Assembly (NCBI RefSeq): GCF_001403635.1
Contig: NZ_LN879468.1
Coordinates: 1,364,001-1,428,000, forward strand
Origin: Clostridium massiliamazoniense
GTDB taxonomy: Bacteria; Bacillota; Clostridia; Clostridiales; Clostridiaceae
Length of the DNA stretch: 64,000 nt
Reading direction: 5' to 3'
Shown here: positions 1 to 64,000 of the stretch, piece by piece
Layout: each line of letters opens with the position of its first letter
How positions within the stretch are numbered: the stretch's first letter is position 1
The notes under the pieces: model-generated
The model's database searches: none
Told to the model about the DNA's origin: nothing
The model's input: the letters and a program-made list of their open reading frames with translations, nothing else
Translations under genes and position numbers: made by a program

Positions 1-799
1 CACCTTTATTTATAATCAATATAAAAGATCCATACTTTTCACTTTTTAAGTTTTTTATAAATATTAATTCAGCTCTACTAAGCCTTTCACAATCATCTAC
101 TATTATATGTGGGTACTTTTTTCCATACTTTCTACTATAATTTATAGCAAAAATAGCATCATCATACTTGTCCATATATCCTAATTTATGAATCTTATAA
201 GAATATCTATCTCTTATACTATAAATTTGATTCCTACTTTCAGAATATTTTCTTAATGATTTTCCTCTTCCTATTCTACTAACAGCGAAATATTCATCTC
301 TTGTAAAATAATTAGATTTTATCCACTCTACTTCTTCTAATAAATAACTTATATCTATACTTTTTATAAATTTAGTAAGTTTATTATCTTTACTAAACTC
401 TTCATATACAGACTGTAATATTTCTATTTTTTTATCTAATTTCAAGTAGACTAACTTTAACTTATTTTCTCTTATATATGATTTTACATAAGAATCTATT
501 AATTGATTAATTTTTGAGAATTCTATCTGTTCTTTGTTTTTTATTGAAAATAAAGAATAAAAACTATGTTCCATTTCAAGTTTGGCTTTTGAATAAATAT
601 TTTTTGCTTTTTTACTATGTTCTTCTCCACTATGAACTAGTAAAACCTTATCCTTATCATAAATGCAATAATTTCTTTCTAAATCAACTGCTTTGTAAAT
701 AGAAACCGTTGTCTTCCCTGTACCTACAGCACCTTTTAAAATTTGCACACCTGTTTTTTTATTTTTTAAAAATTTATCTTGTCCAACTTGAAATTCCAC
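1..799 (-). CDS. UvrD/Rep-like helicase or P-loop ATPase, N-terminal part (cut by window edge)
   Basis: The minus strand is open from a GTG at 799, preceded by an AAAGGAG ribosome site, to base 1, giving about 266 residues with no stop. Near residue 24 it has a Walker A motif (GAVGTGKT). Near residue 240 there is IIVDDCERLS, which resembles the Walker B motif of superfamily 1 helicases. The order (short N-terminus, P-loop, long charged helical insert, DD/DE motif) fits a UvrD/Rep-type helicase or nucleic-acid ATPase. The C-terminal motifs lie outside the window, so the subfamily is open. It lies downstream of the DUF262 gene but is separated from it by a terminator, so it is probably transcribed on its own. 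The start codon is not ATG. Confidence 0.7.
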   Translation of the reverse strand, partial: MEFQVGQDKFLKNKKTGVQILKGAVGTGKTTVSIYKAVDLERNYCIYDKDKVLLVHSGEEHSKKAKNIYSKAKLEMEHSFYSLFSIKNKEQIEFSKINQLIDSYVKSYIRENKLKLVYLKLDKKIEILQSVYEEFSKDNKLTKFIKSIDISYLLEEVEWIKSNYFTRDEYFAVSRIGRGKSLRKYSESRNQIYSIRDRYSYKIHKLGYMDKYDDAIFAINYSRKYGKKYPHIIVDDCERLSRAELIFIKNLKSEKYGSFILIINKG

Positions 800-903
800 T
801 ATTTATTCTCCTTTCTCTTAATAATATATCTCTTATTGTACTCTTAATGTTATACTTAACATCATAATTAATGAAAATTTCAAAAATAATTAATTTTCAT
901 ATT

Positions 904-950
904 GGAAAAACTCCAAAGAAATCTAAAAAACCTTAGTTATCTTTGGAGTT
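904..950 (-). terminator. Rho-independent terminator after the DUF262 gene
   Basis: An 11-bp stem (909-919 with 940-950) is followed on the minus strand by a run of five T. It lies between the DUF262 gene and the helicase-like gene. Confidence 0.75.
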
Positions 951-1024
951 CCCTTTATATAATTTTATATTAGTTTTCTTTTATGGTCAATAAAATGAAC
1001 CTTTATTTACATTTAATATGAAAA

Positions 1025-2761
1025 CTACATTTTAGTCCATAATTCTAAAGCTCTTGAAACTAAATCATTTTGTCTAGCTTCTAAAACTTCCATATTCCAT
1101 TCCTTATTTGAGAATATTTCTTTACTTATTTTAAATTCACTTTTCTTACTTAAGTATTGCTCAACTTTTTCTGAGAAAGGCTTATTATTAACTCTTGTAT
1201 TCTTAGCACCTGTAATTAAAACAAGATTTCCAAATTTATTTACCCAATTTCTTCTTTGGTCTGCTTTAAAGTTGCTTACCCAATATAAATCCTTTGAGTT
1301 TCTTGGTAATATATGTTCTATCATTAACTTATTACTGATTTCTAGTTCTTTTCCTTCTATTAATTCAAGTTCCATTCTTAAGAAGACATACTTTGGAACT
1401 GTCATTCTACCCTTACTATAGAAATCTATATCATTTAATGCATTTTTAAAGTAATTTATTGTTCTATCTAAATCACCAACAAATACATCATGGTTCTTTA
1501 ATTCTTCTAAAGAAGATACTTCATCTATAGCTTCTATTATTTTATATACTCTATCTAATCTTTCAGCAAAAGCATTACCATTTACCCAGTCAATAACAAC
1601 TCTCTTCTCTAAGATTTTTAAGAATTCTACTGTTGCTTCTTCATCATTAAACTTCTCTATAAATCTTATTAAAGCTGCTACCCACTCGTCATATGGAAGT
1701 AATTCTTTCATTATGTTTACTAAATTTTTGTAATATACAGCTTTATTTTTATCGGCAACATTTATATTTCCATCAATAACATAAGTACTATATACTTCTT
1801 TTAAGCTATGCATATGATTTATAAAATCTTCACCTATATATCCTTCTTTATTTAAGAATATATTTTTAGCAAATTCATCATATAAGTTACCATCAGCTTT
1901 TGATTTTAAAATCATAGCTCTCATATAGCCTATAAGTTTTTCAATTCCATCTTTACCTAAATCTATTTCATCATTTTCCCATATTTCAGTAAAATCTTTT
2001 CTTCTCTCTATGTTAATAACTCTTAAGTTTTCACTCTTAAGTAAATCTGAATTTGTTAAAGGTAATCCTCTAGAATTTATTACATTGAATAATCTAAATG
2101 CTGATTCAAAAGTATTAGTTGTTATAACTACTAATACTACCTTTTGAAGAAGATATTTTATAAATGCATTTAATTTTTCATCTAAAACATTTCCTTCTTC
2201 ATCAGAGAAACTTTCTTTAAATACTTTAATAGCAGTTATCATATTTTTCTTAGCTTCACTTAATTCTTCTTCATCTAAATTTGAAATTAAATTAGTTCCA
2301 CCTTCAGTTAAAATATATTCTTTAAAGAAATCACTTTCTTTTCCTCTTACTTTAACTCTTATACTTTCTTTAATTCCCATAAGCTCATTTGCTTCTTGAT
2401 ATATTAAAGAACCTAATACTTTTTTATACTCTTCATTTGCTATCATATCTCTAATAGTAGCAATTAACATTATTATTGATGTAAGTCTTTGTTGTCCATC
2501 TATAACATCGTAACGTCCCCAACCATCATCTTTATACTCTTTTGAGCATAAAACTATACTTCCTATGAAATAAGGTTCGTAGCTTTCAAACTCTCTATCT
2601 TTATTTAAAGTAATTGATAATTCTATATCATCTACTAATTGCTTTAAATTTTCCTCAGTCCATGAATACGCTCTTTGATAATCTGGTATTTCAAAAACAA
2701 ACTTAGGGCTTAAAAGATCTTTTATATAATATTCTTTAGCTTTTATATTTTCAGTAAACAA
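1025..2761 (-). CDS. DUF262/DUF1524 (GmrSD-like) protein, putative DNA nuclease
   Basis: The N-terminus carries the DUF262 signature: IPDYQRAYSW, then YFIGSIVL, then DVIDGQQRLTS. This is a ParB/Srx-like nucleotide-binding fold. The C-terminal third has the DUF1524 HNH-like pattern IEHILPR followed by FGNLVLITGAKNTRVNNKPF. The combination matches single-chain GmrSD-type (type IV) enzymes that cut modified DNA, so an anti-phage role is likely but inferred. I chose the TTG at 2761 because GGGAGG stands seven bases before it. An earlier TTG at 2830 would add 23 residues but has a poor ribosome site. No methylase or specificity gene is adjacent. A 12-bp inverted repeat lies upstream. Confidence 0.85.
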   Translation of the reverse strand: MFTENIKAKEYYIKDLLSPKFVFEIPDYQRAYSWTEENLKQLVDDIELSITLNKDREFESYEPYFIGSIVLCSKEYKDDGWGRYDVIDGQQRLTSIIMLIATIRDMIANEEYKKVLGSLIYQEANELMGIKESIRVKVRGKESDFFKEYILTEGGTNLISNLDEEELSEAKKNMITAIKVFKESFSDEEGNVLDEKLNAFIKYLLQKVVLVVITTNTFESAFRLFNVINSRGLPLTNSDLLKSENLRVINIERRKDFTEIWENDEIDLGKDGIEKLIGYMRAMILKSKADGNLYDEFAKNIFLNKEGYIGEDFINHMHSLKEVYSTYVIDGNINVADKNKAVYYKNLVNIMKELLPYDEWVAALIRFIEKFNDEEATVEFLKILEKRVVIDWVNGNAFAERLDRVYKIIEAIDEVSSLEELKNHDVFVGDLDRTINYFKNALNDIDFYSKGRMTVPKYVFLRMELELIEGKELEISNKLMIEHILPRNSKDLYWVSNFKADQRRNWVNKFGNLVLITGAKNTRVNNKPFSEKVEQYLSKKSEFKISKEIFSNKEWNMEVLEARQNDLVSRALELWTKM

Positions 2762-2843
2762 TTTTTTTCCTCCCAATCTACACCTATTAGCAAATTTATC
2801 TGAATTAATTTTTAGTTTATACTTTTCCAACTCTACCTACATA

Positions 2844-2927
2844 TGTAAATATAAGATTTGAAAATAATTCTTTTAAATATCTTTTATTGAAAATATCTTA
2901 ACAGGATAACTTGTCCTTATATTTACA
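2844..2927. promoter_or_regulatory. 12-bp inverted repeat upstream of the DUF262 gene
   Basis: TGTAAATATAAG at 2844-2855 is repeated in exact inverted form at 2916-2927, about 60 bases apart. A partial dyad (GGATAACTTGTCC, 2904-2916) abuts the second arm. The position suggests operator sites for the DUF262 gene, but no known regulator motif is recognised. Confidence 0.4.
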
Positions 2928-2932
2928 ACAAA

Positions 2933-2955
2933 AAAAGCCCATTAATAAGGCTTTT
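2933..2955 (-). terminator. Terminator after the MutS-like gene
   Basis: Stem AAAAGCC/GGCTTTT with a nine-base loop. On the minus strand it ends in a T run, downstream of the stop at 3038. Confidence 0.7.
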
Positions 2956-3037
2956 ATTTTCTTATGTTAACTTTTTTTAATTATATCAAATTTTACTCTC
3001 TTTGTCTAAGTCTTTATAATCAACTAAGATCCTTTCA

Positions 3038-4828
3038 TTATATATCTATACCAGCCATCTTCATTAAATATCTAGCATTTCTTGTAGTTGATACCCCATC
3101 TCTTAACTTATAATCAAATTCTAATTTATTATTTTTATAATATTCTCTAAAATTATAGTTCACTATTTCTTTTCTACTATCTTCTAAAGTACAAAGTTCT
3201 AAATCATGGGTAGAAACAAGGCCCATACTTTGACCTTTTAATAACTGATTAATTAAAACTCTAGCTCCTTCATGCCTATCAATGGAGTTAGTTCCCTTAA
3301 ATATTTCATCTAATAAAAATAAAACTTTTTTATTATTTTTCACTGCTTCCACTACCATTTTTACTCTAAGAATTTCTGCATAAAAAGAAGAAATACTTTC
3401 ATCTAAATTATCACTAGTTCTCATACAACTATATATATCCATTATTGGTAATGAAAATTCTTTTGCTTTAACAGGTAAGCCTAAATAAGCTAAAAATGAA
3501 TTAAATCCTATAGTTCTTAAGAAAGTACTTTTCCCAGACATATTGGAACCAGTTATAAGTGCCACTCTCTTTTCTCCATCTAAATTAAAATCATTAGCTA
3601 TGGCTGTTCCTTTAATCATAGGGTGACTTATTTCTTTTCCCTTTATTTCAAAATTATCTACTATAGTAGGTAATATATAACCTTCTCTTTCCCTAGCTAA
3701 AATTGATAAACTTACTAAAGCTTCAAACTCTCCAAAGCTTTCAAAATATCCTCGAATTTTTTTCCCTTCTGATTTTCTCCATTTTTCTGTTTTATATAAA
3801 ATTTGAAAATCCCAATATAACATCCCATTTAAAACTATATAAAATATATTTCTCCTATCATAAAGCCAAGATGTAATATTATATAATTTTTTCATTGATA
3901 CACTAGCTGGTTCTTTATCTAATAAATTATTTTTAAGACTATTTAACTTTCTAGTTTTAAAATTAGAATTCTCTATTAACTCTAAAGCTTTAACATAGCC
4001 TCCCATGCTTCTTTTTATATTTTCAAATAATTCGAGATTCTTATTTACATCTTTACTCCCTAATTTTAATATACCTAAATTAACCATAAACAATATTAAA
4101 AAGTACAAGAAACTCATTCTTCCAATTATTACAAAGCTAAAAGCTATTATTGTTAAAATAGGACCTACTATTCTTATTAAATTTAGGGGATTCCCTAAAA
4201 AACTATAATTTTCATCTTCACAAAAGCTTATAAACTCTTCTTCATTAAAACTTTTTTTCCTATCTTTAATTAAAGCTGAGTACATATTTTCTCTAAGTTC
4301 TACATTGCTAGATAACTCTTTTAAAGATTTTTGATTTTCAATAATACTCTCTTTAGATGCTTTTCCACTATTACATAAAATCTCTTTTAATTTTTTTCTT
4401 CCATAAGAACTTTCAGTTATATTAATCCATTGAAAAAAGGAAGCATTTCCAAATATATTTAAATCATTTATAAAGGGATGATTTAAATCTAAAAATTCTT
4501 CTCCCTTATCATCAAAATTTCTCCACTCACCATTTAACCTACATATATCATCTTTATTAAGTTTAATAGAACGCTCTTCAAATAATTTTTTATAAATTAT
4601 TTGTTCATGAACTTTAGTTAACATAAAAAATACTATTAAAATTATTAACTCTATAATAAAGAAAATACTATTAAAACTTTCCTTATATCCATAATAAAAT
4701 GCTCCCATAAAACAAATCCCTAAAATTAGCCTCATAGCACTAATTAAATTATACCTTTTATTGAGCTCCTTAAGATTTTCTTCTTTTTCCTTTATTCTAT
4801 TCTTATATTGAACTTCTTCACTAATCAT
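3038..4828 (-). CDS. Membrane-anchored MutS-family ATPase
   Basis: The protein has 596 residues. The C-terminal 190 residues form a MutS ATPase domain: Walker A GSNMSGKST at 427-435, then FLLDEIFKGTNS as Walker B and signature region, and a STHD motif. The MutS mismatch-recognition domain and the MutS2 Smr nuclease domain are absent. Two pairs of hydrophobic helices (about 31-48 and 54-70; 218-234 and 238-254) predict a membrane-bound protein. It belongs to a little-studied MutS side branch, and a mismatch-repair role should not be assumed. The start follows an AAGGGGAAAG site. It appears to be transcribed alone, with terminators on both sides. Confidence 0.85.
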   Translation of the reverse strand: MISEEVQYKNRIKEKEENLKELNKRYNLISAMRLILGICFMGAFYYGYKESFNSIFFIIELIILIVFFMLTKVHEQIIYKKLFEERSIKLNKDDICRLNGEWRNFDDKGEEFLDLNHPFINDLNIFGNASFFQWINITESSYGRKKLKEILCNSGKASKESIIENQKSLKELSSNVELRENMYSALIKDRKKSFNEEEFISFCEDENYSFLGNPLNLIRIVGPILTIIAFSFVIIGRMSFLYFLILFMVNLGILKLGSKDVNKNLELFENIKRSMGGYVKALELIENSNFKTRKLNSLKNNLLDKEPASVSMKKLYNITSWLYDRRNIFYIVLNGMLYWDFQILYKTEKWRKSEGKKIRGYFESFGEFEALVSLSILAREREGYILPTIVDNFEIKGKEISHPMIKGTAIANDFNLDGEKRVALITGSNMSGKSTFLRTIGFNSFLAYLGLPVKAKEFSLPIMDIYSCMRTSDNLDESISSFYAEILRVKMVVEAVKNNKKVLFLLDEIFKGTNSIDRHEGARVLINQLLKGQSMGLVSTHDLELCTLEDSRKEIVNYNFREYYKNNKLEFDYKLRDGVSTTRNARYLMKMAGIDI

Positions 4829-4889
4829 TTTTCTTTCCCCTTACATAAAACAAATATAACCTTTTTATACTAATTATACCTTTTAATTG

Positions 4890-4920
4890 AAAAGATGAGA
4901 ATTAAATATTCTCATCTTTT
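4890..4920 (-). terminator. Terminator after the zinc-binding lipoprotein gene
   Basis: A 13-bp near-perfect stem (4890-4902 with 4908-4920) is rich in A/T at its base, 25 bases after the stop. Confidence 0.8.
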
Positions 4921-4944
4921 TATATTTTTTGGTTAGATTTTACT

Positions 4945-5895
4945 TTATATATTTTCATAGATTGCTTCTAAATTATCTTTCATAGTATTTAAATAATCTT
5001 TTCCTGAACTATTAGTTTCTAAACTTGATATTTTTACTACCTTTGCACCAACTTCATTTGCTAAAGTTTGAGATAACTTTTCACTTGCTGTTTCTGGCAT
5101 AAAAACAGTCTTTATGTTATTAGCTTTGCAATATTCAACTAAATTTTTAAGATGTTTTGGAGTAACTTCACCTTCTCCAAAAACTCCCTCTAAACTTCTT
5201 TGTTCTAAACCAAAATCTCTACACAAATATGCGAAAGCTGCATGACCTGTTATAAAATCCTTTTTATCTTTAGAAGCAAATTTTTCTTTGTATTCTTCTT
5301 TTAGATTTTTTAGCTCTGTAGCAAACTTATTATAATTTTCTTCATAATAAGCCTTGTTGTTAGGATCTACTTTTATTAAAGCATCTCTTATTAATGCACA
5401 TTGCTTTGTTGCCTCATCTAACCCAAGCCATATATGTGGATCTTCTTGACCATGATTATGACCGCTATGATCTAAATTTCCTCCATGTCCTTCTTCCTCG
5501 TCTTCATGTTCATCTTCTGTATTAGCTATAACATTAGCATTTTTAGAACTATTTACAATAACAAGATTCTTATTTTCTACACTTTTAATAACTTTATCTA
5601 CCCAATTTTCCATTTGTAGCCCATTGTAAATAAATAAATCTGATTCATTTAATTTAACAATATCCTTAGCCTTAGGTTCGAAATCATGTGGTTCTGCTCC
5701 ACTAGGAACCATAGTTCTTACATTTACCTTATCTCCCCCTATAACTTTTGCAAATTCTCCTATAGGGTATATACTTGTCATCACTTCTATTTTATTATCA
5801 TTTTCCTTACTTACTTTTTCTGTTTTATTACACCCTACCATTACTCCTAATAATGTCGCTATAACAATAGCCCCAAAAAATATTTTCTTTTTCAT
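4945..5895 (-). CDS. znuA: Zinc ABC transporter substrate-binding lipoprotein (ZnuA/AdcA type)
   Basis: The protein has 316 residues and is predicted to be exported and lipid-anchored. A hydrophobic leader ends at a lipobox with Cys22. It is a cluster A-I (TroA/ZnuA) binding protein. Metal-ligand candidates are His70 (EPHDFEP), His154 (DPHIWL), the His in TGHAAF and the Glu in MPETAS. A His/Asp/Glu-rich loop at about 127-150 is typical of zinc rather than manganese binders. No permease or ATPase gene is adjacent, so it must work with components encoded elsewhere. A strong sigma-A type promoter lies upstream. I saw no clear Zur box. The gene symbol is by family. Confidence 0.88.
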   Translation of the reverse strand: MKKKIFFGAIVIATLLGVMVGCNKTEKVSKENDNKIEVMTSIYPIGEFAKVIGGDKVNVRTMVPSGAEPHDFEPKAKDIVKLNESDLFIYNGLQMENWVDKVIKSVENKNLVIVNSSKNANVIANTEDEHEDEEEGHGGNLDHSGHNHGQEDPHIWLGLDEATKQCALIRDALIKVDPNNKAYYEENYNKFATELKNLKEEYKEKFASKDKKDFITGHAAFAYLCRDFGLEQRSLEGVFGEGEVTPKHLKNLVEYCKANNIKTVFMPETASEKLSQTLANEVGAKVVKISSLETNSSGKDYLNTMKDNLEAIYENI

Positions 5896-5933
5896 CCCTT
5901 CACCCCTTGCAACTGATTCGCATTTTCTATTTA

Positions 5934-5962
5934 ATAATAAATATATTTCTATTCAATGTCAA
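5934..5962 (-). promoter_or_regulatory. Promoter of the zinc-binding lipoprotein gene
   Basis: On the minus strand TTGACA (5962-5957) is followed, after a 17-base gap, by TATTAT (5939-5934). Transcription would start about 30 bases before the coding region. Confidence 0.7.
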
Positions 5963-6020
5963 TTGATACTAACAATTTAATTATTATCTTTTTTCATAAA
6001 TTTATCCCTATAAAAAGAAA

Positions 6021-6063
6021 AAAGATGAGTCAATATCTAAATAATAGATAAAGTCTCATCTTT
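6021..6063 (-). terminator. Terminator after the SASP gene
   Basis: Stem AAAGATGAG/CTCATCTTT with a T-rich tail on the minus strand. It lies about 30 bases after the stop codon. Confidence 0.75.
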
Positions 6064-6094
6064 CTTCTCAGTAAAAAGGTAACAATTTAGCAGA

Positions 6095-6277
6095 TTATTT
6101 TAATCCACTTTCATATTCTTCTACCATTCTTTTTACCATTTCACCACCAACGGAACCACATTGTCTTGAAGTTAAATTACCGTTGTAATCACTAAATGGT
6201 ACTCCTAGTTCATTAGCTACTTCTTCTTTGAAAGCAGCTAATCCGTTTTTTGCTTCTGGAACTAATGCTTTTGACAT
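6095..6277 (-). CDS. ssp: Alpha/beta-type small acid-soluble spore protein
   Basis: The protein has 60 residues. It contains the family core: FKEEVANELGV, which includes the Glu-X-Ala germination-protease cleavage region, then YNGNLTSR, then GSVGGEMVKRMVE. These proteins coat forespore DNA, protect it from UV and heat, and are degraded at germination. The ATG is preceded by a strong AGGAGG. The gene is monocistronic. Expression is expected in the forespore under sigma-G by family knowledge, but I could not place a convincing sigma-G promoter by eye. C. perfringens carries several ssp paralogues, so I give no number. Confidence 0.95.
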   Translation of the reverse strand: MSKALVPEAKNGLAAFKEEVANELGVPFSDYNGNLTSRQCGSVGGEMVKRMVEEYESGLK

Positions 6278-6494
6278 AATGAATTCCTCCTTTGGTTTTG
6301 GCTTTTTATTTTGTAAGTTATAGCTTAACTATTTCTTACACTATTATATTGTCCATTTGTAATCGTTTAATTCTAGGTAATTACAGGTAAAAAATTTTTT
6401 CCCTCTCCTTTTTGTAATATTTTAATTATGAAAACATATATTTGTAAAGGATTAAAAATTATTTAAATTATTAAATTCAAAGGAGGTTTTTAAA

Positions 6495-6794
6495 ATGAAA
6501 AAGATTCTTTTAATTTGTTCTGCTGGAATGTCAACATCTTTATTGGTTACAAAAATGCAAAAAGCTGCTGCTGAACAAGGATTAGAGCTAGATATATCTG
6601 CAACTGGTTCTGGTACTTACAAAGCAGAAGCTGCTAAAGCTGATGTCCTTCTACTCGGACCTCAAGTAAGATTTATGATGAAAGAAGTTTCAAGCGCTGT
6701 CCCTAACAAACCTATTGAAGTAATTGATATGAGAGCTTACGGAAAAGTTGATGGTGTTGCAGTTTTAGCACAAGCTTTAAAATTAATGAAATAA
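6495..6794 (+). CDS. PTS sugar transporter IIB component, lactose/cellobiose family
   Basis: The protein has 99 residues. The N-terminus ILLICSAGMSTS contains the phospho-accepting Cys8 of lactose/cellobiose-type IIB domains. The later LLLGPQVRFM segment is also typical. IIB passes phosphate from IIA to the sugar during uptake. The gene follows an AGGAGG ribosome site and precedes the matching IIC gene by 75 bases. No IIA, phospho-glycosidase or regulator gene is in the neighbourhood, so IIA must come from another locus and the sugar cannot be deduced. A beta-glucoside or chitobiose-like disaccharide is likely by family. Confidence 0.92.
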   Translation: MKKILLICSAGMSTSLLVTKMQKAAAEQGLELDISATGSGTYKAEAAKADVLLLGPQVRFMMKEVSSAVPNKPIEVIDMRAYGKVDGVAVLAQALKLMK

Positions 6795-6869
6795 TTTTAT
6801 TAGAAATTATTAAGCACCAAAAAATGAACTTATATTTATTTTATATTTTTATTTAAGGGGGAATTGTTC

Positions 6870-8258
6870 ATGAATTTCGTAAACAAACTTGGCGACTGGC
6901 TTGAAAAGCACGTTATGCCTATCGCTACAGTTATTGGTGGTCAAAGGCACTTAGCTGCCTTAAGAGATGGTTTTATAGCTACTCTTGCTGTTAACCTTAT
7001 TGGTGCAATGGCATCTTTAATTAACAACGTTTTAATAAGAGACTGGTCTCTTATCGGGGAACAATTAAACAAAATTACCTTCTATAAAGAATCAATACAA
7101 CCTACTTTAAGTAAGTATATTGAGCCTGTATTATTAAGAATTAATTTTGGTACACTAGCAATTATAACAATCTTTTTAGTTATTAGTATTTCATATAATT
7201 TAGCTAAATCATACGAAGTTGATGGAATGGGTGCTGCTTTATCTTCTACTGCTTCATATTTTGTTATTTTAGCAATCTCTAGAGTAACTGAAGGTGCTGA
7301 TGCTTCTGGAGCTGTAGATGCTGCTGGAAAAGCTATAATGTTAAAAATTAAAACTGATGGTGCATTAATTCCATTTAGTGATTTAGGTTCAACAGCTATG
7401 TTCACTGGTATTATTGTAGCTCTTATTGCTACTGAAATCTTTGTAAAGGTTACTAAAGCTGGTTGGGTTATAAAAATGCCAGACCAAGTACCTCCTGCTG
7501 TATCAAAAGCCTTTTCCGCTATACTTCCTGCTGGATTATCTGTAATAGTTTTTGCTATAATAAGCGTAATTTTCACTGATTTCATAGGAACTCCATTTAA
7601 AGACTTCATAGAGCAAATGATTCAAAATCCATTAATAAAACTTGGACAATCTCCATTTACTTATATATTTATGGTTTTATTAGCTCAATTATTATGGTTC
7701 TTTGGTATTCATGGTTCAAACATGACAGATCCAGCTATGAACACAATGTATAAACCACCACTATATCAAAATATAGATGCCTTCAACAAAGGTGGAGCTG
7801 CTGCTGTTCCTAATGTATTAACAAGAAACTTCTTAGATGTTTATGCTATGCATGGTGGATCTGGTGCTACTTTAGGTTTAGTTATAGCTATTTATTTATT
7901 CTCTAAGAAACAAGAATACAAAGAGCTTGCTAAACTTGCTACTGCTCCTGGTTTATTCCAAATCAACGAGCCTGTAATATTCGGTTTACCAATGGTATTA
8001 AACCCATTAATGTTCATACCATTTGTATTTACTCCAGCTATCTGTGTTACTATAGCTTATATATTTACCGCAATAATACCGTTTGCTGATAAGATTGCTG
8101 CTGAAACAGCATGGACAACACCTCCAGTACTAAGTGCCTTCTTAGCTACTAACGGTGACTGGAAAGCTGCTGTTCTTGCATTAGGTACATTCTTATTATC
8201 AATAGTTATATACGCTCCATTCGTTATTGCTGCTAATAAAATGACTGACGAAGCATAA
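6870..8258 (+). CDS. PTS sugar transporter IIC component, lactose/cellobiose family
   Basis: The product has 462 residues and is a polytopic membrane permease of the lactose/cellobiose type. The start MNFVNKLGDWLEKHVMPIA is typical of CelB-like IIC. The conserved FGIHGSN and INEPVIFGLP segments belong to the substrate-translocation region. I chose the ATG at 6870 because the AGGGGG site lies eight bases before it. A TTG two codons earlier is too close. It forms a two-gene unit with the IIB gene and is closed by a strong terminator built from a dispersed repeat. Confidence 0.93.
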   Translation: MNFVNKLGDWLEKHVMPIATVIGGQRHLAALRDGFIATLAVNLIGAMASLINNVLIRDWSLIGEQLNKITFYKESIQPTLSKYIEPVLLRINFGTLAIITIFLVISISYNLAKSYEVDGMGAALSSTASYFVILAISRVTEGADASGAVDAAGKAIMLKIKTDGALIPFSDLGSTAMFTGIIVALIATEIFVKVTKAGWVIKMPDQVPPAVSKAFSAILPAGLSVIVFAIISVIFTDFIGTPFKDFIEQMIQNPLIKLGQSPFTYIFMVLLAQLLWFFGIHGSNMTDPAMNTMYKPPLYQNIDAFNKGGAAAVPNVLTRNFLDVYAMHGGSGATLGLVIAIYLFSKKQEYKELAKLATAPGLFQINEPVIFGLPMVLNPLMFIPFVFTPAICVTIAYIFTAIIPFADKIAAETAWTTPPVLSAFLATNGDWKAAVLALGTFLLSIVIYAPFVIAANKMTDEA

Positions 8259-8277
8259 ATTTATTAAAAAAACTTAT

Positions 8278-8315
8278 AAAAGGAGATGTATCTGTAATTC
8301 GATACATCTCCTTTT
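8278..8315 (+). terminator. Terminator after the PTS IIC gene (repeat-derived)
   Basis: A perfect 15-bp stem (8278-8292 with 8301-8315) is closed by an eight-base loop and followed by T-rich sequence. The stem carries the GATGTATC core of the dispersed repeat family. Confidence 0.85.
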
Positions 8316-8556
8316 ATCTAGCTATATAGCTTCACCATTTGTGACCTCTCACCTACGTAAAGAAGCTCGACTCACCTTGCTTCCTAAGTAAGTTCCTATA
8401 ACTAAATTAAAGATTTAGATAGTCACTTAATACAACTATTATTCAAAAATAAAAAACTTTTAGTACTAGTTCAATAGTCACAATATTTTGTATCTATACA
8501 ACTATCTCAGCAGATGAATAAATGTATTTATAAAAGTAATATAAATTAAGATACTG
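8278..8556. repeat. Dispersed MITE-like repeat, copy 1
   Basis: It begins with the GATGTATC palindrome and a TATCTAGCTATATAG box. It continues with a segment shared with the copy at 24544 (cacttacgtaaagaagctc-like), and ends with a tract (8530-8556) that matches, inverted, the left end of the copy at 17897. No gene lies in 8316-8709. Confidence 0.65.
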
Positions 8557-8686
8557 ATTTTATATTACTTATTTTTTACTTTTTTAGCTAATTATATTGC
8601 TATATCCACAATTATAAAAATATATTTATAAACTAAAACCTAAGTCTAATAAACTAAAAATATTTTTACTTTATTACATAAAAAAA

Positions 8687-8708
8687 AAAGTTCTCTTAAG
8701 AACTTCTT
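8687..8708 (-). terminator. Terminator of the tRNA-Trp gene
   Basis: Stem AAGTTCT/AGAACTT with a four-base loop and a long T run on the minus strand, directly after the tRNA. Confidence 0.8.
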
Positions 8709-8709
8709 T

Positions 8710-8784
8710 TGGCAGGGGCAGTAGGATTCGAACCCACAACCAATGGTTTTGGAGACCACTACTCTACCGTTGAGCCATACCCCT
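8710..8784 (-). tRNA. trnW: tRNA-Trp (CCA anticodon)
   Basis: A complete cloverleaf. Acceptor AGGGGTA pairs with TGCCCCT, the anticodon loop reads CTCCAAA with anticodon CCA, the T-loop is TTCGAAT, and the 3' CCA is encoded. It is transcribed alone and followed by a terminator. Confidence 0.96.
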
Positions 8785-8940
8785 TCGCTACATGAATTAT
8801 TATATATGTTAATTAAAAATAATGCAAGTACTTTTTTTAATTTTTTTTAAATTTTTTTATAATCCCTTTAATACTTTTCTTTTTTTACTTTTTTGGATAA
8901 AATATTTAAAGAATAACTATTAAATGAAAGGAGTTTTATT

Positions 8941-9402
8941 ATGGAATTTATAGTTAGTACTATTGAAGAAACTCTTAATATAGGAAAACAAGTTGGAAGC
9001 CTTGCTAAATCAGGTGATATCATTTGCCTTACAGGTGATCTTGGAACTGGAAAAACTCACATGAGTAAGGGCATAGCTGAAGGACTTGGAATTACAGAAC
9101 ATATTACTAGCCCAACTTTTAACATAGTAAATGAATATCATAGTGGCAGATTAAATTTATATCACTTTGATGTTTATAGAGTTAATGACCCTGACGAAAT
9201 TTACGCAATTGGATTCGATGAATATATATTTGGCAATGGAGTAAGCCTAATTGAATGGGCAAACTACATAGAAGAAATAATCCCTAATGAATATTTATAT
9301 ATAAATATAAAAAAGATTCCTGAAAAAGGTGAAAATTTCAGAAAAATAACTATAGAAGCTTTCGGACCTTCTTACGATTATATAAAGGAGATAAAATTAT
9401 GA
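8941..9402 (+). CDS. tsaE: tRNA threonylcarbamoyladenosine biosynthesis ATPase TsaE
   Basis: The protein has 153 residues. The P-loop GDLGTGKTHMSKG is followed by SPTFNIVNEY, YHFDVYR and IEWANY, all hallmarks of TsaE (YdiB/YjeE). TsaE is the ATPase that supports the TsaBD complex making t6A37 in ANN-decoding tRNAs. The ATG follows AAAGGAG. Its last codons overlap the tsaB start by four bases, which suggests translational coupling. The carbamoyl-AMP synthase partner TsaC is elsewhere in this window (47033-48085). TsaD is not in view. Confidence 0.96.
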   Translation: MEFIVSTIEETLNIGKQVGSLAKSGDIICLTGDLGTGKTHMSKGIAEGLGITEHITSPTFNIVNEYHSGRLNLYHFDVYRVNDPDEIYAIGFDEYIFGNGVSLIEWANYIEEIIPNEYLYINIKKIPEKGENFRKITIEAFGPSYDYIKEIKL

Positions 9403-10100
9403 TAATTTTAAGTGTTGATTCTTCCTCTAGCACAGCTACTTGCGCCTTAGTTAAGGAAGATAAAATTTTAGGTGAAATAAACTTAAACGATAAAAAAGAA
9501 CATTCTGTTATATTAATGGATTTAATAGATTCTCTTTTAACTAGATATAATTTAACCTTAGATGATATTGATGGTTTTGCTATTTCAGAAGGCCCTGGAT
9601 CATTTACAGGTCTTAGAATAGGAATGGCTACTATAAAAGGTTTAGCCTTTGGTTCTAATAAACCATGTTTAGCTATATCTACTTTAGACACTTTAGCTTA
9701 CAATGTAATTAATTTTAATGGCATCATTTGTCCTATAATGGATGCCTTAAGAGGTAATGTATATACTAATCTTTATAAAAATAATAATGGTAAATTAGAA
9801 GCAATATCAGAAGCTAATTGCCTATCAATTGAAGAATTAGTTTCTGTTCTTAAGGAAAAAAATGAACCTGTAATATTTTTAGGTGATGGAGTTGTTAAGC
9901 ATAAGGATTACTTACTTGAAAACTTAAGTAACCTTAGCTTTGCTCCACTTAATTCTAATTATCCTAAAGCTTCATCACTAGGTGAATTAGCTCTTCAATT
10001 ATTTAACTCTAATGTAACTCAAGACTTAAATAAAATAGCTCCAGTTTACCTTAGAAAATCTCAAGCTGAAAGAGAATATGAAGCTAGAACGGGGATTTAA
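9399..10100 (+). CDS. tsaB: tRNA threonylcarbamoyladenosine biosynthesis protein TsaB
   Basis: The protein has 233 residues and the ASKHA fold of the YeaZ/TsaB family. The N-terminus ILSVDSSSSTATCALV is characteristic, followed by EHSVILMDLIDSLL, SEGPGSFTGLRIGMATIKGLA and a short C-terminal domain. TsaB is the non-catalytic partner that holds TsaD in the t6A complex. It overlaps tsaE by four bases, and rimI starts two bases after its stop. The trio tsaE-tsaB-rimI is a common bacterial operon. Confidence 0.95.
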   Translation: MIILSVDSSSSTATCALVKEDKILGEINLNDKKEHSVILMDLIDSLLTRYNLTLDDIDGFAISEGPGSFTGLRIGMATIKGLAFGSNKPCLAISTLDTLAYNVINFNGIICPIMDALRGNVYTNLYKNNNGKLEAISEANCLSIEELVSVLKEKNEPVIFLGDGVVKHKDYLLENLSNLSFAPLNSNYPKASSLGELALQLFNSNVTQDLNKIAPVYLRKSQAEREYEARTGI

Positions 10101-10102
10101 CT

Positions 10103-10552
10103 ATGGATATTTCAATAGTACCTTTAGACTATGAACATATAAAAGAAGTTTCTGATTTAAGTGCTCTAGCTTTCCCAAAAGCTGAACAATGGGATGTGTT
10201 TTCATTAAAAGGAGAACTTGTTAAACATATCTCCCACAGTTTTGTAGCTTTATATGAAGATAAAGTTATAGGATTTATAGGTATGTGGATAATTGTAGAT
10301 GAAGCACAGATAAATACTATAGTTACAGATCCTAATTATAGAAATGCTGGAGTTGGAACTACTCTTTTAAATCATGTAATTAACTATTGCAAAGACTTAA
10401 ATGTAAGTTCAATTTCTCTAGAAGTTCGTCAATCTAATGAAATTGCAAAAAAACTTTATATGAATAAAGGTTTCTTCATAGAAGGTGAAAGAAAAAATTA
10501 CTACTCTAATAATGGAGAAACTGCTCTTTTAATGAGAGTAAATTTAAATTAA
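10103..10552 (+). CDS. rimI: Ribosomal protein S18-alanine N-acetyltransferase
   Basis: The protein has 149 residues and is a GNAT acetyltransferase. It has INTIVTDPNYRNAGVGTTLLNHVI, the acetyl-CoA binding motif (V-DP-YR-GG-G/A pattern), then SISLEVRQSNEIAKKLYMNKGF. The match to RimI is supported by the position right after tsaB. The family acetylates the N-terminal alanine of ribosomal protein S18. Substrate assignment is by family and context. It is the last gene before a strong terminator. Confidence 0.9.
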   Translation: MDISIVPLDYEHIKEVSDLSALAFPKAEQWDVFSLKGELVKHISHSFVALYEDKVIGFIGMWIIVDEAQINTIVTDPNYRNAGVGTTLLNHVINYCKDLNVSSISLEVRQSNEIAKKLYMNKGFFIEGERKNYYSNNGETALLMRVNLN

Positions 10553-10561
10553 TTTAAAAAT

Positions 10562-10611
10562 AAAAGGAAGAGAGGATGTATTTATAATTTGATACATCCT
10601 CTCTTCCTTTT
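10562..10611 (+). terminator. Terminator after rimI (repeat-derived, possibly bidirectional)
   Basis: An almost uninterrupted 20-bp stem contains the GAGGATGTAT core and is flanked by A- and T-runs. It sits between convergent rimI and ribU, so it can serve both strands. The TATCTAGCTATATAG box of the repeat family follows at 10611-10626. Confidence 0.85.
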
Positions 10612-10651
10612 ATCTAGCTATATAGATTCACTATTTGTAACTACTTGTTCT

Positions 10652-11209
10652 TTATCGTTTAACACCCTTAAATATAGCTACTGCTAACTTATTATATAAA
10701 ATTAATGTTATTACACTAATTAACACAGATTTTAATAAATTCATTGGAATGATTCCTACTAAAATATAAGTTAATAAAGCCTTACCTTTAAAACTTATAT
10801 GGAATAATGGTAATAATATATATATATTAGCTAATATACCCATTATTATTATAGATATTGTCCCTACTATCATTCCTATTATGGCATTTTTTTTTGTTTT
10901 TTCTCTATTATAAATATAACTTGCTGGCCATACAAAAGATGCACCTATTAAAAAATTAGCAATCTCTCCTATTCCACCTGTTGATGACCCAGAAACTAAT
11001 ATATGAAGAATATTTTTTAAAGCTTCTATAATTACTCCTGCTAATGGTCCAAAAGCAAACCCTCCTATTAATGCTGGAATATCACTAAGATCTATTTGCA
11101 GCCACGGAAATGCTGGTACTACAGGTATTTGAAAAAGCATTAAGATTACCCCTATAGCACTTAAAATTCCAATTTTAATAGAAATGTTTAATTTTTTATT
11201 CCTATTCAT
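10652..11209 (-). CDS. ribU: Riboflavin ECF transporter substrate-binding component RibU
   Basis: The protein has 185 residues and six predicted membrane segments. The motif stretch FPWLQIDLSDIPALIGGFAFGP and the following GPLAGVIIEALKN are typical of RibU S-components of energy-coupling-factor transporters. It imports riboflavin using an ECF module encoded elsewhere. The assignment is strongly supported by the FMN riboswitch and attenuator hairpin in its leader: FMN should switch the gene off. It is monocistronic. Confidence 0.95.
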   Translation of the reverse strand: MNRNKKLNISIKIGILSAIGVILMLFQIPVVPAFPWLQIDLSDIPALIGGFAFGPLAGVIIEALKNILHILVSGSSTGGIGEIANFLIGASFVWPASYIYNREKTKKNAIIGMIVGTISIIIMGILANIYILLPLFHISFKGKALLTYILVGIIPMNLLKSVLISVITLILYNKLAVAIFKGVKR

Positions 11210-11361
11210 TTTTACTCTCCTCCCAAATGGTCTTCTAGGGAGACAATAAGTTAGTCATAATTATGAGTTAAAATCTAACTTTTTATTTTTTATTAAATTT
11301 AATTTTTTATTTAGTCTATCTTATTATTGCACTTTACCTATATTTTCATCACTAAGAAAAA

Positions 11362-11383
11362 CCCTGGCATGTATATACCAGGG
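11362..11383 (-). terminator. Riboswitch-controlled attenuator hairpin before ribU
   Basis: Stem CCCTGG/CCAGGG with a ten-base loop, followed on the minus strand by TTTTTC. It lies between the FMN aptamer and ribU, where a ligand-dependent terminator is expected. Confidence 0.8.
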
Positions 11384-11416
11384 CATAGTTAACTCATTAA
11401 TTAAACTACTCATTGT

Positions 11417-11531
11417 TACTCTTCTTTCATCCAGACTTTAACTGTCGGCTTCGGAATCTCACCGAATCCACTATTTCTAGTTCGCGGGCTTTACCGCCGG
11501 TGGGGACTTACACCCCGCCCTGAAGATATGA
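11417..11531 (-). promoter_or_regulatory. FMN (RFN) riboswitch
   Basis: The minus strand carries the conserved RFN core: TCTTCAGGGCGGGGTG, then the CCCCACCGGCGGT region, then AGCCCGCGA, GATTCGGTGAGATTCCG, AGCCGACAGT and GGATGAAAGAAGA. The paired ends form P1. It binds flavin mononucleotide and acts on the attenuator at 11362-11383. Confidence 0.97.
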
Positions 11532-11586
11532 TTTGTTATTTTCATTAATATTATACCATATTAATAAGTTTTTACAATAATTTCAT

Positions 11587-13731
11587 TTAATTTTTCATTG
11601 TTAAGGCTATTCTTTTTCTTTTTAAATCTACTTCTAAAATTGTTACTTCTATAACATCTCCAACTTTAACTATATCTAATGGATGTTTTACAAATTTATT
11701 TGCCATTTGACTTTTATGAACTAATCCATCTTGGTGAACACCAATATCAACAAAGGCTCCAAAATCAGATACATTTCTTACTGTTCCCATAAGCTTCATA
11801 CCAGGTTTTAAATCTTTCATATCTATTACTCCTGATTTAAATATTGGCTTTGGAAGTTCTTCTCTAGGGTCTCTTCCTGGCTTTTTAATTTCCTTTATTA
11901 TATCCTTTAAAGTTAATTCTCCCACTGAAAGTTCTTCCACTAATGTTTTTAGACCTTTCTCTGCAACTCTTTGTTCTATATCTGAGAAATCTTTTTCTTT
12001 TCCATATCCTAAAATCTCTATTAATTTTTTAGCTACTTCATAGGACTCTGGATGAACAGCTGTATTATCTAAATATTCTTTTCCTTCGCTTACTCTTAAG
12101 AATCCTGCACACTGTTCATAAGCTTTTTGTCCAAGTCTTTTAACCTTTAATAGTTCTTTTCTAGATACAAACTTTCCATTTTCTTCTCTATATTCAACTA
12201 TATTTTTTGCTATGCTACTATTTATACCTGATATATAAGATAATAAAGATGGTGTTGCCATATTTAAATCTACACCAACATTATTAACACAATCTTCAAC
12301 TACACCAGTTAATGACTCATCTAATTTTTTAGCTGTTACATCATGTTGATATTGCCCTACCCCTATAGCTTTAGGGTCTATTTTAACAAGTTCTGCAAGA
12401 GGGTCTTGTAACCTTCTTCCTATTGAGATTGCACCTCTTATAGTTACATCTAAATCTGGATATTCCTTATTAGCCAATTCTGAAGCAGAATAAACTGAAG
12501 CACCTGCCTCTGATACTATTACATAATATAGTTCTTTACCACTTTCAGCTTTTATTTCTGATAGCATTTCTGCTATAACCTCTTCTGACTCTCTAGAAGC
12601 AGTTCCATTTCCTAAAGAAATTATTCCTACATCATATTTATGTATTAATTCCTTTAAGACTTTTTTAGTCCCTTCTCTATCATTTTTAGGAACTGTTGGA
12701 TATACTGTAGCCTTATCTAAAAACTTCCCTGTTTCATCTAAAACAGCAACTTTACATCCTGTTCTAAATCCTGGGTCAAAGCCCATAACAGCTTTACCCT
12801 TTATTGGTGATTGCATTAAAAGGGCTTTTAAATTTGCTTTAAAGATAGCTATTGCTCCTATCTCACCTTTTTCAGTAAGTTCACTTCTTATTTCTCTCTC
12901 TATAGATGGATATATTAATCTCTTTAAAGAATCTTTAATACTAAGTTCTAAATATTTGTCTGTTTCACTATTCCCCTTAAGAATTTTACTATTAAGGTAA
13001 TTTATTATTTTATCTTCATTAGATGTTATTTTAACTGATAATATCTTTTCTTTTTCTCCTCTGTTTATAGCAAGAATTCTATGAGCTGGAATATTTTTAA
13101 CTGCTTCACTGTATTCATAATACATTTCATAAGGAGTTGGTTCTTCACTTCCTCCTTTAGTTTCAATACTTCCTTCTCTTAACACCAATTCTCTAATGAA
13201 TTTTCTGTATTCAGCACTATCTGATATTATTTCACTAATAACATCCATAGCTCCATTTAATGCATCTTCAGCACTTTTAACTTCTTTTTCTTCATTTATG
13301 AATTCTTTAGCTTTTTCTTCTATATTCCCTTTAAAATCCCCGGCTAATATTAATTCACCTAACGGCTTTAATCCTCTTTCTACAGCTATGGTTGCTCTAG
13401 TTCTTTTTTTAGCTTTATAAGGTCTATAAAGGTCTTCAACTTCTGTTAAACTATTAGCTTTTTCTATTTTGCTTTTAAGTTCTTCTGTTAATTTTCCTTG
13501 TTCATCAATTAATCTTATAACATCTTCTTTTCTACTTTGTAAGTTTCTTAAATAAGTTAACCTTTCAAAGAAATTTCTTAAAACTTCATCAGTAAGATTT
13601 CCTGTTCTTTCTTTTCTATATCTAGCTATGAAAGGAACTGTATTTCCTTCATCAAGCATTTCAATAACGCTTTCTACTTGCTTTAAAGATATATTAAGTT
13701 CCTTACTTAAAACCTCATTTATATTTTCCAT
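11587..13731 (-). CDS. tex: Tex family RNA-binding transcriptional accessory protein
   Basis: The protein has 714 residues. Domains in order: Tex N-terminal helical region (FIARYRKERTGNLTD), YqgF-like RNase H fold (VMGFDPGFRTGCKVAVLD), helix-hairpin-helix pair (LLSYISGINSSIAKNIVEYREENG), and a C-terminal S1 RNA-binding domain (MKLMGTVRNVSDFGAFVDIGVHQDGL). Tex binds nucleic acids and is linked to transcription in several bacteria. Its exact reaction is unsettled. I chose the ATG at 13731, nine bases after GGAG. The TTG three codons earlier abuts the ribosome site. Confidence 0.94.
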   Translation of the reverse strand: MENINEVLSKELNISLKQVESVIEMLDEGNTVPFIARYRKERTGNLTDEVLRNFFERLTYLRNLQSRKEDVIRLIDEQGKLTEELKSKIEKANSLTEVEDLYRPYKAKKRTRATIAVERGLKPLGELILAGDFKGNIEEKAKEFINEEKEVKSAEDALNGAMDVISEIISDSAEYRKFIRELVLREGSIETKGGSEEPTPYEMYYEYSEAVKNIPAHRILAINRGEKEKILSVKITSNEDKIINYLNSKILKGNSETDKYLELSIKDSLKRLIYPSIEREIRSELTEKGEIGAIAIFKANLKALLMQSPIKGKAVMGFDPGFRTGCKVAVLDETGKFLDKATVYPTVPKNDREGTKKVLKELIHKYDVGIISLGNGTASRESEEVIAEMLSEIKAESGKELYYVIVSEAGASVYSASELANKEYPDLDVTIRGAISIGRRLQDPLAELVKIDPKAIGVGQYQHDVTAKKLDESLTGVVEDCVNNVGVDLNMATPSLLSYISGINSSIAKNIVEYREENGKFVSRKELLKVKRLGQKAYEQCAGFLRVSEGKEYLDNTAVHPESYEVAKKLIEILGYGKEKDFSDIEQRVAEKGLKTLVEELSVGELTLKDIIKEIKKPGRDPREELPKPIFKSGVIDMKDLKPGMKLMGTVRNVSDFGAFVDIGVHQDGLVHKSQMANKFVKHPLDIVKVGDVIEVTILEVDLKRKRIALTMKN

Positions 13732-13773
13732 TACCTTCAACTCCTATATCACCTAGTATACTAAGTAAATTTA

Positions 13774-13817
13774 GTTGAAATAAATCTAATGAAATTAGGT
13801 TTATTTCAACTAATATT
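13774..13817 (-). terminator. Hairpin after prfB, likely terminator
   Basis: A 14-bp stem TTAGTTGAAATAAA with its exact inverse, separated by 15 bases, lies just after the prfB stop. The T-tract that follows is imperfect. Confidence 0.65.
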
Positions 13818-13827
13818 TTGACTATAA

Positions 13828-14935
13828 TTATTGATTACTACTGCTTCCTAAATAAGCAATAATAAAATCATCTATTTCTCCATCCATTACTAAATTAACA
13901 TTAGCTATTTCCTTGTTTGTTCTATGGTCCTTAACTAATGAATAAGGGTTAAATACGTAGCTTCTTATTTGGCTTCCCCATCCCATATCCTTTAATTCTC
14001 CAGTTAAATCTTCTATTTTTTCTTTATGAGCTCTTTCTTTAAGTTCAATTAACTTAGCCTTAAGCATTCTCATTGCTGTATCTTTATTAGCAAACTGGCT
14101 TCTTTCATTTTGGCATTGAACAACTATTCCTGTTGGAATATGTGTTATTCTAACTGCTGATTCAGTCTTATTTATATGTTGTCCACCAGCTCCACTAGCT
14201 CTATAAGTATCTATTCTTAAATCAACTGGATTTATTTCTATATCTTGTTCCTTAGTTAACTCTGGCAGTACCTCCACTGATGAAAAAGATGTTTGTCTCT
14301 TTCCATTAGCATTGAAAGGTGATATTCTTACTATTCTATGAATACCCTTTTCTGCTTTTAAATAGCCATAAGCAAACTCTCCCTTTACAGAAAGAGTAAC
14401 ACTTTTCACTCCTGCTTCATCTCCAGCTATATAATCTAAAGTTTCCACTTCATAGCCCTTTTTTTCACACCATCTTGTATACATTCTAAGAAGCATAGAA
14501 GTCCAGTCATTGGCATCAGTACCTCCAACCCCTGTATGAAGAGTGACTATGGCATTATTTTTATCGTATTCTCCTGATAAAAGAGTTTCTATTCTAAGTG
14601 TATTTATTATCTTATCTATATCATTAATTTCAGATATTATTTCATTAGCTGTTTCCATATCATCTTCTTCCATCATGTCCTTTAATACTTCTATATCTTC
14701 AATTCTTCTAACTAGGACTTTATGGTTATTGATTTTTTCCTTAATTCTTTTACTAAGCTGAGTTATTTCTTGAGCTTTATTTGTGTCACTCCAAAAATCT
14801 TTTTCTTGCATTTTGCACTCTAACTCTTTATCTTCCTTCTCTAGCCTAGCCAAGTCAAAGTGACTCACTCACTTTCTCTAATGTAGATTTAAGTATAGCA
14901 AGTTTATTAAAACTATTTTCTAATTCTAAAATCAT
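13828..14935 (-). CDS. prfB: Peptide chain release factor 2, with programmed +1 frameshift
   Basis: RF2 recognises UGA and UAA stops. The main frame includes the GGQ peptidyl-hydrolysis motif (ASGAGGQHINKTESAVR) and an RF2-like C-terminus. Translation starts at the ATG at 14935 behind AGAGGTG and runs 26 codons to CTT TGA C (14860-14854). A +1 shift there enters the long frame, a classic autoregulatory site: scarce RF2 favours the shift. The upstream Shine-Dalgarno-like stimulator is weak here (GTGAG, three bases before CTT). A gene finder reading only the long frame would wrongly begin at the GTG at 14868. It lies downstream of secA, as in many Firmicutes. Confidence 0.95.
14854..14860 (-). 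other. RF2 programmed frameshift site (CTT TGA C)
   Basis: Codon 26 CTT is followed by an in-frame TGA and C, identical to the conserved RF2 shift sequence. The reading frame then continues as Asp-Leu-Ala-Arg. Confidence 0.95.
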
Positions 14936-15106
14936 TTAATCACCTCTTTATTATATTTTATGGCCTTAATTTTTCATAAGCTATATACAGTATATCATCA
15001 TCTGAGAATCTAATACAAAAAAGGATTATATTAAAAATTCCTAGAAGACTAGTAATTTCATATAACCCCCTTTTATTATTGTAATTCTAAATATAATTTA
15101 CTTTAA

Positions 15107-17629
15107 TTAATTTGCTGCTTCGCTTCCACAACAGTTTTTAAATTTCTTTCCGCTTCCACATGGGCATGGATCATTTCTTTTTATTTTTGGTCCATGTTTA
15201 ATTGGTTGTTTCTTATTCTTAACTTCCTTTTCTCCATGTATTGCTTCAGCTTCTTCAGCAACCTTTTCTCTCTTTGGAGCTTCAACTTGAACTCTAACAT
15301 GATATAAGTATTTAACAGTATCTAACTTAATGCTTTCTATCATTTCTTCAAACATATTACTACCTTCCATTTGGTATGCTTGAACAGGGTCTTGTTGTTT
15401 GTATGCTCTAAGTCCTATTCCTTGTTTTAAGTGATCCATATTATCTATATGATCCATCCACTTACTATCAACACACTTAAGCATAATAACTCTTTCTATT
15501 TCTCTCATTTGTTCTGAGCCAATAGATGCCTCTTTTTCTTCATAAAGTTTCATAGCAACTTCTATTAATTTCTCTTCTATTTCCTCTGGTTCAAGTTTAA
15601 ATAACTCTTCAACATCAAACTCATCCTTAGGTAAATAAATATCTTCAAGGTAATTTAATAAAGTTCCTATTGCTTCTTTATAATTCTCATCCTCTGAATC
15701 TAAGTGAACATTAACAGCAGTTTCAATTATATCCTTTATCATAGTTATTATATAATCTTTTAGGTTTTCCCCCTCTAAAACTTCTGTTCTTTGTTTGTAT
15801 ATTATTTCTCTTTGTTGGTTTATAACATCATCATAACCTAACAAGCTTTTTCTTATGTCAAAGTTATTACCTTCAACTTTCTTTTGAGCATTTTCTATAG
15901 TTTTAGTTACCATAGCATTTTCTATAGCTTCATCTTCATCAAGACCTATTTTATCAGCTATAGCCATAACCTTATCTGAACCGAAAAGTCTCATTAAATC
16001 ATCTTCAAGAGATATATAGAATCTTGATTCCCCAACATCTCCTTGACGTCCTGAACGTCCTCTTAACTGGTTATCTATTCTTCTTGATTCATGTCTTTCA
16101 GTACCTATTATTTTTAATCCACCAACTTCTAAAGCTCCTTCTCCAAGCTTTATGTCAGTACCTCTTCCTGCCATATTAGTCGCTATAGTAATATTACCTA
16201 GTTGACCCGCTTTAGAAACTATTTCAGCTTCTTGTTCATGGTATTTAGCATTAAGTACTTTATGTGGCACTCTCTTTTTCTTTAATAAATCAGATATTAA
16301 CTCTGACTTTTCAATACTAGTTGTACCAACAAGAATTGGTTGACCTGTTTTATGTGTTTCCATTATTTCTTCAACAATGGCATTATATTTTCCTCTTTGA
16401 GTTTTATATACTAAATCTTTTTGGTCTTTTCTTGCTATTGGTCTATGAGTTGGTATAATAACAACGTCTAAACCATAAATTTCTCTAAATTCAGCTTCCT
16501 CTGTTTGAGCTGTACCAGTCATTCCTGATAACTTTTCATACATTCTAAAGTAGTTTTGGAATGTTATGGTTGCTAAAGTCTTTGATTCTCTTCTTACTTC
16601 AACATTTTCTTTAGCTTCTATTGCTTGGTGAAGACCATCTGAATATCTTCTACCTTCCATAAGTCTTCCTGTAAATTCATCTACTATGATTATTTCATTA
16701 TTTTTAACCATGTAGTCTTTATCTTTCTTCATTAAGTAATTGGCTTTTAATCCTTGAGTTACATAATGTTGAAGTTCCATGTTTTCAGCATCTGCATAGT
16801 TCTCAACATTGAATGTTTTTTCAGCTTCATGCATACCTTCATCTGTTAACATTACAGCATGACCTTTTTCATCAACAGTAAAATGTTCTTCTTCTTTTAA
16901 TCTCTTAACAAAGAAATCTGCTATTTTATAGAAGTCTGTTGACTTATCTCCAGCTCCTGATATTATAAGAGGAGTTCTTGCTTCATCTATAAGAATTGAG
17001 TCAACCTCATCCACTATACAGTAATTTAATTTTCTTTGAACTCTCTCTTCTTTATATATAACCATATTATCTCTTAAATAATCGAACCCAAATTCATTAT
17101 TTGTTCCGTAAGTTATATCAGCTCCATAAGCATCTCTTCTTTGGTCGTTTGTTAATCCGTGAACAATAACTCCTGTAGTTAAGCCAAGATATTCATATAA
17201 CTGCCCCATCCACTCTTTATCTCTTTGTGCAAGATAGTCATTTACAGTTATTACGTGAACTCCTTTTCCTGATAATGCATTTAAATAAGCTGGTAATGTT
17301 GCAACTAAAGTTTTACCTTCCCCTGTTTTCATCTCTGAGATTCTACCTTGGTGTAAAACAATTCCCCCTATAAGTTGCTCTCTATAGTGTTTCATTCCTA
17401 AAATTCTTCTAGCCCCTTCCCTTACTACAGCAAAAGCTTCAACTAAAATATCATCTAAAGTTTCTCCATTTGCTAATCTATCTTTAAATTCTTGAGTCTT
17501 TCCCTTTAGTTCTTCTTCTGACAATGCTTCCATTGAAGGTCCTAATTTATCTATTTTATCAATTAAAGGAATTATATTTTTTACTTGTCTTTCACTATAA
17601 CTACCAAAAATCTTATCAAAAAATCCCAT
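15107..17629 (-). CDS. secA: Preprotein translocase ATPase SecA
   Basis: The protein has 840 residues. The N-terminus MGFFDKIFG is typical. Walker A GEGKT lies at about 103-107, followed by [36 protein letters not shown] (DEAD-like motif), [19 protein letters not shown] and [10 protein letters not shown]. It ends with the zinc-binding tail [14 protein letters not shown] that contacts SecB or lipids. SecA drives protein export through SecYEG at the membrane. The ATG at 17629 follows GAGGAG with seven bases' spacing. Codons upstream of it lack a ribosome site. prfB follows downstream. Confidence 0.98.
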
Positions 17630-17896
17630 ATTTATTCTCCTCAATTCTCTTAGTTTATTTAATGATTATTATATCACTTATTCCTGTAAATTTTCAATAA
17701 AGTTGATTAGTTCACAGTTTTTTAAGCTTTTAATATTTTTTATTAAAATTTCTTTCAAAATTACCCAGTTTTTATTTTAACATTTATTTATGATTAATAT
17801 ACTTATTTCTGTATTTTTTAACATATTATTTTTTAATTTTATTAAATTATTTTATGTAAAATAAAAATAACAAAATCTTAATTACTTTATTAAAAG

Positions 17897-18147
17897 AAAA
17901 GGATCTGTATCAAATCAGCACCTTAATTTATATTACTTTTATAAACGTAGACTTAATTCAGATGGAGTTTTGACTCCAGCTGAATGCTTAGTCGCAGTTA
18001 TCTAGAAGCATGAGGCTGTAATACTCCTACTTATAGATAGGAGTATTACAGCCTCTAGCTATCAGATAAATGTATTTTTTCATCTACCTATATAGCTAGA
18101 TAAAAGGAAGAGAGGATGTATCTGAATTTGATACATCCTCTTCTTTA
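17897..18147. repeat. Dispersed MITE-like repeat, longest copy (about 250 bp)
   Basis: The ends are imperfect terminal inverted repeats: AGGATCTGTATCAAATCAG at the left, and the inverse of AGGATGTATCAAATTCAG at the right. Inside are a long hairpin (about 18012-18058, built from GAGGCTGTAATACTCCTA and its inverse), a CTAGCTATCAGATAAATG box and a TATAGCTAGATA box. Parts recur at 8278, 10562, 24544, 28207, 30373, 31489 and 46681. It encodes no protein. Confidence 0.75.
18111..18141 (-). terminator. Terminator after hpf (repeat-derived)
   Basis: Stem AGAGGATGTATC/GATACATCCTCT with a seven-base loop, downstream of hpf on the minus strand. On that strand it is followed by CTTCCTTTTATC. Confidence 0.65.
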
Positions 18148-18218
18148 TACTTAATATTGAAATATATATTTATTTAAAGTCCTAGCAAATAAAAGTCTAG
18201 GCTTATTATATACAAATT

Positions 18219-18758
18219 TTATTCATCTTCAGCTTCTATTAAACCATAATGTCCATCTTTTCTCTTATAAACTACACTTATTTCATTTGTATCTCCATCT
18301 CTAAATACAAAGAAATTATGACCTATTAATTCCATTTGAAGTACCGCTTCATCTGGTAACATTGGTTTAACATCAAATTTTTTAGTTTTAACTATTTTTC
18401 TATCTTCTACTCTATCTTCCTCATCTATAGCTACTTCACTATCTATTTGAGCAAATTTTAGAGAATCATATTCAAGTTTTTTTAATTTAGTTTTATGTTT
18501 TCTAATTTGACCTTCAAGTTTTTCTTCAACTAAATCTAATGATTTATACATATTTTCAGTTGACTCTTCACCTCTTAAAAAGATCCCACTAAATGGTATT
18601 ATAACCTCGACTATTTGTCTGTTCTTCTCTACTTTTAGCGTTACTTTGGCTTCGACATTCTCATTAAAATATTTTTCTAACTTTGATATCTTCTTTTCTA
18701 CTGTATCTTTTAAAGCATCTGTTAATGTTATATTTCTTGCATGTATTTTTATTTTCAT
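18219..18758 (-). CDS. hpf: Ribosome hibernation-promoting factor, long form
   Basis: The protein has 180 residues. The N-terminal S30AE domain (IKIHARNITLTDALKDTVEKKISKLEKYF) binds the 30S decoding region. The C-terminal domain (VLQMELIGHNFFVFRDGDTNEISVVYKRKDGHYGLIE) mediates 70S dimerisation in long HPFs. It silences ribosomes in stationary phase and sporulation. The ATG at 18758 follows AAAGGGG by eight bases. A further ATG 18 bases upstream has no ribosome site. The gene is also called raiA/yfiA, and the structured RNA upstream is the raiA motif. Confidence 0.96.
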   Translation of the reverse strand: MKIKIHARNITLTDALKDTVEKKISKLEKYFNENVEAKVTLKVEKNRQIVEVIIPFSGIFLRGEESTENMYKSLDLVEEKLEGQIRKHKTKLKKLEYDSLKFAQIDSEVAIDEEDRVEDRKIVKTKKFDVKPMLPDEAVLQMELIGHNFFVFRDGDTNEISVVYKRKDGHYGLIEAEDE

Positions 18759-18969
18759 ATGCCCAGCCCCTTTCATAAAACATTTAAAAAAATTTTTTAA
18801 ATATTTTCTATGATTTAATTTTACTACTTCTAGGAGAAATAAACAAACTAAAAAGAGAATAAATTTTCTGAAAATTTGTAATCCTTTACTTGTTAGCTTT
18901 CTTTTCCTCTATTTTATTATATGATTCTAAACTTGACTTTTTTACTTTCTTGGGTATTTTTTCATAAAA

Positions 18970-19001
18970 AAAGTTGTTAGCCTAAACTAACAACTTTTTT
19001 T
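18970..19001 (-). terminator. Terminator of the raiA-motif RNA
   Basis: On the minus strand AAAAAAAGTTGTTAG and its inverse, followed by TTTTTTT, form a strong intrinsic terminator immediately after the closing stem of the RNA. Confidence 0.88.
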
Positions 19002-19200
19002 GTACTAGCTGACCTGGTCTTTGACCCCACACTCGCCTGCTGGAGCTTTTGCTACCCGGTATTATCCTCTCACTACTAACCCTCTCAGTTTACTGGCAGG
19101 ACTTACTTCTAAGCCGCACCATGCTCATTAAAACTTTGTTTAACTTACGTGGATCGTTTTGCCTGCGACTGGCATCGACTTTCAACCACAGACCTAGCAC
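19002..19200 (-). ncRNA. raiA RNA: raiA-motif structured non-coding RNA
   Basis: This about 200-base intergenic block is much richer in G and C than its surroundings. It is framed by a closing helix: GTGCTAG at the 5' end pairs with CTAGTAC at the 3' end. It has its own promoter and its own terminator and lies directly upstream of the hpf/raiA gene on the same strand. This matches the raiA motif, a conserved clostridial RNA found upstream of raiA and linked to sporulation and aggregation in Clostridium acetobutylicum. Position and architecture support the call. I could not run a covariance model. 6S RNA and RNase P RNA were considered and fit less well. Only short spurious frames cross it. 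Confidence 0.8.
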
Positions 19201-19207
19201 ATATATT

Positions 19208-19235
19208 ATTATATACTACTTTTCACTACAGTCAA
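19208..19235 (-). promoter_or_regulatory. Promoter of the raiA-motif RNA
   Basis: On the minus strand TTGACT (19235-19230) and TATAAT (19213-19208) are separated by 16 bases, placing the start near 19200 at the closing stem. It overlaps the 3' end of comF. Confidence 0.8.
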
Positions 19236-19889
19236 CAAAAAAACATCAATATTATAATATTTTTTTAAAATTTTTGTTGAACTAAGCAAAGTTGCACCAC
19301 TTGTTACTACATCATCTAACAATAAAATTCTTTTATTTTCTAAATATAAATCATTTATCTCTATATAAAAAGCATCCTTTATATTTTCTAACCTCTCACT
19401 TTTACATAATGTTTTTTGTTCCTTTACTCCTTCTCTTTTACCTAATATTTGAATAACTTCTTTTCCTGTTTTCTCAGAAAGCTTTTTAGCTAAATACTCA
19501 CATTGATTAAACTCTCTTTTTTTTAAAGCACTTTTATTCATAGGAATATAGGTTATATAATCAAAGTCTATTTTTTCATCTACTACTTTTCTATATAATA
19601 AATGAGAAAAAAACTCACCAACATTAAAATTCTTTTTATATTTAAATTCCGAAACAAGCTTTTTTATCATATGATTGTAATACACTATAGAATAACATTT
19701 ATTATTATCTAAAAGAAAAGGTTCTCCCACATACTTCAATTGTGTTTTACATTGATCACAAAGAAAGTACTCACTCTCTTCTACTCCACAATTTAAACAG
19801 TTAGTACAACTAGGATATATAATTTCTAATAGACAATTAATTAAATATTTTATTATATATCTCACTCCCAAACAATTTTGTTGAAACAT
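19209..19889 (-). CDS. comF: ComF family phosphoribosyltransferase-like protein
   Basis: The protein has 226 residues. Two N-terminal CxxC pairs (CTNCLNCG and CDQC) form a probable zinc site. The C-terminal half holds the PRPP-loop-like motif RILLLDDVVTSGATLLSS of type I phosphoribosyltransferases. ComF-family proteins act in DNA uptake for transformation in some species. The start is uncertain: the ATG at 19889 overlaps the upstream gene by 28 bases, and a GGGAG site lies inside the frame. It follows recD2 and a ComFA-like gene, which resembles a comFA-comFC pair. Confidence 0.88.
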   Translation of the reverse strand: MFQQNCLGVRYIIKYLINCLLEIIYPSCTNCLNCGVEESEYFLCDQCKTQLKYVGEPFLLDNNKCYSIVYYNHMIKKLVSEFKYKKNFNVGEFFSHLLYRKVVDEKIDFDYITYIPMNKSALKKREFNQCEYLAKKLSEKTGKEVIQILGKREGVKEQKTLCKSERLENIKDAFYIEINDLYLENKRILLLDDVVTSGATLLSSTKILKKYYNIDVFLLTVVKSSI

Positions 19890-20788
19890 CTTGAAATATT
19901 TTTAGCTTCGTCAATCTCTTTACTATCTTGCTTACTTACTATTATCATTTCACTTTCTTGTTCTAATAGAGTTAACCTTCCACATATAAAAACTATTTTT
20001 TTATATGTAAAAAATTCTCTACTAGCACTATATATTATGAAATTTGAATTATCTAATTTGTCTATAATCTTATCTACATCTTCTATTATTATAATTTTAT
20101 TTCCACTAGATAAAATTAACTTTATTACCTCATAATTATTAACATCTTTATATACTTTTATATCATCAAATATATAAAGATATTTATTTAAATTATCATA
20201 AAACATGTCACGTTCATTTTTTCCTACATAAATTATAGTGTTATGTCCCAACTTGCTAAAATACTCAAAATACTCTGTTATTATATTTGGAATTTTCTTT
20301 TTTAAATTTAACTTACTTATTATAATTCTAGGCTCTACAAAATGACTTTCTCTTCCTTGAGTTGTTATATATAAGAAGTCACAATTTTTTAGAATTTCTT
20401 CAATTGAAAAAATAATTATCCTTTTTGCTTTTTTATATAAATAATCTACCATTTCTATGAGATCTAGCTTATTATAATTACTATAAGCACTTAAGTCATC
20501 TATAATAATAGTATTGTAAATATCATTTTTTTCATTCCATCTATCTAAGTTTTTTATATGGATATTACTTTTTTCAAAAGTTTTTAATCCTATGCTATTA
20601 GTTAAACATAATATTTTATTTTCTTTTTCCTTACTTAATAAATCCTTTACTATTATCACTGACTTATAAGGTTCCATAATCGTATTGATAATACCTTCTT
20701 TTTTACTTTCATAATACTCTAATATTTTTTCCTTAGCACCTTCATCCTTTAAAGAAAAATACATTTTATCTAATCCCAAAATAATCAC
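19862..20788 (-). CDS. Unknown protein, possibly a degenerate ComFA-like helicase
   Basis: The protein has 308 residues. I do not firmly recognise it. It alternates beta-strand-like hydrophobic runs with charged helices, as in a RecA/helicase fold: KSVIIVKDLL, YNTIIIDDLSAYS (Walker B-like), KRIIIFSIEEIL, then SHFVEPRIIISKL, which resembles a late segment of ComFA. HNTIIYVGKN and NKIIIIEDVDKI follow. No Walker A (GxxxxGKT) is visible, and the N-terminal zinc domain of ComFA is missing. Its location between recD2 and comF supports a decayed or repurposed ComFA. Ends of neighbouring genes overlap, indicating one operon. Confidence 0.6.
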   Translation of the reverse strand: MIILGLDKMYFSLKDEGAKEKILEYYESKKEGIINTIMEPYKSVIIVKDLLSKEKENKILCLTNSIGLKTFEKSNIHIKNLDRWNEKNDIYNTIIIDDLSAYSNYNKLDLIEMVDYLYKKAKRIIIFSIEEILKNCDFLYITTQGRESHFVEPRIIISKLNLKKKIPNIITEYFEYFSKLGHNTIIYVGKNERDMFYDNLNKYLYIFDDIKVYKDVNNYEVIKLILSSGNKIIIIEDVDKIIDKLDNSNFIIYSASREFFTYKKIVFICGRLTLLEQESEMIIVSKQDSKEIDEAKNISRCFNKIVWE

Positions 20789-20792
20789 CCTA

Positions 20793-20830
20793 CTTTATCT
20801 GATAGCTAGTGGCTCTTAAATAAGTTAAAT
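20793..20830. repeat. Fragment of dispersed repeat (TTTATCTGATAGCTAG box)
   Basis: This short intergenic piece shares the TTTATCTGATAGCTAG start with the copies at 28207 and 46681. Confidence 0.5.
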
Positions 20831-20850
20831 ATTTTAACTCTTACTTAAAG

Positions 20851-23082
20851 TTATTCCTCAATAGCATCATTACTTATAATTTCTTTTATTCTCCACTTTA
20901 ATGAAGAATATCTGTTCATACTTTTAGTATTTTCAACCATATACTTAAGTGCTCTTTCCATTCCAGCGACTACAACCATTGATTTAGCTCTAGTTATTCC
21001 TGTATAAAGAAGATTTCTATTCATAAGAAAAGGTGACCCCATATAAACCGGCATTATTATAACTGGAAACTCACTTCCTTGGCTTTTATGAATAGTTATG
21101 GCATAAGCTAATTCTAATTCATCTAAAAGACTAAAGTCATACTTCACCCTTCTCTCATCATCGAAAATAACATTTAGAGTTCTTTCTTCATTATTTATAC
21201 TTTCAATAAATCCCATATCTCCATTAAATACACCTTCTCCTTCTAGGTCACCAAGACCTTGAACTCTATTCCATTTTAAAGTGTAATTATTTTTAATTTG
21301 CATTACTTTATCGCCAACTCTAAAAACAGAATCTCTAAATTCTTTTTCATCCTTATATGGCTTTTTAGGATTTAATACTTCTTGTAATTTTTGATTTAAG
21401 TTTATTACACCTAAAGTTCCCTTTTTCATAGGTGCCAATATTTGAATATCCTTATACTTATCCCATTTACCATTGAAATTAGGTAGCCTTCTATTTATTA
21501 AGTCTACAATCAATTCTAATATTTTATCTTGATTTTCTTCTTTTAAAAAATAAAAATCTTTGCCTTTCTCATTTAATTTTGGCATTTCACCTCTATTTAT
21601 TCTATGTGCATTTACTACTATTAGACTTTCTTTTCCTTGTCTAAAAATCTCATCTAATCTAACAACCTTAGTAAACTCACTTTCAATTAAATCTTTTAAG
21701 ACATTTCCAGCACCTACTGATGGTAATTGATCTATATCTCCCACTATTATAAGCCTTGTTCCTACCTTTATTGCCTTTAATAGATTATTCATCAATGCCA
21801 CATCTATCATAGACGCTTCATCAATTATTACTACATCACCTTCAACATTTTTTTGTTCCTTTGTCTCAAATTGAATTTCTTCCCCTTCTTCACTTACACC
21901 CATATCTAATAATCTATGTATTGTTTTAGCTTCTCGTCCTGTTGATTCTCCCATTCTCTTAGCAGCTCTTCCTGTAGGCGCAGCTAAGACAACTTTCATA
22001 TGACAACTTTCAAAAATCTCAATTATAGCTTTTATTATGGTTGTTTTTCCTGTACCAGGACCTCCTGTAATAATTTCTATTCCATTTTGAAATGCACCTA
22101 ATATAGCTTCTTTTTGTGATGGAGCAAACTTTATTTTATTATCCCTTTCAAAATGCTCTATTAAATTTTCTACATCTGCATTTATATTTTGAAAATTACT
22201 TATAGCTAAGGTAAGTATTCTATTGGTTATTCCTAATTCATTATAATAATAAGGAATAGTAAACACAGCTTCTTCACCATCTACAACTTCCAATTTTATC
22301 TTATTATCCAATACTGCATCATTTATATTTTTTTCTATAATCTCATTTTTTACTTCTAAATTTTCAGATGCAACTTTTATTAAATCCTTCTTTAACATAT
22401 AGGTGTTTCCATTAGCACAATAATCATTGATTATATACTTTATTCCACTTTGAATTCTAAAATCTGATTCCTTTTCTACTCCCATAGATTTAGCTATTCT
22501 ATCAGCTGTTTTAAATCCTATTCCTATTATTTCTTCTGATAAAATATAAGGATTTTCTTTGACCACATCTACTGATGCTGCTCCATATTTTTTATATATT
22601 TTTAAACACTGATTCATGGTTATTCCATGTTCTTGAAAATATATAGATATATTTTTTAATTCACTTTGTTCTCTATAAGATTCTATTATTATTTCTAATT
22701 TCTTTTTTCCAATCCCCTCTACTTCTTTTAATCTATCTATCTCATTATCAAGTATTTCTAAAGTTTTCTCTCCAAATTTTTCAACTATTTTTTTAGCTGT
22801 GACAGGACCTATTCCGTGTATTATCCCCGATGAAAGATATTTTTTTATTCCCTCAATGGATGTAGGTAATATTTCCTCAAGTGACTCTATTTTAAATTGT
22901 TTTCCAAACTGCTTGTGTACAATCCACTCACCAGATAACTTTAAATTTTGTCCCTCTTTGACCTGTGGAACTGTTCCAACAGCTGTATACACATTATTAT
23001 TTTCTCTAAATTTCATTACTGTATATCCAGTATCATCGCTTTTAAAAACAATACTTTCTACTATTCCACTTAATTCTTCCAT
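20851..23082 (-). CDS. recD2: RecD2 family ATP-dependent DNA helicase
   Basis: The protein has 743 residues. Order: N-terminal OB-like domain (LSGIVESIVFKSDDTGYTVMKF), helix-hairpin-helix repeats (about 80-140), Walker A GGPGTGKTTII at 340-350, Walker B VVIIDEASMID, GDIDQLPSVGAGNVL, and the late motifs AITIHKSQGSEFPVIIMP and LLYTGITRAK. RecD2 is a 5'-3' helicase of bacteria lacking RecBC-associated RecD and acts in DNA repair and replication. It probably heads the operon recD2, ComFA-like gene, comF. Confidence 0.95.
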   Translation of the reverse strand: MEELSGIVESIVFKSDDTGYTVMKFRENNNVYTAVGTVPQVKEGQNLKLSGEWIVHKQFGKQFKIESLEEILPTSIEGIKKYLSSGIIHGIGPVTAKKIVEKFGEKTLEILDNEIDRLKEVEGIGKKKLEIIIESYREQSELKNISIYFQEHGITMNQCLKIYKKYGAASVDVVKENPYILSEEIIGIGFKTADRIAKSMGVEKESDFRIQSGIKYIINDYCANGNTYMLKKDLIKVASENLEVKNEIIEKNINDAVLDNKIKLEVVDGEEAVFTIPYYYNELGITNRILTLAISNFQNINADVENLIEHFERDNKIKFAPSQKEAILGAFQNGIEIITGGPGTGKTTIIKAIIEIFESCHMKVVLAAPTGRAAKRMGESTGREAKTIHRLLDMGVSEEGEEIQFETKEQKNVEGDVVIIDEASMIDVALMNNLLKAIKVGTRLIIVGDIDQLPSVGAGNVLKDLIESEFTKVVRLDEIFRQGKESLIVVNAHRINRGEMPKLNEKGKDFYFLKEENQDKILELIVDLINRRLPNFNGKWDKYKDIQILAPMKKGTLGVINLNQKLQEVLNPKKPYKDEKEFRDSVFRVGDKVMQIKNNYTLKWNRVQGLGDLEGEGVFNGDMGFIESINNEERTLNVIFDDERRVKYDFSLLDELELAYAITIHKSQGSEFPVIIMPVYMGSPFLMNRNLLYTGITRAKSMVVVAGMERALKYMVENTKSMNRYSSLKWRIKEIISNDAIEE

Positions 23083-23301
23083 TATATTACTCCTAGATTA
23101 ATTAAGCTAAAATTCAATAAAAAATCAAATTAAAGCTCTTTTATACTTTTTCTATATTATACTCAATTATATCATATTTTAAGCCTATAACTTACTTTGT
23201 ATACCTTTTTCAAAACCTTAATTTTCCAAATAAATCATAGTAAAAATTTAATAATATTTAAGAAATTTCTTCTTTAAATTTCCTTACATCCCATTAATAA
23301 A

Positions 23302-23330
23302 TTGACTACCCTATTCTTATGGGGTAATAT
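23302..23330 (+). promoter_or_regulatory. Promoter of nagA
   Basis: TTGACT (23302-23307) and TAATAT (23325-23330) are spaced by 17 bases. Between them lies an imperfect dyad, TACCC...GGGTA, which could hold an operator. Confidence 0.65.
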
Positions 23331-23363
23331 ATTCTTATATTAGTAAAGTTTGGGAGGGATATT

Positions 23364-24500
23364 ATGTTAATAAAAAATTGTAATATAATTTTTATTGATA
23401 AAATAGAAAAAGGATCTGTTCTTATTGAAAATGGTAAAATAAAAGAAATAAACCCAACTGCTCCATATGAAGGAGAAACTATTGACGCTGAAGGTCTATA
23501 TCTATCCCCTGGATTTATAGATGTACACATTCATGGAGCTGCTGGCTACGATACAATGGATGGTACTTCTGAAGCAATTAACGAAATTGCCAAAGCAATT
23601 GCTAAACATGGTACAACTTCTTTTACACCAACTACAATGACAGTGGCTTCTGAAGATATTGTACAATCTATGAAGGTTATAAAAGAAGCTAAATTAAACG
23701 GAACTGATGGTGCTAATGTTTTAGGTGCACATCTTGAAGGACCTTTTATTAGTCCTAAAGCTATTGGAGCTCAAAATCCTAAATATGTTTTAGCTCCTTC
23801 TATTGAAAACTTTAATAAAATAGTTGGTGACTATGAAGATGCTGTAGTATCTATAACTCTTGCTCCTGAAGTAGATGGTGCTAAAGAATTAATAAAATAT
23901 CTATCAGATAAATCAATTAAAGTTTCTATAGGACACACTAAAGCTACTTACGAAGAAGCTATGGATGGAATAAATTGCGGATGTTCACATGCTACTCATT
24001 TATTTAATGCAATGACTGGATTTGCCCATAGAGAACCAGGAGTTGTTGGTGCTGTTTTTGATAGCCCTATAACAACTGAAACTATCTCTGACGGTATACA
24101 CATATCATATCCAAGTCTAAGAACTGCTTATAAAGTAAAAGGAACAAATAAAGTTTTATTAATAACAGATGCTATGATGGCTTGTTCAATGCCTGATGGA
24201 ATGTATAGTTTAGGTGGACAAGATGTTATAGTAAAAAATGGAGCTGCTAGATTAAAAGACGGAACTTTAGCTGGTTCTATTTTAACATTAGATAAGGCAG
24301 TTAAAAATGTTTATAATAATAGTGAATATGATTTATTTGAAGTTGTAAAAATGGCTACTTACAATGCTGCTAAGCACTGCAATGTTGAACATAAAAAAGG
24401 TTTAATAAAAGAAGGTTTTGATGCTGATTTATTATTATTCGATAAAGATATAGATATTAAACATGTTATAATAAATGGTAAATTAAACTACAGTAAATAA
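23364..24500 (+). CDS. nagA: N-acetylglucosamine-6-phosphate deacetylase
   Basis: The protein has 378 residues and an amidohydrolase fold. Metal and substrate motifs appear in order: DVHIHGAAGYDTMDG, HLEGPFIS, IGHTKATYEEA, HATHLFNAM, ISDGIHIS and LITDAM (catalytic Asp). It converts GlcNAc-6-phosphate to glucosamine-6-phosphate in amino-sugar use and wall recycling. The start ATG follows GGGAGGG. nagB and a NagR-type regulator are not adjacent. It is closed by a repeat-derived terminator. Confidence 0.96.
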   Translation: MLIKNCNIIFIDKIEKGSVLIENGKIKEINPTAPYEGETIDAEGLYLSPGFIDVHIHGAAGYDTMDGTSEAINEIAKAIAKHGTTSFTPTTMTVASEDIVQSMKVIKEAKLNGTDGANVLGAHLEGPFISPKAIGAQNPKYVLAPSIENFNKIVGDYEDAVVSITLAPEVDGAKELIKYLSDKSIKVSIGHTKATYEEAMDGINCGCSHATHLFNAMTGFAHREPGVVGAVFDSPITTETISDGIHISYPSLRTAYKVKGTNKVLLITDAMMACSMPDGMYSLGGQDVIVKNGAARLKDGTLAGSILTLDKAVKNVYNNSEYDLFEVVKMATYNAAKHCNVEHKKGLIKEGFDADLLLFDKDIDIKHVIINGKLNYSK

Positions 24501-24543
24501 GCAAAAAATATTTTTAAAACTTAAATATATTTTATATTAAATA

Positions 24544-24672
24544 AAAGAGGATGTATCAAATTACAGATACATCCTCTCTGCCTTTTCTCTAGCTATATAG
24601 GTTCATTACTTGTGACTACTCACTTACGTAAAGAAGCTCTAATATTTTTCTACTTTGATACAGCCTCTTTTT
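24544..24672. repeat. Dispersed MITE-like repeat, short copy
   Basis: The left end is the palindrome GAGGATGTATC...GATACATCCTC and the TCTAGCTATATAG box. The right end CTTTGATACAGCCTCTTTT is the inverted terminal repeat. About 125 bp, apparently an internally deleted copy of the 17897 element. Confidence 0.7.
24546..24577 (+). terminator. Terminator after nagA (repeat-derived)
   Basis: Stem AGAGGATGTATC/GATACATCCTCT with an eight-base loop. A T-rich segment follows only after CTGCC, so strength is uncertain. Confidence 0.6.
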
Positions 24673-24689
24673 TATTAATTTAAATTATA

Positions 24690-24718
24690 AAAAAATTCAG
24701 AGGCAATTTTATTTGCCT
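24690..24718 (-). terminator. Terminator after metK
   Basis: Stem TTCAGAGGCAA/TTGCCTCTGAA (approximate ends), with TTTTTTT on the minus strand, about 20 bases after the stop. Confidence 0.85.
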
Positions 24719-24739
24719 CTGAACTAAATCTATGTTAAA

Positions 24740-25918
24740 TTATTTCATTAACTTTTTGATTTCTTCAACTTTTGTTAATTGCTCCCATGGTAACTCAACA
24801 TCAGTTCTTCCGAAATGTCCATAAGCAGCAGTTTGCTTGTAGATTGGTCTTCTTAAGTCTAAGTCTCTGATTATAGCACCTGGTCTTAAATCGAATACTT
24901 TTTCGATTATTTCGATTATTTCAGCTTCACCCATTTTTCCTGTTCCGAAAGTATCAACAACTATTGAAACTGGTTTAGCAACACCTATAGCATAAGCTAA
25001 TTGGATTTCAGCTTTATCTGCAATACCAGCAGCAACTAAGTTTTTAGCAACCCATCTTGCAGCGTAAGCAGCTGATCTATCAACTTTTGTTGGGTCTTTT
25101 CCTGAGAAGGCTCCACCGCCGTGTCTTCCCATTCCGCCGTATGTGTCAACAATGATTTTTCTTCCAGTTAATCCACTATCTCCTTGTGGTCCACCAACAA
25201 CGAATCTTCCAGTTGGGTTGATGTAGTATTTAGTATTTTCATCTAATAATTCAGCTGGAACTACAGCTTTGATTACGTGTTCCATTAAATCTTTTTGAAT
25301 TTGCTCTAAGCTTACTTCTGGTCCATGTTGTGTTGAAATAACTATAGCATCTATTCTTACTGGTTTATCATCTTCGTATTCAACAGTTACTTGAGTTTTT
25401 CCGTCTGGTCTTAAGTATGGTAAAGTACCATTTTTTCTAACTTCTGTTAATCTTCTTGATAATCTGTGAGCCATAGCGATTGGTGTTGGCATGTATTCTT
25501 CTGTTTCGTTAGTTGCATAACCAAACATCATACCTTGGTCTCCAGCTCCAACAGCTTCAACTTCATCTTTCTCACCTTGTCTTGATTCTAAAGCTTCATC
25601 AACTCCCATAGCTATATCAGCTGATTGTTCGTCTATAGTAGTCATTACAGCACAAGTTTCACAATCAAAACCATATTTAGCTCTGTCGTATCCGATTTCT
25701 TTTATAGTGTTTCTTACAACTTTAGGGATATCAACATAACAATTAGTTGTTATTTCTCCCATAACCATAACCATACCTGTAGTTACAGTTGTTTCACAAG
25801 CAACTCTAGCATTCTTATCTTGAGCTAATATTGCGTCTAATACTGAGTCTGAAATTTGGTCACAGATTTTATCTGGATGTCCTTCTGTTACTGATTCTGA
25901 AGTAAATAATCTTCTCAT
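24740..25918 (-). CDS. metK: S-adenosylmethionine synthase
   Basis: The protein has 392 residues. The N-terminus [23 protein letters not shown], the [21 protein letters not shown] hexapeptide region and the P-loop-like [16 protein letters not shown] are diagnostic. It makes SAM from methionine and ATP in the cytosol. The leader carries a SAM-I riboswitch and attenuator, so it should be repressed by SAM. Codon use is more regular than in neighbours, as expected for a highly expressed gene. Confidence 0.98.
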
Positions 25919-25981
25919 TTTAATTTGTTACCCTTAACATCTTAAGAGCAACGTCCTCCTTCCTTTTTTATATTAAAAAAT

Positions 25982-26008
25982 AAAGTCCCTTACATAAGAA
26001 GAGACTTT
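25982..26008 (-). terminator. SAM riboswitch attenuator terminator
   Basis: Stem AAAGTC/GACTTT, with further pairing inside, followed on the minus strand by ATTTTTT. It lies between the SAM aptamer and metK. Confidence 0.8.
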
Positions 26009-26026
26009 AGTATTTAAAGCGCTCCC

Positions 26027-26124
26027 CTTATCTTGCAGATTTACACTGCAGGAATTGGCACCTTGGTATAAAATACTGGTTGCCGGGTTTCATTGGGCCC
26101 TGTCCCTCCACCTCTCTTGATAAG
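26027..26124 (-). promoter_or_regulatory. SAM-I (S-box) riboswitch
   Basis: The minus strand carries CTTATCAAGAGAGGTGGAGG, then the GCCC..ATGAAACCCGGCAACC core, GGTGCCAATTCCTGC and a final GATAAG pairing with the first CTTATC to make P1. It controls metK in response to S-adenosylmethionine. Confidence 0.97.
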
Positions 26125-26211
26125 AGTTTTATTTTTTAACATCTTTTCAATATTCTTTTTTATCTTTTTAACTAAATTAACTAAAATTTTACTTTTACAA
26201 ATGTAAAATTA

Positions 26212-26236
26212 AATAGACACTATCATAGTGTCTATT
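26212..26236 (-). terminator. Terminator of the tRNA cluster
   Basis: A perfect AATAGACACT/AGTGTCTATT stem with a five-base loop lies three bases after the last tRNA on the minus strand and is followed by TTTAATTTT. Confidence 0.8.
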
Positions 26237-26238
26237 AA

Positions 26239-26324
26239 TGGTGGTGGGAGAAGGATTCGAACCTTCGAAGTCGTCCGACAACAGATTTACAGTCTGCCCC
26301 CTTTGGCCACTCGGGAACCCCACC
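26239..26324 (-). tRNA. trnY: tRNA-Tyr (GTA), copy nearest the terminator
   Basis: A class II tRNA with a long variable arm. Acceptor GGTGGGG pairs with TCCCACC, the anticodon loop contains GTA, and the 3' CCA is encoded. Last of ten tRNAs in one transcript. Confidence 0.96.
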
Positions 26325-26329
26325 TTATA

Positions 26330-26405
26330 TGGAGCTGACAATCGGAATCGAACCGATAACCTGCTGATTACAAGTCAGCTGCTCTGCCAATTGAGCCATG
26401 TCAGC
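26330..26405 (-). tRNA. trnT: tRNA-Thr (TGT)
   Basis: Acceptor GCTGACA pairs with TGTCAGC, the anticodon loop is CTTGTAA (TGT), and CCA is encoded. Five bases separate it from the next tRNA-Tyr. Confidence 0.96.
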
Positions 26406-26431
26406 ATATAAGTTAATATTTTATTTTAAAA

Positions 26432-26517
26432 TGGTGGTGGGAGAAGGATTCGAACCTTCGAAGTCGTCCGACAACAGATTTACAGTCTGCCCCCTTTGGC
26501 CACTCGGGAACCCCACC
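26432..26517 (-). tRNA. trnY: tRNA-Tyr (GTA)
   Basis: The sequence looks the same as the other tRNA-Tyr copies in the cluster; long variable arm, anticodon GTA, encoded CCA. Confidence 0.96.
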
Positions 26518-26523
26518 TTTTCA

Positions 26524-26599
26524 TGGAGCTGACAATCGGAATCGAACCGATAACCTGCTGATTACAAGTCAGCTGCTCTGCCAATTGAGCCATGTCAGC
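26524..26599 (-). tRNA. trnT: tRNA-Thr (TGT)
   Basis: Matches the other tRNA-Thr copies; anticodon TGT, encoded CCA. Confidence 0.96.
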
Positions 26600-26614
26600 A
26601 TATATTTTGTTTTA

Positions 26615-26690
26615 TGGTGGTCGCAACAGGGATCGAACCTGTGACCCCCTGCTTGTAAGGCAGGTGCTCTCCCAGCTGAGCTATGCGACC
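26615..26690 (-). tRNA. trnV: tRNA-Val (TAC)
   Basis: Acceptor GGTCGCA pairs with TGCGACC, the anticodon loop is CTTACAA (TAC), and CCA is encoded. Confidence 0.96.
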
Positions 26691-26694
26691 TTAT

Positions 26695-26780
26695 TGGTGG
26701 TGGGAGAAGGATTCGAACCTTCGAAGTCGTCCGACAACAGATTTACAGTCTGCCCCCTTTGGCCACTCGGGAACCCCACC
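26695..26780 (-). tRNA. trnY: tRNA-Tyr (GTA)
   Basis: Third of four matching tRNA-Tyr copies; anticodon GTA, encoded CCA. Confidence 0.96.
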
Positions 26781-26787
26781 TTTTTTA

Positions 26788-26863
26788 TGGAGCTGACAAT
26801 CGGAATCGAACCGATAACCTGCTGATTACAAGTCAGCTGCTCTGCCAATTGAGCCATGTCAGC
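26788..26863 (-). tRNA. trnT: tRNA-Thr (TGT)
   Basis: Third of four matching tRNA-Thr copies; anticodon TGT, encoded CCA. Confidence 0.96.
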
Positions 26864-26877
26864 ATATATTTGTTTTA

Positions 26878-26953
26878 TGGTGGTCGCAACAGGGATCGAA
26901 CCTGTGACCCCCTGCTTGTAAGGCAGGTGCTCTCCCAGCTGAGCTATGCGACC
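26878..26953 (-). tRNA. trnV: tRNA-Val (TAC)
   Basis: Second of two matching tRNA-Val copies; anticodon TAC, encoded CCA. Confidence 0.96.
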
Positions 26954-26957
26954 TTAT

Positions 26958-27043
26958 TGGTGGTGGGAGAAGGATTCGAACCTTCGAAGTCGTCCGACAA
27001 CAGATTTACAGTCTGCCCCCTTTGGCCACTCGGGAACCCCACC
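26958..27043 (-). tRNA. trnY: tRNA-Tyr (GTA)
   Basis: Promoter-side copy of the four tRNA-Tyr genes; anticodon GTA, encoded CCA. Confidence 0.96.
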
Positions 27044-27051
27044 TTTTTTTA

Positions 27052-27127
27052 TGGAGCTGACAATCGGAATCGAACCGATAACCTGCTGATTACAAGTCAG
27101 CTGCTCTGCCAATTGAGCCATGTCAGC
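27052..27127 (-). tRNA. trnT: tRNA-Thr (TGT), first in the transcript
   Basis: Anticodon TGT, encoded CCA. It lies about 50 bases after the predicted transcription start of the cluster. Confidence 0.96.
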
Positions 27128-27184
27128 ATATTTATTTTTCCGATTTTGAAAACTTTTTATTAATTTCCTCAACCGACATTAACT

Positions 27185-27213
27185 AGTATATCCGTTACAT
27201 TAACATATTTCAA
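27185..27213 (-). promoter_or_regulatory. Promoter of the tRNA cluster
   Basis: On the minus strand TTGAAA (3' end at 27208) precedes TATACT (27190-27185) with a gap close to 17 bases. It is the best sigma-A type site upstream of the ten tRNA genes. Confidence 0.6.
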
Positions 27214-27493
27214 ACTAAAATTATCTCATTTTATTAAAATATCCTTTATTTTTTCTTTAATACTTTATTTTTCTTTATAATACTATTTATTTCTTTACTT
27301 TATTTTAAAACTAATTATTATTATTTTCTCATTACTATAATCCCTTGAATTCAGCTATATCCCCATGTAAATCTCTCACCTATTTCATATAGAAAAAGAA
27401 AAAGCATTCGTCTTCTCAGTTCTGTCAAAATAATTAAAACAGTACTTACTAAACAAAAGCTTCCTCAATTTAATATTCTATAAAAATTGCTCA
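27214..27493. other. AT-rich intergenic gap, no feature recognised
   Basis: Between the tRNA promoter and the end of the 27494 gene I see no ribosome-site-backed frame, no tRNA and no strong hairpin. Confidence 0.6.
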
Positions 27494-28084
27494 TTAATTC
27501 GCTGCTAGCTTTCTTTCTAATAATTCTACATTTATATAAGGTTCAAAAACTTCTTTTGCTGTTAAATAATCTTGCTTATCTAACCTCTTATTTAAAATAT
27601 CTAATATTTCTAAGCAACATTCCATTTCACCTTTATTTTTTATACTAGATACTATCTTAGTATAATCACTCATTGATAATTTTTTACTTATAGTCCTTAT
27701 TTCTTTTTTCTCTTCTTTTGTTAATTTATATAAAATTTCTTCTTTATTAACTTTAAAAAGCTTATTACCATTCTCTTGTTTTTCACTCTCTTCCTTTATT
27801 ATATATTGACTATTTTCACCAAAATCTTCCTCTTCCTGTTCCTCTACTTTTTGCTCTTCTGCATTAATCTCTTCTTTATCTAATGATACTTTCACTTTAT
27901 TTTTTATAAATTCTATTTCTTTATTTTTTAATTCACTGAATAAATTATTTTTTTCTATTTTATTTTGATTTTCTTGAACCATCATATAATCACTTTCATA
28001 TAATGTACTATTATATGATAGCATTAGATAAATTGTTATTGCTGTAATTATTATAACTATTATTGAAAGATATTTTTTTTTCAA
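27494..28084 (-). CDS. Unknown membrane-anchored acidic protein
   Basis: The protein has 196 residues and is not recognised. A short basic start (LKKKY) is followed by one hydrophobic helix (IIVIIITAITIYLML). A long Glu/Lys-rich, probably coiled-coil region and a more folded C-terminus (LTKEEKKEIRTISKKLSMSDY onward) follow. The topology predicts a single-pass protein with its bulk outside the cytoplasm, although the orientation is inferred. The TTG at 28084 is preferred because GAGGTG stands six bases before it. It is divergent from yyaC, so a link to sporulation is possible but untested. Confidence 0.7.
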   Translation of the reverse strand: MKKKYLSIIVIIITAITIYLMLSYNSTLYESDYMMVQENQNKIEKNNLFSELKNKEIEFIKNKVKVSLDKEEINAEEQKVEEQEEEDFGENSQYIIKEESEKQENGNKLFKVNKEEILYKLTKEEKKEIRTISKKLSMSDYTKIVSSIKNKGEMECCLEILDILNKRLDKQDYLTAKEVFEPYINVELLERKLAAN

Positions 28085-28206
28085 ATCTATCACCTCAATT
28101 GAAAATATTGACAACAGAATAATTTTTTATACTATTTTTTTATTTTTAACTAAAAATAATTTTTTTTATACTAAAAGGAAAATTTCTTAAATAAATATTT
28201 TATATG

Positions 28207-28338
28207 CCTATTTATCTGATAGCTAGATACTGTTCCTATCTTCTATAAATAAGAGATAAACAGCCTCACGCTTTTAGATAATGCCCACTAAACATTCAGA
28301 TGGAGTCAAAACTCTACTTGAATTAAGTTTCAGTTTAT
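28207..28338. repeat. Dispersed repeat, internal block, inverted copy
   Basis: TTTATCTGATAGCTAG, AGCCTCACGCTTTTAGATAATG and CATTCAGATGGAGTCAAAACTC match, in inverted order, the central block of the element at 17897 (around 17950-18070). The same block recurs with more change at 30373 and 46681. It sits just before yyaC. Confidence 0.65.
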
Positions 28339-28353
28339 TATGGAGGTGATTTT

Positions 28354-28887
28354 TTGCCACGAATGAAAATAAAATTCAATGATCACTTAGCATATTTTCA
28401 GATAGCTAACTTTTTAAAAGATTATATAAGTGAAAATACTATTATCGTTTGTATAGGTACAGACAAATGCATAGGAGATTGTTTAGGTCCTTTAGTAGGT
28501 TTCTTATTACAAGAAAAAAATTTCCCTCTAAAAGTTTACGGTACCTTAGAAAAACCAATCCATGCTTTAAATTTAGATAAAGAAATAAAAAACATAAAAA
28601 AAGAAAACCCTAATTCATTTATTATAGCTTTAGATGCTTGTTTAGGTGATAGCAATGATATTGGTTGCATATGCTGTAGAACAGATTCTTTAAGACCTGG
28701 AAAGGGTGTTGGAAAGATTTTACCACCAATCGGTGATATATCTATAGTTGGTATTATAGACTCTTCTGATCGCAACGATTTATTTTCAACTAGAGGTATT
28801 CGCTTAGATTTGGTAATGAAAATGTCTCAAGCTATAACTACCTCTTTAATTGAAGCTTACTCATTAAAAAAATATAATTACAATTAA
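28354..28887 (+). CDS. yyaC: Spore protease YyaC family protein
   Basis: The protein has 177 residues. IIVCIGTDKCIGDCLGPLVG, IIALDACLGD and KPIHALNL match the YyaC family, which is related to the germination protease GPR and hydrogenase-maturation-protease folds. The function is uncertain; in Bacillus it belongs to the sporulation regulon. The TTG start follows GGAGGTG; an ATG three codons later is the alternative. The stop codon lies inside the base of a terminator shared with the convergent mbl gene. Confidence 0.88.
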   Translation: MPRMKIKFNDHLAYFQIANFLKDYISENTIIVCIGTDKCIGDCLGPLVGFLLQEKNFPLKVYGTLEKPIHALNLDKEIKNIKKENPNSFIIALDACLGDSNDIGCICCRTDSLRPGKGVGKILPPIGDISIVGIIDSSDRNDLFSTRGIRLDLVMKMSQAITTSLIEAYSLKKYNYN

Positions 28888-28968
28888 AAAAGCTGTATCA
28901 AAAGAAATTGACCTAAATATAAAAGTAATTTTACTATTATATTTTCAATACTTTTGATACAGTTTTTT
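28886..28968. terminator. Shared convergent terminator of yyaC and mbl
   Basis: AAAAAAGCTGTATCAAAAG (28886-28904) pairs with CTTTTGATACAGTTTTTT (28951-28968). Both arms reach into the stop codons of yyaC (ending 28887) and mbl (ending 28967). The arms contain the GTATCAAA core of the dispersed repeat termini. Confidence 0.8.
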
Positions 28969-30004
28969 ATTCTATCATTCTTACTTCTTCTTCTTCCATT
29001 AATATATTCAATTTTTCAATAGTCTCTAAAACTTTTCCTGTTCCTTCAGCTACACAACTAATAGAATCCTCTGCTCCCCTTACTTGTACACCAATTTCAC
29101 TTTCTAGATATTTACTTAATCCAAATAAAAGTGCTCCTCCTCCAGTCATTACTATTCCATCTTCCATTATATCTGCTGCCAATTCTGGCGGAGTTTTTTC
29201 TAGCACTGACTTTACACTATCTAAAATTAATTTTATAGGTTCTTTGATTGCCTCTCTAATTTCATCTGATGATACTAATATTTCATCAGGCAAACCAGTA
29301 ACCATATTTCTTCCCTTTACCTTTGCATTTTCATTTCTTAACCCTGAGATAGCTGATGCTACACTAATTTTAAGTTGTTCTGCTGTACGCTCACCTATCA
29401 TGAGTTTATTATTAACCCTTATGTATTTTATAATAGCTTCATCAAAAGTATCTCCAGCTACTTTTATTGAATCTCTTACAACTACACCACCTAAAGATAT
29501 TACTGCAACATCACAAGTTCCACCGCCAATATCTATAACCATTCTTCCATTAGGCATAGAAATATCAACACCAGCCCCTATGGCTGCTGCTAATGGCTCT
29601 TCTATTAAATACACACCCCTAGCCCCTGAATTCCTAGTTGCATCAATAACTGCTCTTCTTTCTATTTCAGTTGCCTTCGATGGTATACATACCATTATTT
29701 TCCCAGGCGATTTTTTAACCTTCTTTATACTACCACTAATAAAATATTTAAGCATTTTTTCTGTTATATCATAATCTGAAATAACACCATCTCTTAATGG
29801 TCTCACAGCTACAATATTCCCTGGAGTTCTTCCTATCATATTTCTAGCTTCTTCACCAACTGCTAAAACCTTATTTTTTATTTTATCAACAGCAACAACT
29901 GATGGCTCTTTTAATACTATTCCTTGTCCTTTTACATATACTAACACTGTCGCAGTTCCTAAATCTATCCCTATATCTACAGAACTATTAAAAAACCTCA
30001 TCAT
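28967..30004 (-). CDS. mbl: MreB-like rod-shape protein Mbl
   Basis: The protein has 345 residues and an actin-like ATPase fold. The phosphate-1 loop VDIGIDLGTATVLVYVKG, VVAVRPLRDGVISDYD, RMVIDIGGGTCDVAVISLGG (phosphate 2) and GIVMTGGGALLFGLSKYL (adenosine motif) are all present. It forms membrane-associated filaments that guide lateral wall synthesis. The position directly after spoIIID matches Bacillus, where the gene is mbl; MreB is the alternative name. GGTGGGG precedes the double ATG. Confidence 0.93.
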   Translation of the reverse strand: MMRFFNSSVDIGIDLGTATVLVYVKGQGIVLKEPSVVAVDKIKNKVLAVGEEARNMIGRTPGNIVAVRPLRDGVISDYDITEKMLKYFISGSIKKVKKSPGKIMVCIPSKATEIERRAVIDATRNSGARGVYLIEEPLAAAIGAGVDISMPNGRMVIDIGGGTCDVAVISLGGVVVRDSIKVAGDTFDEAIIKYIRVNNKLMIGERTAEQLKISVASAISGLRNENAKVKGRNMVTGLPDEILVSSDEIREAIKEPIKLILDSVKSVLEKTPPELAADIMEDGIVMTGGGALLFGLSKYLESEIGVQVRGAEDSISCVAEGTGKVLETIEKLNILMEEEEVRMIE

Positions 30005-30077
30005 TTTACCCCACCTTTTTTATAATCTATATTTATACAGATCATCCCTATATTTTACATTATATATTAATTATTCC

Positions 30078-30332
30078 TTATTTATCAACAACTTTATATT
30101 TTAATTTAGTTGCCTTTCCTCCTCTTATATGTCTCTCAGCCTTATTTAAATCTAATATATCTTTAGCTTCATTAGCTATTCCTGGATTTAATTTAGGTAA
30201 TCTCTCTGTCATATCTTTATGAATAGTACTTTTACTAACTCCGAAAACCTTTGCTGTTCTCCTAATAGTTGCTTTTGATTCTATTATATATTTAGCTACC
30301 TCTAACACTCTTTCTTCTATATAATCTTTCAT
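30078..30332 (-). CDS. spoIIID: Sporulation transcriptional regulator SpoIIID
   Basis: The protein has 84 residues. The helix-turn-helix (ATIRRTAKVFGVSKSTIHKDMTERL) and the basic C-terminal helix (HIRGGKATKLKYK) are diagnostic. SpoIIID acts in the mother cell as activator and repressor of the sigma-E regulon and of sigK. The ATG follows AGGAGG. The mbl gene lies 73 bases downstream, as in Bacillus subtilis. Confidence 0.97.
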   Translation of the reverse strand: MKDYIEERVLEVAKYIIESKATIRRTAKVFGVSKSTIHKDMTERLPKLNPGIANEAKDILDLNKAERHIRGGKATKLKYKVVDK

Positions 30333-30372
30333 GATTTCCTCCTAGCTATAAAAAAGTATATCTAAAACTTAG

Positions 30373-30560
30373 TTTTATCTGAGAACTAGTGCTTATAGTA
30401 TTCCAATCCATTTTTAGTTGAAATATCTTTCTAGCATACTCTTAGATAGATTTGACTGAACATTTAATTTGAGATTCCTAATTCTATTTAGATAAAGTTT
30501 TACTAAATAGAAAATTTAAATTTCTATTAAAGAACTTTATCTGAATTAAATCTCACTTTA
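30373..30560. repeat. Diverged dispersed-repeat copy upstream of spoIIID
   Basis: TTTTATCTGAGAACTAGTGCTTATAGTATTCC at the start, and ATCTGAATTAAATCTCACTTTAT near the end, resemble the copies at 28207 and 46681. The middle has drifted. A short hairpin, GCCAGTC/GACTGGC, follows at 30567-30590. Confidence 0.45.
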
Positions 30561-30661
30561 TTTTTAGCCAGTCCCCCTATAGAGACTGGCCTAGTATTTT
30601 TATTTAACATATAAATATCTATATTTTATTTATTATTGCTAAATCTTACTCTTAAAGTTTT

Positions 30662-31390
30662 TTATTTCTTTATTGCAATTTCCTTAAAATACTTAGTTGG
30701 ATTAATTGGTTCTTTATCTTTTTCAACATGTAATAATAAGTATTCTTTTGAAACTCTATCCTTAGGATTCATTTTTATTGAATTACCTACCTTACCAATC
30801 ACAGCTCCTTGAGTTATTTTATCTCCAGCTTTAACCTTTATACTTTTATCTAAATTACCATAAAGTATTTTTACTCCATTAGCACATTCAACCAGTACAT
30901 AATTACCTATTTTAGAATCTCCACTTTTAGCTTCTAATACAGTTCCATCAGTTGCTGATTTAACCTCTGTTCCTACAGGAACCTCAATATCAATTCCTTT
31001 ATACACATTAGCTACCTTTCCATCATTCTCTAGTCTAGGTGCTATGTTAAATGTTCTTGTAATTAATCCTTTTTCTACTGGATTTATGAATTCTTTTGTT
31101 GGTTTTGCAGATGTAGCAACTGAACCTTCCTCATTGCTTGCCTCATTCTTCTTTTCTTCCTTAGCATTTACCTTTTCTTCTTCCTTTTTTACTAATTCCG
31201 CATCTGGAACTAAAGTATTATTTGTAGTAGACTTATCTTCAGGTACAGTATTATTGGCTACTGGTTTTTGTGTTTCCTTAGTTGCTTTTTTCCCTCCTGT
31301 ATATATAGCTACAGTTGTGATAAGTAATAAGCATACGAATAAAACCACATAAAAACTTTCTCTCTTTAATAAATTTTTAAATTTTTCCAT
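30662..31390 (-). CDS. spoIIQ: Stage II sporulation protein Q (LytM-like, apparently non-catalytic)
   Basis: The protein has 242 residues. One membrane helix at about 13-31 is followed by a Lys/Glu-rich linker (40-100) and a LytM/peptidase M23 domain (about 105-225). SpoIIQ is the forespore half of the channel that joins SpoIIIAH across the intermembrane space. Two of the usual zinc-ligand histidines are replaced: Tyr130 where HxxxD has His (Asp134 kept), and Asn179 in place of the His in the usual YxHL motif. His221 remains. It should therefore be structural rather than a hydrolase. The order spoIID, spoIIQ, spoIIID, mbl is conserved. Confidence 0.9.
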   Translation of the reverse strand: MEKFKNLLKRESFYVVLFVCLLLITTVAIYTGGKKATKETQKPVANNTVPEDKSTTNNTLVPDAELVKKEEEKVNAKEEKKNEASNEEGSVATSAKPTKEFINPVEKGLITRTFNIAPRLENDGKVANVYKGIDIEVPVGTEVKSATDGTVLEAKSGDSKIGNYVLVECANGVKILYGNLDKSIKVKAGDKITQGAVIGKVGNSIKMNPKDRVSKEYLLLHVEKDKEPINPTKYFKEIAIKK

Positions 31391-31488
31391 ATCAACACCT
31401 CCTTTAAGTAGTCTGTCCTTTATTTCAAAATTTAATACATATATTACTAAAAGTTTTTACGACAAATAACTACAATAATTTTGAAATA

Positions 31489-31610
31489 AAAAAAGGAGCT
31501 ATATCAAATCAACACCTGAGTTAACTCTACATTCATAAATATATTTTCCATCTGCCTATATAGCTAGATAAAAAGCAGAGAGGATGTATCTCTAATTCGA
31601 TACATCCTCT
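31489..31610. repeat. Dispersed MITE-like repeat, short copy between spoIID and spoIIQ
   Basis: The left end GGAGCTATATCAAATCAAC and the right palindrome AGAGGATGTATC...GATACATCCTCT, with TATAGCTAGATAAAAA between, match the ends of the 17897 element. The interior is deleted. About 120 bp. Confidence 0.7.
31579..31610 (-). terminator. Terminator after spoIID (repeat-derived)
   Basis: A 12-bp perfect stem with an eight-base loop lies eight bases after the spoIID stop and is followed by CTGCTTTTTATC on the minus strand. It separates spoIID from spoIIQ transcription. Confidence 0.7.
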
Positions 31611-31617
31611 AAATTTA

Positions 31618-32724
31618 TTAAATCTCTTGTTTAGCTTCATTTAAATCTATTACCTTAGTTCCATTAAAATAATGTGATAATATTTCATCATATTTTTTTC
31701 CCTTCTTAGCCATAGCATTTGCTCCCCACTGACTCATTCCTACACCATGACCATAGCCCTTACAATAAATGTTCACTTTATTACCTGTTATTTTTATATT
31801 GAAATTTGCTGAATTTAATCCAAATAATTTTCTAAACTCCACACCAGTTAATGATATATTCTTTAATTTTACTTCTTTTACTGATCCTCCTTCGTTTCTA
31901 CTAACTATCTTTATTGAATCCTTTATATTATTAGCATTTAAATCACTCTTATCATAATTCTTATTCACTATATTAATAAAATCAGATATACTAAAGTTCT
32001 TTTCTGTTTCATATTTAGGACTCTCCTCTTCCCCCTTACTTTCTACCGATCTCAAATAAGGAGCCTCAACCTTAAACACATCTAAAGCATTTTCAGTTTT
32101 CCCTGAACTTGTAGCAAAATATTGTGGATATTTTATCATTACATTATCATAGGCTAATACTTTATTTTTTGTTTTTTCCACTGTTTCATTAATTTTATTT
32201 TGAAATTTCTCTTTATCATATCCTATTTTCTCAATATTACTAGCATGAGGTCTATATACCTGACAATGGGTAGTATTACATATATGAGCATTTTTCCCCT
32301 TAGCCTTTGAACATGGATTTATCATTTTATTCATAACAAAGGTTCTTGCTAAGACTCCCTGAGCTATTAATGCCTCTTCATTAAATGCCATAGGCATTTC
32401 ACTGCTAACAACACCTTTTACATATTCCTCTAACTCTACAGTAACTACTTTATTATTTCCCTCATCATAAACCTTTACTTTAGAAAAATCTATATTTAAA
32501 TCCACTAACTTTTTTCCTGAATTTAATTTTTCTATTTTCTCATCACTTTTCTTATTATAATTTTTATTTATATTTTTATATTTACTATTTCCTAAAATAC
32601 CAAATACAACTGGTATAGCCATAATTATTATTGCAACTAAACTAACTGTTAATACATTTTTATACTTAACAAGGTTTATATTAAGTTTAGTGAATTTTAT
32701 ATTTTTCCAATTCCTTTTTTTCAC
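31618..32724 (-). CDS. spoIID: Stage II sporulation protein D (peptidoglycan hydrolase)
   Basis: The protein has 368 residues. An N-terminal membrane helix at about 26-48 is followed by the SpoIID/LytB domain: VVTVELEEYVKGVVSSEMP, EALIAQGVLARTFVM (with the conserved Glu and Arg), and the C-terminal GYGHGVGMSQWGANAMAKKGK signature. SpoIID is a lytic transglycosylase of the DMP engulfment machine in the mother-cell membrane. The GTG start follows AGGGGG. It is separated from murA by a strong terminator and has its own leader. Confidence 0.96.
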   Translation of the reverse strand: MKKRNWKNIKFTKLNINLVKYKNVLTVSLVAIIIMAIPVVFGILGNSKYKNINKNYNKKSDEKIEKLNSGKKLVDLNIDFSKVKVYDEGNNKVVTVELEEYVKGVVSSEMPMAFNEEALIAQGVLARTFVMNKMINPCSKAKGKNAHICNTTHCQVYRPHASNIEKIGYDKEKFQNKINETVEKTKNKVLAYDNVMIKYPQYFATSSGKTENALDVFKVEAPYLRSVESKGEEESPKYETEKNFSISDFINIVNKNYDKSDLNANNIKDSIKIVSRNEGGSVKEVKLKNISLTGVEFRKLFGLNSANFNIKITGNKVNIYCKGYGHGVGMSQWGANAMAKKGKKYDEILSHYFNGTKVIDLNEAKQEI

Positions 32725-32848
32725 CTACAATCCCCCTTATAAAAAAATCCCATGTCTTTACTTTAATTAGAGTTCTCTTTATTTATATGTTATGTAAATT
32801 ATAAAAATAACTTAAATGTTATCTCTTACTACTTTTTAACAAAGTAAA

Positions 32849-32896
32849 AAAGGAGTAAATCAAAGTGAAATAAAATTTCACTTTGATTACTCCTTA
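32849..32896 (-). terminator. Terminator after murA
   Basis: A long stem GGAGTAATCAAAGTGAAA with its inverse, one bulged base, ends in CCTTTTTTA on the minus strand, directly after the murA stop. Confidence 0.88.
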
Positions 32897-32899
32897 AAC

Positions 32900-34171
32900 T
32901 TAATCCTCATCATTAATTCTATAAATATTTGCTCCTATTCTTCTAAATTTTTCTTCTATATTTACATATCCTCTATCTATATGATATATATTCCTTATGG
33001 TAGTATATCCATCTGCAATTAATCCTGCTAATATTAATGATGCCCCTGATCTTAAATCTGTTGCCTTAACATCTGAACCTGTCAATCTATTAACACCATT
33101 TATAACAGCTACATTACCTATTATTTTTATATCAGCGCCCATTTTCTGTAATTCTATAGCATTCATAAACCTATTTTCAAATACTGTTTCATTTATTAAA
33201 CTTGTTCCATTACTAACTGATAAAAGACTCATCATCTGAGACTGCATATCTGTAGGGAACCCTGGATATGGCATTGTAATTATATCAGCAGGTCTTATAA
33301 TTTTATTTCCTGTCACTATAACTGTCTTACTTCCTTCTAATACGTCAATATTAGCTCCTATTTCTTTCAATTTTTCTATTACTGGTTTAAGATGATTTAC
33401 TTCTACACCATGTATCTTTATAGTTGAATTGCTTATTGCTGCAGCTATCATAAAAGTTCCTGCTTCAATTCTATCATATATAGGAGTATATCTTGTCCCT
33501 TTTAAATTTTTAACTCCCTCTATTTCAATAGTTTTTGTTCCTGCTCCCTTTATTTTAGCTCCCATGGATATTAAAAAATAAGCTAAATCTTCTATTTCTG
33601 GCTCCATAGCTGCATTTTCTATTATAGTCTTCCCTTCTAATAAAGTTGCTAACATTATTAAATTTTCAGTTGCTCCAACAGATGGAAAATCTAAATAAAT
33701 AGTTCCACCTTTCATCTCACTACCATCTACTTCTATAAAGCCATGAGATTTAGTAACAGTTGCACCTAAAGCTTCAAAGCCCTTTATATGCAAGTCAATA
33801 GGTCTACTTCCTATATTACAACCTCCTGGTGAGGCAATTTTAAACTTTTTATATTTTGCTATCATAGGTCCCATAATTAAGAAAGAAGCTCTCATTTTTT
33901 GAACTAATTCACTTTTGGCAATGCTTTTACTTATGTTACTAGAATTTATTTTTAAACTATTCTCATTTCTATTGAAGTTAACTTCACAACCAATGTCTGC
34001 TAGAACTTCAGATATAACTTTAACATCTTCTAAAAATGGAACATTGTCTATTATTACAGTATCATCTGATAATATTGCTGCTGCTATTATTGGCAATACG
34101 GAATTCTTAGCAGCACTTATAGTAACTTCCCCACCTAAAGCATTACCTCCTCTAACAATTATCTTTTCCAT
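32900..34171 (-). CDS. murA: UDP-N-acetylglucosamine 1-carboxyvinyltransferase
   Basis: The protein has 423 residues. It has the paired EPSP-synthase-like domains. The catalytic loop ASPGGCNIGSRPIDLHIKG carries Cys118, the residue that reacts with phosphoenolpyruvate and with fosfomycin. Asn/Lys at the start (VTISAAKNSVLPI) match the substrate site. It catalyses the first committed step of peptidoglycan synthesis. I chose the ATG at 34171 because GGAGGG precedes it; five upstream codons are out of ribosome reach. It lies 17 bases after ywmB. Confidence 0.95.
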   Translation of the reverse strand: MEKIIVRGGNALGGEVTISAAKNSVLPIIAAAILSDDTVIIDNVPFLEDVKVISEVLADIGCEVNFNRNENSLKINSSNISKSIAKSELVQKMRASFLIMGPMIAKYKKFKIASPGGCNIGSRPIDLHIKGFEALGATVTKSHGFIEVDGSEMKGGTIYLDFPSVGATENLIMLATLLEGKTIIENAAMEPEIEDLAYFLISMGAKIKGAGTKTIEIEGVKNLKGTRYTPIYDRIEAGTFMIAAAISNSTIKIHGVEVNHLKPVIEKLKEIGANIDVLEGSKTVIVTGNKIIRPADIITMPYPGFPTDMQSQMMSLLSVSNGTSLINETVFENRFMNAIELQKMGADIKIIGNVAVINGVNRLTGSDVKATDLRSGASLILAGLIADGYTTIRNIYHIDRGYVNIEEKFRRIGANIYRINDED

Positions 34172-34188
34172 TTTAACCCTCCACATAT

Positions 34189-34827
34189 TTAATAGGTTAT
34201 AAAAATAACTGGAGTTCCTATAATCATATAAACATCTTTGCTATCATTATAATTAACCACTGCATAATTTATTTTTTCCCCATTATTAAATTCAACAACA
34301 CCGGTAATCCCTGAATCAATATTTATACTTTCTATATTATTTGGATTTAAATTTAATAGTTTATCCTCTAATATTTGTACATTTTTATTTACTCCAAAAT
34401 TATTATTTACTTTACCCTTTAAATAACTTGAAATTTTTATATTCTTATTTGCTTTTTTCAAGCAATTCTCTAATACATCTATATTATTATTTTTACCTAC
34501 TTCTTTTATTGTTATTTCAACATTTATACCTCGTTTTTCTTCAATGGCAAATATGTTAAGTTCTGTAGTATCCCCTTTTGAGTTAAAATAAAAGTTATTA
34601 TTATATTTTTTAATCTTGCCTTCTATTTTAAATAAAGTTTCTATTTTTTTAATTTCTTCTTCTATACTACTTTGGCTTAAATATTTTCCTTGAACACCAC
34701 TTTCTATAACAATACAGCTTTCATCCATAATAGTATTGTATATATCTAAATTATAGAATTTATTAATATTCACAAATGTTGATGCAGCTATTGTAATAGA
34801 AATTATAAAATTAAATAATTTTCCCAT
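34189..34827 (-). CDS. ywmB: YwmB-family (TATA-box-binding-like) protein
   Basis: The protein has 212 residues. An N-terminal hydrophobic leader (LFNFIISITIAASTFVNI) predicts export or anchoring. The rest is an alpha/beta repeat like the YwmB family, which has a TATA-box-binding-protein-like fold but no known DNA role. The call rests mainly on synteny: in Bacillus subtilis ywmB also lies between the atp operon and murA-spoIID. Function is unknown. Confidence 0.72.
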   Translation of the reverse strand: MGKLFNFIISITIAASTFVNINKFYNLDIYNTIMDESCIVIESGVQGKYLSQSSIEEEIKKIETLFKIEGKIKKYNNNFYFNSKGDTTELNIFAIEEKRGINVEITIKEVGKNNNIDVLENCLKKANKNIKISSYLKGKVNNNFGVNKNVQILEDKLLNLNPNNIESINIDSGITGVVEFNNGEKINYAVVNYNDSKDVYMIIGTPVIFITY

Positions 34828-34968
34828 ATAATCACCCCTCTTTTAATTATTAACTATATATGGAAAATTAAACATTTTTTATAAGCTTTCATACTATAAA
34901 TATATTCACTTTCCTATTTATTTGTGATTATGATATTTATGGGTAAAATTCTTTTATTTTCTACAAAA

Positions 34969-34998
34969 AAAGACAGTAGATTTTAAAAATCTACTGTC
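34969..34998 (-). terminator. Terminator of the atp operon
   Basis: GACAGTAGATTTTTAAAATCTACTGTC: a 12-bp stem with CTTTTTTT on the minus strand, at the atpC stop. Confidence 0.9.
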
Positions 34999-35398
34999 CT
35001 TTATTTTTAAGCTTTATTCTTCCTAAAGCTCTTTTTAAAGATAGCTCTGCTCTCTTTTTATCTATATTAACATCTGTAGAAGCTAGTCTTTCTTCTGCTC
35101 TTTTCTTAGAAGCTTCCGCTCTTTCTAAGTCTATATCTCGAGCTTGAACTATAGAGTTTACACAAACAACAACATTATTATTCTTTGCTTCTATAATTCC
35201 TTCACCAACGAAATATACCTCTTCCATACCTAATTCGTCTTTAACATATAATTCTGTTGGTACTATATTAGATATAAAAGGTTCGTGGTCTTTTAAAATT
35301 TGAAATTCACCAACCATGCTTTTACATTTTAGAGAAAGTACTTCTCCATTTAAAACAATATCTTGTGGTGTTGCAATAAGTAGGTTAAATGTGTTCAT
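34991..35398 (-). CDS. atpC: ATP synthase F1 subunit epsilon
   Basis: The protein has 135 residues. The N-terminal beta-sandwich (FNLLIATPQDIVLNGEVLSLKCKS and GEFQILKDHEPFISNI) and the C-terminal helical hairpin with AEERLAST are typical. The subunit links the central stalk and can inhibit ATP hydrolysis. It is the last gene of atpIBEFHAGDC; the operon terminator overlaps its end. Confidence 0.96.
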   Translation of the reverse strand: MNTFNLLIATPQDIVLNGEVLSLKCKSMVGEFQILKDHEPFISNIVPTELYVKDELGMEEVYFVGEGIIEAKNNNVVVCVNSIVQARDIDLERAEASKKRAEERLASTDVNIDKKRAELSLKRALGRIKLKNKGQ

Positions 35399-35414
35399 AT
35401 TATAACCTCCTCAA

Positions 35415-36815
<1,401 letters not shown>

Positions 36816-37691
36816 TTACCTCCTTTTTTTCTTTATAGATTCTGCTCCGCCAACTATTTCTGCTATTTCTTGTGTTATAGCACCTTGTCTTAATTGATTA
36901 TATTTTACGTTTAAGTCATCAGCCATTTCTTTAGCATTCTTAGTAGCATTATCCATAGCTATCATTCTTGCATTATGTTCACTTGTTTTTGAATGGTGAA
37001 CTGCATTGATTAGCTTTTCTTCTATATATCTCATTATGTATTCTGAAACTAATTCATCTGAATTTGCCTCAACATCATAATCTAATGTATCTGCTTTTGT
37101 ATTATATTTTTCCTTATATTTAAAAGGTAGAATTTGCTCTTCTACAACCTTTTGTCTAGTTGCACTTTCATAATGAGTGTAAACTACACTTATTTGTCCG
37201 TATTCTTCTTTTAAAAATAAGTTGATTAATTCATTTCCTATTATCCTAGCTTCTTTTATAGTCATTACATCTTTAAAATCTGGATATTCTCTAACTATAT
37301 CGTATCCATATTTATTTAAATAGTATCTACATCTTTTTCCTATTAATGCTACATCTATTATATCTGATTTTCCATATTCATTTCTAAGATAATTAGGTCC
37401 ATTTCCGTTAAAGCCACCGCATAAACCTGTATCTGATCCTAAAAGAAATACTAGCTTTTTATCGCTTGAATTTTCTTTAATTAAAATATTATTTTCAGGA
37501 CTTTCAGCATATTTGAATACGGCGTGCCCCATCTCTTCTAGGTTTGTTAAATAAACATTATTTTTTTCTAATTTTACTTTAGCTTTTCTCATTTTAGCAG
37601 CAGCAATCATAGACATCGCTTTTGTTGTCTTTTGAGTGCTTTTTACGCTTTTTATTCTATTTTTTAAAGCTAATAATCCACCTGATGGCAT
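36816..37691 (-). CDS. atpG: ATP synthase F1 subunit gamma
   Basis: The protein has 291 residues. The N-terminal helix LKNRIKSVKSTQKTTKAMSMIAAAKMRKA and the C-terminal ARMIAMDNATKNAKEMADDLNVKYNQLRQ are the conserved coiled-coil of the rotor shaft. The start ATG follows GGAGGTG. It lies between atpA and atpD. Confidence 0.97.
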   Translation of the reverse strand: MPSGGLLALKNRIKSVKSTQKTTKAMSMIAAAKMRKAKVKLEKNNVYLTNLEEMGHAVFKYAESPENNILIKENSSDKKLVFLLGSDTGLCGGFNGNGPNYLRNEYGKSDIIDVALIGKRCRYYLNKYGYDIVREYPDFKDVMTIKEARIIGNELINLFLKEEYGQISVVYTHYESATRQKVVEEQILPFKYKEKYNTKADTLDYDVEANSDELVSEYIMRYIEEKLINAVHHSKTSEHNARMIAMDNATKNAKEMADDLNVKYNQLRQGAITQEIAEIVGGAESIKKKRR

Positions 37692-37745
37692 AAGCGCACC
37701 TCCAATCCTAAAAAGATGTGCATAGCTTATTAAGCTATGCCTATC

Positions 37746-39248
37746 TTAAAAGTTACCTTTAAATTTAGTTATTACTTCTTTTAAAGATGCTTCAACTTCC
37801 TTTGATAATATCTTTTCGCTATTTATCTTATCCATCATATCTTGATGATTTCTCTTTAAATAGCTTAAGAATTCAGCTTCAAATTTAGTTACATCTTGTA
37901 CTGCAACATCATTTAAGTAATCATTAACTCCAGCGTACATCATTGCAACTTGTTCTGCTAATGATCTTGGGTTAAATTGTGGTTGCTTTAATACTTCAAC
38001 TAATCTCTTACCTTTTTCAATCTTTCTCTCAGTGTCTTTTTCAAGATCTGATCCAAATTGTGCAAATGACTCAAGTTCTCTGAATTGTGCTAGGTCTAAT
38101 CTTAAACCTTTTGCAACTTGCTTCATAGCTTTAGTTTGAGCACTACCACCAACCCTTGATACTGATATTCCTGGGTTTACAGCTGGCTTAACACCTGCAT
38201 TGAATAATCCACTTTCTAAGAATATTTGTCCATCAGTTATTGATATAACGTTTGTTGGTATATATGCTGAAACATCTCCTGCTAAAGTTTCTATTATAGG
38301 TAATGCAGTTATTGAACCTGCTCCTAATTCGTCTGATAACTTAGCAGCTCTTTCAAGAAGTCTTGAATGAATGTAGAATACATCTCCTGGGTAAGCTTCT
38401 CTACCTGGTGGTCTTCTTAATAGTAATGACAGTGTTCTGTATGCAACTGCGTGCTTTGATAAATCATCATATACTATTAATACATCTTTACCTTGATACA
38501 TAAAATGTTCTGCCATTGCAACCCCTGCATATGGAGCTATATATTGAAGTGGAGCTGGATCTGATGCTGATGCTGAAACTACTATTGTGTAGTCCATAGC
38601 TCCTGCTTCTGTTAATATATTTACAACGTTAGCTACAGTTGATTGTTTTTGACCTATAGCTACATAAATACAGATTACATCTTCTGTTCTTTGATTTATT
38701 ATTGAGTCTAAAGCAATAGTTGTTTTTCCTATTTGTCTGTCTCCAATAATAAGTTCTCTTTGTCCTTTACCAATTGGAATCATAGCATCTATAGCTTTTA
38801 TTCCTGTTTGTAATGGTTGATGTACAGGCTTTCTATCTAAAACTGCTGGTGCCTTTCCTTCTATTGGTCTGAAACCTTCGTTTTCTATTGCGCCTTTATT
38901 ATCTATTGGGTTACCTAAAGCATCTACAACTCTTCCAAGGAAAGCTTTTCCTACTGGAACTTCTGCTACTTTACCAGTTCTAACTGCTGTATCCCCTTCA
39001 CTTATTCCTTTTTCAGAACCTAATAATACACATCCAACGCTATCTTCTTCTAGGTTTAATGCCATTCCTAATGTTCCATTAGAAAACTTTACAAGTTCTC
39101 CTTGCATACATTTTCCTAATCCATAAACCTTAGCTATACCGTCTCCTACTTGTACTATAGTTCCTGAGTCTACTGAACTAAGTTCTTTTTCATAACTCTT
39201 TATTTCGTCTTTGATTACGGAAGTTAACGCTTCTGTATCGATATGCAT
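37746..39248 (-). CDS. atpA: ATP synthase F1 subunit alpha
   Basis: The protein has 500 residues. The nucleotide-binding P-loop [13 protein letters not shown], the [13 protein letters not shown] region and the [28 protein letters not shown] segment are diagnostic. It forms the non-catalytic nucleotide sites alternating with beta. The start follows GGTGGTGAG. Confidence 0.98.
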
Positions 39249-39281
39249 AGACTCACCACCTTTTTTGATTTTTATTTTTTA

Positions 39282-39818
39282 TTATTTATCAAGCATTAAA
39301 GATCTAAGCTCTTTGTATTTGGTTCTAAAAGTACCATCTGTTATATCATCTTTAACTTTTAAGTAAATACCACCTATAATACTTTTATCTACTTCAGCTT
39401 TTAATATAATTTTTTTATTATATTTAGCTTCTAATTTACTAATAAGCTTCTCTTTTTGTTCTTCTGTCAATTCTACTGCTGTTTTTACTAAAGCAGGAAT
39501 TTCATTATTTGTATTTGAATAAATACTATTTAATTCTTTTGAAATTTCATTTAAAGAACTAAACATATCCTTTTCAATAAGTATAAGTAAGAAAGAAAGT
39601 AAATCTTTATCAACTTTATCTATAAGTTGTTGTCTTATAACTTCTTGTTTTCTTTTCACACTTATTTCATGATTTTCAATAAAATTATGTAACTCTGAAT
39701 TAGTGTTTATTAAATTAGATATTTCTTTTATATCTTTTACATACTCATCTAATCTTCTATTTTCCTTAGCAATATCATATATAGCTAAGGCATAGCTTTT
39801 ACTTAACCCATCAGTCAT
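39282..39818 (-). CDS. atpH: ATP synthase F1 subunit delta
   Basis: The protein has 178 residues. SKSYALAIYDIAKENRRLDEY at the N-terminus and SIIGGIYLKVKDDITDGTFRTKYKELR at the C-terminus match the delta/OSCP family. It joins F1 to the peripheral stalk. Two bases separate it from atpF. Confidence 0.95.
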   Translation of the reverse strand: MTDGLSKSYALAIYDIAKENRRLDEYVKDIKEISNLINTNSELHNFIENHEISVKRKQEVIRQQLIDKVDKDLLSFLLILIEKDMFSSLNEISKELNSIYSNTNNEIPALVKTAVELTEEQKEKLISKLEAKYNKKIILKAEVDKSIIGGIYLKVKDDITDGTFRTKYKELRSLMLDK

Positions 39819-39820
39819 AA

Positions 39821-40300
39821 TTAAATCCCCACCTTATCTATGTATTCATCAATAAGGTCTCTATGTATGTTTTCGTCAACTGATCTTTCTAAAACTTTTT
39901 GTGACATCATTATTGCAACGTCTACAGTTTTTGTTTTTAAATCTAATAAAGCATCTGCTTTTGCTGCTTCGATTTCTTCATCTGCTCTACTCATAAGTGC
40001 TTTTGAATCTTTCTCAGCTTTAGCTAATATTTCTTTATATAATTCTTCAGCTTCTTTTTTCTTATCAGCTACGATTCTATTGCCCTCTTCTCTAGCTGCT
40101 TTTAACATTTCTTCATATTCTAATCTAAGCTTTCTTGCTTCCTCAACGTCTGCATCAGCTTTGCTTAATTTATCTAATACAAGATTTTGTCTTGCTTCTA
40201 TAGCATCCTTTATCTTATTCCAGAAGAAATATCTTAGAATTGCTAGTAATATTAAAAAGTTAATTAGAGTAGCTAATATTGTTAACCAATTTATTCCCAT
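39821..40300 (-). CDS. atpF: ATP synthase F0 subunit b
   Basis: The protein has 159 residues. One N-terminal membrane helix (INWLTILATLINFLILLAILRYFFW) is followed by a long charged coiled coil, the peripheral stalk. Start choice is uncertain: the ATG at 40300 is used, but a TTG two codons upstream at 40306 lies five bases from AAGGAGG and may be the real start. Confidence 0.95.
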   Translation of the reverse strand: MGINWLTILATLINFLILLAILRYFFWNKIKDAIEARQNLVLDKLSKADADVEEARKLRLEYEEMLKAAREEGNRIVADKKKEAEELYKEILAKAEKDSKALMSRADEEIEAAKADALLDLKTKTVDVAIMMSQKVLERSVDENIHRDLIDEYIDKVGI

Positions 40301-40346
40301 ATCCAATGTTTCCTCCTTCGGATTCCATTAAAATTATTCTTAGTTA

Positions 40347-40580
<234 letters not shown>

Positions 40581-40614
40581 TCAGTTTTTAATTTGTTTTT
40601 TCTTTTGTTTGAAA

Positions 40615-41289
40615 TTAGTGTTTTTCTACAAGTTTTATATTTACCACTGTTAGCATTATAAATATGATAGTTTGTATAGTACCATCAAAGATATCAAAAT
40701 AGAAATGTGCTACTATTGGAAGCCCTATTTGTGCTGCCCATGTTATTCCACCTAACCATTTATATAATAATTCAGTAATAATTACAGCTGCTAACATGTT
40801 ACCAAATAAACGTAACGCTAACGCTACTGGGAATACTACTCTTTCCATTATTGTTAATGGAATCATAGCCCAGTGTGGTGCTGCATATCCTTTCAGATAA
40901 GCACCTAAGCCATTTTTTCTAATGGCATTTCCATGTATAACTAAAATAGATATTATAGTTAAAGCTATGGAAACGTTTAAATCTTCTGTAGGTTCGTGGA
41001 ATCCTATTAATCCTAAAGTATTCATCATAAATAAGAACAATGCTAAAGTTCCTACAAATGGTATATACCCCATATATTTTTCTCCCATGTTGCTACCTAT
41101 AACATTAGAAATAGTATCATATAACATTTCTAAAGCTACTTGCATTTTACCTGGTTTAACTTTTAATGATCTTGTAAATAGTATTCCTACTATTATTAGG
41201 AAAATCATTATACCCCATTGTAAAACTACAGGACCTTGAAAAACTATGCTACCAATTTTAACTGTAAACATAGGTTCAAATATATTCAT
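40615..41289 (-). CDS. atpB: ATP synthase F0 subunit a
   Basis: The protein has 224 residues and five or more membrane helices. The segment ALALRLFGNMLAAVIITELLY contains the essential Arg of the ion half-channels. It forms the stator channel beside the c ring. Confidence 0.96.
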   Translation of the reverse strand: MNIFEPMFTVKIGSIVFQGPVVLQWGIMIFLIIVGILFTRSLKVKPGKMQVALEMLYDTISNVIGSNMGEKYMGYIPFVGTLALFLFMMNTLGLIGFHEPTEDLNVSIALTIISILVIHGNAIRKNGLGAYLKGYAAPHWAMIPLTIMERVVFPVALALRLFGNMLAAVIITELLYKWLGGITWAAQIGLPIVAHFYFDIFDGTIQTIIFIMLTVVNIKLVEKH

Positions 41290-41336
41290 TGAATCACTTC
41301 CTTTCCATATTAAGTTATTATTATTTATTTTGTATA

Positions 41337-41723
41337 TTAATGTTTATTTTTTTCTTTTCTTTTAGAATAAATAAACATTGCTACCTGATGGAAAATAAGT
41401 CCCGTCATATAGAATAATAAAGTTTTGTAGTCATGCCTAAATAAATAAGCAATCCCCACTATAACTACCATTCTTATTATATAACTTACTTGGATAAGTA
41501 TTGTTGAACCTTTTTTACTGTTAAAGCTTCTATTTATCACTAGAGCATTGACAGCAAAATTAACAATTGCCACTATGGTTCCGATAAAAAAAGCAATTCC
41601 ATAGTAGATATTGAAAATTAGAATTATAATTGATAGTATAGTACCTAATAAAATATCTATTTTTGAGATTGCAGAAACCATTTTTAATATTTCTTTTAAT
41701 TCTTTGTCCAATCTTTTCACCAA
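41337..41723 (-). CDS. atpI: ATP synthase assembly/accessory protein AtpI
   Basis: The protein has 128 residues with four hydrophobic helices, weakly conserved, at the head of the atp operon. The family is thought to help c-ring assembly or Mg2+ entry. A TTG start at 41723 follows GGAGGG by six bases; the next codon is GTG and is the alternative start. Confidence 0.88.
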   Translation of the reverse strand: MVKRLDKELKEILKMVSAISKIDILLGTILSIIILIFNIYYGIAFFIGTIVAIVNFAVNALVINRSFNSKKGSTILIQVSYIIRMVVIVGIAYLFRHDYKTLLFYMTGLIFHQVAMFIYSKRKEKNKH

Positions 41724-42410
41724 TTAAATCCCTCCATTATTTCGGGATGATTATCCATGTGATATTATAAGATTAAAATATAAATTTTAAAAACCTATTT
41801 TCTTCTCAAATATACTGTTTTTTAACCTTTTGTTTACTATAAGTTAATATTGCTCTATTTTTCTTCATTATGTACACATTTTCTTAATTTTTCGTTAATA
41901 TGATATTTTTTTTTAATAAAATTTCTTTTGTCAGAAAATTCTGATAAATACTCTTTAAATCCTTTATTTATCATATTTTTTTATAACTTTAATTAATATA
42001 AAGCTTTAATTGAAATTTTTTTAACAATTTTATTTAAAATATATTTTGATAATGTTTTCATTCTTATTTTTTATACATATTAATTGAATGTTTTTAATGA
42101 TATAATTTCATATTTTTTTTATATTTTTTGCTCTTTTTTTATATTTATTTATCTTTTTTTTTTAATCAGCATATTTTTTCTTTTATTTTTTATTATTTTA
42201 TATATATTTTTAACTTAATCAATTTAATGTTATTTATATATATTTATTTCAAATTTATCATTCTAATAAATTAACCTCTCACTTCATTAACCATTTGTTA
42301 ACATTTAATACTTTAACAAGAAATAAAACCTTATACTTTTTCAAAAGATCTAACCCCCAATTTAAATCAGTTCATTACTTTTCAAATACTTTTAATATTC
42401 ATTTCAATCA
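41724..42410. other. Long AT-rich non-coding stretch before the atp operon
   Basis: Nearly 690 bases, extremely AT-rich with T-runs. No open frame with a ribosome site, no tRNA and no strong hairpin is seen. It must contain the atpI promoter (a TATAAT lies near 41759-41773 on the minus strand), but I cannot place the -35 with confidence. Confidence 0.6.
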
Positions 42411-42466
42411 AAAAAAGCTAAACTACTAAAACTATTAAATATAGGTTTAGATAATTTAGCTATTTT
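42411..42466 (-). terminator. Terminator after thl
   Basis: AAAAAGCTAAA...TTTAGCTATTTTT stem with an inner ACTATTAAA-rich loop, followed on the minus strand by TTTTTTTGA. Confidence 0.7.
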
Positions 42467-42482
42467 TATTCATCTTTTTTAT

Positions 42483-43664
42483 TTATTTTTCAACTATTAA
42501 AGCTGTTCCAAGCCCTCCACCTATACATAAAGTAGCCAATCCTGTTTTTACATCTTCTCTTTTTTGCATTTCGTGAAGTAATGTAACCAATATTCTTGTT
42601 CCTGAAGCACCTACTGGATGTCCTAAAGCTATAGCCCCTCCATTGACATTTACTTTTTCCATATCAAACTCTAAATCTTTAGCAACTGCTAAACTTTGAG
42701 ATGCAAAAGCTTCATTTGCTTCTATTAAATCTATATCACCTATTGTTAATCCTGAATTTTCTAGAGCTTTCTTAGTTGCATGGAATGGTCCATATCCCAT
42801 TATTGATGGATCTAATCCTTTTGTTCCATAAGAAACTATTTTAACCATTGGTTTTAAACCAAGTTCAGCAGCTTTTTCAGCACTCATTACAACCACTGCA
42901 GCAGCACCATCATTTATTCCTGATGCATTACCTGCTGTTACTGTACCATCCTTTTTAAAAGCTGGTCTTAATTTCGTTAATTTTTCAGTAGTTGTTCCGA
43001 ATCTTGGGAACTCATCTGTATCAAATACAATTGGTTCACCTTTTCTTTGTGGTATAACAACTGGTACTATTTCCTCTTTAAATTTACCATTTTTTATAGC
43101 AGCTTCAGCCTTTGCTTGAGAAGCAGCAGCAAATTCATCTTGCATTTCTCTAGTTAAATTCCATTGCTCAGCTATATTTTCAGCTGTAATTCCCATATGA
43201 TATCCTTCAAACGCATCAGTCAGAGCATCATTTACCATAGAATCTATCATTTGACCATTTCCCATTCTTTGACCATATCTAGCTGTTTTTAATACGTAAG
43301 GTCCTTGTGACATATTTTCCATTCCACCAGCAACTATTATGTCAGCATCTCCAGCTTTTATCATTTGAGCTGCTAAAGATACTGTTCTTAGTCCTGAACC
43401 ACATACCTTATTTATAGTCATTGCTGGAACTTCTACTGGTAATCCAGCTTTTACAGCCGCTTGTCTTGCTACATTTTGTCCAAGACCAGCTTGAACAACA
43501 TTTCCCATTAATACTTCATCAACTTGATTTCCGCTAACTCCAGCTCTATTTAAAGCCTCTTTTATAACTATTGCTCCAAGTTCTACTGCTGGCACATCTT
43601 TTAATGTTCCACCAAAGCTTCCTAAAGCTGTTCTTACAGCACTTACTATTACTACTTCTCTCAT
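42483..43664 (-). CDS. thl: Acetyl-CoA acetyltransferase (thiolase)
   Basis: The protein has 393 residues. The acylated Cys88 lies in [17 protein letters not shown], followed by the catalytic His in GHPVGASG and the second Cys in [12 protein letters not shown]. It condenses two acetyl-CoA to acetoacetyl-CoA, the entry to butyrate formation in clostridia. It is monocistronic, with terminators on both sides, and interrupts the otherwise conserved wecB-atp order. Confidence 0.96.
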
Positions 43665-43799
43665 ATAAACTTCCCCCTAAGCATATCATTTACTTGTAAA
43701 AAATTATATAATTATAATTTAATTACATTATATCTATTTTATGTATATTATTCAATAGAAATTTGTTAAAAATAAAACAATCTTTTTAAGTATAAAAAA

Positions 43800-43853
43800 A
43801 CTATACCAAAAAATAGATATTTTATACATAAATCTATTATTGGTATAGTCATA
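43800..43853 (-). terminator. Terminator after wecB
   Basis: ACTATACCAATAATAGAT pairs, with one mismatch zone, with ATCTATTTTTTGGTATAGT. TTTTTTT follows on the minus strand. Confidence 0.82.
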
Positions 43854-43855
43854 TT

Positions 43856-45013
43856 CTAATTATTTGTTTTAAATTCTTCTACTTCACCATCAAATTTTCC
43901 ATAATATTTAAGTATAGCATCTACTATTCTTTTTGATGCAATTCCATCTCCATAAGGATTCACAGCTTTACTCATCAAACTATAATAGCCATTATCATTT
44001 ATAAGCTTATTAGCTTCTTCAACTATTTTTTCCACATCAGTTCCAACTAGTTTAACTGTTCCAGCTTCAACAGCTTCTGGTCTTTCAGTTACTCCTCTTA
44101 GAACTAATACTGGTTTTCCTAAATGAGGTGCTTCTTCTTGTAATCCACCTGAGTCAGTCATTACCATGAAACATTTGTTCATTAAGTTATGAGTTTCTTT
44201 AGTATCAAGAGGTGGTAATAAGTGAACTCTATCTTTTCCTCCTAATTTAGCTTCAACAACATCTTTAACTATAGGATTTAGATGTACTAAGTAAACTAAT
44301 TCTACATCCTCATTTTCTTCTACTATCTTATTTAAGGCTTCACAAATATTTTCTATTCCTTCACCCCAATTTTCTCTTCTATGTGCTGTTATCATTATAA
44401 CTTTTTTGTTTTCAAAATCTATTTTATTTAATTGATCATTTTCAAAAACATAATTTTCTTCAACTGTATGTTCCATTGCATCTATAACTGTATTTCCAGT
44501 TATAAATATATCACTTTCATTTATACCTTCTCTTAAAAGATTCCCTTTTGAACCTTTTGTTGGTGCAAAATGAAGATCCGCTAAAGCTCCTGTAAGCTTT
44601 CTATTCATTTCCTCTGGGAATGGGAAATACTTATCAAAAGTTCTAAGTCCAGCCTCAACATGACCAACTCTTATTTGTTGATAAAACGCTGCAAGACCAC
44701 TAGCAAAAGTAGTTGTTGTGTCACCATGAACTAATATCATATCTGGTTTTTCTTTTGTGAAAAGCTCTTCTAATCCTTCTAATATTCTATTTGTTATTCC
44801 AGTTAAACTTTGACGTGTTTTCATTATATTAAGATCAAACTCTGGAGTTATTTCAAAAAGTTCTAAAACTTGATCTAACATTTCTCTATGTTGTGCTGTA
44901 ACACATACTTTTGATTCTATTTCTTCTCTTTTTTCTAATTCTTTTACTAGAGGAGCCATCTTTATAGCTTCTGGTCTAGTTCCAAATATAGTTAAAACCT
45001 TGATTTTATCCAT
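43856..45013 (-). CDS. wecB: UDP-N-acetylglucosamine 2-epimerase (non-hydrolysing)
   Basis: The protein has 385 residues. TIFGTRPEAIKMAPLVKELEKR, HGDTTTTFASGLAAFYQQIRVGHVEAGLRT, AHRRENWGEG and TDSGGLQEEAPHLGKPVLVLR are the family motifs. It interconverts UDP-GlcNAc and UDP-ManNAc for teichoic-acid linkage or capsule synthesis. It is called mnaA in Bacillus, where it also neighbours upp and atp. A broken fragment of a similar gene lies directly upstream. Confidence 0.96.
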   Translation of the reverse strand: MDKIKVLTIFGTRPEAIKMAPLVKELEKREEIESKVCVTAQHREMLDQVLELFEITPEFDLNIMKTRQSLTGITNRILEGLEELFTKEKPDMILVHGDTTTTFASGLAAFYQQIRVGHVEAGLRTFDKYFPFPEEMNRKLTGALADLHFAPTKGSKGNLLREGINESDIFITGNTVIDAMEHTVEENYVFENDQLNKIDFENKKVIMITAHRRENWGEGIENICEALNKIVEENEDVELVYLVHLNPIVKDVVEAKLGGKDRVHLLPPLDTKETHNLMNKCFMVMTDSGGLQEEAPHLGKPVLVLRGVTERPEAVEAGTVKLVGTDVEKIVEEANKLINDNGYYSLMSKAVNPYGDGIASKRIVDAILKYYGKFDGEVEEFKTNN

Positions 45014-45161
45014 TTTTTTCGTTATAAAAGTTTCTTAAAGACAAAACTTTTTAACGAATTCACCTCCCTTTGTACTATAATCATTGTAAATAACTTTTAT
45101 ATTATGCTTAGCTAATATAATATACCATTTTTCCACCTTTGATAAAATAGTTATTATTTAA

Positions 45162-45292
45162 TTGAACCTTTTATTGGTGCAAAATGAAGATCAACTAAAG
45201 CTCCTGTAAGCTTTCTATTCATTTCCTCTTAGAAAGGGAACTACTTATCGAAAGTTCCAAGTCCATCCTCAACATAATCGACTCTTATTTAT
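45162..45292 (-). pseudogene. Decayed fragment of wecB
   Basis: This about 130-base stretch aligns with wecB at 44548-44678 in the same orientation, with roughly 14 mismatches by hand and no gaps. It covers the codons for IRVGHVEAGLRTFDKYFPFPEE to HFAPTKGS. In the parent frame it contains two stops (TAG after FDK, TAA after FPF), so it is non-coding. The remainder of 45014-45538 holds no gene. Confidence 0.85.
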
Positions 45293-45538
45293 TAAAGCCT
45301 TACTTTATAATAACATAGCTAAATATTATAGCAACTAAAAATAAAATTAATTTATATTTAAACCCCATTTTACTACAAAATAACCCCTAATTTACTGCTC
45401 TAATTACAAAAATTCAGAGATAGATTTTCTAACCTTATTACATAAATTCAACTTAGCTTAATTAATAATCTAGTCAAATCCTACTTAGAATCCTACCCCT
45501 GAACAGAATTTTATTTTATATAACTTATTTTATTATAA

Positions 45539-46168
45539 TTATTTTGTTCCAAATAATCTGTCTCCAGCATCTCCAAGACCAGGAACAATATATCCATTTT
45601 CATTTAATTTTTCATCTATAGCACCTACGTATATATCTACATCTGGATGATTTTCCATAACATGTTTTATACCTTCTGGTGATGATATTAGACACATTAA
45701 TCTTATGTATCTAGCCCCTTTTTGCTTTAGAAGTGTTATAGCATCTACAGCTGAACCACCAGTTGCAAGCATTGGATCAACAACTATAACTTCTCTATCT
45801 GCAATATCTTGAGGTAACTTACAGAAATACTCTACAGGTTGAAGAGTTTCTTCATCTCTATATAACCCTATATGTCCAACTTTAGCTGCTGGTATTAATT
45901 TAAGCATACCATCAACCATTCCTAACCCAGCTCTTAATATTGGAACTATAGCCATTTTCTTCCCAGCTAAAACTTTTGATTTAGTTTTACAAATAGGTGT
46001 TTCTATTTCTATTTCCCTTAATTGTAAGTCTCTTGTTGCTTCATAAGCCATTAACATTGAAACTTCTTCTACTAATTCTCTAAAATCCTTAGCTCCTGTT
46101 TCCTTATCTCTTATAAAAGTTAATTTGTGTAATATTAATGGATGTGCTATTTGTGTTACCTTACTCAT
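45539..46168 (-). CDS. upp: Uracil phosphoribosyltransferase
   Basis: The protein has 209 residues. The PRPP motif [17 protein letters not shown] and [13 protein letters not shown] are diagnostic, with the uracil-binding [25 protein letters not shown] at the end. It salvages uracil to UMP. The ATG at 46168 follows GGGAGG; nine codons upstream of it lack a ribosome site. It lies 27 bases after rpiB. Confidence 0.97.
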
Positions 46169-46195
46169 TTTTAATTCCTCCCTATTTTCAAACAA

Positions 46196-46642
46196 TTATT
46201 TATTTTTATTTTCTAATTCAGCTATTTTATTAACCCTTCTTTCATGTCTACCACCCTCAAACTTTGCATTTAAGAATGTATCAACTATATCTAAAGCTAA
46301 TCCCTTTCCTGTAACTCTTTCTCCTAAAGCTAAAATGTTAGCATTATTATGTTCTCTGCAAGCATGTGCACTAAATGTATCTGAACATAAAGCTGCTCTA
46401 ATTCCTGGAATTTTATTAGCTGCTATAGAGATACCTATACCAGTACCACATATTAATATCCCTAGGTCACATGTTTTTGAAACTATTGCATTTGCAACTT
46501 TTTCCGCTATATCAGGATAATCACAAGACTCTAAACTATATGTTCCAAAGTCTTCAAACTCTATCCCTTTTTCTTGTAAGTGTTTTAACACTTCTTCTTT
46601 TAGTATAAATCCACCATGGTCGCATCCTATTGCTAACTTCAT
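46196..46642 (-). CDS. rpiB: Ribose-5-phosphate isomerase B
   Basis: The protein has 148 residues. IGCDHGGFILKEEVLKHL at the N-terminus, the active-site CGTGIGISIAANKIPGIRAALC and SAHACREHNNANILALG are the RpiB signature. It interconverts ribose-5-phosphate and ribulose-5-phosphate. It is the first gene of the rpiB-upp pair. Confidence 0.96.
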   Translation of the reverse strand: MKLAIGCDHGGFILKEEVLKHLQEKGIEFEDFGTYSLESCDYPDIAEKVANAIVSKTCDLGILICGTGIGISIAANKIPGIRAALCSDTFSAHACREHNNANILALGERVTGKGLALDIVDTFLNAKFEGGRHERRVNKIAELENKNK

Positions 46643-46680
46643 AACTTAGTCCTCCCTATAATAAAATTTTTATTCTTTTG

Positions 46681-46810
46681 TTTATCTGATAACTAGTGTT
46701 TGCAATACTCCACTTTTCTATAAGTTAGACTAAACAAACACAGCTTCTCAAATAACCTCCACTAAAATTCAGATAAAGCATTAACTCTATCTAAATTAAG
46801 TTTCAGTTTA
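46681..46810. repeat. Dispersed repeat, internal-block copy upstream of rpiB
   Basis: It starts TTTATCTGATAACTAGTG and ends AAATTAAGTTTCAGTTTAT, like the copy at 28207, with a diverged middle. Confidence 0.55.
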
Positions 46811-46884
46811 TATAAAAAAAAAGAAGAATAAGAAAAAATCCCTATTACTTCTTTAAATTAAGCATAACTAATATTAAAATAATT

Positions 46885-46945
46885 AAATATTAATGCTTAT
46901 TAATTAAAGAATTAATTTTTTAATTAAATAAGCATCAATATTTTT
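46885..46945. terminator. Large hairpin downstream of tsaC and a small ORF
   Basis: AATATTAATGCTTATT and its near-inverse AATAAGCATCAATATT bracket an AT-rich inner palindrome. A T run follows on the plus strand; on the minus strand the tail is mixed A/T. Direction is unclear. Confidence 0.5.
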
Positions 46946-47012
46946 TGGATAGATAATGATATGAAATAAAATAACTTATAAAAAATTCTTTTTCTATCAA
47001 CTTTTTCTTCAT
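46935..47012 (-). CDS. Small ORF (25 residues) after tsaC, unknown
   Basis: The ATG at 47012 follows a perfect AGGAGG with seven bases' spacing and lies 20 bases after the tsaC stop. The frame runs 25 codons (MKKKLIEKEFFISYFISYHY...) to TGA and overlaps the downstream hairpin. The product would be basic at the N-terminus and aromatic-rich. The ribosome site is the only evidence that it is translated; it may be a real small protein or chance. Confidence 0.4.
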   Translation of the reverse strand: MKKKLIEKEFFISYFISYHYLSKKY

Positions 47013-47032
47013 ACCACTACCTCCTATTCTAA

Positions 47033-48085
47033 TTACACATCTATTATATCAAAGCCACAAGCTTTTTTTAACCTATTCATTATGGCTATTCCTATTCCAC
47101 TTTCTTCAAAAGCTTCACTAAGAATAACATCTACACCTTTATCATCAAAAGCTCTTAAGCTCTCAAATAGGCTTCTAGCAATTTCATCAAGGTTTTCTCT
47201 ACTACCTAAACTAATGACATCTACATCTTTATATCTATCCTTAGTTTCATCTGTAGCGATTATACCTACTTTTAAATTGTCATCTCTGTAATTATGCACC
47301 ATTTTTATAATTTTTTCAACCATTTTTTCTTTATTTCCTCGGATTACCCTAACTTTTGCTTTTGGTGCATAATGTCTATACTTCATTCCTGGTGCTTTAG
47401 GTTTAAAATCACTATTAGTTGTTTCTAATAATATAGCTTTATCTATATATGCTCCACTATGAAACTCTTGAAGCATTTCTAAGGTCACTCCACCAGGTCT
47501 TAAAATACAAGGTGGATCAACTGTTAAATCAACTATAGTTGATTCTACTCCAACATCACTTTTTTCTCCACCTATTATATAATCGACTCTACCATCTAAA
47601 TCTTCCACACATCTTTCCATATCTGTAGGACTTGGTCTTCCTGATATATTAGCTGAAGGTGCTGCTATAGGAACTCCACTTTTCTTAATTAACTCTAAAG
47701 CAATTTTATTATTGGGCATTCTTATTCCTATAGTCTCTAAATTAGCTGATGTTTCTTTTGGTATTATAGCTTTCTTTTTTAATATTAATGTTAAAGGTCC
47801 TGGCCAAAATTTATCCATTAATTTTTCTGCTATTTCTGGAATTTCTTCAACATATTCATCTATTTCTCTTGAAGCTACATGAATTATTAAAGGATTATCC
47901 TGTGGTCTTCCTTTAGCTACAAATATTTTTTTAACAGCTTCGTCATCTAAAGCATTAGCACCTAATCCATAAACTGTTTCTGTAGGAAAAGCAACAGTCC
48001 CTCCATTTTTTATAACTTCAGCTGCTTCATTTAAAAAATCTTCTTGTAGTTCTAAATTTTCTATGTAAGCCTTTTTAGTATACAT
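47033..48085 (-). CDS. tsaC: Threonylcarbamoyl-AMP synthase (TsaC2/Sua5 type)
   Basis: The protein has 350 residues. The YrdC domain with GTVAFPTETVYGLGANALD and KGRPQDNPLIIHVAS is followed by IAAPSANISGRPSPT and a C-terminal Sua5 domain (PGMKYRHYAPKAKVRVIRG linker onward). It makes the threonylcarbamoyl-adenylate used by the TsaBDE complex for t6A37; tsaE and tsaB are at 8.9-10.1 kb. It follows a small membrane protein gene by 20 bases. Confidence 0.95.
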   Translation of the reverse strand: MYTKKAYIENLELQEDFLNEAAEVIKNGGTVAFPTETVYGLGANALDDEAVKKIFVAKGRPQDNPLIIHVASREIDEYVEEIPEIAEKLMDKFWPGPLTLILKKKAIIPKETSANLETIGIRMPNNKIALELIKKSGVPIAAPSANISGRPSPTDMERCVEDLDGRVDYIIGGEKSDVGVESTIVDLTVDPPCILRPGGVTLEMLQEFHSGAYIDKAILLETTNSDFKPKAPGMKYRHYAPKAKVRVIRGNKEKMVEKIIKMVHNYRDDNLKVGIIATDETKDRYKDVDVISLGSRENLDEIARSLFESLRAFDDKGVDVILSEAFEESGIGIAIMNRLKKACGFDIIDV

Positions 48086-48105
48086 ATTTAATCACCCTTT
48101 AGTTT

Positions 48106-48693
48106 TTAAATTTCTTTTTGCCCTCTAGCAATTTTTATGTTTTCTATGGTGTCTCCTGTAAATGTAGCTTTAACACAACTTTTATACATATCATCTAATA
48201 AGGTAAATTTATTAAATCCACCATTTTTTATTATCATATAATAATAGTTTGTATCTTTATTTCTTTTTTGGATTTTTTCATACTCAACTGCTAACGTAGG
48301 ATAAGTTTTTAAAACACTTTTTCCAATTAATTTGAAAGCTCTTTTTCCTACTTTTGTAGTAGTGACAACTATTATTTCTATATCATCACCCTTTTTCTCT
48401 GTATGAACTAATACTATTTTATCACAAATTATTTTAATAGATTTAATAAAGATACTTATTTTTATTTTTAAAAAATTATTCTTACAAATATATTTAAGGG
48501 TCATTTTTTCCTTTGATCCTACTAAGCAAAATATTATTGCTATTTCTAATACTACTAAGTAGCAATATACATATATATTCTTAACTTGAAACGCCAAAAC
48601 AAGTACCGGAAACAATATAAACAGAAAGATCATAAATACATTAAATCTTCCAAATGCTTTTTCCTGTTTCTTTATTGCTTTATCTATAAACAT
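48106..48693 (-). CDS. Conserved-looking membrane protein of unknown function
   Basis: The protein has 195 residues and is not recognised. After a charged N-terminus, two hydrophobic helices (VFMIFLFILFPVLVLAF and IYVYCYLVVLEIAIIFCLV) are followed by a mostly beta cytosolic domain (LVHTEKKGDDIEIIVVTTTK and so on). The ATG follows GGGAGAG. It lies between prfA and tsaC and is probably co-transcribed with tsaC. No catalytic motif is visible. Confidence 0.7.
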   Translation of the reverse strand: MFIDKAIKKQEKAFGRFNVFMIFLFILFPVLVLAFQVKNIYVYCYLVVLEIAIIFCLVGSKEKMTLKYICKNNFLKIKISIFIKSIKIICDKIVLVHTEKKGDDIEIIVVTTTKVGKRAFKLIGKSVLKTYPTLAVEYEKIQKRNKDTNYYYMIIKNGGFNKFTLLDDMYKSCVKATFTGDTIENIKIARGQKEI

Positions 48694-48726
48694 TAGTCTC
48701 TCCCTTTATTTTTTAAAATTTAAAAG

Positions 48727-48743
48727 GAGCCTATCAAAGGCTC
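48727..48743 (-). terminator. Terminator after prfA
   Basis: GAGCC/GGCTC stem with a seven-base loop and CTTTT on the minus strand. Confidence 0.65.
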
Positions 48744-48847
48744 AGAAATACTAAAACTCAAGCAATTAGAAAATATAGCTACTTTATTTTCTAGCCACCT
48801 ATGACCTTTAGAACCTATCTCCAAGCATTGATATAGCTCCACTACTA

Positions 48848-49927
48848 TTAAAAGCTGGTATTACCCATTTGTTTCATTTTTTGAGCTTGATCCTCTGTTA
48901 TTAAAGCATTAAGTATTTCATCAATATCTCCATCTAAGAATGAATCTAGCTTATAAAGTGTTAACTTTATTCTATGGTCTGTAACTCTTCCCTGTGGATA
49001 GTTATAAGTTCTTATTTTTTCACTTCTATCTCCAGTACCCACTTGACTCTTTCTATCTTCAGCTATACCTGCAAGTCTTTCTTGCTCTGCCTTGTCATAA
49101 AGTCTAGCTTTTAAAACCTTCATAGCTTTTTCTTTATTCTTAAGCTGTGATTTTTCATCTTGACATGAAACAACCATACCTGTTGGTAAGTGAGTAATTC
49201 TTACAGCTGAGTCAGTTGTATTAACGCATTGTCCACCATTACCTGAAGCTCTAAACACATCTATTCTTATGTCTTTATCACTGATTTCTATTTCTACGTC
49301 ATCAACCTCTGGAAGTACAGCTACAGTTGCTGTTGATGTATGTATTCTTCCTGAGCTTTCTGTATCAGGTACTCTTTGAACTCTATGTGCTCCACTTTCA
49401 TATTTCATTTTTGAGTAAGCTCCGTCACCTTTTACCATGAATACAACTTCCTTGAATCCACCAAGGTCTGTTTCATTTAAACTCATTATTTCCACTTTCC
49501 ATCTATTTTTTTCAGCGTATTTTGTATACATTCTGAATAAATTTGATGCAAATAATGCAGCTTCTTCACCACCAGCACCTGCTCTGATTTCAACAAAGAC
49601 GTTTTTATCATCATTAGGGTCCTTTGGTAATAATAATATTTGTATTTCATTTTCTAAGTTCTCTTTGCTTTCGCCAAGATCCTTTATTTCAGCTTGAATC
49701 ATTTCTTTCATTTCTGGATCTGATTCTTCACTAGCCATTTCTTTGTTAGCCTCTAAGTCTTCAAGCACATTTCTATACTCTTTATACTTATTAACTATAA
49801 CTTCTAAGTCAGCATGTTCTTTACATAATTTTCTCCATTCACTTTGGTTAGCCATAATTGATGGATCACTTATTTTAACTGACAGTTCATCATATTTATT
49901 TTCAATAAAATTTAATCTATCAAGCAT
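48848..49927 (-). CDS. prfA: Peptide chain release factor 1
   Basis: The protein has 359 residues. The GGQ motif lies in [21 protein letters not shown], and the PxT-type stop-codon recognition region of RF1 lies upstream in the middle domain. It terminates at UAA and UAG. The ATG at 49927 is 11 bases after GGAG; a GTG at 49939 overlaps the ribosome site and is rejected. The methylase that modifies the GGQ Gln is encoded by the next upstream gene. Confidence 0.97.
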
Positions 49928-49968
49928 TTTATTTATCACTCCGTAACATAGATTTTCATATTTAATTA

Positions 49969-51729
49969 TTATAACATAATTTTTTTCTCTTTATCAACAT
50001 TTAGTTTCCCTATAACAACTCTATCATGACCTGCTAAATCTTTTATTATTTCCAAAGAAGTAAAATTATCATTTTCCATCAATAATTTAACATCCTCTCC
50101 TTGGTCATGACCTATCTCAAAGGCTAATATACCGTCATTCTTTAAATAACCTTTACTTTCTTTTATAATCTTCCTGTAGAATACTAAGCCATCTTCTCCT
50201 CCAGCAAGAGCTAAATGCGGCTCATAATTTTTAACATCATCCATTAATGTTTCTATAACCTCATTTCTTATATAAGGAGGATTTGAAACAATAATATCAT
50301 AGATTTTTCCTTGTAAATTATTAAATAAATCACTTTGAATAAAATTAGCTCTTCCTTCAAGATTTAAACTTTTTATATTGCTAAGTGTAACTTCTTTTGG
50401 TATATCATCTATATCTACTAAGTCAACACTTATATTTTTTCTAAATGTCCCTAAGGATAATCCAATAGCACCGCTTCCACAACATAAATCACATAGCTTT
50501 AACTCTTCATTTTCATCAATATTCTTTAATACTTCTTCAACTAGTATTTCTGTGTCTGGTCTTGGAATTAGTACACCTTCTTTTACATTAAAGTCTAATC
50601 CCATAAATTCTGCTTTTCCTAGTATATATTTAATGGGCATTTTTTCACTTCTCTTTTTTACTAAGTCAAAAAATTCATTTTCAAGATCTTCTGATACTCT
50701 AAAATCATTATTTGTTATTAACCAAAGCTTATTTTTATCAAGTACTTTCCCTAATAAAAGTTGAGCATCTAATCTACTTGTCTCAACGTTATTATTTCTT
50801 AATATTTCAGTAGCTTCATTCAATAATTCATCTACTCTTTTTTCTACTTTTAATCCTTCTGATGCCTTCAAAGCCATTATAGCCACCTCAATTTCTCTAA
50901 TAGTTGGTTCACTTGTAGTTAATATTTGTAACTTCATTCCCGGATATGCTACTAAATTGCTAAGTAAGCTATTACTCTTGCCTATCCACCTTATTATTTC
51001 ATAGGTTATCCCTATAGCTAAAGACATAATTAAAATTCTAGCTACTATTCTCAATGATACAAATTTCCATCCTATAAATAAACTAAGTATAGTATTTATA
51101 AAAATAACATTAAATAAAAAATTAGTACCACATCTCTTATGTAATCTATTAAACTTCATCACATTTTCTACAGTTAATTTTTCCTTACTTTCATAACAAT
51201 TTATTGTTTTATGTTCAGCTCCATGGTTTGCAAATAAATTCTTTACCATATCATTAGACCTAATTATTAGTAGATAAATAATTAATAATGTTAATGTTAT
51301 TATCCCTTCTATTAAAGTCAACTGGAAATTTTTTAACTTTAATAGTTTAAATATACTAGTTACTAAAGTTGGAAAAATCACAAATATAATTATAGACAAA
51401 AAAACTGAAAGATATAACATAAAGTTTTTAGGGAGTTTTTCTATATTTTTCCCCAATTTTTCTTTAAGCCAATTTTCTAAATCATTTTCGTCATAATTAC
51501 TAATAGAATAATTAAAAGATTCTAGTCCTGCTTCTATAGTACTTCCTAAAGAAATCATTCCCCTCAAAACGGGTATTTTATCAATTGGTCTTTCAACTGT
51601 AATATTATATCTTTCAATATCAATTTCTATATTACCTTTTTCATTTCTTACTGCTGTAGCTTTTCCTTTTTTGCCCCTCATCATAACGCCATCTAAGACT
51701 GCTTGACCACCAACATAATTTTCTCCCAT
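49969..51729 (-). CDS. prmC: Fusion of DUF1385 membrane domain with release-factor glutamine methyltransferase PrmC
   Basis: The protein has 586 residues. Residues 1 to about 290 are a DUF1385 domain: [20 protein letters not shown], membrane helices at about 105-130, 140-160 and 205-245, and [13 protein letters not shown]. From about 300 on it is PrmC/Hem[16 protein letters not shown], the SAM-binding [16 protein letters not shown] and the catalytic [11 protein letters not shown] near 483-490. PrmC methylates the Gln of GGQ in RF1 and RF2. DUF1385 genes often neighbour prmC in clostridia, but here the two share one frame without a stop. The ATG follows AGGGGAG. Confidence 0.93.
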
Positions 51730-51758
51730 AAAATCTCCCCTCATTTATAAGGATTTAT

Positions 51759-52340
51759 TTAATTTTTCTTATATTTAAAGTAACATTCTCCACACAATGA
51801 TTCATACTCTACTTCGCCACCATCGTCAATAGCTACTTGCTCACCCTCAAAAATAAACTTACCATTTATTTTTCTACCATTTAATATTGCCTTTTTACCA
51901 CAAGTACATATTGTTTTCATTTCTTCTATACTATGTGCTATAAGCAATAATCTAGAACTCCCTTCAAAACCATTCATTTGGAAGTCAGTTCTAAGTCCAT
52001 AACATATTACTGGAATATCATAACTAACTGCTATTTCAAATAATTGATCTATATGATAGCTCTTTAAAAATTGAACTTCATCTACAATAATACAATCCAT
52101 AGAATGAGTTTTTAATCTTTCTTGAATTCTCTCTAATATATTGTCTTCATTACTAATGAGCATATCTGCTTTTCTCTCAACACCTAGTCTAGATACGATT
52201 TTATCCTCACCTTTTTTGTCAATAGCTGGTTTTATTAAAACGATTTTCATCCCTCGTTCTTCATAATTATGTGCCACTTGCATTAAGTGAGTTGATTTTC
52301 CTGAATTCATAGCACCATATCTAAAATATAACTTACTCAT
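51759..52340 (-). CDS. tdk: Thymidine kinase
   Basis: The protein has 193 residues. The P-loop YGAMNSGKSTHLMQ, the IIVDEVQFL Walker B/lasso region and two Cys pairs (CTCG and CGEC) that bind zinc are type II thymidine-kinase features. It phosphorylates thymidine for salvage. It is first of the unit tdk-prmC-prfA, with 29 bases before prmC. Confidence 0.96.
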   Translation of the reverse strand: MSKLYFRYGAMNSGKSTHLMQVAHNYEERGMKIVLIKPAIDKKGEDKIVSRLGVERKADMLISNEDNILERIQERLKTHSMDCIIVDEVQFLKSYHIDQLFEIAVSYDIPVICYGLRTDFQMNGFEGSSRLLLIAHSIEEMKTICTCGKKAILNGRKINGKFIFEGEQVAIDDGGEVEYESLCGECYFKYKKN

Positions 52341-52553
52341 AAAAATTATCTCCCTCTTGTCATTTTATTGCATATAATCAAAATTTATTTTTATTCAATA
52401 GATGATAATAACTTTATTTTACTTTTTATTCCTTATAAAGAAATATCAACTATTTAGATGATTTAATTTTGATTTAATGATTATTGAAATTGTTTATTAT
52501 TTATTACATTTACTTCATATCATTATAACTTAAAGGAATAGTATTTTAAACTA

Positions 52554-52582
52554 TTGACGTATTTTTCACCTCGTGATATACT
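52554..52582 (+). promoter_or_regulatory. Promoter of rpmE
   Basis: TTGACG (52554-52559) and TATACT (52577-52582), 17 bases apart. The start falls near 52590, leaving a leader of about 55 bases with overlapping hairpins. Confidence 0.8.
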
Positions 52583-52587
52583 TTAAT

Positions 52588-52621
52588 ACAGTTGTTTAAA
52601 ACAATTGTTTGAAATAATTGT
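52588..52621 (+). promoter_or_regulatory. rpmE leader with mutually exclusive hairpins
   Basis: ACAGTTGTTTAAAACAATTGT and ACAATTGTTTGAAATAATTGT share the middle ACAATTGT arm, so only one of the two hairpins can form at a time. They sit between the promoter and the ribosome site of the L31 gene. A role in translational feedback is inferred. Confidence 0.45.
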
Positions 52622-52645
52622 AAAAATCAAAAAGAGGTGAAAAAT

Positions 52646-52849
52646 ATGAAAAACGGCATACATCCAGATTACAATCACGAAACTGTAGTTAAGTGTGCAT
52701 GTGGAAACACTTTCACAACTGGTTCAGTTAAAGATGAATTAAAAGTTGAAATATGCGCTAAGTGCCATCCATTCTACACTGGTAAGCAAAAAATCGTTGA
52801 TGTTGGTGGAAGAGTTGATAAATTCAACAAGAGATTCAACATTAAGTAA
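52646..52849 (+). CDS. rpmE: 50S ribosomal protein L31, zinc-binding type
   Basis: The protein has 67 residues: [12 protein letters not shown] at the start, then CAC and CAKC Cys pairs (zinc-binding, C+ form) and [11 protein letters not shown] at the end. In several bacteria the C+ form is swapped for a Cys-less form under zinc limitation. The ATG at 52646 follows AGAGGTG. Rho is convergent two genes on, as in Bacillus. Confidence 0.97.
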
Positions 52850-52856
52850 TTTTTCT

Positions 52857-52886
52857 AAAAGAGAAAGAACTATTTCTTTCTCTTTT
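52857..52886 (+). terminator. Terminator after rpmE
   Basis: AAAAGAGAAAGAA/TTCTTTCTCTTTT stem with a four-base loop and a T run. Confidence 0.88.
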
Positions 52887-52987
52887 TTTATTTTATATTT
52901 TGTAAATTTTTTTTAAAGTTTAATGTTCCACAAATAAGATTCTATGATATTATATTAATTGAATTTAATTGAAAGAGTGAATTTTTT

Positions 52988-54106
52988 ATGCGAAAAATTT
53001 TAATATTATCAACAGCAACCGGTGAAGGGCATAACCAGGCTGCCAAGGCATTAAGAGATATTTTAAAAGATGATCATACTGAAATTCTGATTTATGATTT
53101 TCTTGATGGAGGTAGTAAAATTTTAGATAATGTCATTGTTGGAGGTTATGACTTTTCTGCAACTATGCTTCCACGAGTATATGGGGCAGTTTATAAAGTT
53201 ACTAACTTTAAAGGGATAAATGGAATTTTATCTAAAGCTTTTAGATCTAGTAAAAAAAGTATCTTGAATTGTATAAACACATATGAGCCAAATATTATTG
53301 CATGCACTCACCCTTTATCTGTATTTGTTCTTGATTACTTAAAAAGGGATGGTATAATAAATATCCCTGTTGTATCAATAACTACAGATTTTAATCCACA
53401 TTATACTTATTTTGCTAAAAATTTAGATGCCTACATAACAGGTAGTCAATATTCAAAGGAAAAACTTGCTCAGCAAGGAATAGATGAAGACACTATCTAT
53501 CCTTTAGGTATACCTGTTAATAAAAAATTTTATAAAAGAAATGTACCAAAGTCTATATCTACACCTAAGTCAGACTTTAACATATTACTTATGGGTGGTA
53601 GTATGGGACTTTCTAGTATTTCATCTGTATTAAAAAAACTAGTTTTAAATAAAAATAAACTTGATATAACAATAGTCTGTGGAAGAAACGAAGATTTAAG
53701 AGAAGAACTTACTTTAAATTATGGAACTGAAAACTTTAAAGATAAGAATATATCTATCTTAGGTTTTGTTAATACTATCCCAGAACTTATGGATAAAATG
53801 GATTTAATAATCACTAAACCTGGCGGCTTAACTGCTACTGAAGCTATCCACAAAAGCCTTCCAATGATTATTCCTTTTGTTATCCCTGGGCAAGAAAGTG
53901 AAAATGCTAATTTCCTTTGTAAGGAAGGTACTGCTATAAGAGTTAAGAATTTAGATTTATTAAATGAAACTATAGATTATCTAATTGAAACTCCAGAAAA
54001 GCTTCAACAAATGAAAGAAAATATGAATAGAATTTCTAAAGACTTTTCTATAGAAAAAACCATAGAACTATTTAATAGTTTATATAAAGAGGATGTATCA
54101 AAATAA
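52988..54106 (+). CDS. Diacylglycerol glycosyltransferase (UgtP/MGDG-synthase family)
   Basis: The protein has 372 residues and the GT28 GT-B fold. ILILSTATGEGHNQAAKALRDIL at the N-terminus, the THPLSVFVLDYLKR segment and the UDP-sugar site KPGGLTATEAIHKSLPMIIPFVIPGQESENA are characteristic. It probably transfers glucose or galactose to diacylglycerol for membrane glycolipids or a lipoteichoic-acid anchor. The last codons (Glu-Asp-Val-Ser-Lys-stop) form the 5' arm of the terminator. It faces rho convergently. Confidence 0.88.
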   Translation: MRKILILSTATGEGHNQAAKALRDILKDDHTEILIYDFLDGGSKILDNVIVGGYDFSATMLPRVYGAVYKVTNFKGINGILSKAFRSSKKSILNCINTYEPNIIACTHPLSVFVLDYLKRDGIINIPVVSITTDFNPHYTYFAKNLDAYITGSQYSKEKLAQQGIDEDTIYPLGIPVNKKFYKRNVPKSISTPKSDFNILLMGGSMGLSSISSVLKKLVLNKNKLDITIVCGRNEDLREELTLNYGTENFKDKNISILGFVNTIPELMDKMDLIITKPGGLTATEAIHKSLPMIIPFVIPGQESENANFLCKEGTAIRVKNLDLLNETIDYLIETPEKLQQMKENMNRISKDFSIEKTIELFNSLYKEDVSK

Positions 54107-54121
54107 CTAGATACATCCTCT
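54088..54121. terminator. Convergent terminator overlapping the glycosyltransferase stop, facing rho
   Basis: AGAGGATGTATC (54088-54099) pairs with GATACATCCTCT (54110-54121), followed by TTTTT. The TAA at 54104-54106 is in the loop. The gap to the rho stop is only 19 bases, so the hairpin can serve both genes. The stem matches the dispersed-repeat terminus. Confidence 0.85.
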
Positions 54122-54125
54122 TTTT

Positions 54126-55616
54126 CTATTTATTATCTTCTTGTTCCATAGTCTTATTATAGCTCACTATAAATTCCTCATTATTTTTTGTTTTAGATAA
54201 TATGTTAATTAACTTTTCAGTTACATTATCTTTATTATCTTCTTTATACATAACTTTTCTTATAGAATATGCTACATCTTTTTCCTCTGGTTTTAATAAT
54301 AAATCTTCTTTTCTAGTCCCTGATTTATATATATCAATTGCAGGGAATATTCTTCTTTCTTGAAGTTTTCTATCTAAGTGTACTTCCATATTTCCTGTAC
54401 CCTTAAATTCTTCAAAAATCATATCATCCATTCTACTTCCTGTTTCCACTAAAGCAGTTGCCAATATAGTTAAGCTTCCACCCTCTTCTATATTTCTAGC
54501 TGCTCCGAAGAACTTTTTAGGCATTATTAAAGCTCCTGGATCTAATCCTCCTGAAAGAGTTCTTCCTGTTGGAGTTATAGTAAGATTATAAGCCCTTGAT
54601 AATCTTGTAAGAGAATCCATAAGTATAACTATATCTTTCCCTTGCTCTACCATTCTTTTTGCTCTTTCTAAAACCATTTGTGCTACTTTAATATGATTTT
54701 GAGGTTCTTCATCAAAAGTTGAATATATAACCTCCCCATTTATACTTCTCTTCATATCTGTAACTTCTTCTGGTCTTTCATCTACTAATAATACTAAAAG
54801 TTCTATTTCTGGATAATTTGCTGATATATTTTGAGCTATTTTTTTAAGAAGTGTAGTCTTACCAGCCTTAGGAGGTGCTACTATAATTCCTCTTTGCCCC
54901 TTTCCTATTGGACAAATTATGTCCATAAGTCTAGAACTTAAGTCGGAACTATTATTTGTTTCTAACCTTAATCTTTCATTAGGGTATATAGGTGTTAAAT
55001 GTTCAAAATGCTTTCTTCTTATTGCTTTTTCTGGACTATCTCCATTTACTCTATCAACATATAAAAGAGCCTTAAATTTTTCTCCTTCTTTTGGTTCTCT
55101 TATTTTTCCTTCTACTTGGTCTCCAGTTTTTAAATTAAATCTTCTTATTTGTGATGGAGAAACATAAATATCTCCTTCTCCAGTTAAGTAGTTTCTACAT
55201 CTTAAGAAACCAAAATTATTAGGTTCTAAAATTTCTAATACACCTTTAGCTGTATTTGAAGTGTTCACCATCTCTTTAAACTTTTCTTTTTTTTCTTCTG
55301 TATTTTCTATGTTTCTTTCCATAGTATTATTATATCTATTATTAATTCTCTCTGGTCTATTAGTAACTTCTTCTCTATTTTTTGGAGCTATTTTTTCTCT
55401 TAAAATTACTCCATTCTTCTCTATACCATTAACATTTGAGTTTTCTTTTTTTTCCTCTGAATTTTTTTTATCTATATTATTTACAACTTTACCTTTTTCT
55501 AGCTCTATTATTTCTTCTATTATTTCACTTTTCTTTTTCTTTGATAAGTTTTTTATACCTAATTCTTTAGCTATCTCTTTTAATTGAGATAAATTCATTT
55601 TATCGTAAGCTTGCAC
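54126..55616 (-). CDS. rho: Transcription termination factor Rho with N-rich insertion
   Basis: The protein has 496 residues. Rho N-terminal helix bundle 8-40 ([14 protein letters not shown]), Asn/Glu/Lys-rich insertion at about 44-121, cold-shock-like RNA-binding domain from about 125 ([14 protein letters not shown]), Walker [15 protein letters not shown], Walker [18 protein letters not shown] and the RNA-binding [22 protein letters not shown] loops. It is a hexameric RNA helicase that ends transcripts. The GTG start follows AGGAGG by ten bases; a further ATG is at 55598. Confidence 0.97.
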
Positions 55617-55799
55617 CTAGCAGCCACCTCCTATTTCTTTTAACTATATGCTTGGGAGTTTTTAAAGGTAAGAATTTATGTAGAGATTTATTCTGATTTT
55701 AACTGATTATTCTTTTATTATAATACTTTAAGGTAATCATTAACAAGATTTTTATTATATTTATATAATACCTCTTCTTTATATAATTTAAAAGCTTAT

Positions 55800-55837
55800 A
55801 AAGGGCCAAATAAACCTGAACCTAATTTAGCCCTTAT
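55800..55837 (-). terminator. Hairpin after the DUF1934 gene
   Basis: AAGGGC/GCCCTT stem with a long loop, just after the stop. The T-tail is weak. Confidence 0.5.
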
Positions 55838-55846
55838 AATATATGT

Positions 55847-56263
55847 CTATTTAGCTGAAACTTCTAGAGTTAAATTTGTTTTTATTGGTTCTTGTCCTGC
55901 AATAGCTATTTCGTAATCTATTTTTACACTTCCACCATTGTCATCAACATCTACTTCTAAAGCTTTAGTATTAGTTACAAGCTCAAGCATACCATAAGGT
56001 GTATTATATAATGACACATGACTTCCTTCATTTTCAAAAACAATTAATGACTCCGTAGTTCCCTTTCTCTCTAATATAACTTTATCATCTTCTATTTTAA
56101 CAGTCGTAGTTGTTCCTTCCATTCCTGATATTTCACTTTCTTCATAAGAAACTTCATATCTATTTTCTAATCTTTTAAAAAGCCCTTTGCTTATAACTTC
56201 TATTTTATCACTTTCACCACTTAGTTGTAAGCTAGATACTTTTATAATTGCTTTCTTTTCCAT
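55847..56263 (-). CDS. DUF1934 (YwiB-like) beta-barrel protein
   Basis: The protein has 138 residues, mostly beta strands: IKVSSLQLSGESDKIEV, VSYEESEISGMEGTTTTVKIEDDKV, SLYNTPYGMLELVT and VKIDYEIAIAGQ. The pattern matches the DUF1934/YwiB family, which has a calycin-like barrel and no assigned function. It is soluble, with no signal sequence. It lies between rho and spoIIR and is likely transcribed from upstream near spoIIR or on its own. Confidence 0.8.
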   Translation of the reverse strand: MEKKAIIKVSSLQLSGESDKIEVISKGLFKRLENRYEVSYEESEISGMEGTTTTVKIEDDKVILERKGTTESLIVFENEGSHVSLYNTPYGMLELVTNTKALEVDVDDNGGSVKIDYEIAIAGQEPIKTNLTLEVSAK

Positions 56264-56328
56264 TAAGACTCCTCCATACTGTTTAATATATAGAATAGTT
56301 TAAAATTTTTACTTACTTTTATCAAGTT

Positions 56329-56940
56329 TTATTTTAATAGCTCTAATAATTTGAATCTTAACTCAATCTTACTATTTTCTTTATCTATAACAGCATTTGC
56401 CTCTTCCTCTGACAATACCTTTTTTATTTCTTCCTCACTTTTTTCATAACTTATTTGTCCCTTTGTCATATCAACAAAACATAATGGTGGAAACATAACA
56501 CACCACCAGTTCTCTCCCTTTGCTTCACCTATTAGTATTCTAAATGCTTCATATTCCCCTTGTGGAAGAGTTATATTACCATAAGTTTTCTCTGGAAAAT
56601 TAGTTCTTCCTAAAGTAGTTTTAACACTATAGCTATATCCCTCATTCTTTATAACTTCACTAGCAACATTAACCATATTATTCTCTTCCTTTTTTAATAT
56701 AGATCTAGACTCATCTATAGATTTAGACTTTTCAAGTTTTGGAGTAATGTATTCCAACACCTTGTCCCTCACTTTTAATTTTAAAGTTTGATCTTCTTCT
56801 GAATTACTATTTGCTAAAACATGAAACCTTATTAATTTTTCATCTATACCATCTAAGCTTTTAGTAGCTTGTACTCCTTTTGTATTAAACATTAAAACAA
56901 TAATTCCTATAATACTAATTAAACCAATATATTTTTTCAT
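56329..56940 (-). CDS. spoIIR: Stage II sporulation protein R
   Basis: The protein has 203 residues. A signal/anchor helix at about 5-22 is followed by the SpoIIR core: LIRFHVLANSNSEEDQTLKLKVRDKVLEYI and ENWWCVMFPPLCFVD. SpoIIR is secreted from the forespore under sigma-F and triggers SpoIIGA to process pro-sigma-E in the mother cell. It is part of the same chromosomal neighbourhood as spoIID, spoIIQ, spoIIID and prfA, as in Bacillus subtilis. Confidence 0.95.
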   Translation of the reverse strand: MKKYIGLISIIGIIVLMFNTKGVQATKSLDGIDEKLIRFHVLANSNSEEDQTLKLKVRDKVLEYITPKLEKSKSIDESRSILKKEENNMVNVASEVIKNEGYSYSVKTTLGRTNFPEKTYGNITLPQGEYEAFRILIGEAKGENWWCVMFPPLCFVDMTKGQISYEKSEEEIKKVLSEEEANAVIDKENSKIELRFKLLELLK

Positions 56941-57040
56941 ATTAACATCCCCCCTGATAACTTAATTATCACCAAGGATATTTTTTTTATACATAATTTT
57001 AAAAAATATTTTTACTATATATTTCAATTTAAATATAAAA

Positions 57041-57064
57041 AGAGGTTGTATTAAACCAACCTCT
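57041..57064 (-). terminator. Terminator after ispE
   Basis: AGAGGTTG/CAACCTCT (with one extra C) around a seven-base loop. CTTTTTATAT follows on the minus strand. Confidence 0.65.
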
Positions 57065-57168
57065 AAATTTAAAACTATCTTTAATAAACTTTAATTAAAA
57101 TTCAAATAAATATATTTATTCATCTGTCAATCTGGCTCTATAAGTACAAAGTACTGTGATTATTGAAC

Positions 57169-58020
57169 CTAAATTGTTCTTGTTATAAATATATCTGAAT
57201 AATCATATTTTTCCTTTAATTTTTCATAGGCTCTTTGTGCTATAAGCATATCTTCAAAAAAGCCAAATATAGTTGGTCCACTACCGCTCATCATAGAACC
57301 TAATGCCCCTTCACTTACTAAGTCATCTTTAATTCTTCTAAGTATACTATGTTTTCTAAGAGTTACATTTTCTAAAACATTTTTCATATTCTTTGAAATA
57401 TAGTTTACATCCTCTCTTTGCATAGCTTTTATTAAACCCTCTATATCAACATGCTTGTGAATTTTACTTATATCTAAATCTCTGTATACTTCCTTAGTTG
57501 AAACTCCAAAGTTAGGTTTTACTATTATCACTACTTTATTTTTAAATCTTTTTAAGGGAGTCAATTTTTCTCCTATTCCCTCACATAAAACAGTTCCTCC
57601 ATTTATACAATAAGGCACATCTGCTCCTATTTTTAATGCTAATTCCTCTAACTCCTTATTTTTTGCTTTAACATTAAAAAGTTTATTCATTAAATATAAA
57701 ACTGTTGCAGCATCAGTACTTCCACCTGCCATTCCTGCTGCTACTGGTATATTTTTAGTTATGTGTATATCAATTCCTTCATTTATGTTATACTTCTCCC
57801 TAAATATTTGTGCTGCTCTATAAGCTAAATTTCTTTCATCTGTAGGAATATAATGCTTATTACTTGTTAATCTTATATTTTTTATACTATTTTTATTAAC
57901 CTCAACTAAGTCATATAAATCAACAGTTTGCATTATCATTCTTAATAAATGATATCCATCTTCTCTTTTTCCTACAGCATCTAAAGCAATGTTTATTTTA
58001 GCATATGCTTTTCTTTTCAT
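57169..58020 (-). CDS. ispE: 4-(cytidine 5'-diphospho)-2-C-methyl-D-erythritol kinase
   Basis: The protein has 283 residues and the GHMP kinase fold. AYAKINIALDAVGKREDGYHLLRM at the N-terminus, the ATP-binding IPVAAGMAGGSTDAATVLYLMN and the C-terminal GSMMSGSGPTIFGFF are diagnostic. It phosphorylates CDP-methylerythritol in the MEP isoprenoid pathway. The ATG at 58020 follows AAGGTGG; a GTG four codons earlier is too close. Confidence 0.96.
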   Translation of the reverse strand: MKRKAYAKINIALDAVGKREDGYHLLRMIMQTVDLYDLVEVNKNSIKNIRLTSNKHYIPTDERNLAYRAAQIFREKYNINEGIDIHITKNIPVAAGMAGGSTDAATVLYLMNKLFNVKAKNKELEELALKIGADVPYCINGGTVLCEGIGEKLTPLKRFKNKVVIIVKPNFGVSTKEVYRDLDISKIHKHVDIEGLIKAMQREDVNYISKNMKNVLENVTLRKHSILRRIKDDLVSEGALGSMMSGSGPTIFGFFEDMLIAQRAYEKLKEKYDYSDIFITRTI

Positions 58021-58097
58021 AATTAAGTCCACCTTTAAATCCTAGATTCATATTATATCTATAATTATAATATTTTGCTTTATAAACTTAAAGAAAA

Positions 58098-58140
58098 ATA
58101 ACTTATGAAATCATAATTATTTGATTTCATAAGTTATTTA
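58098..58140 (-). terminator. Terminator after cphA
   Basis: AATAACTTATGAAATCA with its exact inverse around a short loop. TTTTTCTTT follows on the minus strand. Confidence 0.85.
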
Positions 58141-58143
58141 TTT

Positions 58144-60741
58144 CTAAGCTTCTTTTTCCTTTGTGTTTTTCAATAAATCAATATTAGCTCTCACCTTATC
58201 AAAATCTTCAAAAAATAATATAATAGTATCACCCTTTTTAGCTTCAGTGAAAGCATTAATAAGTGCATCCTTTTCATTAAGTATTATTTTGTAATTCTCG
58301 TTACTTGCTCTCTTTACCCCTTTAGCTAATAACTCAGCTACTTCACCTTCACTTCTACCTCTTTTATCCTCATCCTCTTTTATAAATATTTTATTGAAAT
58401 ATTCTCCTGATAATTTACCTACTTCTTCAATATCTTTATTGTTTCTATCACCTGGAACGCCTATTATTCCTATTACCTTTTCTTTTTTCATAGCTTTCAA
58501 TGAATCAATTATCATTTTATATCCATCAATATTATGACCATAATCTAGTATAATTTCAATACCATCTACATTATAAATATTAAATCTTCCACAGTTGAAA
58601 TTTTCATCTGACTTAAATTGTAAAAAACCCTTTGCTATCATAACATAATCTATTCCTAACCCTACTAGAGCTGCACAAGCTGCTAGAGAATTATAGATAT
58701 TATGCTTTAATGCTCCCTCTAAAGTTAATGGCATCATTTTTAAATCACATATTTTATAATTTTTATTATTATTATTTACCACTATAAAATCATCATCTCT
58801 ATAAACAACAGGCTTTCCTTTTTTCATATTTTCTAATATATACTTATTATCCTTATTTCCTGAAAATAATATTATATTTCCTTTACTCCTTTTCATAAGC
58901 ATTTCACAATAATCATCATCTGCATTTATAACTGAATAACCTGTTGGCTTAACAGCCTCAATAACAAGTGCCTTTGCAAAAGCTAATTGATCTAAAGTTT
59001 CAATTCCATCTATTCCTAAGTGATCTTCTTTTATATTAGTTACTACTCCTACATCTGCTAAATCGTAAGCTAAACCTTTTCTAACTAACCCACCTCTAGC
59101 TGTTTCTAATACTGCTACATCAACATCTCTATTTAATAATACAGTTTTAGCACTTTCTCCTCCTGTATCATCACCTTTATGAATTAATTCATTATCTATA
59201 TAAATTCCATCTGTACTTGTCATTCCAACTTTATATCCCATTAAAGATAATACATAAGAAATTAATCTCGTTGTTGTAGTCTTCCCATTAGTACCTGTTA
59301 TTGATATAAGAGGTATATTTCTTATATTTCCGTCATACATAGTGTTTATAATATCTCTTGCAACATTTCTACTTTTGCCCTTTGTAGGATATTCATGCAT
59401 CCTTATCCCCGGTGCAGCATTTACTTCTATTACTATTCCATTATCATGTAGACTCCCTGATATATCTTTAGTTGATATGTCTATTCCACAAATATCTAAG
59501 CCAATTATTTTAGCTACTCTTTCCAAAAGCTTTTTATTTTCTTCACTTATTAAATCTGTACAATCTTCTGCAAAACCACCTGTTGATATATTAGCATTTT
59601 CTCTAAGATAAATTTTTTCCCCCTCTTCTACTACGCTATTAATATTTTTTCCAACCTTGCTTAAAATCTCTGAAAGATCTTTATCTAGTTTTATTTTAGT
59701 TAAAGGTTTTTCATGATCTTCTCCTCTTAGTGGATTACTGTTTAATTCTTCAATTAATTCTTTTATTGAAGCCTTTCCATCCCCTATTACATAAGGAGGA
59801 GTTCTTTTAGATACTGCTCTCACTTCATAATTTACAACACATACTCTATAATCATTACCTTCAACATATTCTTCTACTATTATTTTGTCACAGCTTTTTC
59901 TTAAATCATTATAAGCTTCCAATAACGACCTTTCATTTTTTATATTTAAGTGAACTCCATTCCCTTTATTACCAAACTGTGGCTTTATAACTACTGGATA
60001 TCCTATGTTTTCAGCAGTCTTTAAAAGTTGTATAGTATCATGAATCACAGCTCCTTTAGCTACAGGTATAGCATTTTGTGATAATACAGTTTTAGTTAAG
60101 TTTTTATCACAACATATATCTACTGCTAAACATCTAGTTCTATCACCTATTGTAGCTCCAAACATACGTCCTTGTTTACCATAACCAATTTGATATATAC
60201 CATCCCCTATTGATAAAACTGGCATATTAGCTTTAATAGCTTCATCATATATTGATTTTGTTGAGGTTCCCATCATTTCTTCATTTCTAATTGATTTTAG
60301 TATTTCTATTCTATCTTTAAGAGATATTTTTTTCCCTTTTATAAGTCCATTAATTATTTCAACAGCCAAACTAACAATGGCTAATCCTAAATTTTTATAT
60401 TGGTATTGAAATATTATATAATATAAATCTCCTTCTATTTCTCTAGCTTTACCATAGGCTATATCTACACCTAATCTATTGTGAATAGCTATAACCATAT
60501 GTTCGCAAATATGAGATAAGTAAGTTCCCTCTTTAAGTCTTATAGCAAATCCATGTTCCACATCTATTCCACATCTATGTTCATAAAGTTCTGGAATCAT
60601 TTCTAATAGATTTTTATTGAAATCCTTTATATCTTTACTTGGAATTTCTGAATATCCTTCTAAATCAACATCTATTCTCATAACCTTTTTATGTGAATAA
60701 ATATTTTTACCTTCAAAAACTTGTTTTTTTATTATTTTCAT
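58144..60741 (-). CDS. cphA: Cyanophycin synthetase
   Basis: The protein has 865 residues. The N-terminal CphA-specific domain (RIDVDLEGYSEIPSKDI, HICEHMVIAIHNRLG) is followed by an ATP-grasp domain (PVVIKPQFGNKGNGVHLN, EEYVEGNDYRVCVVN, EVNAAPGIRMHEYP) and a Mur-ligase-like domain with Walker A TGTNGKTTTTRLI. It polymerises Asp and Arg into cyanophycin. The ATG at 60741 starts one base after the cphB stop and uses the GGAGG inside cphB's end, so translation is probably coupled. A TTG at 60762 is the alternative. Confidence 0.96.
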   Translation of the reverse strand: MKIIKKQVFEGKNIYSHKKVMRIDVDLEGYSEIPSKDIKDFNKNLLEMIPELYEHRCGIDVEHGFAIRLKEGTYLSHICEHMVIAIHNRLGVDIAYGKAREIEGDLYYIIFQYQYKNLGLAIVSLAVEIINGLIKGKKISLKDRIEILKSIRNEEMMGTSTKSIYDEAIKANMPVLSIGDGIYQIGYGKQGRMFGATIGDRTRCLAVDICCDKNLTKTVLSQNAIPVAKGAVIHDTIQLLKTAENIGYPVVIKPQFGNKGNGVHLNIKNERSLLEAYNDLRKSCDKIIVEEYVEGNDYRVCVVNYEVRAVSKRTPPYVIGDGKASIKELIEELNSNPLRGEDHEKPLTKIKLDKDLSEILSKVGKNINSVVEEGEKIYLRENANISTGGFAEDCTDLISEENKKLLERVAKIIGLDICGIDISTKDISGSLHDNGIVIEVNAAPGIRMHEYPTKGKSRNVARDIINTMYDGNIRNIPLISITGTNGKTTTTRLISYVLSLMGYKVGMTSTDGIYIDNELIHKGDDTGGESAKTVLLNRDVDVAVLETARGGLVRKGLAYDLADVGVVTNIKEDHLGIDGIETLDQLAFAKALVIEAVKPTGYSVINADDDYCEMLMKRSKGNIILFSGNKDNKYILENMKKGKPVVYRDDDFIVVNNNNKNYKICDLKMMPLTLEGALKHNIYNSLAACAALVGLGIDYVMIAKGFLQFKSDENFNCGRFNIYNVDGIEIILDYGHNIDGYKMIIDSLKAMKKEKVIGIIGVPGDRNNKDIEEVGKLSGEYFNKIFIKEDEDKRGRSEGEVAELLAKGVKRASNENYKIILNEKDALINAFTEAKKGDTIILFFEDFDKVRANIDLLKNTKEKEA

Positions 60742-60742
60742 T

Positions 60743-61555
60743 TTAAAAAATTTCCTCCTCAAAAGGCTTCCTTTTATCTAGGTTGTATATTTTTCCTGGA
60801 GTTAGTATATGTAAAAGAACATTAAACATACTAAAGTGCTCCTTAGGACTATTTTGGGACACATTACTACAATTCATATTTTTTCCATCTATTATATAAA
60901 CTGAACTTGAACCTATAACTTTTATATTATTATTTTTATCTATTATTATTGCTGTATCTTCATCAATTCCGATACCTAAACTTTGAGGGTTTTGAGCTAT
61001 TGCCACTAAAAGTCTACCAATTCTCCCTCTTTGAGAAAAATGTTGATCTATAATCAATCCCTTTATTAGACCCAGTCCTTTTTCCATTTCAACGGTACAC
61101 TTTCTTGGACCTTCTTCACTATTACCAGTAACTATCATTGTATCACTCATTACTGATGCCCCTGCAGATGTTCCAACAAATATAGTTCCCTTTGAAAAAG
61201 CTTTTATTAAGCTTTCATATATTGGAGTTCCCCCTAATAAACTAGTTATTCTTAACTGATCTCCTCCAGTAAAAAAAATAACTTTAGCTGATTTAATAAG
61301 ATTAATCTTATTTTCACTCCAACATTCTTCCCTATTAACTATACTAAGTTCCTTTATATTTTTAACTTTTAGTTCATTAAATACCTCTTTATATTTAGTA
61401 ATTAATTTTTGTGGTTCTTCACTTGCTACTGTTGCAATGAGAAGTTCTTCATCATCGCCAATTTTTTCTGCTATATACTTTAAAATTACTTTGCTGTTTT
61501 CTTTATCTTCTGCACCACCTATAATGATTAATTTTTCTTCTCCACTATTCACCAT
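60743..61555 (-). CDS. cphB: Cyanophycinase
   Basis: The protein has 270 residues and is a peptidase S51-type hydrolase. LIIIGGAEDKENSKVILKYI, VIFFTGGDQLRITSLLGGTP and the nucleophile-elbow VGTSAGASVMSDTMIV (catalytic Ser) are diagnostic. It cuts cyanophycin to beta-Asp-Arg dipeptide in the cytosol. The first residues (MVNSGEEK) start behind GAGGTG. It lies just upstream of cphA, so synthesis and breakdown enzymes share a transcript. Confidence 0.95.
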   Translation of the reverse strand: MVNSGEEKLIIIGGAEDKENSKVILKYIAEKIGDDEELLIATVASEEPQKLITKYKEVFNELKVKNIKELSIVNREECWSENKINLIKSAKVIFFTGGDQLRITSLLGGTPIYESLIKAFSKGTIFVGTSAGASVMSDTMIVTGNSEEGPRKCTVEMEKGLGLIKGLIIDQHFSQRGRIGRLLVAIAQNPQSLGIGIDEDTAIIIDKNNNIKVIGSSSVYIIDGKNMNCSNVSQNSPKEHFSMFNVLLHILTPGKIYNLDKRKPFEEEIF

Positions 61556-61660
61556 TAAATCACCTCATTAAATCTGCATTTTTTATTTTATCCATTTTTT
61601 TAGAAAGTATTCACAAGGTTATTTAAGAGTTCCAATATTAATAATTAAATTAATAAAAAA

Positions 61661-61713
61661 AGAGCATCCTAAAGTAGAATTTTATTCTACTTTAGAAATA
61701 CTCTCTTTATTTT
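61661..61713 (-). terminator. Terminator after sipL
   Basis: AGAGTATTTCTAAAGTAGAAT and its near-inverse, followed by TTTTTTT on the minus strand. Confidence 0.85.
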
Positions 61714-61772
61714 TTGTTATATTTTAAGGAAATATCCTTTAATCTCTCTATTGAAATAAATTTTCTTCTATT

Positions 61773-63335
61773 CTATATAATAGCTCTTCCTGGAATTATT
61801 AATTTTTCCCCTTCTTTTATTTCATCACTTACTTCTAAACTATTAACTTTACATATATCAGCTATACTTGTTCTGTATTTTTTAGCTAAATTCCACATTG
61901 TATCACCAGGTTGTACTATATAAATTATTATAGAAGCTTTTTTATCTATTTTTTCTTCTTCATTTTCTGAAATATCTTTTACATATTCCTTTTCTTCAGT
62001 AAAAGATACCTTTGCATTTAAATCAAGTACTGCTTTAACTGCAATTGTATTTGCTTCTATATTTCCTTGAATATTTTCTAAGTTTGCTTTTATATCACAA
62101 ATCATTGTTTCATCTGCTCTTGGTATCTCAATCATGGAATTAAATGCAATTTCACCTTCCACTTTACCTAAACAAAGTCTTTCATTATTACTTTTGTATA
62201 TTACATCAGCCTTTAATATACCATCAATTATTACATTACCATTAACTATTTTACTTTCAAGAGAAATTACTTCACCTCTTATATTCATTATATAAACAGG
62301 TTCTGCATCATCATTATCTAAATAAATATTATCCTTTACAATAAATTCACTATGCCCTTCTCCTAAAGGAGTATTTACCTTTAATTTTTCTTTTGTTATC
62401 TCGATATTCTTTCTTGGAGAATATGCGTCATCTATAACTTCCATTTCTTCCATCTTAGTAACTAATACTGAATTTTCAACGCATACATCAACATCTATTA
62501 TTCTATTTTCTCCTAAGTCATCTTGATTAAGTCTAACATCAAAGGACTTTAAGAAATTTTTATAATTGGCTTTCATATCACTATTTACACCAACTACTTC
62601 ATCTTCCCCTGATATAAAAATATCATCTTCTAGTGTTACGAGTTCCTTTGTTTCCTCACATCTATAAATTACATTTATTTTAGCTAAACATGAATATTGA
62701 ATTTTATCTTCTAATATTTTCACATCACCTTTATGAATCATACAATCATATTTAAGTATTTTATCTACCTGTGGTTTATCTGAAGGTGCTTTCATAGATG
62801 CTTTTCCTGTCATCTCACCACTTTTACTACAAATCATTTTTTCAAACTTATCAGGTTTCTTTCTTATTTCTAATTCATCTGAACCTTGTACATCTTTTAC
62901 AAATTCAAAACTTTCTTGAGAATAAACTTTGCAAGTAGTACGGAAATATGCTTCTATACTTATTTTTCTTTCATTGATAATATTACTATTTATATGTTCT
63001 AACTCACAATTAGCATCACAAAGCATTCTATGTTCAGCACCTACCATGTCTACGAAATTTGAAAATTTCTCTTTGTAAACAATGTTATTAACTTCTTTTT
63101 CTTCCTCATTTGATAAATACATTATGCTATATTCTACTTCAGCCTCTACATAAACTCTATCTGCTTGCATCTCCTTATTAACTATAGTTTTTCTAACATC
63201 CACAGCTAATATTTTTTCTACATCTGGATGAGTATCTGGTATCAAATATTCATCTCTAAGTACATTGTCTACTGTATTTTCTCCAAATTCTTTTTGGAGA
63301 TCTATATTTTCTTTTACAATATCTATATTTACCAT
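61773..63335 (-). CDS. sipL: SPOCS/DUF3794 and LysM protein, SipL-like spore morphogenesis factor
   Basis: The protein has 520 residues. DUF3794/SPOCS-type beta-rich repeats fill residues 1 to about 460 (VYVEAEVEYSIMYLSNEE, KVNTPLGEGHSEFIVKDN). A C-terminal LysM domain at about 470-517 starts YIVQPGDTMWNLAKKYRTSI. This layout matches SipL of Clostridioides difficile, which binds SpoIVA and drives coat assembly in the mother cell. The cphB-cphA operon lies just downstream, beyond a terminator, and spoIIR is near. Orthology is by layout and location. Confidence 0.88.
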   Translation of the reverse strand: MVNIDIVKENIDLQKEFGENTVDNVLRDEYLIPDTHPDVEKILAVDVRKTIVNKEMQADRVYVEAEVEYSIMYLSNEEEKEVNNIVYKEKFSNFVDMVGAEHRMLCDANCELEHINSNIINERKISIEAYFRTTCKVYSQESFEFVKDVQGSDELEIRKKPDKFEKMICSKSGEMTGKASMKAPSDKPQVDKILKYDCMIHKGDVKILEDKIQYSCLAKINVIYRCEETKELVTLEDDIFISGEDEVVGVNSDMKANYKNFLKSFDVRLNQDDLGENRIIDVDVCVENSVLVTKMEEMEVIDDAYSPRKNIEITKEKLKVNTPLGEGHSEFIVKDNIYLDNDDAEPVYIMNIRGEVISLESKIVNGNVIIDGILKADVIYKSNNERLCLGKVEGEIAFNSMIEIPRADETMICDIKANLENIQGNIEANTIAVKAVLDLNAKVSFTEEKEYVKDISENEEEKIDKKASIIIYIVQPGDTMWNLAKKYRTSIADICKVNSLEVSDEIKEGEKLIIPGRAII

Positions 63336-63512
63336 TTTATACCTCCTATAATATACCTATTATAATATATATAATTATTGGTAAATTAATTACTATTTTT
63401 TAAAACTTTTTTATAAAACTTATATGATTTTATTTGAACGTTAATTATTACACTCTATTTTGAACTTTTATTTTCTTTTTCGACATTTTTTTATCTTTTT
63501 CGATATATATTG

Positions 63513-63542
63513 TTGACATATTCTTAAAAGCTATGTTATTAT
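63513..63542 (+). promoter_or_regulatory. Promoter of a candidate small RNA
   Basis: TTGACA (63513-63518) and TATTAT (63537-63542), 18 bases apart, on the plus strand in the sipL-veg gap. Confidence 0.6.
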
Positions 63543-63548
63543 TAAGGT

Positions 63549-63636
63549 GGTTATTGACCATATAACCTCTCATAAATTCTCAATACCCTTTTATACCATA
63601 GTTGAAAGATGGAAACCCACCATCTTTCTTTTTTTT
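63549..63636 (+). ncRNA. Candidate small RNA, about 90 bases, between sipL and veg
   Basis: The plus-strand promoter at 63513-63542 leads into a 5' hairpin (GGTGGTTAT...ATAACCTC, 63546-63569) and ends at a strong terminator (GAAAGATGG...CCATCTTTC, then eight T). No open frame fits. I know of no family match. Confidence 0.5.
63604..63636 (+). terminator. Plus-strand terminator with no upstream gene
   Basis: GAAAGATGG/CCATCTTTC with a five-base loop and TTTTTTTT. Both neighbouring genes are on the minus strand, so this terminator must serve a plus-strand RNA. Confidence 0.75.
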
Positions 63637-63645
63637 ACAATAAAA

Positions 63646-63678
63646 CAAAAGCTTCTAAATTAATTTTAGAAGCTTTTA
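63646..63678 (-). terminator. Terminator after veg
   Basis: AAAAGCTTCTAAA/TTTAGAAGCTTTT stem around a short loop, with TTTTATT on the minus strand. Confidence 0.8.
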
Positions 63679-63680
63679 TT

Positions 63681-63917
63681 TTATCCAACGAAATCTAACT
63701 CTACTGTATTGGTTAAAACATCAGAATAACTATATGTTACAGTTCTATGTGTACTTTTTTCTAGTCTTATTACGAAAATGCTTTGATATACACTTTCTAA
63801 TATGCCTTCGTTAACAAGAATTTTCTTCCTGCCTCCATTGGCCTTAAGCATGACTTTTTCTCCTACATGCTCCTCCAGGTTTCTTTTTATGGATGATAGA
63901 GTTAACTTTTTCTCCAC
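63681..63917 (-). CDS. veg: Veg family protein
   Basis: The protein has 78 residues: LTLSSIKRNLEEHVGEKVMLKANGGRKK and the later RTVTYSYSDVLTNTVELDF match Veg, a small Firmicute protein tied to biofilm control in Bacillus subtilis. The GTG at 63917 is chosen because GAAGGTG precedes it by six bases; the longer frame to 63971 runs through the promoter. Monocistronic. Confidence 0.93.
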   Translation of the reverse strand: MEKKLTLSSIKRNLEEHVGEKVMLKANGGRKKILVNEGILESVYQSIFVIRLEKSTHRTVTYSYSDVLTNTVELDFVG

Positions 63918-63942
63918 TTGAAACACCTTCTTTCTTAATATT

Positions 63943-63971
63943 AGTATATACTGTAAAATTATTCCTGTCAA
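63943..63971 (-). promoter_or_regulatory. Strong promoter of veg
   Basis: TTGACA (63971-63966) and TATACT (63948-63943) with 17-base spacing, near-consensus on the minus strand. It matches the known strength of veg promoters in Firmicutes. Confidence 0.85.
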
Positions 63972-64000
63972 TAGCTAGAGCACTTTTTGTTTCTTATTTT

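Follow-up and report, generated by a model that had tools for sequence, protein, structure and literature searches.

The noncoding block between a comF-like gene and hpf of Clostridium massiliamazoniense is, almost beyond doubt, a raiA (ModT) RNA, and it very likely represents a separate RNA that acts in trans. It was analyzed within a stretch of 64,000 nt, here called the window (assembly GCF_001403635.1, contig NZ_LN879468.1, positions 1,364,001 to 1,428,000). An initial annotation, made from the sequence alone, had placed a raiA-motif RNA at 19002–19200 and had proposed the Rfam raiA model as a check, with 6S RNA and RNase P RNA as competing families. In the covariance search, the raiA family RF03072 matched 19202..19000 on the minus strand over the full length of the model (1–209 of 209), with a score of 202.7 bits compared to a gathering cut-off of 101.3 and an E-value of 3.6e-52 (64 kb, 4227 families). 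No 6S or RNase P RNA scored above cut-off in the window in the same search, and thus the assignment holds. RF03072 was the sole family exceeding its gathering score in this stretch and gave the best of 14 Rfam matches in the window, the others being an FMN riboswitch, a SAM riboswitch, and 11 tRNA matches. The block had also been described as GC-richer, which agrees with a G+C content of 0.478 for the RNA compared to 0.289 for the window; 53 of 6380 segments of 203 nt are as G+C-rich. The RNA is an ordinary, full-length member of an already known family and differs from the known raiA RNAs only in its species-level sequence. As a side observation, the FMN riboswitch (11415–11531) and the SAM riboswitch (26025–26126) of the window are located on the minus strand and both exceed their cut-offs. 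Adjoining the SAM riboswitch is an array of ten tRNA genes in repeated units (26239–27127; 4 Tyr, 4 Thr, and 2 Val), which apparently arose by tandem duplication.

The sequence around the RNA suggests a transcription unit with a promoter and a terminator of its own. The promoter TTGACT-16-TATAAT, already noticed in the initial annotation, was located on the minus strand at 19235–19208 (−35 box TTGACT at 19230..19235, −10 box TATAAT at 19208..19213) and ends 5 nt before the RNA start. With 11 of 12 matching positions it is the best among 15 promoter-like sites in 2 kb, where shuffling expects 10.5 sites, and when the 50 nt preceding the RNA were shuffled 200 times, an equally good promoter arose once. 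The promoter does overlap the end of comF, as its −10 box overlaps the stop codon (19211–19209) of the comF-like gene (19209..19889, minus strand; named from its sequence), which lies upstream of the RNA and bears the RNA promoter in its 3' end. Behind the RNA, the strong terminator that had been described was found as an intrinsic hairpin at 18969..18998 (minus strand; stem AAAAGTTGTTAG / CTAACAACTTTT) with a T run ending at 18966. A stock terminator scan did not list this hairpin, probably because the A and T runs lengthen the stem. If transcription ends at the hairpin, the primary transcript would have a length of about 230–245 nt rather than 200 nt.

The window shows the gene order comF–raiA RNA–hpf, as in other Clostridium. 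As for published frequencies, the commonest neighbors of the RNA are comFC upstream (74%) and raiA (hpf) downstream (66%; PMC11706538, citing Soares), and synteny was judged no good guide for ModT (PMC11706538). The claim that the RNA lies directly upstream of hpf is right only with regard to the neighborhood: the ribosome hibernation factor gene hpf (the “raiA” gene; 18219..18776, minus strand; family name from the sequence) is the neighboring gene but not directly adjacent, as the listed ORF start is 223 nt and the probable start at Met7 (18758) 241 nt away from the end of the RNA. The hpf gene is 66% identical to the Clostridium tarantellae locus, which was the nearest one in a scan with one genome per species that reaches close relatives only.

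Between the RNA terminator and hpf there is a perfect CodY-box palindrome, AATTTTCWGAAAATT (18862–18876); the sequence AATTTTCAGAAAATT behind the terminator is an exact copy of the CodY-box consensus. The window contains 2 CodY-box-like sites with up to 2 mismatches, compared to 2.6 in shuffles, and 0.005 exact copies are expected in 64 kb under a first-order model, so it is only the exactness that makes the match stand out. For a comparison between species, 22 of the 80 hpf loci from the one-genome-per-species scan were taken. A CodY box with at most 2 mismatches was present within 300 nt upstream of hpf in all 10 Clostridium loci tested, whereas the best match had at least 3 mismatches in all 12 other loci. 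A role of CodY in ribosome hibernation has been described for Staphylococcus aureus (PMC6256015). The exact box in front of hpf, the pattern in the tested Clostridium loci, and the S. aureus precedent suggest that hpf is probably under its own nutrient-linked control by CodY and that the RNA is a separate unit. The palindrome would then belong to the control of hpf and not of the RNA.

The closing stem, P3, and pk-1 of the RNA were assigned as follows (all on the minus strand). The frame GTGCTAG/CTAGTAC of the initial annotation corresponds to the closing stem P1, whereby the 5' arm (19194..19200) pairs with the 3' arm (19002..19008; read from the sequence) over 7 bp including one G-U. P3a is formed by GTCG (RNA 24–27; 19176..19179) and CGAT (RNA 47–50; 19153..19156), and P3b by GCC (RNA 30–32; 19171..19173) and GGC (RNA 40–42; 19161..19163). 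The P3 loop AGTCGCA (RNA 33–39; 19164..19170) is one strand of the pseudoknot pk-1 and pairs over 7 bp with the pk-loop TGCGGCT (RNA 85–91; 19112..19118), which follows G84. Thus, all 7 P3 pairs and all 7 pk-1 pairs are formed in the window RNA, and the numbering of the 5' half matches the cryo-EM structure (A28, A33, A43–A46, and G84; PMC11751092). Following our reading of the junction names in PMC11751092, CCAC (51–54) and GUGG near the 3' end would form a putative P4. All 47 sequences compared (28 full-length ones including the window and 19 short ones) show pairing of P3a and P3b, as counted by a script that picks among five loop lengths and is therefore slightly biased toward pairing. Three of the four P3a pairs vary on both sides (pair 1, G-C/A-U; pair 3, C-G/U-A in one sequence; pair 4, G-C/C-G), and in P3b pair 2 shows a two-sided change (C-G/U-A) in one sequence. 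A pk-1 of 6–7 bp is possible in all 28 full-length sequences. In two further loci (L120 and L121), a T run comes after the G+C-rich P1, so that the closing stem may double as a terminator there.

A natural short form of the RNA was found when RF03072 was searched in 249 genomes from the phylum of C. tarantellae. Matches were obtained in 24 genomes, 17 of them above and 7 below the cut-off, and the 7 sub-cut-off RNAs have a length of 113–120 nt, yet span the whole model; no other Rfam family matched at their loci at E-values up to 0.01. The order of these 7 genomes is represented by 22 genomes, of which 19 carry the short form, none has a match above the cut-off, and 3 have no match at all. The short RNAs (L113–L119 and L156–L167) are 110–121 nt long, are located at about 1501–1620 in most loci, and score 38.9–58.9 bits, which is below the Rfam cut-off of 101.3. 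Their homology is based on E-values of 4e-8 to 9e-14 per genome, end-to-end coverage of the model, common 5' and 3' sequences, and the P3 pairing. From the 5' end through about base 50, all 19 closely follow the full raiA sequence, and P1, the GAAA turn, P3a, and P3b are retained, whereas P6–P8, which make up about 40–45% of the RNA, are absent. A putative P4 stem reads UCCCUC/GAGGGK in 8 sequences and UCCCAG/YUGGGR in 11. One of its pairs shows a two-sided change throughout and a second one in 2 sequences (G-U in 9), while the outermost pair is mismatched in 2; the two types track two subgroups and therefore represent few independent events. The pk-1 core GCCG/CGGC is possible at the expected place in all 19 short forms. 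These pairs were counted by a script aimed at the expected pk strand, since two rows of the MAFFT alignment are shifted by one position there; the fifth pair reads C-G in 8, U-A in 2, and U-G in 4, and the remaining 5 have a mismatch. When the longest loop pairing was sought without such direction, it involved the expected pk-1 strand in 8 of the 19, an overlapping one in 2, and a strand elsewhere in 9. Thus, pk-1 is probable in the short form. RNAfold yielded inconsistent folds for the short RNA, as expected with a pseudoknot, and these were left unused. The survival of P1, P3, and a possible pk-1 core without P6–P8 points to these elements as the functional core. With respect to known variants, the window RNA belongs to the long type (variant 2) and differs from the short-P6 variant 1 of the same family (PMC11751092), in which the P6–P8 region is naturally shortened and which by eye is resembled by L133 and L134. 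The 110–121-nt form is shortened beyond variant 1, as no P6 was seen, and no mention of a raiA form without P6 was found in the consulted sections of PMC11706538, PMC11751092, PMC12286853, and PMC11477304.

In several lineages other than Clostridium, the RNA precedes a zinc-finger gene. A gene product starting with MAFQDK follows the RNA in 19 of 19 short-form loci, and Pfam zf_Tbcl plus zf_Tbcl_2 were detected in this protein in all three loci tested. The arrangement includes long forms, as a comparison of positions in the 249 genomes gave a PF13451 gene after the RNA in 16 of 24 cases in all. A larger draw of 398 genomes from one phylum, which includes these 24 carriers, yielded 47 RF03072 matches, namely 36 above the cut-off, 10 short ones, and one divergent RNA of 259 nt. 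The latter (L186, 3001–3259; 50.4 bits) has conserved ends and a different middle and lies before a zinc-finger gene. A zinc-finger gene follows the RNA on the same strand in 27 of the 47 raiA genomes (16 called by Pfam position, 8 by tblastn, and 3 by the first codons only); these 27 leaders stem from few lineages, and the counts ignore kinship. In all 27, the ATG lies 32–40 nt and a GNGAGGG Shine–Dalgarno motif 15–24 nt after the RNA, and the terminator scan found no terminator within 100 nt after the RNA. Among the other 20 genomes, in one of which the locus is cut by a contig end (G336) and in another matched in part (G346), none shows the GNGAGGG motif and 9 show a terminator in the same scan. 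In a set extended by named Clostridium relatives and the window, a terminator was detected in 14 of the 19 loci that lack the zinc-finger gene, compared to 0 of the 16 loci that have it. Of the 26 testable leaders, 24 show a promoter of the form TTGCNN-17-TATAAT 9–15 nt upstream of the RNA, and the remaining two have a spacing of 16 and a TAGAAT box, respectively. Taken singly, the boxes are weak, as 0–41 of 200 shuffles were as good. A conserved anti-Shine–Dalgarno sequence in the RNA was not seen by eye across the leaders, and a search for PDB relatives of the zinc-finger protein gave none that was convincing (best E 0.06). The word “zinc” is absent from PMC11706538 and “zinc finger” from PMC12286853.

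The two-domain zf_Tbcl protein was also considered as a universal partner of the RNA and rejected, as none of the 16 genomes in the named set that carry raiA had a PF23477 match, compared to 3 of the 26 genomes of this set overall. In C. tarantellae, three matches to relatives of the first zinc-finger domain were obtained. In the 249 genomes, PF13451 occurs in 19 of 24 raiA genomes compared to 144 of 225 others (p 0.18) and is missing from 5 of the 24, and PF23477 occurs in 18 of 24 compared to 134 of 225. Since the RNA does not always come with the two-domain protein, regulation of the zinc-finger gene in cis may be an extra role in some lineages and would not explain the RNA of Clostridium. 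It is conceivable, though on the doubtful side, that the raiA family as a whole has two modes, whereby in Clostridium it would act as a free, terminated RNA in trans and in several other lineages as a 5' leader that shares its promoter with the zinc-finger gene and has no terminator, controlling or bound by the zinc-finger product. The minimal form of 110–121 nt, with P1, a tight turn, P3, a P4-like stem, and probably pk-1, would then present that half of the RNA as the functional core.

The 3' end of the RNA gene looks like an attachment site of mobile elements. The hpf loci of C. zeae (L003) and of a Clostridium metagenome-assembled genome (MAG; L006) contain only the last 37–42 nt of raiA, and at another place in each of these genomes a complete raiA is located behind comF. 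In C. zeae, the whole RNA (12350–12554 of L188) and the remnant (about 1660–1700) have 35 identical bases, AGGCGAGTG...CTAGC, at a distance of 10,703 bp. Between the two copies lie a truncated tyrosine integrase adjoining the RNA, an IS3-type transposase, a phage lysozyme, and a prophage tail protein. In the MAG, the RNA (9338–9544 of L189) is followed by a head-on, full-length integrase ORF (PF00589; 8058–9248), beyond which an IrrE-type peptidase, a repressor, and antirepressors are encoded. Its remnant (680–716 of L006) has 35 bases in common with the whole copy, or 90 with one mismatch if the terminator is included; since it lies on a separate contig, the insertion in this genome is inferred. 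The remnant signature, allowing at most one mismatch, was detected in 3 of 206 genomes of the family, namely C. zeae, the MAG, and G609, and a search within 1.5 kb of the latter remnant (L193, 1501–1541) yielded no hpf and no related integrase. In a search with the raiA 3' end alone, no phage and one viral contig matched; this contig (L190, 8 kb) has the raiA 3' core at one end (16–43) and at the other end (7723–8018) an integrase stretch with 62% identity over 72 residues. Phages use tRNA and tmRNA genes as insertion sites. In the raiA case, the 3' end would similarly be supplied by the element itself, leaving the RNA whole, and insertions of this kind are what one would expect at an indispensable gene. 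The window itself contains no second copy of the RNA 3' end, and among literature titles none on raiA as attachment site was found. Carriage of the whole raiA by mobile elements was rejected, as a 281-nt region had no match in phages. Viral contigs contained no stretch with one exact raiA 5' pattern, and the only 2 of 72,556 records of a plasmid collection that matched raiA are of chromosome size (2.6 and 11.9 Mb).

In order to find out whether the RNA depends on c-di-GMP or sporulation, its distribution was compared to that of GGDEF and Spo0A in the 249 genomes, whereby incomplete assemblies can conceal genes and the statistics ignore kinship. No GGDEF match was obtained in 15 genomes, 4 of which carry raiA compared to 20 of 234 with GGDEF (p 0.044), and the direction of this difference is opposite to dependence. 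Spo0A_C is absent in 30 genomes, one of which carries raiA compared to 23 of 219 with it (p 0.33). Hence, 4 of the 24 carriers have no GGDEF match and 1 of 24 no Spo0A match, which calls for a more general target, and the c-di-GMP effect known from C. difficile is best read as indirect, given the raiA genomes without a GGDEF match. The order of a comF-like gene, raiA, and an hpf-like gene (named by eye) was also seen in the actinomycete Nonomuraea gerenzanensis (L155). Within the same family as the window organism, two Oceanirhabdus genomes (G014 and G015; L015 and L016) gave no raiA match and are possibly natural losses.

The effect on sporulation and aggregation in Clostridium acetobutylicum, which the initial annotation had mentioned, is on record (Soares et al., 2024, as cited in PMC11706538 and PMC11751092). 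For C. difficile, ModT has been described to have a sigma-A promoter, two isoforms, and an abundance near that of housekeeping RNAs, to complement in trans, to alter c-di-GMP and sporulation, and to be present in many non-spore-forming bacteria as well (PMC11706538). Cryo-EM structures of raiA/ModT are available (PMC11751092; PMC12286853), and further raiA RNA literature exists (PMC11477304). The window RNA shares with the raiA/ModT RNAs of C. difficile and C. acetobutylicum the full-length model match, P3 and pk-1, and the comF–RNA–hpf order, and it is like ModT(L) in its sigma-A-type promoter and the terminator after the RNA. A difference is that in C. difficile a PTS-operon antiterminator gene is located downstream of the RNA, where the window has hpf (PMC11706538).

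Taken together, we consider the following explanation as a whole rather probable. The raiA/ModT RNA gene would be transcribed alone from its own sigma-A-type promoter to its own terminator, giving a primary transcript of the length deduced above that is perhaps trimmed to about 205 nt, and the RNA would accumulate during growth and act in trans, while hpf would be controlled separately, probably by CodY. The mechanism is proposed tentatively: the RNA may be a rigid, protein-binding RNA, whose P1–P3–pk-1 core binds a widespread cellular component, and this binding might tune the exit from growth, with the effects on sporulation, aggregation, and c-di-GMP as downstream consequences. It is suggested by the survival of most of this core in the short form and by the published sedimentation and probing, in which C. 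difficile ModT sediments with protein and its DMS pattern changes upon deproteination (PMC11706538). The lifestyle proposed for the RNA would resemble that of 6S RNA, although no 6S family reached its cut-off in the window. 6S RNA itself is abundant, stable, and linked to growth phase.

The Rfam type label of RF03072, “Cis-reg; riboswitch,” counts against an RNA acting in trans and would suit a cis-acting leader of hpf, which is the next gene on the same strand. Such an hpf riboswitch is very improbable, since the terminator hairpin follows the RNA directly and the CodY box lies within the 223 nt in front of the listed hpf start; with this terminator and a separate hpf upstream region, an expression platform linking the RNA to hpf is not apparent, and the candidate was rejected. 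Moreover, in C. zeae a distance of 10.7 kb separates the whole RNA from the remnant next to hpf, and trans complementation has been published for two species (PMC11706538). A cis role would suit the lineages in which, in 27 of the 47 genomes, the RNA forms a leader without detected terminator. That the core function lies in a partnership with the zf_Tbcl plus zf_Tbcl_2 protein, with the RNA as autoregulatory leader or as one half of an RNP, would account for the distance of 32–40 nt to the ATG, the GNGAGGG motif, the lack of a detected terminator in all 27 leaders, and the promoter that is found in the same place in 26 of 26 testable leaders (TTGCNN-16/17-TAnAAT, each weak alone). It is nevertheless unlikely in view of the raiA genomes of the named set, which are devoid of PF23477, even though C. 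tarantellae has a first-domain relative, and of PF13451, which is missing from some carriers and not enriched among them; the similar PF23477 counts in the 249 genomes point the same way. A ribozyme that acts on other RNAs would fit the very compact three-dimensional fold with its strict conservation (PMC11751092) and the higher tRNA and 5S levels in the deletion mutant (PMC11706538). We regard it as quite unlikely, as no cleavage is reported in the consulted sections of these two papers and as the active site would have to sit in what remains after a whole order has lost P6–P8.

In some Gram-positive bacteria, the raiA RNA ranks with the most abundant structured RNAs. By itself, the copy in the window extends the raiA family by one species, and it is the comparison across genomes that narrows the question of its biochemical function. 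Judging from this comparison, GGDEF enzymes, Spo0A, P6–P8, and the two-domain zinc-finger protein do not seem to be needed for the function in every species. The half-size form lends itself to compact constructs and the leader arrangement to a reporter-style assay, and the insertions that spare the RNA are a sign of selection.
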